Of a stretch of 26,720 bases of DNA, positions 1-26,720 are shown piece after piece. The DNA comes from a virus. How positions within the stretch are numbered: the first letter of the stretch is position 1; each line of letters starts with the position of its first letter. The position numbers and the translations under genes were made by a program. The notes under the pieces are model-generated. The model was not told the DNA's origin, did not search any database, and worked only from the letters and a program-made list of their open reading frames with translations. The stretch lies in IMG/VR virus record IMGVR_UViG_3300027833_000189, positions 1-26,720 of that record; one strand, given 5' to 3'.

Positions 1-218
1 CCCCATTTAAGGATATTACGTTGACGTTCATGTGGTGCATCATCGTACTCACACAAATCAATCTGGTCATCGTGAACAGTACGTCTTACGTAATCCAGAC
101 CACCGTCAACCATGTAGTGTTTACCATTGGCATCGGTGTATTCTTTATAGTCATGTCTATGTGTAGACTCTAGTATAGTCCCGTCTGGGGTTTGAAGTGC
201 ATTACGAATAAGGTGCAT
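1..218 (-). CDS. Conserved small phage protein, C-terminus beyond window
   Basis: The first 72 residues are visible, beginning MHLIRNALQTPDGTILES, and the frame stays open to the window edge. The start overlaps the gene 44 stop as TAATG (one shared base), so the two are probably translationally coupled. The visible part is hydrophilic and contains a YTDANGK...YMVDGGLDY segment and an acidic CEYDDAPHE segment. I recognise the type as a conserved hypothetical protein of marine T4-like phages, but I know no function. In T4 the gene after 44 is 62, the small clamp-loader subunit. This protein does not look like gp62, so 62 must lie further on or elsewhere. Confidence 0.75.
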   Translation of the reverse strand, partial: MHLIRNALQTPDGTILESTHRHDYKEYTDANGKHYMVDGGLDYVRRTVHDDQIDLCEYDDAPHERQRNILKW

Positions 219-1156
219 TACTGGTACTCCACGTTCGCCATACACTCAGTGAGACAGGCGACTAGGTTAAGTTCATGGTCTGCCACAAACGCATTCTTGT
301 ACTGATAATCAGCGAGAATGAGTACTAGTTGTGGAATAGACGTTGGGACAACATTACCTTCCATCGCATCATAGACACCACGAAAGATTGTTGCGGGTTC
401 AACATCCATGTTGTTTACGACCCACGAACGCATCTTCTTGAAGTCCTTGGTCTTGAGGGACTTGAAAAGGATACTATAGTTCTCATTAAGGTCGTTTTGG
501 ATAACTACAGTTTCCAATTTACCAGAGATAGAGTGACGTTGACATTCATTAAGAACACGTCTCCAGTCTGGTGCGTGACGCATAATCACAGGGCCAATCA
601 CATCATTCTTATAAGACACACCCTCATTATCAAGGATGTTTTGTAGACGCTTCATGAACTGACCACACAAGTCTGCCATAGACTTCTTAGAAGTGTTGAA
701 CTCATAGACACCACAACGAGAGTGGAGTGGTTCGATTACTTTGTTCTTGAAGTTGCACGTCAGGATGAATCGACAGTTCTGGGAGAACTCTTCGATGAAA
801 CCACGTAGTGCGGGTTGGGTTGATTGTGCGTTAAGGTAGTCTGCCTCATCGAGGATTACAACCTTGTAACCACCAGAGAGAGATACCGATGAGGCAAACT
901 GTTTAATCTTACCACGTAGGGTATCGATGTTACCTTCTTCGGAACCGTTGATGACGATGTAGTCAATACCAAGTTCGTCACAGATTGCACGTGCAACCGT
1001 AGTCTTACCAGTACCAGCCGTACCAGTGAATAACATATTAGGAATCTCACCAGAGTCTACAATCTTCTGAAACGTATCTTTCAGGTCTTGCGGTAGAACG
1101 GTGTCAGCGATTGTATGTGGGCGATGTTTCTCGACCCAGAGGAATTCTTTAGACAT
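218..1156 (-). CDS. 44: Sliding-clamp loader large subunit gp44 (AAA+ ATPase)
   Basis: The product is the ATPase that, with gp62, opens and loads the gp45 clamp onto primer-template DNA during phage replication. At 312 aa it is close to T4 gp44 (319 aa). Walker A GTAGTGKT lies at residues 45-52, Walker B ILDEAD at 101-106, and the clamp-loader SRC motif (arginine finger) at 146-148. The N-terminal WVEKHRP is typical of the RFC/gp44 family. A sigma-70 promoter lies at 1201-1229, upstream of the ATG, so it can be read separately from gene 45. The next gene starts on its stop codon. The family assignment is firm. Confidence 0.97.
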   Translation of the reverse strand: MSKEFLWVEKHRPHTIADTVLPQDLKDTFQKIVDSGEIPNMLFTGTAGTGKTTVARAICDELGIDYIVINGSEEGNIDTLRGKIKQFASSVSLSGGYKVVILDEADYLNAQSTQPALRGFIEEFSQNCRFILTCNFKNKVIEPLHSRCGVYEFNTSKKSMADLCGQFMKRLQNILDNEGVSYKNDVIGPVIMRHAPDWRRVLNECQRHSISGKLETVVIQNDLNENYSILFKSLKTKDFKKMRSWVVNNMDVEPATIFRGVYDAMEGNVVPTSIPQLVLILADYQYKNAFVADHELNLVACLTECMANVEYQ

Positions 1157-1200
1157 TGTGTCTCCATAATAAAAGTAATAAAGTGTTTCATAAGATATAC

Positions 1201-1229
1201 ATTGTACAGTATATGAAACAAAAAGTCAA
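1201..1229 (-). promoter_or_regulatory. Sigma-70 type early promoter of gene 44
   Basis: On the minus strand, TTGACT (1229-1224), a 17-base spacer, then TACAAT (1206-1201). The start codon of gene 44 is 45 bases downstream of the -10 box. Same design as the other early promoters in the window. Confidence 0.8.
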
Positions 1230-1238
1230 GGTAAAGTT

Positions 1239-1257
1239 GGGGGGAATTTCACCCCCC
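1239..1257 (-). terminator. G6/C6 hairpin after the 70-aa gene
   Basis: A perfect 6-bp GGGGGG/CCCCCC stem with a 7-base loop lies just past the stop of the 70-aa gene and just before the gene 44 promoter. It sits where a terminator for the gene 45 unit would be, but only a short mixed tract (AACTTT) follows on the minus strand rather than a clear U-run. It may be a weak terminator or an mRNA 3'-end protecting hairpin. Confidence 0.5.
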
Positions 1258-1267
1258 GTATCAACGA

Positions 1268-1480
1268 TTACTCGTCAACTGATTGTTCAGATTGATGCTC
1301 TTCACAGAGTTGGATAATCTGAACTGCTTGGTCACGTAGTTGTCCAATAGTGGATAACTCTTCACCTTTAAATCCACCTCGTTGTACTACAGTATCAATT
1401 ACTGCAACTGTAGAACGAGATACCCGATTGCCGAGTTCGTAGATTGCTGTGTGGTCTTTTTGTTGTTGTGCTTTTGCCAT
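1268..1480 (-). CDS. Small hypothetical protein between clamp and clamp loader (70 aa)
   Basis: This 70-residue soluble protein begins MAKAQQQKDHTAIYELGNRV and has an acidic C-terminus (EEHQSEQSVDE). It is mostly predicted helix, with no membrane segment and no cysteine pair. It starts three bases after the gene 45 stop, so it is almost certainly co-transcribed and possibly coupled with the clamp. In T4 the neighbour of gene 45 is rpbA, an RNA polymerase-binding protein of about 129 aa. This protein is shorter and shows no obvious resemblance. Function unknown; the position suggests a replisome or transcription accessory role, which is inference only. Confidence 0.8.
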   Translation of the reverse strand: MAKAQQQKDHTAIYELGNRVSRSTVAVIDTVVQRGGFKGEELSTIGQLRDQAVQIIQLCEEHQSEQSVDE

Positions 1481-1483
1481 CGT

Positions 1484-2161
1484 TTATTCTCCGTAAGTAG
1501 ATGATTTTTCAAGTGCAATAAAGTATTCAATCGTAGACTGTTTACTCGTGAACTGTGAGATAAGTTTCGAACTGATACCGACCTCAAAGTCTTCGTTAAC
1601 AACCTTAAGGTTACTAACATTCATGATGAAGTTGAAGTCAACTCCTTCGGGGTATGTACCCTCTACGTCAATAGAGAATGCATTACTCGTTGCGTCCTTA
1701 CTGTCAACGACAGATAGACGAACCGCACCAGTTACAGGTCTGATAGAAATCTCATCATGACCAAGTGCTGCAGCTGCACGTTTTACTTTGCCTAACGTAT
1801 CTGTATCTAGAGTAAACTTAACGTCCGCTTCTGGCATATTGATTTTATTGCCAGGCGAAGTCAACATCTCAGGGTCAGAGAAGAAGTACTTCACAGACGA
1901 ACGACCAGTGGAATCACCAACAGTTACATAGTCCTTAGAGAACTTGAGTCTTGGGGAATCGACTAGGGACAGAACGTTCAGGAACTCGGTCAGGTCATAG
2001 ATACCAAACGACTGGGGGAATGATTCACTCAGTTCAGCGGTAGATAAGACATTCCGTGCAACGGATATAGTTCTTAGTGTGTTACCTTCTGTGATAACAA
2101 TGTTAGGGTTGATGGTTGAATAGTTCTTAAGAACGTTCAGGGTAGTGTCGGATAATTCCAT
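1484..2161 (-). CDS. 45: Sliding clamp gp45
   Basis: The trimeric ring clamp gives processivity to the phage DNA polymerase and, in T4, activates late transcription by binding gp55 and gp33. The length of 225 aa matches T4 gp45 (228 aa). The protein begins MELSDTTLNVLKNYSTINPN and ends with beta-rich sequence as in other T4-type clamps. The assignment is supported by position between genes 46 and 44 and by overall appearance; there is no short catalytic motif to cite. The gene is preceded by a perfect-consensus promoter whose -35 box overlaps the stop codon of gene 46. Confidence 0.93.
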   Translation of the reverse strand: MELSDTTLNVLKNYSTINPNIVITEGNTLRTISVARNVLSTAELSESFPQSFGIYDLTEFLNVLSLVDSPRLKFSKDYVTVGDSTGRSSVKYFFSDPEMLTSPGNKINMPEADVKFTLDTDTLGKVKRAAAALGHDEISIRPVTGAVRLSVVDSKDATSNAFSIDVEGTYPEGVDFNFIMNVSNLKVVNEDFEVGISSKLISQFTSKQSTIEYFIALEKSSTYGE

Positions 2162-2200
2162 AATGTATTTCTCTCTTGGTTTATTTAATAATATAGGTGA

Positions 2201-2229
2201 ATTATACAGGATAATGCACAGGTTGTCAA
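2201..2229 (-). promoter_or_regulatory. Perfect-consensus promoter of gene 45
   Basis: Minus strand TTGACA (2229-2224), 17 bases, TATAAT (2206-2201). The -35 box overlaps the TGA stop codon of gene 46 (2226-2228). The gene 45 ATG is about 40 bases downstream of the -10. Confidence 0.88.
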
Positions 2230-3941
2230 GCTTTAATTTTACTAAAGTTCTTTTCTTTTACGAACTCAATCTTACGATGGAAATGTGCATCTTCGAGTTC
2301 ACTCTTGTGGGAGATAACAAACACGTTGGTATCCTCACCCAATGTTGATATAATCTTCATGAGGTTTTCAATACCCTCTTCATCCAGCGATGAGTCAAAT
2401 GTCTCATCAAGGATTAGTAGATTGGTCGCAACACTGTTCTTCATCTTCGCAATCTGTCTCCACGTAAATAGTAGGGACAAATCGATACGTTGCTTCTCAC
2501 CTTCACTGAATGAATCGTAAGAGAATGCATCACGATGACGTGAACGGATGGTCTCTTGGAAACCCTCGTCTAAGTCAAAGTGTACGAAGAAATCTAGAAT
2601 CTGTAAGTACTTGTTGGTCAACTGGTTGATAACTGGGAGGTACTGTTTAATAATCTTAGTCTTGATACCAGTATCTTTTAACAACTCACTATAGACTTGA
2701 TTGTATGAACTCTGTTCGTTCAGTTTATACTTGGAGTCTTGGAGCTCTTCCTTGTCGGTACGTAGAGTCTCTAACTCAGAGTTCGCTTCAGACAGGTCAC
2801 CACTCTCATTATCAATACGAGTGATGTCACTGTTGAGTCCGTCAATGTTACGGTTGAGTGTACCAATCTCCTGAGCGTTTGCACGAATAGTAGACTGCCA
2901 TTCACGAATCTCATCTAACTTAACATTGAGTTCGTCTATCTGTGCATCCAATATAGTCTTCCTACTATCATGCATCTCTAACGCAGTTGCGATAGTACCC
3001 GCCTTGGTCTTACACGTATTGAGATGATACTCTTTTAACTTCTTGTCAATAGTTTGGTCACACGTAGGACACAAGTCCGTGGTCTCGTAGAACTTTGCCT
3101 GTTTAACGATTTCCTTCTGTTGTACCTTAAACTGTGCGGCAAACTCGTTGAGTTGATTCAACTCCGCATTGTTCTTATCAACTTGGTCACCGAGAACTTC
3201 GTATGTCGTTATTGCATTGGTAAGTGACTCATTAGAGTTATTGAGGTTGCGGATGTTTTCCTGTAAGTGTTTGATGTTGTCAAGTTTCTCTTTCTTCTGT
3301 TGCGAGGATATCGCACTCAGGTCACGGAGATACTTCTTCTGTGCGTTGATTTTAGTATCAACAAGATTTAACGCATGGACGTTACTAGCAATCTCACCCT
3401 TAAGGATGGCCATCTTCTCCTTTAACAGAGAGTTCATCTTACTGAACATATTGATGTCGAGTAGGTCTTCGATTACCTCACGTCTCGAACCACCTGTCAA
3501 CTGCATAAAGGGTACAAAGGATGATGACCCTAGTACAACAATCTGGTGGAATGATTTGTGGGACAACATGAGAATGTTCTTCTCAAGCATCGATTGGTAT
3601 TCTTTGGCGTGTGAGTCTTGGTTAACCATACTACCATTAACCCATATCTCAAATCGATTAGGTTTGATACCACGTACAACCTTATAGGTCTGTGTACCGA
3701 TACCGAACTCTACCTCAACGACAGTACCCTTGCCATTAATGGTGTTGACCAACTGACCTTTGGATATCTTCCGATGGGGTTTACCGAACAGACCAAACGA
3801 CAGGGCATCCAACATAGTAGACTTACCCGCACCGTTCTGTCCTACAACCAGAGTAGTAGGTGTCGTATCAAAATCGACTGAGGTAAAATTGTTTCCTGTT
3901 GATAGGAAGTTTTTGAATCGAAGTTTCTGAAATTTTATCAT
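2226..3941 (-). CDS. 46: Recombination endonuclease subunit gp46 (Rad50/SbcC-like ATPase)
   Basis: This is the SMC-like ATPase partner of gp47. The complex resects DNA ends for recombination-dependent replication and takes part in host DNA breakdown in T4. At 571 aa it is near T4 gp46 (560 aa). Walker A GQNGAGKS lies at residues 34-41, then long coiled-coil arms with the zinc-hook CPTC at 291-294, the ABC signature SEGEKQR near 479-485, Walker B LLILDE ending near 513 with the D-loop SLDEEG, and a switch histidine in VISHKSE. All parts of a Rad50-type protein are present in the expected order. It has its own promoter within the end of the upstream 80-aa gene. Confidence 0.97.
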   Translation of the reverse strand: MIKFQKLRFKNFLSTGNNFTSVDFDTTPTTLVVGQNGAGKSTMLDALSFGLFGKPHRKISKGQLVNTINGKGTVVEVEFGIGTQTYKVVRGIKPNRFEIWVNGSMVNQDSHAKEYQSMLEKNILMLSHKSFHQIVVLGSSSFVPFMQLTGGSRREVIEDLLDINMFSKMNSLLKEKMAILKGEIASNVHALNLVDTKINAQKKYLRDLSAISSQQKKEKLDNIKHLQENIRNLNNSNESLTNAITTYEVLGDQVDKNNAELNQLNEFAAQFKVQQKEIVKQAKFYETTDLCPTCDQTIDKKLKEYHLNTCKTKAGTIATALEMHDSRKTILDAQIDELNVKLDEIREWQSTIRANAQEIGTLNRNIDGLNSDITRIDNESGDLSEANSELETLRTDKEELQDSKYKLNEQSSYNQVYSELLKDTGIKTKIIKQYLPVINQLTNKYLQILDFFVHFDLDEGFQETIRSRHRDAFSYDSFSEGEKQRIDLSLLFTWRQIAKMKNSVATNLLILDETFDSSLDEEGIENLMKIISTLGEDTNVFVISHKSELEDAHFHRKIEFVKEKNFSKIKA

Positions 3942-3947
3942 GATGTA

Positions 3948-3976
3948 ATAATACCACAGCCGACACTATAAGTCAA
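3948..3976 (-). promoter_or_regulatory. Promoter of gene 46 enclosed by an inverted repeat
   Basis: Minus strand TTGACT (3976-3971), 17 bases, TATTAT (3953-3948). The -35 lies just upstream of the stop codon of the 80-aa gene on the minus strand. A 7-bp inverted repeat GCTGTGG (3977-3983) and CCACAGC (3954-3960) encloses the -35 box and spacer. That could form a hairpin or a dyad operator. Confidence 0.78.
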
Positions 3977-4208
3977 GCTGTGGGTTTGAGTCCTCGTCAT
4001 TGAATTCATATTCACTAAGTCCACACCAGTTACACTCTTGACCCGCCTCGACACCCAATAGGGTTGCTTCAGCTATACAATAGTGTTCCCATGTCGAGGA
4101 CTTCTTTTCTTCTTTCTTACCAAAGATGGCATCCCAGTTGTCTCTGCCCTGTTTTGAAAGGACTTTGGACTGGATGTTATCTCCAGTAATGTCGTTCTTA
4201 GTACTCAT
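3966..4208 (-). CDS. Small hypothetical protein between 46 and 47 (80 aa)
   Basis: The start codon overlaps the gene 47 stop (ATGA, four shared bases), so it is translated with gp47. It begins MSTKNDITGDNIQSKVLSKQ and carries a WEHYC...ECNWCG segment with one CxxC pair (CNWC) and a third cysteine about 20 residues earlier. The C-terminus is acidic. The CxxC could bind a metal, but a full four-ligand site is not visible. Function unknown; lying between the two nuclease subunit genes makes a link to gp46/gp47 possible but unproven. Confidence 0.82.
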   Translation of the reverse strand: MSTKNDITGDNIQSKVLSKQGRDNWDAIFGKKEEKKSSTWEHYCIAEATLLGVEAGQECNWCGLSEYEFNDEDSNPQLDL

Positions 4209-5260
4209 ACAATCTCCATACTCTGTGCTTCTATCATCAGACTTGATACTTCTTTCTTTATTCGTGACTTATCTAGGTCAGTATGAACAGCATCAATATA
4301 GTTGATTACCAAAGTCTCGGTGTCTTCTACCGACACATTGTCACTCACATTCTCACCAGTGAACTCTTTGAAGTCTTCCGCAATCTTCAGTTCATGAATC
4401 TTCTGTGCTTGTACACGGTCAATGAATCGTTCGAACTCATATGGGTCACCCTTGTTGGTAACGATAACCTTCACAAACTTATTGTCAAGATAAGAGAGGT
4501 CTTGGAACTTTGCCATGTTCTCGTGGTCGTAGTAAATCTTCTCAAAGATTGTAATAGGATTACGTATCGCTTCCATCTCTCTTGTTTCCATATCAAGCAC
4601 ATGGAAGTGTTTGGGGTCGTCACAGTCATTCCAGAAGAACTCCATCTGAGCACCAAGGTAATGGATGTTACCCATACTAGACTTGGCATGGAAGTGACCA
4701 GTCAGAACAGTCTCGAATCTATCGAACACACTCTTGTCCATACCTTCCATACATACCTGACCACGTGACATTTCGAAACCTTGTAGTTCCAAGTGTGCGC
4801 CCACGAGTGTTGCTTTTGTGTTCTTTAGAAACTCAAGTGTTGCTTTTTCGTTCTCAGGGTTAATCCAAGGAATCAATGCCATATCAGTTCCACCGTAGTT
4901 AATGACGCATGGTTTCATTACGAGGTTCACTTCATTCATGTAGTGACCTTGTAGTTCCTTCAGTGCGTTCAACTCATTGGTGTTCTTGTAGTACACGTCA
5001 TGATTGCCAGGAATTATATCCATAGTAATACCATGCTTACGCATAGGTTCTAGGAATATCTTACGGTTATGTTGCAGTGCCTTGAAGTTGATTGTCTTAC
5101 GGTTATCGTAATAATCACCCAAGTGTAGGATATGTCTGATATTATTTTCTAACAGATATGGAAAGAACACTTCAGTATAGAAGCGTTCCTGATATGCCAT
5201 AAAAATGTCAGAGGAGTTGCGACACCCTGCGTGTGTGTCGTTAAGTATAGCCACTTTCAT
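4205..5260 (-). CDS. 47: Recombination endonuclease subunit gp47 (Mre11/SbcD-like)
   Basis: This is the metallophosphoesterase nuclease subunit that works with gp46. The length of 351 aa compares with 339 in T4. Metal-binding motifs appear in the standard order: NDTHAG (D8, H10), LHLGDYYDNR (D49), PGNHD (N86-D88), VGAHLEL and TGHFHA. These are the five phosphoesterase motifs of the Mre11 family. The gene has its own promoter at 5292-5320 and overlaps the 80-aa gene at its 3' end. Assignment is firm. Confidence 0.97.
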   Translation of the reverse strand: MKVAILNDTHAGCRNSSDIFMAYQERFYTEVFFPYLLENNIRHILHLGDYYDNRKTINFKALQHNRKIFLEPMRKHGITMDIIPGNHDVYYKNTNELNALKELQGHYMNEVNLVMKPCVINYGGTDMALIPWINPENEKATLEFLKNTKATLVGAHLELQGFEMSRGQVCMEGMDKSVFDRFETVLTGHFHAKSSMGNIHYLGAQMEFFWNDCDDPKHFHVLDMETREMEAIRNPITIFEKIYYDHENMAKFQDLSYLDNKFVKVIVTNKGDPYEFERFIDRVQAQKIHELKIAEDFKEFTGENVSDNVSVEDTETLVINYIDAVHTDLDKSRIKKEVSSLMIEAQSMEIV

Positions 5261-5291
5261 TATCTAATCTCTTTCTTCATTGGTAGGTGAC

Positions 5292-5320
5292 ATTATAACA
5301 TTGTTGTCATAAAAAGTCAA
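5292..5320 (-). promoter_or_regulatory. Promoter of gene 47
   Basis: Minus strand TTGACT (5320-5315), 17 bases, TATAAT (5297-5292), in the 67-base gap between genes 55 and 47. It is preceded by the GC common to most early promoters here. Confidence 0.87.
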
Positions 5321-5327
5321 GCATATG

Positions 5328-5942
5328 TTACTCTATAAAATTACCTAAGTCGGAATCAACCTTGACGGTACGTCTCTTGCGTTCCTTCTTAACAATCTCT
5401 TTCCACTCTTTATCCTTGTCCTTGATTTCATCAATACGGAATCTGAGTGTGTCAACGAATGCGTTGGCGATTTGGTGAGAATGGGCATCACCTAGTTCAT
5501 TATCAAGAAACTGTTCAACACCAGCCTGTTCCATATAACGCATCTTGATGTCTTGTTGTTTCTTTTCTTTCTCAATCCTACGTAGGAATGCGAACCAAGA
5601 AATCTGGGTGAAGTATGCAAACGCATTAGGTTTACCAGTACGAGTTGCCGCTTCAATGTTGTAGTTCTCAATTGCCTTTAGACAGTTCTCTACTGCATCC
5701 ATCACCATCTCTTCACGATAGGTGTAACGGACGAAGTTTGCCTTGTGGGATAGTCCCTCACATATCTTTAAGAAACATAGTGCAATGTAGTCAGGTACTA
5801 CGGGGTGTGGAATTTTTGACTCCTTCGCTTCTAATACTTTTGTACAGTAATCCACTACGGACTGAGAGAACATTGCATTGTTTACATAATGCGGTTTGTC
5901 CTTCGGTTTTACTTTTACGGGTTTTTTAATTTCTTCAGTCAT
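5328..5942 (-). CDS. 55: Late sigma factor gp55
   Basis: This is the sigma-like protein that lets host RNA polymerase recognise TATAAATA late promoters. At 204 aa it is slightly longer than T4 gp55 (185 aa). A region with YIALCFLKICEGLSHKANF followed by NPFAYFTQISWFAFLRRI-like sequence (here PNAFAYFTQISWFAFLRRIE) corresponds to the sigma region-2-like core. The basic N-terminus (KKPVKVKPKDKPH) and the C-terminal hydrophobic-acidic tail (DLGNFIE) fit the known clamp-binding tail of gp55. Several TATAAATA sites in the window provide its targets. Its promoter lies inside the upstream cytidylyltransferase gene, and the two coding regions overlap by eight bases. Confidence 0.93.
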   Translation of the reverse strand: MTEEIKKPVKVKPKDKPHYVNNAMFSQSVVDYCTKVLEAKESKIPHPVVPDYIALCFLKICEGLSHKANFVRYTYREEMVMDAVENCLKAIENYNIEAATRTGKPNAFAYFTQISWFAFLRRIEKEKKQQDIKMRYMEQAGVEQFLDNELGDAHSHQIANAFVDTLRFRIDEIKDKDKEWKEIVKKERKRRTVKVDSDLGNFIE

Positions 5943-6369
5943 TTTTAATTTCCATTTTGTTTCTCAAATTAGTACTAGAGATGTTGTGATGTCTACCATT
6001 ATAATACACTTCAAGACAATTGTCAAGCGCATAACCCTTGCCAGTGAAATCTTTTTCTCTGTACTCTTCACCAATAACTCTAACGTCAAACTGAATCAAC
6101 TGCATTAGTCGTAACAAGTCCTCTTCTGACTCGTATGGGATTATCTCATCCACATACTTACAACCCTGAACTTGTACGTATCTTTCAGCTATTGATTGAA
6201 CTGGTTTGTTCTTTTCGGGACGGTCTACACTAGGGTCGGTCTGTAGTCCTACTATAAGGTAGTCACAGACAGTCCGTGCTTCTTTAAGCATAGCGACATG
6301 ACCCGCATGAAACAGGTCGAATGCGCTACAGGTGAATCCGATTTTATTTTTTTCTTTTAGGGTTGACAA
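5935..6369 (-). CDS. Cytidylyltransferase-like nucleotidyltransferase (TagD family)
   Basis: The family transfers a nucleotide from CTP (or another NTP) to a phosphorylated alcohol or sugar. In this 144-aa protein the nucleotide-binding HxGH motif is HAGH at residues 21-24, in GFTCSAFDLFHAGHVAML, and the second family motif is NISSTNLR at 129-136. The length matches TagD-type glycerol-3-phosphate cytidylyltransferases. Similar genes occur in marine T4-like phages, with unknown substrate. The only available in-frame start is a TTG at 6369: an in-frame TAA lies nine bases upstream and no ATG precedes the conserved core. A perfect-consensus promoter for gene 55 is embedded near residues 115-123. 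Confidence 0.88.
   Translation of the reverse strand: MSTLKEKNKIGFTCSAFDLFHAGHVAMLKEARTVCDYLIVGLQTDPSVDRPEKNKPVQSIAERYVQVQGCKYVDEIIPYESEEDLLRLMQLIQFDVRVIGEEYREKDFTGKGYALDNCLEVYYNGRHHNISSTNLRNKMEIKND
5998..6026 (-). promoter_or_regulatory. Perfect-consensus promoter of gene 55 inside the cytidylyltransferase gene
   Basis: Minus strand TTGACA (6026-6021), 17 bases, TATAAT (6003-5998). The boxes fall within codons of the nucleotidyltransferase (protein segment LDNCLEVYYNG). The gene 55 start at 5942 is 56 bases downstream. Confidence 0.85.
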
Positions 6370-6391
6370 AAGTTGTTACTCACTGTATAAT
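6363..6391 (+). promoter_or_regulatory. Perfect-consensus plus-strand promoter, antisense to the 151-aa gene
   Basis: TTGACA (6363-6368), 17 bases, TATAAT (6386-6391) on the plus strand, although all nearby genes are on the minus strand. The -35 overlaps the TTG start of the cytidylyltransferase. A transcript would begin near 6398 and run through a small hairpin into the 3' end of the 151-aa gene as antisense RNA. The same arrangement recurs at 21159-21212. Confidence 0.8.
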
Positions 6392-6401
6392 AAGCTTTAG
6401 C

Positions 6402-6421
6402 GTTCAGGGAAGCTGAATACC
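6402..6421 (+). repeat. Hairpin element, copy 1 of 2
   Basis: TTCAG (6403-6407) pairs with CTGAA (6413-6417) around GGAAG, followed by TACC. Together with the promoter just upstream it matches copy 2 at 21195-21216. The element ends only a few bases from the stop codon of the oppositely oriented 151-aa gene. Confidence 0.65.
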
Positions 6422-6422
6422 A

Positions 6423-6878
6423 TTAATGAACCTGTTCTGGGTCACCACCAAATAACTTAATAACGTTACTACCACTATCCATGGAATGTAACATCTTATC
6501 AATCTTATCTTCGGGAGCTCGTCTTTGGGTTTGTGCCTTCTCTGAGAATGTCTGATTGTATTCTTGTTCACGAGATGCATTCATCTCTGCCATTTCAGTG
6601 ACAGCCTCATGATATTGTACTAACAAAGTCTCAGGTGGATATGCTGTACCCACAACATTGTTGACGTTCATAATCATCAAATCATCTGGATGTTCTTGGT
6701 ATACCATCCATGGTCTGAATGAGTAATACTTTATCCCATCGTCAGTTTCTACTAATACCAGACGCATTGCTGCACGAATCAATATTTCGTCTTCGTGTTC
6801 AACACCCCATTGCACCACTTCACACACAACCTCTTCACCAGATGTTGTTTTAAATTGTCTCAATTCTTTATCACTCAT
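6423..6878 (-). CDS. Hypothetical protein, possible Sm/Lsm-like N-terminal domain (151 aa)
   Basis: The N-terminal half (KTTSGEEVVCEVVQWG, then a strand-rich segment with IRAAMRLVLVETDDGIKYYSFRPWM) has the spacing and strand pattern of a small Sm-like barrel. I recall similar proteins in marine T4-like phages. This is pattern recognition, not a domain hit. The second half is helical and charged, ending with a short hydrophobic patch (NVIKLFGG). The start overlaps the uvsW stop by four bases (ATGA), so it is coupled to the helicase. An antisense promoter fires toward its 3' end. If it is Sm-like, an RNA-binding role would be plausible. Confidence 0.8.
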   Translation of the reverse strand: MSDKELRQFKTTSGEEVVCEVVQWGVEHEDEILIRAAMRLVLVETDDGIKYYSFRPWMVYQEHPDDLMIMNVNNVVGTAYPPETLLVQYHEAVTEMAEMNASREQEYNQTFSEKAQTQRRAPEDKIDKMLHSMDSGSNVIKLFGGDPEQVH

Positions 6879-8359
6879 TTTAAATCCAATTTATATATGT
6901 TATAAGGAAACTGCTCTTTAGTATATATCTTAATTCTTTCTGCACTGTGGCGCAGTGTAAAGTTCTTATGTGACTTAACGTGAAGGTCATCCGCTATATC
7001 ATACAATTTGGTCACAGAGCCATCATCAGACTTCCTCAGTCCTCGCCCTATCGATTGCAGTACCTTAACCTGACTCTTACTAGGGGATGCGAATACTATA
7101 TTGTGCAAATTCTTAATATTGATACCTGTACTGAATGTTCCAAGACTCGCCACAATAATCGCATTCTTCTGTCCTTCCACAATACCTCGTATCTGTTCAC
7201 GGTCAGATGTTTCGACTTCTCCTGACACATAGTACACAGGTCGGTCACCTGCTTTATCCTTAATCATATCGAATAACGGTTTACCGTGTTTCTCTACGAA
7301 TTGAAATAGAACCAGCGTATTACCTTTCTGGTCTATCGTAAGGTTACTTATAAGTTTATTACGTTTCTCATTTGTGACAATATAGTCCATTTCCTCTTGG
7401 TAAGTCTTACCCTGCATCATGACACATATGTCATTATGATAACGCAATAACAATATAGTAATATCTAACTTTGCGAGTGTACCCTTCTCTTGCAAATCCT
7501 TGGTCATAGTCACTCGCCTAGTCGGGCCGAACAACCCTTCCAGTACAAGTTTATTGGTCTCTGTACCGTCCAGCGTACCTGTAGTGCCGAATCGATACTC
7601 CGCATTCACACACTTGTTCATTATACCAGATAGAGATTTTGCCTTAAATAGATGAACCTCATCACCAAACACACAACCCATTGTCTCGAACCATTCCTTC
7701 GGGAACTTATAGATGGACTGCCATGTAGAGATGATTATAGGTTTTGTCGTGTTCTTGTCTTTACCACCATAGATACGATGTACATTATTAGCCACATCAT
7801 AACCATAGTCCTCAAAGTCTTTGTACAGTTGTTCCACCAAACTTGTAGTAGGAACAACAATAAGAATCTGTTTATCAGGGTATCCGTCCATGTACCATCG
7901 CATTAGGTTATAGATGATATATGACTTACCACTACCTGTAGGCGACAAAAGGATTGCACGTTTCTTTTCGATGCCGTGTGTGACCGCATCATACTGATAG
8001 TCATATAATGGAAAGGGTAGACCAAGTTCTGACTGGAACTTTATTAACCATTGATGGTCTACTTTGTTAGTCAGTGCGGGATGACCGTAATCAGTCTCTT
8101 GTAATTGGAGAGGGTACATACGGTCAGTACAAAACTTTTTCAGATGTTCGTAGAGACCCGCATTTAACTCACGAGTAATCTGATTAAAAAGTTTGATTTT
8201 TCCGTCCCACTTCCTCGTCTTAAATGCTGGCATATATTTATGGCCAGGCACAAAGAACGAGAAGTAGTCACGGAGTTCTTGGAGTTGATGCTGATTACAA
8301 TCAATCAACATCATCGCATGGTCTCTCAGGGAGACGGTAATAGTATTAGGTAGTGTCAT
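6875..8359 (-). CDS. uvsW: DNA helicase UvsW
   Basis: This is an SF2 helicase that in T4 unwinds R-loops and branched recombination intermediates, switching replication from origin- to recombination-dependent initiation. At 494 aa it is near the T4 length (503 aa). The N-terminal UvsW domain includes the KTRKWDGKIKLFNQ segment. The helicase core has Walker A SPTGSGKS at 139-146, DEVH at 233-236, motif III-like GTTGTLDG, and motif VI QSIGRGLRKS near the C-terminus. It lies between uvsY and the 151-aa gene, with no clear sigma-70 promoter of its own. It is probably reached from the late promoter at 9402. Confidence 0.96.
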   Translation of the reverse strand: MTLPNTITVSLRDHAMMLIDCNQHQLQELRDYFSFFVPGHKYMPAFKTRKWDGKIKLFNQITRELNAGLYEHLKKFCTDRMYPLQLQETDYGHPALTNKVDHQWLIKFQSELGLPFPLYDYQYDAVTHGIEKKRAILLSPTGSGKSYIIYNLMRWYMDGYPDKQILIVVPTTSLVEQLYKDFEDYGYDVANNVHRIYGGKDKNTTKPIIISTWQSIYKFPKEWFETMGCVFGDEVHLFKAKSLSGIMNKCVNAEYRFGTTGTLDGTETNKLVLEGLFGPTRRVTMTKDLQEKGTLAKLDITILLLRYHNDICVMMQGKTYQEEMDYIVTNEKRNKLISNLTIDQKGNTLVLFQFVEKHGKPLFDMIKDKAGDRPVYYVSGEVETSDREQIRGIVEGQKNAIIVASLGTFSTGINIKNLHNIVFASPSKSQVKVLQSIGRGLRKSDDGSVTKLYDIADDLHVKSHKNFTLRHSAERIKIYTKEQFPYNIYKLDLK

Positions 8360-8378
8360 ACATCTATATATGTACGAA

Positions 8379-8828
8379 TTAACTACCAGCTTCGAAACTT
8401 CTCCAACGTATCATGTTACCAATTGTCTGATGACGCCAGTTGAGATTATTGACAATCTCAGTGAGGGTTTCTACAATAGTTTTGAGATACTGGATTGTCA
8501 TCTCGGACTCTTGTATTTCTTTGTCGGAGTCGTAATAATATTCTTTGAAGTTCTTGGTGGTCGCACTAAGGCCCTCATAGGGGTCATAAGCCCACCCCCG
8601 TGCCTGAATATCGTCCTGCGACATCTTACCTTCATAATAAAGGTACTTGTCCTTGAGTAAGGTTTTCTGTTTGAACTCTGACTTCTTCAGTCGAAGTTTA
8701 GTCAGAGACAGATACTCAAGATACTTTGCATGGAGAGAAGGAGTCACACGAGAAGTCTCGTCTAACTGGTGCGGACTTATTTGGGAGTCTTCTTTCCACT
8801 CCGCTAAAATACTTTCTAAATCAATCAT
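8379..8828 (-). CDS. uvsY: Recombination mediator UvsY
   Basis: In T4 this protein loads the UvsX recombinase onto single-stranded DNA coated by gp32. At 149 aa it is near T4 UvsY (137 aa). It is basic and helical, with conserved features including LHAKYLEYLSLTKLRLKKSE, the DKYLYYEGK segment, and the C-terminal MIRWRSFEAG, which matches the RAFEAG ending of the T4 protein. It follows the gp19-like gene by 19 bases and precedes uvsW by 19 bases, in one transcription unit. Identified from these family landmarks. Confidence 0.92.
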   Translation of the reverse strand: MIDLESILAEWKEDSQISPHQLDETSRVTPSLHAKYLEYLSLTKLRLKKSEFKQKTLLKDKYLYYEGKMSQDDIQARGWAYDPYEGLSATTKNFKEYYYDSDKEIQESEMTIQYLKTIVETLTEIVNNLNWRHQTIGNMIRWRSFEAGS

Positions 8829-8847
8829 AATATACCATAATGTGTTG

Positions 8848-9375
8848 TTAAACTATTTCGAATTGTGAGAACCTAAATTGTGCATCAAATGTTACGTAAG
8901 TAGTATCGCCAGTAGTAGACACGAATTCTATCGCACCAAGTCCTGTAGGTACACAATCCTTATAACGAATCTTCTGTACAGTGTTGTTCGCACTAGACAG
9001 AACGTGTAGAGTTATGTCTGCATAGGTAGGTATCTTGGTTGTACGTTCAAGTGCGGATACCTGACCATCATTCACTATACGAGTCATCCAATCAAACATC
9101 TCTCGATAGGATGTCATGTTCTCGTCAAGGATGATAGAGAAGGACACTTCCGAGAATGTCATCTTGTCACCAGCTAAAGGTACAGATGTAATTCTACGTA
9201 CAGGTAATTCCAAAGGATTTAACTGAGCGCCTGGATGTGACACAGACTGTGCAAAGTACTCCATGTTGGGATACTTTGTTCGGTCGATTACTACCTTAAA
9301 CCCAGTAGGTTGTAGGTAGTTTAAGTTGGTTGTCAGTTCAGAGTTATCTATCTGAACATTAGATGTGATTGCCAT
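8848..9375 (-). CDS. Second tail-tube-like protein (gp19 paralogue)
   Basis: This 175-aa protein has the size and beta pattern of T4 tail-tube proteins. The N-terminal part (LQPTGFKVVIDRTKYPNMEYFAQSVSHPG, then LPVRRITSVPLAGDKMTFSEVSFSIIL) parallels gp19 at 18745-19272, where the corresponding segment is FEVPFRGRQLKMAGDRTFEPWTITII. It ends with a VTFDAQFRFSQFEIV strand like the end of gp19. A tube-initiator role related to gp48/gp54 or a tube cap is possible. It has a good ribosome site (AGAGGA) and a late promoter 27 bases upstream of the ATG, consistent with a virion protein. It sits apart from the other tail genes, next to uvsY. Confidence 0.85.
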   Translation of the reverse strand: MAITSNVQIDNSELTTNLNYLQPTGFKVVIDRTKYPNMEYFAQSVSHPGAQLNPLELPVRRITSVPLAGDKMTFSEVSFSIILDENMTSYREMFDWMTRIVNDGQVSALERTTKIPTYADITLHVLSSANNTVQKIRYKDCVPTGLGAIEFVSTTGDTTYVTFDAQFRFSQFEIV

Positions 9376-9401
9376 AATATCCTCTCATGTATTATATATG
9401 C

Positions 9402-9409
9402 TATTTATA
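9402..9409 (-). promoter_or_regulatory. T4-type late promoter before the gp19-like gene
   Basis: Exact TATAAATA on the minus strand (tatttata on plus), ending 27 bases before the gp19-like start. It can also serve uvsY, uvsW and the 151-aa gene downstream. Confidence 0.85.
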
Positions 9410-9413
9410 AGAG

Positions 9414-9554
9414 TTAGTGAACGGAATCTTGTTTTCTCATATTTTCTGTGAGTTGTTTTACGACACCTTCCCAGTACTGTTGACCCCAATCAGAGTTAGC
9501 ACGTATCTGTGCCGCAAGAGCGTTCGCAATCAATCTATGATAATCATACCTCAT
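9414..9554 (-). CDS. Small hypothetical protein (46 aa)
   Basis: The ORF reads MRYDYHRLIANALAAQIRAN... and ends ENMRKQDSVH. An AAGGA ribosome site lies eight bases upstream of the ATG. It overlaps the end of the preceding 41-aa ORF by 11 bases in another frame. The stop is only five bases from the late promoter of the gp19-like gene. The composition is that of a normal soluble helical peptide. No function recognised. Confidence 0.6.
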   Translation of the reverse strand: MRYDYHRLIANALAAQIRANSDWGQQYWEGVVKQLTENMRKQDSVH

Positions 9555-9669
9555 CGTCATAATCCTTATACTCTAGAATTGTCAGTTCGAGTGCCGACTG
9601 GAAAGAACCTATTAACGACACACCAGATTCACGGTAAGACATAAAGTAAAAGTAAAATGACTTAAGCAT
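9544..9669 (-). CDS. Small hypothetical protein (41 aa)
   Basis: The ORF starts MLKSFYFYFMSYRESGVSLI and ends with acidic EYKDYDDEV. The chosen start at 9669 overlaps the last codons of the 69-aa gene by eight bases. It has a GAAGG site about ten bases upstream. An internal ATG at 9642 would give 32 aa but lacks a ribosome site. No function recognised. The tight packing and overlaps support a real gene. Confidence 0.5.
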   Translation of the reverse strand: MLKSFYFYFMSYRESGVSLIGSFQSALELTILEYKDYDDEV

Positions 9670-9871
9670 TACAATGCACCCTTCCCTTACCAATCCATTC
9701 AAGTTCTTCGAACTTCTCTTCGAAGGTCTTACCAGAAACGGTAAACCCTTCTTCGTGCATCGCTTTTAGTGCGAACTTCACTGCTTCTTTTGCGGTATCA
9801 AATGCGTACCACTTCAATTGTGATTGGCCAGTTAGTGCCAGTCTTACTTCATACATTTCTTTATTACTCAT
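9662..9871 (-). CDS. Small hypothetical protein (69 aa)
   Basis: The protein starts MSNKEMYEVRLALTGQSQLK and contains a strand-helix-strand pattern (YEVRLALTG, a helix FDTAKEAVKFALKAMHEEG, then TVSGKTFEEKFEELEWIGKGRV). It looks like a compact alpha/beta domain. It starts one base after the stop of the 63-aa gene and overlaps the 41-aa ORF. It belongs to the small-gene run fed by the repeated promoter at 10397. Function unknown. Confidence 0.75.
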   Translation of the reverse strand: MSNKEMYEVRLALTGQSQLKWYAFDTAKEAVKFALKAMHEEGFTVSGKTFEEKFEELEWIGKGRVHCNA

Positions 9872-9872
9872 A

Positions 9873-10064
9873 TTATTTAACCTCTATTTTAATAAATTTT
9901 CTACGTGACTTCGAGAACTGTTTCATTGGTTTCTTGTACATAACAGCTTCGGTCTTACCTTGCGGAATCATACCCATCAATTGACCTGCGTCATTGACAA
10001 TGTATGTATGGTTGGGGACATAAGTATATGAACCCCAGTCAGTGACTTCTTTTAAATACTGCAT
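9873..10064 (-). CDS. Small hypothetical basic protein (63 aa)
   Basis: It starts MQYLKEVTDWGSYTYVPNHT, with beta-like N-terminal sequence and a strongly basic C-terminus (FSKSRRKFIKIEVK). The ATG overlaps the upstream stop as TAATG, so it is coupled to the preceding gene. The basic tail could bind nucleic acid, but no family is recognised. Confidence 0.75.
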   Translation of the reverse strand: MQYLKEVTDWGSYTYVPNHTYIVNDAGQLMGMIPQGKTEAVMYKKPMKQFSKSRRKFIKIEVK

Positions 10065-10366
10065 TATGCAACCCTCTTCTTACGTGGTTTGAAACCTTTG
10101 ACTTCCATTGCTTGCATCGGACTGGTTTGTTCACTCAGTGCTTTATACTCTTCAATGGTGAAGTTCTTAACTAGGAAGTTAACCCAGCTCTTCCAAGGTT
10201 TACTACCATACTTGAATCTTGCAACAAAAGTGCGTTCTGGCATACCATACCAAGATGGGTGACAGTTCGGAGACACTTGCTCCATAGTGCGAGAACCTTC
10301 GAACGCACCTTGATACATCAAGTACATACCGTCCCACGTGAATAGTTCTTTATCAAATTTAGTCAT
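10064..10366 (-). CDS. Small hypothetical protein (100 aa)
   Basis: It starts MTKFDKELFTWDGMYLMYQG. Two ATGs lie six bases apart; the second (10366) is chosen because AAAGGA is seven bases from it but too close to the first. The protein is rich in aromatic residues (GAFEGSRTMEQ..., SWYGMPERTFVARFKYGSKPWKSWVNFLV) and basic at the end (FKPRKKRVA). It is first in the unit behind promoter copy 1. No function recognised. Confidence 0.75.
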   Translation of the reverse strand: MTKFDKELFTWDGMYLMYQGAFEGSRTMEQVSPNCHPSWYGMPERTFVARFKYGSKPWKSWVNFLVKNFTIEEYKALSEQTSPMQAMEVKGFKPRKKRVA

Positions 10367-10390
10367 AATCATTTCCTTTCTCTAGTTTAT

Positions 10391-10435
10391 GTACTTATTA
10401 TAACAACAACAGCAACGTTTGGCAACACTTATTTT
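10391..10435 (-). repeat. 45-bp exact direct repeat carrying a promoter, copy 1
   Basis: Identical over 45 bases to 10604-10648, same orientation, 213 bases apart. On the minus strand it holds TTGCCA (10425-10420), 17 bases and TATAAT (10402-10397), a sigma-70 promoter for the 100-aa gene and those after it. The 49-aa gene's stop codon lies at the edge of this copy. Confidence 0.88.
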
Positions 10436-10578
10436 GCATATTCTACAAGTATTTTACCTTGGTCAATCTCATCGAAGACCTTATCCATTGCTTGGACTAT
10501 CCATGGTTGGTTCTTCTCAACAGCATTCTTATAGTCTTCCTGTAGTGTATACAGGTCTTGTTCTTTGATATACTTCAT
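10429..10578 (-). CDS. Small hypothetical protein between promoter repeats (49 aa)
   Basis: Starts MKYIKEQDLYTLQEDYKNAV, contains KNQPWIVQAMDKVFDEIDQG and ends EYAK. AAGGA lies seven bases upstream of the ATG at 10578. An upstream in-frame ATG at 10596 is rejected because the ribosome site would lie inside it. The protein appears as one or two amphipathic helices. It is flanked by the two exact promoter repeats and ends inside copy 1. Function unknown. Confidence 0.65.
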   Translation of the reverse strand: MKYIKEQDLYTLQEDYKNAVEKNQPWIVQAMDKVFDEIDQGKILVEYAK

Positions 10579-10603
10579 AGTCACTTCCTTTTTCATTATC
10601 TAA

Positions 10604-10648
10604 GTACTTATTATAACAACAACAGCAACGTTTGGCAACACTTATTTT
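10604..10648 (-). repeat. 45-bp exact direct repeat carrying a promoter, copy 2
   Basis: Second copy of the repeat: TTGCCA (10638-10633), 17 bases, TATAAT (10615-10610) on the minus strand. It drives the 49-aa gene. It stands back to back with the plus-strand promoter at 10664-10692. Confidence 0.88.
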
Positions 10649-10663
10649 CATTTAATTTAGTGC

Positions 10664-10692
10664 TTGACTTATATTGCTATATACTGTAGAAT
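10664..10692 (+). promoter_or_regulatory. Promoter of the DUF4338-like gene
   Basis: TTGACT (10664-10669), 17 bases, TAGAAT (10687-10692), 24 bases before the ATG. It diverges from promoter repeat copy 2. Confidence 0.78.
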
Positions 10693-10716
10693 GGTAAACA
10701 TAACTGAGGAATCTAC

Positions 10717-11856
10717 ATGATACTTACACAACCTGACGCAGAATACGCTGCGAATGTCTTTACCGAGTTCTTTGCGAACTTTGAACGTATTGACGACTAT
10801 ATGAGACAGATTAAGATGGAACGCATGGACTCTATGCCCTTCACTTTGCCTGGCATGGGCCCTGAAGAGGATATGTTCAACAACTTCGATATGCACCCCA
10901 AGGATATGGAGTTCAGTATCGCAACCGCACATCGTGACCAGTTCATGTCCTATATGGATATCACCACGTCCGCACCTGTAGAGGCGTCAATTCCAGGCAA
11001 GATGATGAACTGGGTAGTACGTGAGAAGAACAGTGGTATGGTTGTGGGTATGATTCGTTTCGGTTCTCCTACTATTAATAGCAGACCACGTAATGAGTGG
11101 TTGGGCAAACCTCTGGACACCATGAATGGTGAGGTTATGAAACGATTCAACAAGACCTGTATCATGGGATTCAACATCGTACCAGTACAACCGTTCGGGT
11201 TCAACTACCTTGGTGGTAAGTTACTTGCAGCTATATGTACCTCGCATACGGTACGTGAGACACTTAATAAGAAGTATGATGCAAACATCTGTATGTTCGA
11301 GACGACCTCCTTATACGGTAATGCCAAGGGTGGTGTGTCTATGTACTCAGGTATGAAACCACTATTGATTGGTAATGGACAGACAGACTCTAACTTTGCG
11401 CCACTCATCAATGATGACAACTATCGTACATTGAGTGACTGGTTCATCAAACGCAATGGGGGTGAACCTCTTGTACCAAAGGATGCATCATCTCGTAAGT
11501 TAAAGACTCAACAGAAGATGGTATCAATCATCAAGAACTCTCTAAAGGAATACGACATGGACGCATACACTAAGTTCTGTCAAACCTTTATTGATGCAAA
11601 GGGACTAACACAACAAAAGAATTCATACTACTCTACTATGGGATATGACCGTGAGAGTGTGAAGAAGTATCTCAACCTTGAGACCGACACAATCGTCAAA
11701 TCAGATAACTATGACCGATTCAGTCTTGAGGGTGTGACAGATTGGTGGCGTAAGAAGGCAACCAATCGATATGAGAATCTTAAACAGGATGGTCGTTTAC
11801 GTACTGTGCAAGAGACTTGGAATACAAATGCAAAAGATATTGATATAATTAGATAA
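10717..11856 (+). CDS. DUF4338/DruA-like protein of unknown function (379 aa)
   Basis: The product is a soluble 379-aa protein. The middle region resembles the DUF4338 family, which includes DruA of the Druantia defence system. It has VVREKNSGMVVGMIRFGSP (residues 100-118), a charged segment ending RNEWLGK, NKTCIMGFNIVPVQPFGFNYLGGKLL (145-170), then MFETTSLYGNAKGGVSMY (193-210). The family order is a GxIxFGSP strand, a conserved ILP/IVP strand, a helix, and an ET...GT.Y segment. This is by-eye similarity and could be coincidental. A GAGGAA site precedes the ATG and an early-type promoter serves the gene. It is one of only two protein genes on the plus strand. Biochemical role unknown. Confidence 0.72.
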   Translation: MILTQPDAEYAANVFTEFFANFERIDDYMRQIKMERMDSMPFTLPGMGPEEDMFNNFDMHPKDMEFSIATAHRDQFMSYMDITTSAPVEASIPGKMMNWVVREKNSGMVVGMIRFGSPTINSRPRNEWLGKPLDTMNGEVMKRFNKTCIMGFNIVPVQPFGFNYLGGKLLAAICTSHTVRETLNKKYDANICMFETTSLYGNAKGGVSMYSGMKPLLIGNGQTDSNFAPLINDDNYRTLSDWFIKRNGGEPLVPKDASSRKLKTQQKMVSIIKNSLKEYDMDAYTKFCQTFIDAKGLTQQKNSYYSTMGYDRESVKKYLNLETDTIVKSDNYDRFSLEGVTDWWRKKATNRYENLKQDGRLRTVQETWNTNAKDIDIIR

Positions 11857-11861
11857 AACGC

Positions 11862-11890
11862 TTGCCATTATAGTAAAGGTGTTATATAAT
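11862..11890 (+). promoter_or_regulatory. Promoter of the ParB-like gene
   Basis: TTGCCA (11862-11867), 17 bases, TATAAT (11885-11890), beginning six bases after the previous stop codon. The -35 variant TTGCCA is the same as in the 45-bp repeats. Confidence 0.82.
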
Positions 11891-11898
11891 GAACGGGT

Positions 11899-11948
11899 TA
11901 TATGAGATAAAAGTCTTATATATAATTGTAAGGCATTCATACCGAATG
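11899..11948 (+). promoter_or_regulatory. Two consecutive hairpins in the leader of the ParB-like gene
   Basis: Hairpin 1: TATATGAGA (11899-11907) pairs with TCTTATATA (11914-11922), nine pairs with one G-U. Hairpin 2: GGCATTC (11932-11938) pairs with GAATGTC (11944-11950 region), about seven pairs around ATACC. They fill most of the leader between the promoter and the AGGAG ribosome site. They could stabilise the mRNA or regulate translation; no riboswitch class is recognised. Confidence 0.55.
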
Positions 11949-11977
11949 TCACAAAATAAAATAATCAGGAGATTATT

Positions 11978-13012
11978 ATGATTAGTAAAAGTACTAAATT
12001 TAGTGAAGTGTCTGGGGCACTTGCAACCATCACTGGTGTTGTATCCGTTCAGGAAATCATCGACGCCATCCTACAAATCGACAACTTCAAGTCAAAGACA
12101 TTGGTCAATATGAAAACCAACGCTACGTATAACCCCAATGAAGTTGGTGTCGTTCCTCTAAGTAAACTTTATGTCGATGTGACCTACCAACGTGTTCTTC
12201 GTCTTAAAAAGTTAGTTAATAAACTAAAGAAGATGAATGGATATGATATGTACTCAGCTGGGGTTATTGATATAGCAATTCGACCTTGTGGTGATAGTTA
12301 TGTGTGGGATGGTCTAAGACGTTGCGTCATGGCTGGACTATGCGGATTGACTCATGTGAAGTCATCTCAGTTTATACACCCAATGAGTTCTTCAATTAGA
12401 CGATGCCAAAAAACAGAAGCACAATACTTCAAGTCTCGTAATGCTGATAACGAAAATATGAAGGCGGAAGAAATTTTCAAGTCGGAAGTTGTCTTTGGTG
12501 ACCCAAGGGCTTTGGAACTTCTTGAAATGATTAAGAACTGTGGACTTGATATTGAGGGGTTAAATCCTCTTGGTGGTAGAGTGTTTGGTGGATTTGTCGA
12601 ATTTCGCAACGTTTATTTCTCAGAGACGAATGGTCTTAGTCATATGTCAGATGAGTGGGTGAGAGTCGTTGATAATTTCATAATCGCTGCGTCAATAATC
12701 AGACGAGTTTATCCAACTGGGGTTGTATCAGGATACTTTCTCACAGGACTGTATGAACTTCTCAAACATAACGATGATTGTGATTCCTCGTATGATGAAG
12801 AAGAAATAATCGATGCTTTTAAAACCTATGCGGTTACGCACCCTAAACAAACGGACGTGATTCGAGGTAGATTGGCTGGTAACGCAAAGGGTAGTATTGC
12901 ATATCTTATTGCAAGAAGGGTCTTGAAAGACACCAATGGTCTTGTCAATTCTCTGAATTTGAATGGAGATGATGTCACATTAATGGACGAATTAATACTA
13001 GAAGCGGCTTGA
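11978..13012 (+). CDS. ParB-like (DUF6551-type) protein (344 aa)
   Basis: The central region fits a ParB/sulfiredoxin-like domain. VVPLSKLYVDVTYQR (residues 58-72) gives the usual start with the YQR signature. A helix LKKLVNKLKKMNGY follows, then a strand IDIAIRPCGDSYVWDGLRRCVMAG (97-120), with DGLRR in place of the common DGxHR. The rest, about 200 residues, is helical with no motif I recognise. Members of this fold act in DNA partition, as nucleases or as NTP-binding switches; which applies cannot be told here. The gene has its own promoter, a hairpin-rich leader and a good AGGAG site six bases before the ATG. The tRNA promoter overlaps its end. Confidence 0.75.
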   Translation: MISKSTKFSEVSGALATITGVVSVQEIIDAILQIDNFKSKTLVNMKTNATYNPNEVGVVPLSKLYVDVTYQRVLRLKKLVNKLKKMNGYDMYSAGVIDIAIRPCGDSYVWDGLRRCVMAGLCGLTHVKSSQFIHPMSSSIRRCQKTEAQYFKSRNADNENMKAEEIFKSEVVFGDPRALELLEMIKNCGLDIEGLNPLGGRVFGGFVEFRNVYFSETNGLSHMSDEWVRVVDNFIIAASIIRRVYPTGVVSGYFLTGLYELLKHNDDCDSSYDEEEIIDAFKTYAVTHPKQTDVIRGRLAGNAKGSIAYLIARRVLKDTNGLVNSLNLNGDDVTLMDELILEAA

Positions 13013-13037
13013 CTTTAACTGTATAGTGTGGTACTAT
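13009..13037 (+). promoter_or_regulatory. Promoter of the tRNA-Gly gene
   Basis: TTGACT (13009-13014), overlapping the stop codon of the ParB-like gene, 17 bases, TACTAT (13032-13037). A TATAAT also lies at 13037-13042, but at a 22-base distance. The tRNA begins at 13049. Confidence 0.7.
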
Positions 13038-13048
13038 ATAATAACAAT

Positions 13049-13122
13049 GCGGAATTAGTATAATGGCATTACAGGAGGTTTCCAACCTTTTGACGGGAGT
13101 TCGATTCTCTCATTCCGCTCCA
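13049..13122 (+). tRNA. tRNA-Gly (anticodon UCC), CCA encoded
   Basis: A complete cloverleaf can be drawn. The acceptor GCGGAAT pairs with ATTCCGC. The anticodon stem GGAGG/CCTTT has loop TTTCCAA, giving anticodon UCC. The T stem GGGAG/CTCTC has loop TTCGATT. The discriminator is U, followed by encoded CCA. It reads GGA/GGG glycine codons. It is the only tRNA gene seen in the window, closed by a strong terminator 15 bases later. Confidence 0.93.
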
Positions 13123-13136
13123 ATCTAAAACCAATC

Positions 13137-13161
13137 GGGGGACTCCATGTCCCCCTTTTTT
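13137..13161 (+). terminator. Rho-independent terminator after tRNA-Gly
   Basis: GGGGGAC (13137-13143) pairs with GTCCCCC (13149-13155) around TCCAT, followed by six T. It ends the plus-strand island. The opposite strand offers only a mixed TTGGTTTT after the stem, so it may weakly stop the converging lipoprotein transcript as well. Confidence 0.93.
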
Positions 13162-13165
13162 ATTC

Positions 13166-13369
13166 TTATTCCTTTGGTTCGGTCTTAGCGGTTCCAGTCT
13201 TAACTGCAACATCTTTAATTAGATTAGAAGTTACGTCAAGAAAACCTGCGGTAATACCGAAAGTGTCTGAACCAACACCCTTGATAATCCCACCAGCGCC
13301 ATCTACTGTCGCATCAACTGTACTACAAGCAGTCAAGAACAACATGGCAGATATGATTAAAAGTCTCAT
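13166..13369 (-). CDS. Small lipoprotein (67 aa)
   Basis: The start is MRLLIISAMLFLTACSTVDA: a basic N-terminus, a hydrophobic stretch and lipobox LTAC with lipidation cysteine at residue 15. A longer in-frame reading to 13474 exists but lacks a good start. The chosen ATG has AGGAG eight bases upstream. The mature part is small and glycine-rich (DGAGGIIKGVGSD), somewhat like entericidins, and it could also be an outer-membrane spanin partner. No Rz-type partner gene is seen in the window. A late promoter lies about 90 bases upstream, consistent with a lysis- or envelope-stage role. Confidence 0.8.
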   Translation of the reverse strand: MRLLIISAMLFLTACSTVDATVDGAGGIIKGVGSDTFGITAGFLDVTSNLIKDVAVKTGTAKTEPKE

Positions 13370-13460
13370 ATCAATCTCCTGTTGGTGTCTTTCCGATTGT
13401 GGGTTCCTTTCCACTAGTGCGGTACGTACCACTTGATACGCAGAGCATCTTCCATGTATG

Positions 13461-13468
13461 TATTTATA
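13461..13468 (-). promoter_or_regulatory. T4-type late promoter upstream of the lipoprotein
   Basis: Exact TATAAATA on the minus strand. A 13-codon ORF (13414-13455) begins five bases after the box; the lipoprotein ATG is at 13369. Confidence 0.8.
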
Positions 13469-13472
13469 AGAC

Positions 13473-13503
13473 AAAAAAAACCCCCATCCGAAGATGAGGG
13501 TTT
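13473..13503 (-). terminator. Rho-independent terminator after gene 23
   Basis: Minus strand: ACCCTCATC, tetraloop TTCG, GATGGGGGT, then a run of T (plus-strand A tract 13473-13480). The stem has one G-U pair and a UUCG loop. It ends the capsid gene unit. Confidence 0.93.
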
Positions 13504-13542
13504 AAAGAACGGTGAGTTAACCTCACTCTTCTTATATACAGA

Positions 13543-14856
13543 TTAAGTCAAGATGTTAGTAATCTTGAAGATTCTGTAGTACTGGTTAGTCTTAGCAGTA
13601 GCAAGACCGTCCGAAGGTGTAGCACCAACGAATGGGTTAGATGCCATACCATAACGAGTTTTGAACCCGATACGTGGTTGGAAGTCATCTTCGCCAACAG
13701 CTTTAACCATTTGTAATGGAACATATGGGCAGTAGAATACACCGCTGTCATATGGGTTAGTACCCTTATAACCAACAGTTACATAGTCTACGTTGGCATA
13801 TGGGTCAATGTACACACGGATGCGTCCATTTAACAAACCAGCAAAAGTGTTACCAGTGTCATCAACCTGAAGGTTGTTGTTGATAGCAGGAGCATAGTCC
13901 AAAGTACCAGCAGCAGCAAGTGCAGTAGCAACATCTGAAGAACAGATTACTACGTTACCTTTACCACGTCTAGTTTCTTTAGCAATGACGTTACATTCAC
14001 GGTCAATTTGAACACCAAGACCTTTGAACTTCTCAGCAGACCAACGACCATCGGTGTCAGCAGACATATTGAAGATACCTTTAGCGGTAACGTTAGACTG
14101 TTGAGCACCAGTTTTTGCTTGACTGTTTACAGTACGGATAACTTCTCGGTTGATTTCCGCAAGGATTTCAGTAGAGAGGATGTTAGCCAGTTCTGTTTCA
14201 GCGTCAAGACCGTGGATTGCTTTAAGGTCTTGTGCAAGTTCTAGAGTGTACTCAGCTTTCAAAGCACGTGACTTAGCAGTAACAGTTTGACGTTCGATGG
14301 TGAAACCCATCTCGTTGAACGCTGAACCACCAGTACGACCAAGTGCCTCTGCGTCTACAGTTGGCATTCCGCCAGCAGCAAGACTAGTTAGACGAGCGCC
14401 TTCTGAGTCAATTCCGTTCCAACCAGAAGCGTTATCAGAATCGTGAGTACCAGAACTATCACCAGAGAACTGAGTCTCAGCTTCGTTGAATAGTGCTTCA
14501 CGGTTACCAGTTGCTCCACCCTTATAACGTGACTTCATCGCAAAGATGAGACCAGTTGGGCCGTTCATTGGTTGTACACCACATACATCGTATGCGATTA
14601 GGTTAGGCATTGCACGGCGAACCAGTGAAATTAATACTGGGTCAAAGTTGTTTACTGAACCAGTGTTATTAGCACCAGAAGCAGCGTTTTCGGTCATGAA
14701 GCCATGTGATGCAGTATTCTGCTCCATCATTGCTTTTTCTTGGTTTTCAAGGATAACGGCAGTAACAGAACGTCTGTGATTGTCCATTATCGGGCCAGCT
14801 GACTCTTCGTTTAATACGGGAGCCCATTTTTCGATTAGTGTATCGTAAGATTGCAT
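13543..14856 (-). CDS. 23: Major capsid protein gp23
   Basis: This protein forms the hexameric lattice of the head. At 437 aa it is shorter than T4 gp23 (521 aa), as in marine relatives. N-terminal landmarks (LIEKWAPVLN...) and the conserved VRRAMPNLIAYDVCGVQPMNGPTGLIFAM region match the family. The C-terminal part has the PYVPLQMVKAVGEDDFQPRIGFKTRYGM segment. An MTE/NAAS sequence (cut after residue 56) fits the prohead protease preference for a glutamate with a hydrophobic residue two before it. It is a likely maturation site, by inference. The gene follows gene 22 by 11 bases and ends at a strong terminator. Confidence 0.97.
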   Translation of the reverse strand: MQSYDTLIEKWAPVLNEESAGPIMDNHRRSVTAVILENQEKAMMEQNTASHGFMTENAASGANNTGSVNNFDPVLISLVRRAMPNLIAYDVCGVQPMNGPTGLIFAMKSRYKGGATGNREALFNEAETQFSGDSSGTHDSDNASGWNGIDSEGARLTSLAAGGMPTVDAEALGRTGGSAFNEMGFTIERQTVTAKSRALKAEYTLELAQDLKAIHGLDAETELANILSTEILAEINREVIRTVNSQAKTGAQQSNVTAKGIFNMSADTDGRWSAEKFKGLGVQIDRECNVIAKETRRGKGNVVICSSDVATALAAAGTLDYAPAINNNLQVDDTGNTFAGLLNGRIRVYIDPYANVDYVTVGYKGTNPYDSGVFYCPYVPLQMVKAVGEDDFQPRIGFKTRYGMASNPFVGATPSDGLATAKTNQYYRIFKITNILT

Positions 14857-14867
14857 TTTTAATATTC

Positions 14868-15926
14868 CTATAATTTAGATGCGTTTTTTCGGATTGCGGT
14901 TAAGTAAGATTCCATTACAGAAGAGACTTCAGTTGTTACGTCTGCATCTTCTTGAATAGCTTCTACTTCTCCATCATCAGAGATTTCTTTGGTAAAGTAC
15001 GACTCTACGACAGTTCTAACTTTGGCGGCGAAGGAAGCTTCGTCTTCAAAATCAATACTCTCTACGAGTGACTTCAATTTTTCTACTTGAGTGTCTGCAA
15101 GGTCACGTGACGATTCACGAATAATCGTTTCACGTTTGTAAACTTCCAGTTCTTCGGTAGTGTCAATAACTTTCTGAGTAGTTTCGTTGAGTTTAGTTTC
15201 CAACTCTTCTACGGATTCAGCAAGTTCGTCAACTAGGTCAACCTTGGATTCGGGAACATCAATGTAAGACTCAGTAAATAAGTCCTTCATTTTCTCCATG
15301 AAAGTCTCGGCAATTTCAGTACGGAGACCGTTCTGGATTGCAACTTGATTTTCTTCGACCCAAGTTTCAACTACATAGTTCAGGTAGCTGTCTACTTTTT
15401 CTACAAGTTCTGATTTAGTAGAAGATAATTCTTCTGCTAACTCTTCCTTGTACTGCGCTTCTATACGGTCTACTTCTTCAGACAGTTTAGATTTTACAGC
15501 TGCTTCAAAAATTACAGCAGTTTTAGCTTTAAACTCATCACTGAGTGTTGCTTCAGATTCGACTAATGCGTTCAGTTCAGCAGAGGTATCAAGTTGTGTT
15601 TCCACAATTGAATCTTCGCCTTCTTCAACTTCTTCACCCATCATCTTACCGTATGAAGCTTTCAGTTGCTCTTTGTTCTGTTGATGCAACTTCATGCTCA
15701 TAGCATTAATCATGCCTGCTTTTGTTTTTGGAACAGGAGATTTTTTGGTAGCGTCTGCTGCTTTGTCTACAGATGCGATTGACTCTTCTTCGTCAGTTGC
15801 ATTTGCATCTTTAGCATTCCCCTTTGCTTTTGGCTCTAGGGCGCCACCTTCTTCGAGAGTTTCTTCCACAATGTCGTTAATGTCTTCATCGTGAAGTTCA
15901 ACTTCGACTTTATTTTCTTCAGTCAT
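14868..15926 (-). CDS. 22: Prohead scaffolding core protein gp22
   Basis: The internal scaffold is assembled within the prohead and degraded by gp21. At 352 aa it is longer than T4 gp22 (269 aa). It is highly charged, mostly glutamate and lysine, with long helical coiled-coil stretches (for example LVDELAESVEELETKLNETTQKVIDTTEELEVYKRE). The N-terminal 70 residues are low-complexity acidic and alanine-rich. The C-terminus YLTAIRKNASKL is typical. Position between 21 and 23 supports it. The ribosome site AGGAG is clear. No promoter of its own is seen. Confidence 0.93.
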   Translation of the reverse strand: MTEENKVEVELHDEDINDIVEETLEEGGALEPKAKGNAKDANATDEEESIASVDKAADATKKSPVPKTKAGMINAMSMKLHQQNKEQLKASYGKMMGEEVEEGEDSIVETQLDTSAELNALVESEATLSDEFKAKTAVIFEAAVKSKLSEEVDRIEAQYKEELAEELSSTKSELVEKVDSYLNYVVETWVEENQVAIQNGLRTEIAETFMEKMKDLFTESYIDVPESKVDLVDELAESVEELETKLNETTQKVIDTTEELEVYKRETIIRESSRDLADTQVEKLKSLVESIDFEDEASFAAKVRTVVESYFTKEISDDGEVEAIQEDADVTTEVSSVMESYLTAIRKNASKL

Positions 15927-15937
15927 AATTGACTCCT

Positions 15938-16600
15938 TTACATATTAGATTTAATTAACGAGAGGAAATTTTTGAACTCTCGAACACTTGTCTCATATAA
16001 GACAGTTTTCGGAGCGTTTCTAATTTCAGTCTCCATTTTTTCAATTACTTGAGGTGTAAGAACACCGTTATTCCAGACCCAGTCTACACCTTCCATTATA
16101 CCATTAACGAAAGCTTCAGGTGCGCTAGGGTCTTGTACTATATCAACAGTACTAAGAATAAAGTCGTCTTTGACGACCATTGCGCCATTTCTTTGCTCAA
16201 GACTACCCATACCACGAGTTGACACTCCTAGTTGTACACCACCTTCAAGAAGACCTTTTACAATCTTACCCATAGGAGTATCCAATATTTGTGCCTTTCC
16301 GACCACATCATTTCCCTCAAACTTGAGAGAGGTGATGAGATGCGAAACTTTGTCCAAGTTAACTGTGGGGCCTTCAGGATGATTTAACTCACCTACCGCC
16401 CGCTTCTTGTTAACCTGTTCTACAACGTACTTGTCTACTGCCCTTTCCATAATGGCTTTGGGGTAAACACGTCCGTTACGATTCTTTTTATCCGCCTGTG
16501 CGAAAACGCCTTCAATAACGTATGATTTATCACCGTTATCTTTCTTCTCTATCAAACAAGATAGAGTTTCGTTTTCTGTAAACTCTGTAATTAACTTCAT
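15938..16600 (-). CDS. 21: Prohead protease gp21
   Basis: This serine protease of the herpesvirus-assemblin-like fold cleaves scaffold and capsid proteins during head maturation. It has 220 aa (T4, 212). Catalytic His is in GELNHPEGP (H74) and catalytic Ser in LGVSTRGMG (S127). An acidic residue in TVDIVQDPSAPEAF (153-156) is in the expected third position. Its start overlaps the stop of the 72-aa gene by four bases. The set 20-67-(72 aa)-21-22-23 is the standard head assembly cluster. Confidence 0.96.
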   Translation of the reverse strand: MKLITEFTENETLSCLIEKKDNGDKSYVIEGVFAQADKKNRNGRVYPKAIMERAVDKYVVEQVNKKRAVGELNHPEGPTVNLDKVSHLITSLKFEGNDVVGKAQILDTPMGKIVKGLLEGGVQLGVSTRGMGSLEQRNGAMVVKDDFILSTVDIVQDPSAPEAFVNGIMEGVDWVWNNGVLTPQVIEKMETEIRNAPKTVLYETSVREFKNFLSLIKSNM

Positions 16601-16815
16601 GTTAATTCCTTTATTACTTTTTCAGCAGACTTCTCTGCATCCTTTTGTGATTTGAAGGCATCCAAACGGTCACCATCAATATATACCACAAACGGTAAAG
16701 TCCCCTTGTCCTTAACAATAAGGACGGGGATGCGTTTAATCTTTTTATCGAAGACCACTTCCCCTTTCGGTTTGCGGTCTTTTAATTCTGTAAGAATTTC
16801 TTTATAAGATTTCAT
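16597..16815 (-). CDS. Small hypothetical protein in head cluster (72 aa, gp68 position)
   Basis: Basic protein starting MKSYKEILTELKDRKPKGEV, with strand-rich centre (RIPVLIVKDKGTLPFVVYIDGDRLDAF) and helical end. It occupies the place of T4 gene 68, a prohead core protein, but I see no sequence likeness to gp68. It overlaps gene 21. A late box lies only five bases before its ATG. Its role in prohead assembly is inferred from position only. Confidence 0.8.
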   Translation of the reverse strand: MKSYKEILTELKDRKPKGEVVFDKKIKRIPVLIVKDKGTLPFVVYIDGDRLDAFKSQKDAEKSAEKVIKELT

Positions 16816-16820
16816 ACTAT

Positions 16821-16828
16821 TATTTATA
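16821..16828 (-). promoter_or_regulatory. T4-type late promoter for 72-aa gene, 21, 22, 23
   Basis: Exact TATAAATA on the minus strand, five bases from the ATG of the 72-aa gene. It pairs with a plus-strand TATAAATA at 16841-16848 to form a 9-bp inverted repeat. Confidence 0.7.
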
Positions 16829-16840
16829 AGAATTAGATTT

Positions 16841-16848
16841 TATAAATA
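16841..16848 (+). promoter_or_regulatory. Plus-strand late box, antisense to gene 67-like
   Basis: Exact TATAAATA reading rightward into the 3' end of the 67-like gene. It may be the other arm of an AT-rich hairpin rather than a working promoter. Confidence 0.35.
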
Positions 16849-16851
16849 ATA

Positions 16852-17133
16852 TTAATCTTCGTCTTCCAGTTCAGCGATAACTTCTTCTTCGTCTTCAACA
16901 TCATCATCTTCTTCAGACTCTATCTCTTCGATATCTGAGTCATCGTCATCATTAAACATAGTGTTTGCAACAGCAACACGTTGTGCTTCAAGTGCATCCG
17001 CCATCTTATCTTGAATAAGACTCTGGAATGAACCCGCAGCTGCGTTTAGTTCACCATCAGTAATGTTGTCAATTAACTCTTGTACCGCAGATACTTCTGC
17101 TACTTCACCTTCTGAATTTTCTATTTCACTCAT
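16852..17133 (-). CDS. 67: Prohead core protein gp67-like
   Basis: A 93-aa protein. The first half is helical, with FQSLIQDKMADALEAQRVAVANTMFN, a pattern found in gp67-type prohead core proteins of marine T4-like phages. The second half is almost entirely aspartate and glutamate, as in T4 gp67. In T4 it is needed for head shape and is cleaved by gp21. The ATG overlaps the gene 20 stop by four bases (ATGA). Position and composition agree well. Confidence 0.85.
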   Translation of the reverse strand: MSEIENSEGEVAEVSAVQELIDNITDGELNAAAGSFQSLIQDKMADALEAQRVAVANTMFNDDDDSDIEEIESEEDDDVEDEEEVIAELEDED

Positions 17134-18650
17134 TCTACTTCCTCATCGTCTTCGTCTACGGTTGCGTTTTCACCTTCGACTTGTTGTTTCATTTCTTCGA
17201 TATCCTCATCAGAGAACATCATTACGTTTTTCATTGCCCACTCACGTGAGAAATATTCACCCACATACTGAGACACTTGGTCAAGAGTCTGGAGTCTATT
17301 CTGTAACAACTCCGAATTCTTTAATTCAGTAAAGTGATTATCTCGCTGGAAGTCTACCGTGATAAAACTCTTCCACTCATCCCAATCCTGTTCAGTGATA
17401 ACACCTTTCAGTATGAGTTGCTTCTTGAGTATACCAGTAAACAGTGTAGCGAAACGTTTACGTAGACGGTCAATGAACTTCTGGAACTTAACTTCGTCCC
17501 TAGAGATTTCGGTTGAACGACCCAACGTAAAACTCGACTCCTGTTCTAAACGGGCTACAGGTACGTTCAATGAACGATACAGTCTCTTCTGGAAGTAGAT
17601 GATGTCATCTATCTGTCCAAGGTTCTCACCGCCAGGCAGTGTACTAATCTCAGTACCACGACCACCTTCTCTACGTGGTAACCAGAAGTCTTCCAACATA
17701 GACATATGTTTACGGTCATCTTTCAATTGACCCGTACTAGAATCGTAAACAATCTTGTTACGATAACGTGCCATGATATCACGCATATATGCTTCTGACT
17801 TATTACGAGGCATATTACCTACGTCAATATAGAAGATACGTCTTTCAGGCGCACGTGCGAGACGATAGATAACAAGACTGTCTTCCATCATACGTAATTG
17901 GTTGATAGGTTTTAATGCCTTATGTAGATAGGACACAACCTGTTTCTTACTAGGGTCTAGTAGACCACTTGATACGTAAGAAACACTATCGGGAGAAAGT
18001 TTCACACCTTGGTTGGTGCCTGACTTCTCTTGATAGATATAAAATTCTGAGACCTTTTCGACAATCTTTGCACCTGTCAGTTGGTCTTTCTTATGTTTTA
18101 CTTCTTTTACTTTGCGAATCTTTGCGGCATCAATCGTTCTGATTTCTTGGATACCAGCCTTAAGATTGGATTCATTAACTACGAGGTGGTGGTATATACG
18201 ACCATCAACATAGAATGAACGGAATATGTCATGACCCAAATCTGTGAACTTCAACATACCATAGATGTTGTTGAACTCTTCGGTCATTTGTTTTTTGATG
18301 TTGTTAGGTGCTTCTACTTTGTCTAGATTGATTTCACATGAGATGTCCATCTCTGAACCAATGATTGATTCATTGACGATATCTTCTACAGCAGCATCTA
18401 CTTCAGGGTGTTGTGCGACACCACGGTACTTCATTATTAACTGTTGGTTGTCTTTTGCCTGACTGCCTTCCATGTCAATGTACTGACCATAGTGACTACC
18501 AGACGCAGTAACGTAACCCGCACCATCTTCATCGGTGGGAGCAACAATCGACTTTAACTTCTCTGATTCTTTTTCGGCTGCCTTGTTAGCGTTTTGACGT
18601 TTTAACTCGAAACCGAAGAGTTTGAGAATACTGTTATCTTGTTCTGCCAT
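17130..18650 (-). CDS. 20: Portal vertex protein gp20
   Basis: This is the dodecameric portal through which DNA is packaged and the tail is joined; in T4 it also initiates head assembly. At 506 aa it compares with 524 in T4. Family landmarks include the N-terminal LKLFGFELKR, SHYGQYIDMEG, MKYRGVAQHPEVDAAVEDIVNE, RRIFYIDVGNMPRNKSEAYM, YDSSTGQLKDDRKHMSMLEDFWLPRREGGRGTEISTLPGG, and the FTLGRSTEISRDE(V)KF segment. A terminator separates it from gene 19. Its own promoter is not clear: a TTATAATA at 18683-18690 is a possible weak late box. Confidence 0.97.
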   Translation of the reverse strand: MAEQDNSILKLFGFELKRQNANKAAEKESEKLKSIVAPTDEDGAGYVTASGSHYGQYIDMEGSQAKDNQQLIMKYRGVAQHPEVDAAVEDIVNESIIGSEMDISCEINLDKVEAPNNIKKQMTEEFNNIYGMLKFTDLGHDIFRSFYVDGRIYHHLVVNESNLKAGIQEIRTIDAAKIRKVKEVKHKKDQLTGAKIVEKVSEFYIYQEKSGTNQGVKLSPDSVSYVSSGLLDPSKKQVVSYLHKALKPINQLRMMEDSLVIYRLARAPERRIFYIDVGNMPRNKSEAYMRDIMARYRNKIVYDSSTGQLKDDRKHMSMLEDFWLPRREGGRGTEISTLPGGENLGQIDDIIYFQKRLYRSLNVPVARLEQESSFTLGRSTEISRDEVKFQKFIDRLRKRFATLFTGILKKQLILKGVITEQDWDEWKSFITVDFQRDNHFTELKNSELLQNRLQTLDQVSQYVGEYFSREWAMKNVMMFSDEDIEEMKQQVEGENATVDEDDEEVE

Positions 18651-18695
18651 TTATCGTTCCTGCAACACGTTTGCGTTTTCCATATTATAAAACCT

Positions 18696-18727
18696 AAAAT
18701 AAAAGGGTAGAGTTTTATACCCTACCC
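18696..18727 (-). terminator. Rho-independent terminator between genes 19 and 20
   Basis: Minus strand GGGTAGGG, seven-base loop, CTCTACCC (one G-U pair), then TTTTATTTT. It lies 18 bases after the stop of gene 19. Confidence 0.88.
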
Positions 18728-18744
18728 CCTTATCTATAACTAGA

Positions 18745-19272
18745 TTAACTAGTGGTATCTGATTCCCAATATTGAATCTGGAAGTCAACTGTAAACTCTT
18801 CAATAGCGTCTACTGTCTCATAACTCACGTCAATAGCACTGACGCTTGTTGGAAAACACCCACGGAAGTTATAAGTCTTCAGTGTAGTACCATCTCTGTC
18901 CAACTGCTCGATAATCAGGTCTGCTTGATAATCAACTGGATTACTAAGACCTGTATTTTGCTGATGAGCATTCATACCATTCATCCAACGTTCCATAGCA
19001 TTACGGATTGCGAAATCGGTATCATTAATGATAGTAATTGTCCAAGGTTCAAATGTTCGGTCACCCGCCATTTTTAATTGACGACCTCGGAACGGAACTT
19101 CGAATACATTCATTACTGAAGCGGGTAACTGTGCCGTCTTACACAAGAAGGATGTAAGTTCTACATCACCCCCTGCATAGCCAGGAAAGTTGACCGTTGT
19201 TTTAAAGAGGTTGGGACGTGCGCCCCCGCCTCTTAGTTTTGATTTAAAATCATCTACGCCTAAAATTGCCAT
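18745..19272 (-). CDS. 19: Tail tube protein gp19
   Basis: This is the major tail tube subunit, stacked in hexameric rings inside the sheath. It has 175 aa (T4, 163). Features include the N-terminal FKSKLRGGGARPNLFKTTVNFP, LTSFLCKTAQLPAS, FRGRQLKMAGDRTFEPWTITIIND, and the C-terminal EEFTVDFQIQYWE strand. It follows gene 18 by 14 bases with an AAAGGAG ribosome site, and ends at a strong terminator. A divergent paralogue lies at 8848-9375. Confidence 0.95.
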   Translation of the reverse strand: MAILGVDDFKSKLRGGGARPNLFKTTVNFPGYAGGDVELTSFLCKTAQLPASVMNVFEVPFRGRQLKMAGDRTFEPWTITIINDTDFAIRNAMERWMNGMNAHQQNTGLSNPVDYQADLIIEQLDRDGTTLKTYNFRGCFPTSVSAIDVSYETVDAIEEFTVDFQIQYWESDTTS

Positions 19273-19286
19273 TTCTCAATACTCCT

Positions 19287-21059
19287 TTATACTGTGCCAA
19301 CTACTTCTTCAAACTCAACACCAGTTCTAACTGCAACAAAATTCAATGTTACGTAGTTAATAGAACGAGCGGGTTTGATGAAGATAGAAGCAATGAATTC
19401 ATTACGGTCAACAACAGCAGGCGTGTTATTGGTTGTATCACAGATTACTCGGAAGTCCGTGATACCACGTCTACCTTGAATCTCACGAAGGAACGGTTCA
19501 ACGATGTTAACGAACTCAGCACGAGTAAACTCGTCATTGAATTCAAACATTACGTTACGTCCTGCAATCGAAATTGCACGTTCTACAGCGAGGAACAATC
19601 TACGAACATTAATTCTGTCAAATGCAGAAGGTCTTGATTCGTTTGTCTTATCACCGAAGAGCATGATGCCTTCGCCTGGGATATTTGCGATTGGGTTAAT
19701 ACCAACCTTGTACAATGCATCTCTTTCCGCTTTAGTCGGAGATACTACGATGTCGGTAATACCAAGGTAACGACCACGTCTAGAACCAGCAGGACTGAAC
19801 CACGGTGCAGCGACTAAGTCGGTTGCAGCCATAAGACCAGCAGTGGAAGATGCAGCAGGAATCTTGATATACTTATCATTGTACTTATCAAATACTTTGA
19901 TGTAGTTGTTGTCCTGTACCAAGTAAGACGACTTCGTGTATGTGTTGTTACAAGCAAGAACACCAGCGTTGGTGCCTAAAGTAATAACAGCGTTACGAGA
20001 AGGTGATGCAACAGCAACACAGTCCTTACGTATAGAAGCAGCAGTAGCGACTAAGTCATTTACGACAGTAGTAGCGGTTGCGTCAGCTAATGATTCAGGT
20101 GCAATTAGAAAATCTACTTCGATGTTATCTTTGTCTTCGAATTTATCGAATCCACGAAGAACGTCATCGGTTCCAAGGGAAGAGGAAGTTATTCCAGAAG
20201 CAAACGACCAAGTATCTTGCATATTAGTAGCGTTACCACCAGTTTTAAAATCACGAGCATCTACAGCGGGATTACCCCATTGTGTGCTTCGTCCACCAAG
20301 GTCACTAGTTCCGTCTGAGTCACCACTATGTAGTTGACCAGAATAAATCCAAGCAGAACGATTCTTCAATACGTCTTTAAAGTAGTTTGATGTTCCATCA
20401 GGAGATTTTGCGTTTGAAGCAACAGATAGGTACGGGAATGTTTCTAGGACTGTGCCGGGCGTTCCAGTAATATCACCAATCTCATCGATAACTGCAATGT
20501 GGATTTCATCGTTAGATGCACCAACACCAGTAGCGAAAGGAGATGTGCCTGGAGCTCCATCGAAAGAACCTTTATAGGCCCATGCGTTGAAGTTTGTTAA
20601 CGAACCATTAGCACTGTCTGTTCCTGTAATAGAGACCTTTAGTGAGTTACCAATCTTGCCAGGAAATTTCGCAATAAAGGCACCATCAGAACTATCTAAA
20701 GCAAGTGCTTCAAATGCGTCTCGGTTACCAATAGTCTGTGCAGTTACCGAACCTAACGAGGTATGGTTTGCGACAGCGTTTCTAGCATCGGAGTCCTGTT
20801 CACGTACTACGTACAGTGAATTGGAGTATCTTAAAAAATATGCAGCAGAGTGGAAGTCTACTGAGTTTGCATCGATTGGTGCGCTGAATGTGCTTACTAG
20901 ACCAGTCTCATCTGAGACTAATGTTGCAACACCGACTGGGCCCCATCCGAAGTTTCCTACATATGCACCAGTAGAAGTTTGCACATTGGGGACTACGCCC
21001 GTCAGGTCAATTTCTTTTACTGTTACAGCAGGAGAAGCAGAGGGAGTAAATAAAGCCAT
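19287..21059 (-). CDS. 18: Tail sheath protein gp18
   Basis: This is the contractile sheath subunit. At 590 aa it is shorter than T4 gp18 (659 aa). It begins with a typical SPAVTVKEIDLTGVVPNVQTSTGAYVGNFGWGP segment. The C-terminal domain has DAL(Y)KVGINPIANIPGEGIMLFGDKT, the conserved INVRRLFLAVERAI, and the final YVTLNFVAVRTGVEFEEVVG strand. The middle is a variable alanine/serine/threonine-rich insertion domain. Two exact late promoters precede it. Confidence 0.96.
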   Translation of the reverse strand: MALFTPSASPAVTVKEIDLTGVVPNVQTSTGAYVGNFGWGPVGVATLVSDETGLVSTFSAPIDANSVDFHSAAYFLRYSNSLYVVREQDSDARNAVANHTSLGSVTAQTIGNRDAFEALALDSSDGAFIAKFPGKIGNSLKVSITGTDSANGSLTNFNAWAYKGSFDGAPGTSPFATGVGASNDEIHIAVIDEIGDITGTPGTVLETFPYLSVASNAKSPDGTSNYFKDVLKNRSAWIYSGQLHSGDSDGTSDLGGRSTQWGNPAVDARDFKTGGNATNMQDTWSFASGITSSSLGTDDVLRGFDKFEDKDNIEVDFLIAPESLADATATTVVNDLVATAASIRKDCVAVASPSRNAVITLGTNAGVLACNNTYTKSSYLVQDNNYIKVFDKYNDKYIKIPAASSTAGLMAATDLVAAPWFSPAGSRRGRYLGITDIVVSPTKAERDALYKVGINPIANIPGEGIMLFGDKTNESRPSAFDRINVRRLFLAVERAISIAGRNVMFEFNDEFTRAEFVNIVEPFLREIQGRRGITDFRVICDTTNNTPAVVDRNEFIASIFIKPARSINYVTLNFVAVRTGVEFEEVVGTV

Positions 21060-21125
21060 AACTTTTTTCCTTTAGTTTTTCTAATTATAAGTTTTCATAA
21101 TACGGTAAATTCTTTCACTTACCTT

Positions 21126-21149
21126 TATTTATACATTACCTTATTTATA
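21126..21149 (-). promoter_or_regulatory. Two tandem T4-type late promoters of gene 18
   Basis: Exact TATAAATA at 21142-21149 and again at 21126-21133, same strand, 16 bases apart. They give a leader of about 60-80 bases before the gene 18 ATG at 21059. Doubling suits a protein needed in many copies. Confidence 0.85.
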
Positions 21150-21158
21150 GAAAAGGGC

Positions 21159-21187
21159 TTGACAAATTATGTAAAATAGTGTATAAT
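21159..21187 (+). promoter_or_regulatory. Perfect-consensus plus-strand promoter, antisense to gene 17
   Basis: TTGACA (21159-21164), 17 bases, TATAAT (21182-21187) on the plus strand. A transcript from about 21194 would pass through hairpin copy 2 and run antisense into the 3' end of gene 17. No plus-strand gene follows within the rest of the window. Confidence 0.82.
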
Positions 21188-21194
21188 CCTAGCT

Positions 21195-21216
21195 CTTCAG
21201 GGGAAAGCTGAATACC
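21195..21216 (+). repeat. Hairpin element, copy 2 of 2
   Basis: TTCAG (21196-21200) pairs with CTGAA (21208-21212) around GGGAAAG, followed by TACC. It shares TTCAGGG..AAGCTGAATACC with copy 1 at 6402-6421 and has the same distance from its promoter, within two bases. It lies next to the stop codon of the opposite gene 17. Confidence 0.65.
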
Positions 21217-21220
21217 TTTA

Positions 21221-22825
21221 TTACCACTCGGTTCCACCTTCGAATGCGTGCCATCCTCTAGTCGAAGTCTCTTCTTCTTCTATATCCTGTAGTCCATTAT
21301 CAATGAAACCAACTGGTGGTACGTCATCGTCAATCTCTTTCATCTTCCTTGCAAACATCATCTCTTTAAGATTAATGTCTGTCATGTCAGCAAAGAACTG
21401 TGACGTTACAAAGTATCCGAACATAACCAGATTCATCATTAGGTCATCGTGGTTACCATCAGAAGCTTCGTATGACTGACCTCTTGAAGTAAAGGTTGAT
21501 ATCTCCATGATGGTATTCTCATCAACGATACTCAACTTCTTCTCTTCCAATATATCCTTAATAGAAGAACAACCAAGTCTCTTGGTCTTCCTATTTATCT
21601 CTATGCCAATTCGGTCTGCCTTGACTGCGGACTCCATATGAAGGTTCTCATACTCTAGGTCTTGATACAGTCCATTACACACAACCGTACCTTGGTCGTT
21701 TGATTCAACAACAACATATGCCTCATTGTAGAAATTTGCATACTTATATATAATATTAGGAAAGAGTAATGGAGAAATAGTATTATTGCGATAGACAGCA
21801 ACCTGTTTGAAAGGTCTTGTGCTAATGTCGATTACGTTAAACGTAGAATAATCTTGACCTCTTCCTTTTGATACGTCCACACACATAACATATTCGTGTT
21901 CTTGTTCTGGATTGTCATATATTAAAAAGTCACCCCCTTCACGATGAGATGAGGGTTGTGTTGCACGAAACCCCAATAGTGTCTCGGCATTAATTAGGGT
22001 GTCACCTGTTCCGAAGAAAGTATTGCCAAATTCTTGGTCAAACTGTAATTGGGATGTATTACCTATCGTCTGTTTCTTCCATGCCTCGTCTCGGCCCGGC
22101 ACATCATACCAGTTCACTGTAAACGGAATGAAGTCATTTACCTTCTGTACCGCACCTTCCCATATCTTATGGAACGTATTACCGATACCATTTGCGGTAG
22201 ATGTAATGATAACCTTAGTATCTTTACCCGCAGAGATAACAGGATAGGTAGAAGTGTAGAACTCATTTGCACGTTCAACAAACGCAAACTCATCTAGGAA
22301 CAATAGGTTAACCGACATACCACGAATAGAACTACCAGAGGTAGATGCGGCAATGATACGTGAGTTGTTACTGAATTCGATAGAACCCTTGTTGAGTGCC
22401 TTAGTGCCCGGCTGAAGGAAGAACGGAAGGTTCTCCAACATGAGTGTGACACGACCCAACATCTCCCTTGCAGTAGAACCTTTGTTCGCAAGTACAGCAA
22501 TGACCTTCTCACTGTGGAAGACCGCAAACCAGAGTATGTAACCAACCGAACTGATTGATTTACCTGACTGTCTACACGCAAGTACGATAGAGAATCGGTT
22601 TTTATTGAAGTGGTCAAACATCGTCTCTTGATATGGATACAAGTCAAACGGCACTAACCCGTCATCCAGAGAGATTACTTTTAGATAATTCTTACAGAAG
22701 TATACAGGGTCACTCGAACACTTTAAGTATTCTTTGATTTCCCATTCGGTAAAACTATGTTGAACTCCATCACGCTTAACATTAATGTTACCTAGATAGG
22801 ATTCATTCCTGTTCGGGTTCGACAT
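21221..22825 (-). CDS. 17: Terminase large subunit gp17 (TerL)
   Basis: This is the packaging motor ATPase and headful nuclease. At 534 aa it is shorter than T4 gp17 (610 aa). ATPase motifs: Walker A-like LACRQSGKS near residues 82-90 and Walker B LLFLDE at 174-179. The RNase H-like nuclease motifs are VMCVDVSKGRGQDYS (D317), VVVESNDQG (E374) and DGNHDDLMM toward the C-terminus. The start overlaps gene 16 by 23 bases. The 3' end faces an antisense promoter. Confidence 0.97.
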   Translation of the reverse strand: MSNPNRNESYLGNINVKRDGVQHSFTEWEIKEYLKCSSDPVYFCKNYLKVISLDDGLVPFDLYPYQETMFDHFNKNRFSIVLACRQSGKSISSVGYILWFAVFHSEKVIAVLANKGSTAREMLGRVTLMLENLPFFLQPGTKALNKGSIEFSNNSRIIAASTSGSSIRGMSVNLLFLDEFAFVERANEFYTSTYPVISAGKDTKVIITSTANGIGNTFHKIWEGAVQKVNDFIPFTVNWYDVPGRDEAWKKQTIGNTSQLQFDQEFGNTFFGTGDTLINAETLLGFRATQPSSHREGGDFLIYDNPEQEHEYVMCVDVSKGRGQDYSTFNVIDISTRPFKQVAVYRNNTISPLLFPNIIYKYANFYNEAYVVVESNDQGTVVCNGLYQDLEYENLHMESAVKADRIGIEINRKTKRLGCSSIKDILEEKKLSIVDENTIMEISTFTSRGQSYEASDGNHDDLMMNLVMFGYFVTSQFFADMTDINLKEMMFARKMKEIDDDVPPVGFIDNGLQDIEEEETSTRGWHAFEGGTEW

Positions 22826-23168
22826 CTATTATGGTATCCACTTGTTTTTCATTCTGTATAAGACGTTGTAGGTCTGTGGTAGTTCCTACGAACAGGTTAT
22901 TGGTAGTTGTACCACCAATTTGTTTGGGTTCATCGGTCTGGTTGATTTCCTTGTGTTTCTTATTCAAGTCCATCAGTTTGTCAGTGACATCTGCCATGTT
23001 CTTCATCATACCAGATAGTACTTCAAAGGCACGGGGGTGTTCACTCTCACGTGCCACCTCAATCATCAAATCCATACTCTCCCTACCCTTCTCGATTATA
23101 TCATGATAGGTATCACGGGAGGTTGTATAGTCATCTTTGATATTCTTATCGTTACTGGTATCACTCAT
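22803..23168 (-). CDS. 16: Terminase small subunit gp16 (TerS)
   Basis: This is the regulatory subunit that recognises DNA for packaging and stimulates gp17. It has 121 aa (T4, 164). A central helical coiled-coil region (DIIEKGRESMDLMIEVARESEHPRAFEVLSGMMKNMADVTDKLMDLNKKHKEI) corresponds to the gp16 oligomerisation core. The acidic C-terminus overlaps gene 17. Position between 15 and 17 agrees. A late promoter lies upstream within gene 15. Confidence 0.93.
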   Translation of the reverse strand: MSDTSNDKNIKDDYTTSRDTYHDIIEKGRESMDLMIEVARESEHPRAFEVLSGMMKNMADVTDKLMDLNKKHKEINQTDEPKQIGGTTTNNLFVGTTTDLQRLIQNEKQVDTIIDVEPEQE

Positions 23169-23171
23169 ATA

Positions 23172-23954
23172 TTATCCACTACTGTCTATGTCAGTATTTA
23201 TAAAGCCGTAATCACTGTCCACACTGACCGAAGTCGGATTAGGGGTGATTTGCATAGTCTTGATATAAACATCACTGTCGTTTAGACCCGCTTCTTTTAA
23301 GAATAAGTTATTACGTACATCACGGATAATAGACTTATTAGACTCAGGGCCATATAAGGCAATCTTCATTTCGAAGTCTAATGTATATATGATTGTTCTA
23401 CGTTGTTCTACCGCACCTTCGAAATCGTCTTGGAAGGTTACACCCGAAAGTGTTATAGGAACGTCTTCGGTTAATGTGTCAATATCAGCAAAAGGTTTAA
23501 TCGTTAACGTATACTGTGGTGCAAAGTATGGTAGAATCTGTTCAACAAGTTGTAATGCATCGTCCTGTGACTTTGCATAGATGTTCAACTGAAACGATAT
23601 TGTGTACGGAGTGGACGTGTAGAGTTTACGTCTGGCTGTAACGCTATTGGTCACTACCGAGGATATGTTGTTTGTCTTGGGTAACTGTCGTGTCGCATCA
23701 TAAACCATATTCGTAATCTCGAAAGACATACGAGGTAACTTGATAGCAACCCTACGTTCCGCATCCTCACCCCTGTTCATCTCTTCTATACGTGAGATGA
23801 AGTTTCTCTTTGGTGCATAGGACAATGGCACTTTAACTTGCGATATAGTCTCGCCAGCACTGTTGTGACGAAGGACGTGTAAGTTGTTGAACATCGACCC
23901 AAATACAGATACCGCAGTTCTTACTCTCTTATGATAAAACCATGTTCCAAACAT
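23172..23954 (-). CDS. 15: Tail sheath stabiliser / tail terminator gp15
   Basis: This protein caps the tail and binds the last sheath ring, preparing the tail for head joining. It has 260 aa (T4, 272). It begins with the family-typical MFGTWFYHKRVRTAVSVFGSMF and includes KVPLSYAPKRNFISRIEE and TSTPYTISFQLNIYAKSQDDALQLVEQILPYFAP. Its start overlaps the gene 14 stop by one base (TAATG). Confidence 0.95.
   Translation of the reverse strand: MFGTWFYHKRVRTAVSVFGSMFNNLHVLRHNSAGETISQVKVPLSYAPKRNFISRIEEMNRGEDAERRVAIKLPRMSFEITNMVYDATRQLPKTNNISSVVTNSVTARRKLYTSTPYTISFQLNIYAKSQDDALQLVEQILPYFAPQYTLTIKPFADIDTLTEDVPITLSGVTFQDDFEGAVEQRRTIIYTLDFEMKIALYGPESNKSIIRDVRNNLFLKEAGLNDSDVYIKTMQITPNPTSVSVDSDYGFINTDIDSSG
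23195..23202 (-). promoter_or_regulatory. Late promoter for gene 16 within the end of gene 15
   Basis: Exact TATAAATA in the last codons of gene 15 (protein GFINTDI), 27 bases before the gene 16 ATG. It would give the terminase genes separate late expression. Confidence 0.8.
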
Positions 23955-24829
23955 TATAAGTCTCCAAAGGGATTAGACTCACTAAAGTCTAAGAAGTCTG
24001 ATTCGAAATCATCAAAGGTTTGGTTCTGTGCGTCACGTTGAATATTGTTTAATTCCTCAACGAAGGTAGGTGTAGCACTCGTTAATGATGTCGAACCAAC
24101 TAATGGTGTATTATTCACGAACGTGTGGAACTTACCATCAGTTGCACCAGCGTGTGCGATTTGTAGGAATCCATCGGAGTCTGACCAATCAGTAACTTCA
24201 CCCTTCATGACGTAATCATCGAATGTCTGAGTGACAATTTCACCGACTTGATACGATAGTCCAGTTCCAGTCGCCATAGTTAAGAAGTACTGGAATGCAG
24301 ACTCTTCTTCGACATCGTTGATTTCAACAACACGAGTATCAAAGTCTTCGTCATTGTACTCAAACAGTTCACACTGCATACGGAACGTGGGAAGGTTTTG
24401 TAACTGGAAGAATGGACTCTCAGTCTCTACCTTACGAATCTCGAATATAGATTGTGACAGTGTCAAGTAGATTAGGTCACCTTCACGGGGACGGAAGTTT
24501 GCCTTCTCTGCTAGACGTGTACCGACAAGTTGTTTCCATCTCTTTCTAGAGACAATGAAGTTTGCTTGGTCTCGGAGTTCGATACCAAACTTAGTGAACA
24601 GGTCTCCCTCTCCATCAAACGCTTCGGTGTTCTCGATATACATTTCTATCTTGTATGCGGAACCAAAACGTGAAGGTACGTCATCAAGGAATATCTTATC
24701 CTTGTTAACGATTTCTCGTGGGAGGTAATATACATCCTGTCCATACATCTGGAGGGCTTCAATTATGATGTCCTCATAGACGTTTTGTTCAGAACGAACA
24801 CCTTGTTTGAAATACGGGTTCGTTGCCAT
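23954..24829 (-). CDS. 14: Neck protein gp14
   Basis: This is a head completion/neck subunit that, with gp13, seals the filled head and links it to the tail. At 291 aa it compares with 256 in T4. The N-terminal MATNPYFKQGVRSEQNVYEDIIIEALQMYGQDVYYLPRE and the segment GIELRDQANFIVSRKRW are typical of marine T4-like gp14. It starts four bases after the gene 13 stop. Confidence 0.94.
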   Translation of the reverse strand: MATNPYFKQGVRSEQNVYEDIIIEALQMYGQDVYYLPREIVNKDKIFLDDVPSRFGSAYKIEMYIENTEAFDGEGDLFTKFGIELRDQANFIVSRKRWKQLVGTRLAEKANFRPREGDLIYLTLSQSIFEIRKVETESPFFQLQNLPTFRMQCELFEYNDEDFDTRVVEINDVEEESAFQYFLTMATGTGLSYQVGEIVTQTFDDYVMKGEVTDWSDSDGFLQIAHAGATDGKFHTFVNNTPLVGSTSLTSATPTFVEELNNIQRDAQNQTFDDFESDFLDFSESNPFGDL

Positions 24830-24833
24830 TATG

Positions 24834-25634
24834 TTATCCTACAAAGAAGTCTGGTGGAGTGTCATACTCATTATATATTCGTTGCCTAATTGCTTCAATT
24901 TCTTGTTTGGCATCTTCTAATATTTGACGACCATTCAATTGAACACCGCCTGGAAGTATCATTCCTTCGAATTTTATTAGGTTCTGTCCCCACTGTTCTT
25001 TAATAAGGGCAGTCGCATATTCTTTTAGGAAGATGTTGTTATAGATTTTACCGTTGAGATTAGCATCGGTTGTCATATACAACTCCATCATTATCTTAGA
25101 ACCTACTCGTAGGTCACCAGTCGTCCCAGAAATATCACCAAATATGTTTAATGTATTACCCGCTTTCGACCACTGAATCTGTGGATGACCAGTTAACTTC
25201 AAGTCGATTGTCGATAAGAACTGTTGCATCTGTTCGAACTGTGCGAGTCCACCACTACCACCGTTTTGTAAGTCCCACATATCATTAAGACGCATCTGAT
25301 ATTTAACGTCCATGAAGTTAACACTTGAAGCTGAGTCGTTGATTGGAAGAACTCTAACAACATTAAGAATGTTATCAGAACTAAACCCCGAACCCAAAGT
25401 ATCTTGGTCAAAGTCAATGAATCCACGGTCAACAACTTCTTGTGTGATAGTGAAACCAATATATGCTCTTACACTACCTTCAGCGCCATATTCACTAAAC
25501 AACTGTAACGCATCGTTGACACGGTCATCAATCTGTTCATCTTCTACATTGATTTCTATTACTGGGGCGCCAAGGCGTCTCAAACAATATTCGATAAATT
25601 GACTTCTGTTCTGTATTTTTGTATATCTTGACAT
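24834..25634 (-). CDS. 13: Neck protein gp13
   Basis: This is the head completion protein partner of gp14. It has 266 aa (T4, 309). It begins MSRYTKIQNRSQFIEYCLRRLGAPVIEINVEDEQIDDRVNDALQLF, a family-typical start, and has FVG at its end. An AAGGA site lies ahead of the ATG. The upstream region holds two GATAAATA-like sequences (one base from the late consensus), so a weak late promoter is possible but not claimed. Confidence 0.94.
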   Translation of the reverse strand: MSRYTKIQNRSQFIEYCLRRLGAPVIEINVEDEQIDDRVNDALQLFSEYGAEGSVRAYIGFTITQEVVDRGFIDFDQDTLGSGFSSDNILNVVRVLPINDSASSVNFMDVKYQMRLNDMWDLQNGGSGGLAQFEQMQQFLSTIDLKLTGHPQIQWSKAGNTLNIFGDISGTTGDLRVGSKIMMELYMTTDANLNGKIYNNIFLKEYATALIKEQWGQNLIKFEGMILPGGVQLNGRQILEDAKQEIEAIRQRIYNEYDTPPDFFVG

Positions 25635-25648
25635 TTATCTATTTATCC

Positions 25649-26720
25649 TTAATTTAACAACGTGCCTGCATTGTTATATACATTGATTCTATAATGAGTA
25701 CCCTGTTGACCATCTAATAGGTCAGCGTTAAGTCCACTTGAGTTTGTATCAACAGTCTTTAGTGCAGTTAGTATCTGTGCAGCAGTTCTTTCTGTGAATG
25801 AGAATGCACCATTACTGTAAGATAACGAACCACTTGCACTAAACATACCTTTGATGTTTGCTGAGTCAACCTGAATATCATTTGCATTTGCGGTAATACC
25901 CTTACCACCAATAACATTTAACGTTCTAGTTGCAGCAATCGTACCACCACCAGTTAAACCAGTACCCGCAGTTACCGACACACCACTATGGTCAATGTGT
26001 TCGTTTGCAACAAATCCACTCAAGTTATCGTGGACAATGTCTCCATCTGTGGTAGAGATTGCACCATTACTATAGGTGATACCTGTTCCACCAGAGAACA
26101 TTCCCTTGACATTTGCAGAGTCAATATCCATCACACCAGTAGAAGCATTATATGCAAGTCCGTTACGACCTGCGATAGATGCTCTTGCTCTTGCGTTGGT
26201 GTAGTAGAGATTGGTGTTCTCGGCCAAGTTCGCAGTAGTGAATGGACTTAAGTTAATGTTATCAACAAAGTCGTCTCCGCTTGTTGCGATAGTAAGATTA
26301 CCATTACTTGAGTCGTATGTTACACCAGTGATACCAGATACACCAATCGTTCCTGCACTGTCAACAAAACCATTTGCGTCAATTGTAAGGACAGGGATTG
26401 CAGTTGCAGAACCATATGTTCCTGCGGTTACTGTAGTCTTTGCATCACGGTTGACTTCACCAGTGAATGTACCACCAGCAAAGTTACCACTCGCATCACG
26501 GGCAATGATTGCAGACCCAGTGTTTGCGGCAGTAGCAGTTGTTGCAGAGTTATTTACCTTACCCGCAGTAGCGATTGTAGCAAGTTTAGTGTCTACAATT
26601 GCGGCATCGGACTTAATATCAGCATTGATAATCGAACCAGCAGTAATCGCTGCTGCGATACTAATGTCCGCACCACCGTTGAAGGAGGTTGCTGTACCAG
26701 TAACATCACCATTGATTGCA
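25649..26720 (-). CDS. Tail fibre / structural repeat protein, N-terminus beyond window
   Basis: The minus-strand frame is open from the window edge to the stop at 25649, so about 356 C-terminal residues are visible. A TTG-start reading of 192 aa is only an internal codon: upstream sequence reads on as ...NLSPFTTANLAENTNLYYTNAR. The protein is rich in Gly, Ser, Thr, Ala and Asn, with short repeated units such as ARDASGNFAGGTFTG and a repeated DSAN[VI]KGMFS...YSNGA[IF]S motif. It ends ...LNADLLDGQQGTHYRINVYNN. The DLLDG motif is common near the end of phage fibre proteins. It is probably a fibre or baseplate-attached adhesin. Confidence 0.82.
   Translation of the reverse strand, partial: AINGDVTGTATSFNGGADISIAAAITAGSIINADIKSDAAIVDTKLATIATAGKVNNSATTATAANTGSAIIARDASGNFAGGTFTGEVNRDAKTTVTAGTYGSATAIPVLTIDANGFVDSAGTIGVSGITGVTYDSSNGNLTIATSGDDFVDNINLSPFTTANLAENTNLYYTNARARASIAGRNGLAYNASTGVMDIDSANVKGMFSGGTGITYSNGAISTTDGDIVHDNLSGFVANEHIDHSGVSVTAGTGLTGGGTIAATRTLNVIGGKGITANANDIQVDSANIKGMFSASGSLSYSNGAFSFTERTAAQILTALKTVDTNSSGLNADLLDGQQGTHYRINVYNNAGTLLN

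Follow-up and report, generated by a model that had tools for sequence, protein, structure and literature searches.

The window, by which we mean the whole 26.7-kb stretch of DNA analysed, is a fragment of a T4-like marine phage whose closest annotated relative is Phage C48C1 (Kyanoviridae; gp17 71% identical). Almost all of its genes lie on the minus strand and run, from high to low coordinates, in the order gene 17, gene 18, portal and major head genes, uvsY, uvsW, a gene-139-like gene, and genes 55, 47, 46, and 45. Two sites in this fragment carry a promoter unit that opposes these genes, one at the gene 17/18 junction (copy 2) and one at the gene 139/gene 55 junction (copy 1). The coordinates of both are given in Table 1. 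No nucleotide relatives of the gene 17/18 region were found in the phage collection searched.

Table 1. Features at and around the two antisense promoter units of the window.
Feature	Position	Strand	Remarks
Gene 17, terminase large subunit	21221..22825	-	3′ end faces copy 2; stop (TTA on plus strand) at 21221-21223
Copy 2 initial transcribed sequence, TCTTCAGGGGAAAGCTGAATACC	21194..21216	+	Core TTCAGGGGAAAGCTGAATACC at 21196-21216, as in copy 1; weak stem pairs 21196-21200 with 21208-21212
Copy 2 promoter, TTGACA-17-TATAAT, antisense to gene 17	21159..21187	+	12/12 bases match; −35 at 21159-21164, −10 at 21182-21187; boxes kept in relatives
Two late-promoter motifs of gene 18, TATAAATA	21142-21149 and 21126-21133	-	Back to back with copy 2; read directly, the first also listed by the scan
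Gene 18, tail sheath	19287..21059	-	
uvsY	8379..8828	-	
uvsW helicase	6875..8359	-	
Gene-139-like protein (phrog_527 / phrog_471 'methylamine utilization')	6423..6878	-	Stop (6423-6425) abuts copy 1; synteny agrees
Copy 1 initial transcribed sequence, TAGCGTTCAGGGAAGCTGAATACC	6398..6421	+	Core at 6403-6421; copy 1 overall at 6363-6421
Copy 1 promoter, TTGACA-17-TATAAT	6363..6391	+	12/12 bases match; deeply conserved site
Gene 55, late sigma factor	5328..5942	-	Opens the early/replication block, across copy 1 from the gene-139-like gene

The block on the uvsW side of copy 1 is driven by the late promoter motif TATAAATA at 9410, and the gene 55-47-46-45 block is served by early promoters at 6026, 5320, 3976, 2229, and 1229. 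Judged by these predicted promoters, the copy 1 site is the border between a late-promoter-driven block and an early block. Elsewhere, the late minus-strand block is broken by two plus-strand genes with no assigned function (phrog_19197 and phrog_2558, 10717-13012) and by a tRNA (13049-13119, plus strand). There is also a 48-nt repeat (10388-10435 and 10601-10648, 98% identical) with a TTGCCA-17-TATAAT promoter, which precedes two small minus-strand genes.

Two antisense promoter units and their conservation

The element at 21159-21216, which a sequence-only reading had flagged as a second antisense promoter with a hairpin, is real: the boxes are perfect, the spacer is 17 nt, the core is present, and all of its coordinates are correct. 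Both copies carry the boxes of a host sigma-70 early promoter (TTGACA and TATAAT, 16-18 nt apart), oriented so as to read into a gene of the other strand, as in cis-antisense transcription. The match claimed between the two copies also holds, with the same boxes, the same spacer length, and near-identical cores in which TTCAGGG and GCTGAATACC are exactly shared and two loop bases differ. By comparison, the spacers themselves are only 53% identical. By chance, the window should hold 0.03 copies of a TTGACA-N15..19-TATAAT arrangement, yet it has four, two of them antisense, and the expected number of chance occurrences of the 21-nt core at three or fewer mismatches is 0.00. As the same reading stated, copy 2 opposes gene 17 within a few bases of its stop codon (4 nt) and stands back to back with the two late-promoter motifs of gene 18.

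The better conserved of the two window copies is, on comparison of sequences, copy 1 rather than the flagged copy 2. A scan for gene 55 gave 80 loci, 74 of them usable for a count at gene ends, and a unit was counted where an opposite-strand promoter with at most one mismatch is found near the stop of the gene preceding gene 55. Such a promoter is present at 55 of the 74 gene-55-proximal loci but at only 2 of the roughly 285 gene ends elsewhere. Most of these units (47) are directly upstream of gene 55, and the other eight are at the same gene 139-type end with one extra gene between. The −10 box keeps a narrowly distributed distance from the stop (median 32 nt), and many units abut the stop codon (0-6 nt). 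The unit is present in Syn9 (at 123733, minus strand; TTGACA-17-TAGAAT AACACTGTCAGGGTTGAAGGG), at the corresponding place in S-PM2d (74932, minus strand), and at the gene-55-proximal place in P-RSM4, Syn1, Syn19, S-CAM3, S-RIM2, and P-TIM68. S-SSM4, S-N03, and S-CRM01 have a weak unit or none at this place. Viewing copy 1 as an element of the uvsY 3′ end is wrong, as the adjoining gene is the gene-139-like gene downstream of uvsW. A similar leader, AGCTATGTAGGGTTTGAGAATGAATAT, is found with a weaker promoter at the gene 55 junction of Methylophilales phage Melnitz EXVC044M (132249-132439).

For copy 2, we compared 80 contigs that carry a relative of gp17. Among these, an antisense promoter at the gene 17/18 junction is confined to the closest clade (L006-L009, L011, and L047), and pattern scans add a copy at this junction in L107, L111, L253, L258, L261, and L281. 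The whole unit is absent and the junction is shorter in L010 and L012-L024, whose gp17 proteins are 84-88% identical, and C48C1 and ACG-2014d do not have the gene 17/18 unit. Copy 2 is therefore a lineage-restricted copy, seen in close relatives of the window and in none of the other contigs examined that encode a gp17 relative. Random drift of the −35 and −10 boxes in close relatives, which had been named in advance as evidence against the element, is not seen; the boxes are kept in every relative with the unit while the spacer drifts. However, the terminase-specific role proposed for copy 2 is unsupported as stated, since the unit at the gene 17/18 junction is limited to a small clade and the conserved site is that of copy 1.

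Leader sequence and structure

Consensus promoters on the strand opposite the genes are rare in these phages. The ratio of TTGACA-16..18-TATAAT promoters on the gene strand to those on the opposite strand is 38:3, 20:2, 17:1, and 6:1 in the large contigs G001, G002, G003, and G004, and in each of them the few antisense promoters include the gene-55 unit. The initial transcribed sequences also differ: antisense ones contain GGG in 77% of cases and sense ones in 12%, and their GC contents are 0.42 and 0.29. Conservation extends to three parts of the unit, namely its promoter, a G-rich block in most cases, and a TGAATAC or GTATAC motif immediately ahead of the stop. C runs replace the G runs in L413 and L434, and a AAACAAACAA-like sequence is found at five loci.

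A leader is repeated within the related contig G001 (199 kb). Each of its three opposite-strand promoters has the leader AACTAAGTYGTGCCGGGGCAGGTTGGT, and a fourth unit (28479, minus strand) opposes gene 4 (head closure) at its end and is also antisense because the local genes run on the plus strand. In total, the leader accompanies four antisense units and none of the 37 sense promoters. These leaders are 89% identical on average versus 56% for the 17-nt spacers, and the window copies behave in the same way, with identical core arms. Recent copying alone would keep the spacers too, and therefore the leader is constrained within a phage independently of the promoter. Between phages, the leader sequence differs. 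The promoter, position, orientation, and conservation of the units and the sharing of the leader within a phage are direct observations.

Certain look-alikes (L177, L197, and G002 at 69254) were dropped because they are sense-orientation coding sequence of one gene family, which mimics the promoter plus leader and is a trap for pattern searches. Matches from a scan of bacterial genomes are mostly due to chance, as the pattern is too loose. A different promoter-leader, TTGGACGCAACATGGGAGTGACTGAATAAACTTACTGGCAAC, is common to viral contigs L108, L136, L143, L149, L159, and L170 from other samples.

The hairpin attributed to the element is common to both window copies, but it is weak and is not kept generally. 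In copy 2 it has 5 bp and a folding energy of −4.0 kcal/mol (z −0.05 versus shuffled sequence), and in copy 1 it reaches −5.7 kcal/mol (z −1.8), so neither is an outlier in stability. Folding of 38 units gives a mean z of −0.38, and some loci have C runs or CAA-rich leaders. We therefore reject the hairpin as a general conserved feature. Covariation in the stem cannot be scored because the 3′ arm, TGAATAC, is almost invariant among units. The plus strand folds at lower energy than its complement, and this was left out as evidence because G/U-rich strands fold better from composition alone. A perfect 7-bp arm pair (GTATTCA..TGAATAC) is seen in the T4-like contig L255, where a unit near the end of gene 4 matches the gene 4 location of one G001 copy.

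Other simple identities were also rejected. At the Rfam gathering score, the window yields only a tRNA and seven related loci give no relevant match, which leaves the units without a known RNA family. A terminator is not indicated, as the T run is absent and no intrinsic terminator (G+C-rich hairpin plus T run) was called at either window unit. A small antisense ORF is likewise unsupported: an ATG often follows the unit, but most such ATGs come from the reversed CATTAA at the 'His-stop' terminus of gene 139, and none is present at gene 17 or in contigs of the HMO-2011 type, which are considered below.

Possible functions of the units

We tentatively favour the explanation that the units target late operons with an antisense RNA, made early and bearing a special leader at its 5′ end. 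Each unit would be an early promoter for the unmodified sigma-70 polymerase of the host, from which an untranslated RNA would enter a late operon in reverse, starting at the operon's 3′ end. Copy 1 would oppose uvsY-uvsW-gene 139 in this way, and copy 2 gene 17. While infection is at an early stage, this RNA and the head-on polymerase would hold any read-through expression of that operon down from its 3′ end, and this brake would lift once the polymerase switches to gp55-dependent late promoters. The first ~25 nt, usually a G-rich block followed by TGAATAC or GTATAC, would serve as a 5′ leader dedicated to this RNA and absent from the phage's ordinary early mRNAs, most likely to protect the 5′ end or to confer termination resistance on the untranslated RNA. 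Transcription of the unit, its timing and length, the effect on late genes, and the role of the leader are what we infer here. This explanation extends the earlier proposal but puts the uvsW/gene 55 border, not terminase, at its centre. Terminase expression may be lowered by copy 2. Copy 2 and the gene 4 copy of G001 also face late structural genes.

Several observations run counter to an early antisense RNA. Two of the four G001 units face genes with no assigned function, so that for these two a late target is putative. The RNA would span only the 3′ ends of genes unless it is long, and the identity of leaders within a phage exceeds what pairing in cis needs and points to a partner in trans. 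In addition, contigs resembling HMO-2011-type pelagiphages (SAR11-phage-like relatives of HTVC103P) carry the same promoter followed by ..GGGG..TTGAATAC (L131, L147, L184, L194, L239, L146, L125, and others). In these, the unit precedes the small terminase gene but is directed away from the late operon, towards noncoding DNA with TATATATA and a G-rich block, and hence it is not antisense there. What the T4-like and HMO-2011-type contexts share, as judged from sequence, is that the predicted RNA is untranslated at its start.

This layout and that of T4 oriF/oriG make an RNA-primed (R-loop) replication origin a serious rival, if an unlikely one. Here the G-rich start of an early transcript would nucleate an RNA:DNA hybrid, and the RNA would prime DNA synthesis. 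T4 oriF(uvsY) and oriG(34) span ~100 bp, combine a promoter with an AT-rich unwinding element, have no motif common to origins, and form R-loops that UvsW unwinds (PMC3016281). The units resemble them in having a promoter near recombination genes with a presumed non-messenger purpose, and the conserved unit adjoins uvsW itself. However, the T4 origins use MotA middle promoters, whereas the units combine a plain sigma-70 promoter with a conserved leader. The G-rich initial sequences and the noncoding DNA ahead of the HMO-2011-type unit are suggestive of such an origin. In L131, this DNA holds four to five iteron-like palindromic repeats (AAACTCTTTAGAGTTT, 771-1046), a region that is a candidate replication origin of HMO-2011-type pelagiphages. 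HTVC103P has a promoter at the corresponding place, the only plus-strand consensus promoter of its genome, with a more distant leader, and its GC-skew minimum is ~700 nt downstream. Yet this minimum also coincides with divergent transcription, and in five T4-like genomes the skew minimum is off the unit, ~8 to 30 kb away. Moreover, ordinary coding sequence lies downstream of the unit in T4-like phages, some loci have the C runs or AAACAAACAA-like sequences noted above, and R-loops do not require identical leaders within a phage.

The units might instead act as boundary insulators, whereby a head-on polymerase at the 3′ end of one operon stops read-through into the next and the RNA itself is irrelevant. 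This is consistent with the close abutment of units to stop codons, their back-to-back placement with the promoters of the next operon, and the lack of an intrinsic terminator at either unit junction in the window. We regard it as rather improbable, as it explains neither the sharing of leaders within a phage nor the placement before noncoding DNA in HMO-2011-type contigs. Leader sharing is better accommodated by a trans-acting small RNA or sponge, in which the common leader would pair with or be bound by a partner elsewhere, since dispersed copies in one phage are near-identical and those of different phages are not. Nevertheless, sequences beyond the leader differ for each copy, a common terminator is not seen, the units have no Rfam match, and most genomes carry a single copy, all of which makes this reading improbable. 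Least probable is a useless by-product of −35 elements shared with the gene 55 early promoter: the −35 boxes do form one palindrome (TTGACAA..TTGTCAA or near) in Syn9, Syn19, P-RSM4, and S-RIM2, but the promoters are separate in the window copies, C48C1, and G001 with both boxes and the leader retained, copy 2 opposes late promoters rather than an early one, and the G001 leaders suggest selection independent of the promoter.

Relation to known systems and significance

Among known systems, promoter-proximal RNA elements that are phage-specific and repeated within one phage include the lambdoid nut and HK022 put antitermination sites, which lie on sense early operons and let polymerase pass terminators. 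The units resemble these in distribution pattern only, as neither a boxB-like hairpin nor the put double hairpin is seen. They share their −35 and −10 boxes, and probably the host polymerase, with the early sigma-70 promoters of cyanomyoviruses. However, the sense early promoters of these phages give short AT-rich mRNA leaders with a ribosome site, mostly with no G-rich leader.

The most similar antisense RNA is CfrI of cyanophage S-PM2, which is ~225 nt, is antisense to psbA and a homing endonuclease gene, and has a proposed but unproven regulatory role; further antisense RNAs have been predicted by bioinformatics (PMC2984593). Like CfrI, the units correspond to a predicted antisense RNA of a T4-like marine phage. 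They differ from it in their location at the gene 139/gene 55 and gene 17/18 junctions and in their common promoter-plus-leader form. A literature search, which was not exhaustive, found no description of such a unit at the gene 139/gene 55 border or of its repetition within a genome.

A broader and rather doubtful proposal is that unrelated marine phages, T4-like and HMO-2011-type, share a portable cassette consisting of a consensus host promoter and a ~25-nt phage-specific leader common to all copies within one phage. A phage-matched partner or the polymerase itself would read the leader, and early untranslated RNAs so marked would be transcribed in full or would prime DNA replication.

The units could bear on what makes an R-loop origin in T4-like phages, which is an open question (PMC3016281). 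Alternatively, they could bear on late-gene timing in marine T4-like phages. Cyanophage members of this group lack MotA and AsiA (PMC2984593). The conserved spot is the border between a late operon and the late-sigma gene. Checkable predictions arise for the model cyanophages Syn9 and S-PM2. The retention of a noncoding unit at one spot across hugely diverged and very abundant ocean phages suggests an important step of infection that gene-based annotation has missed.
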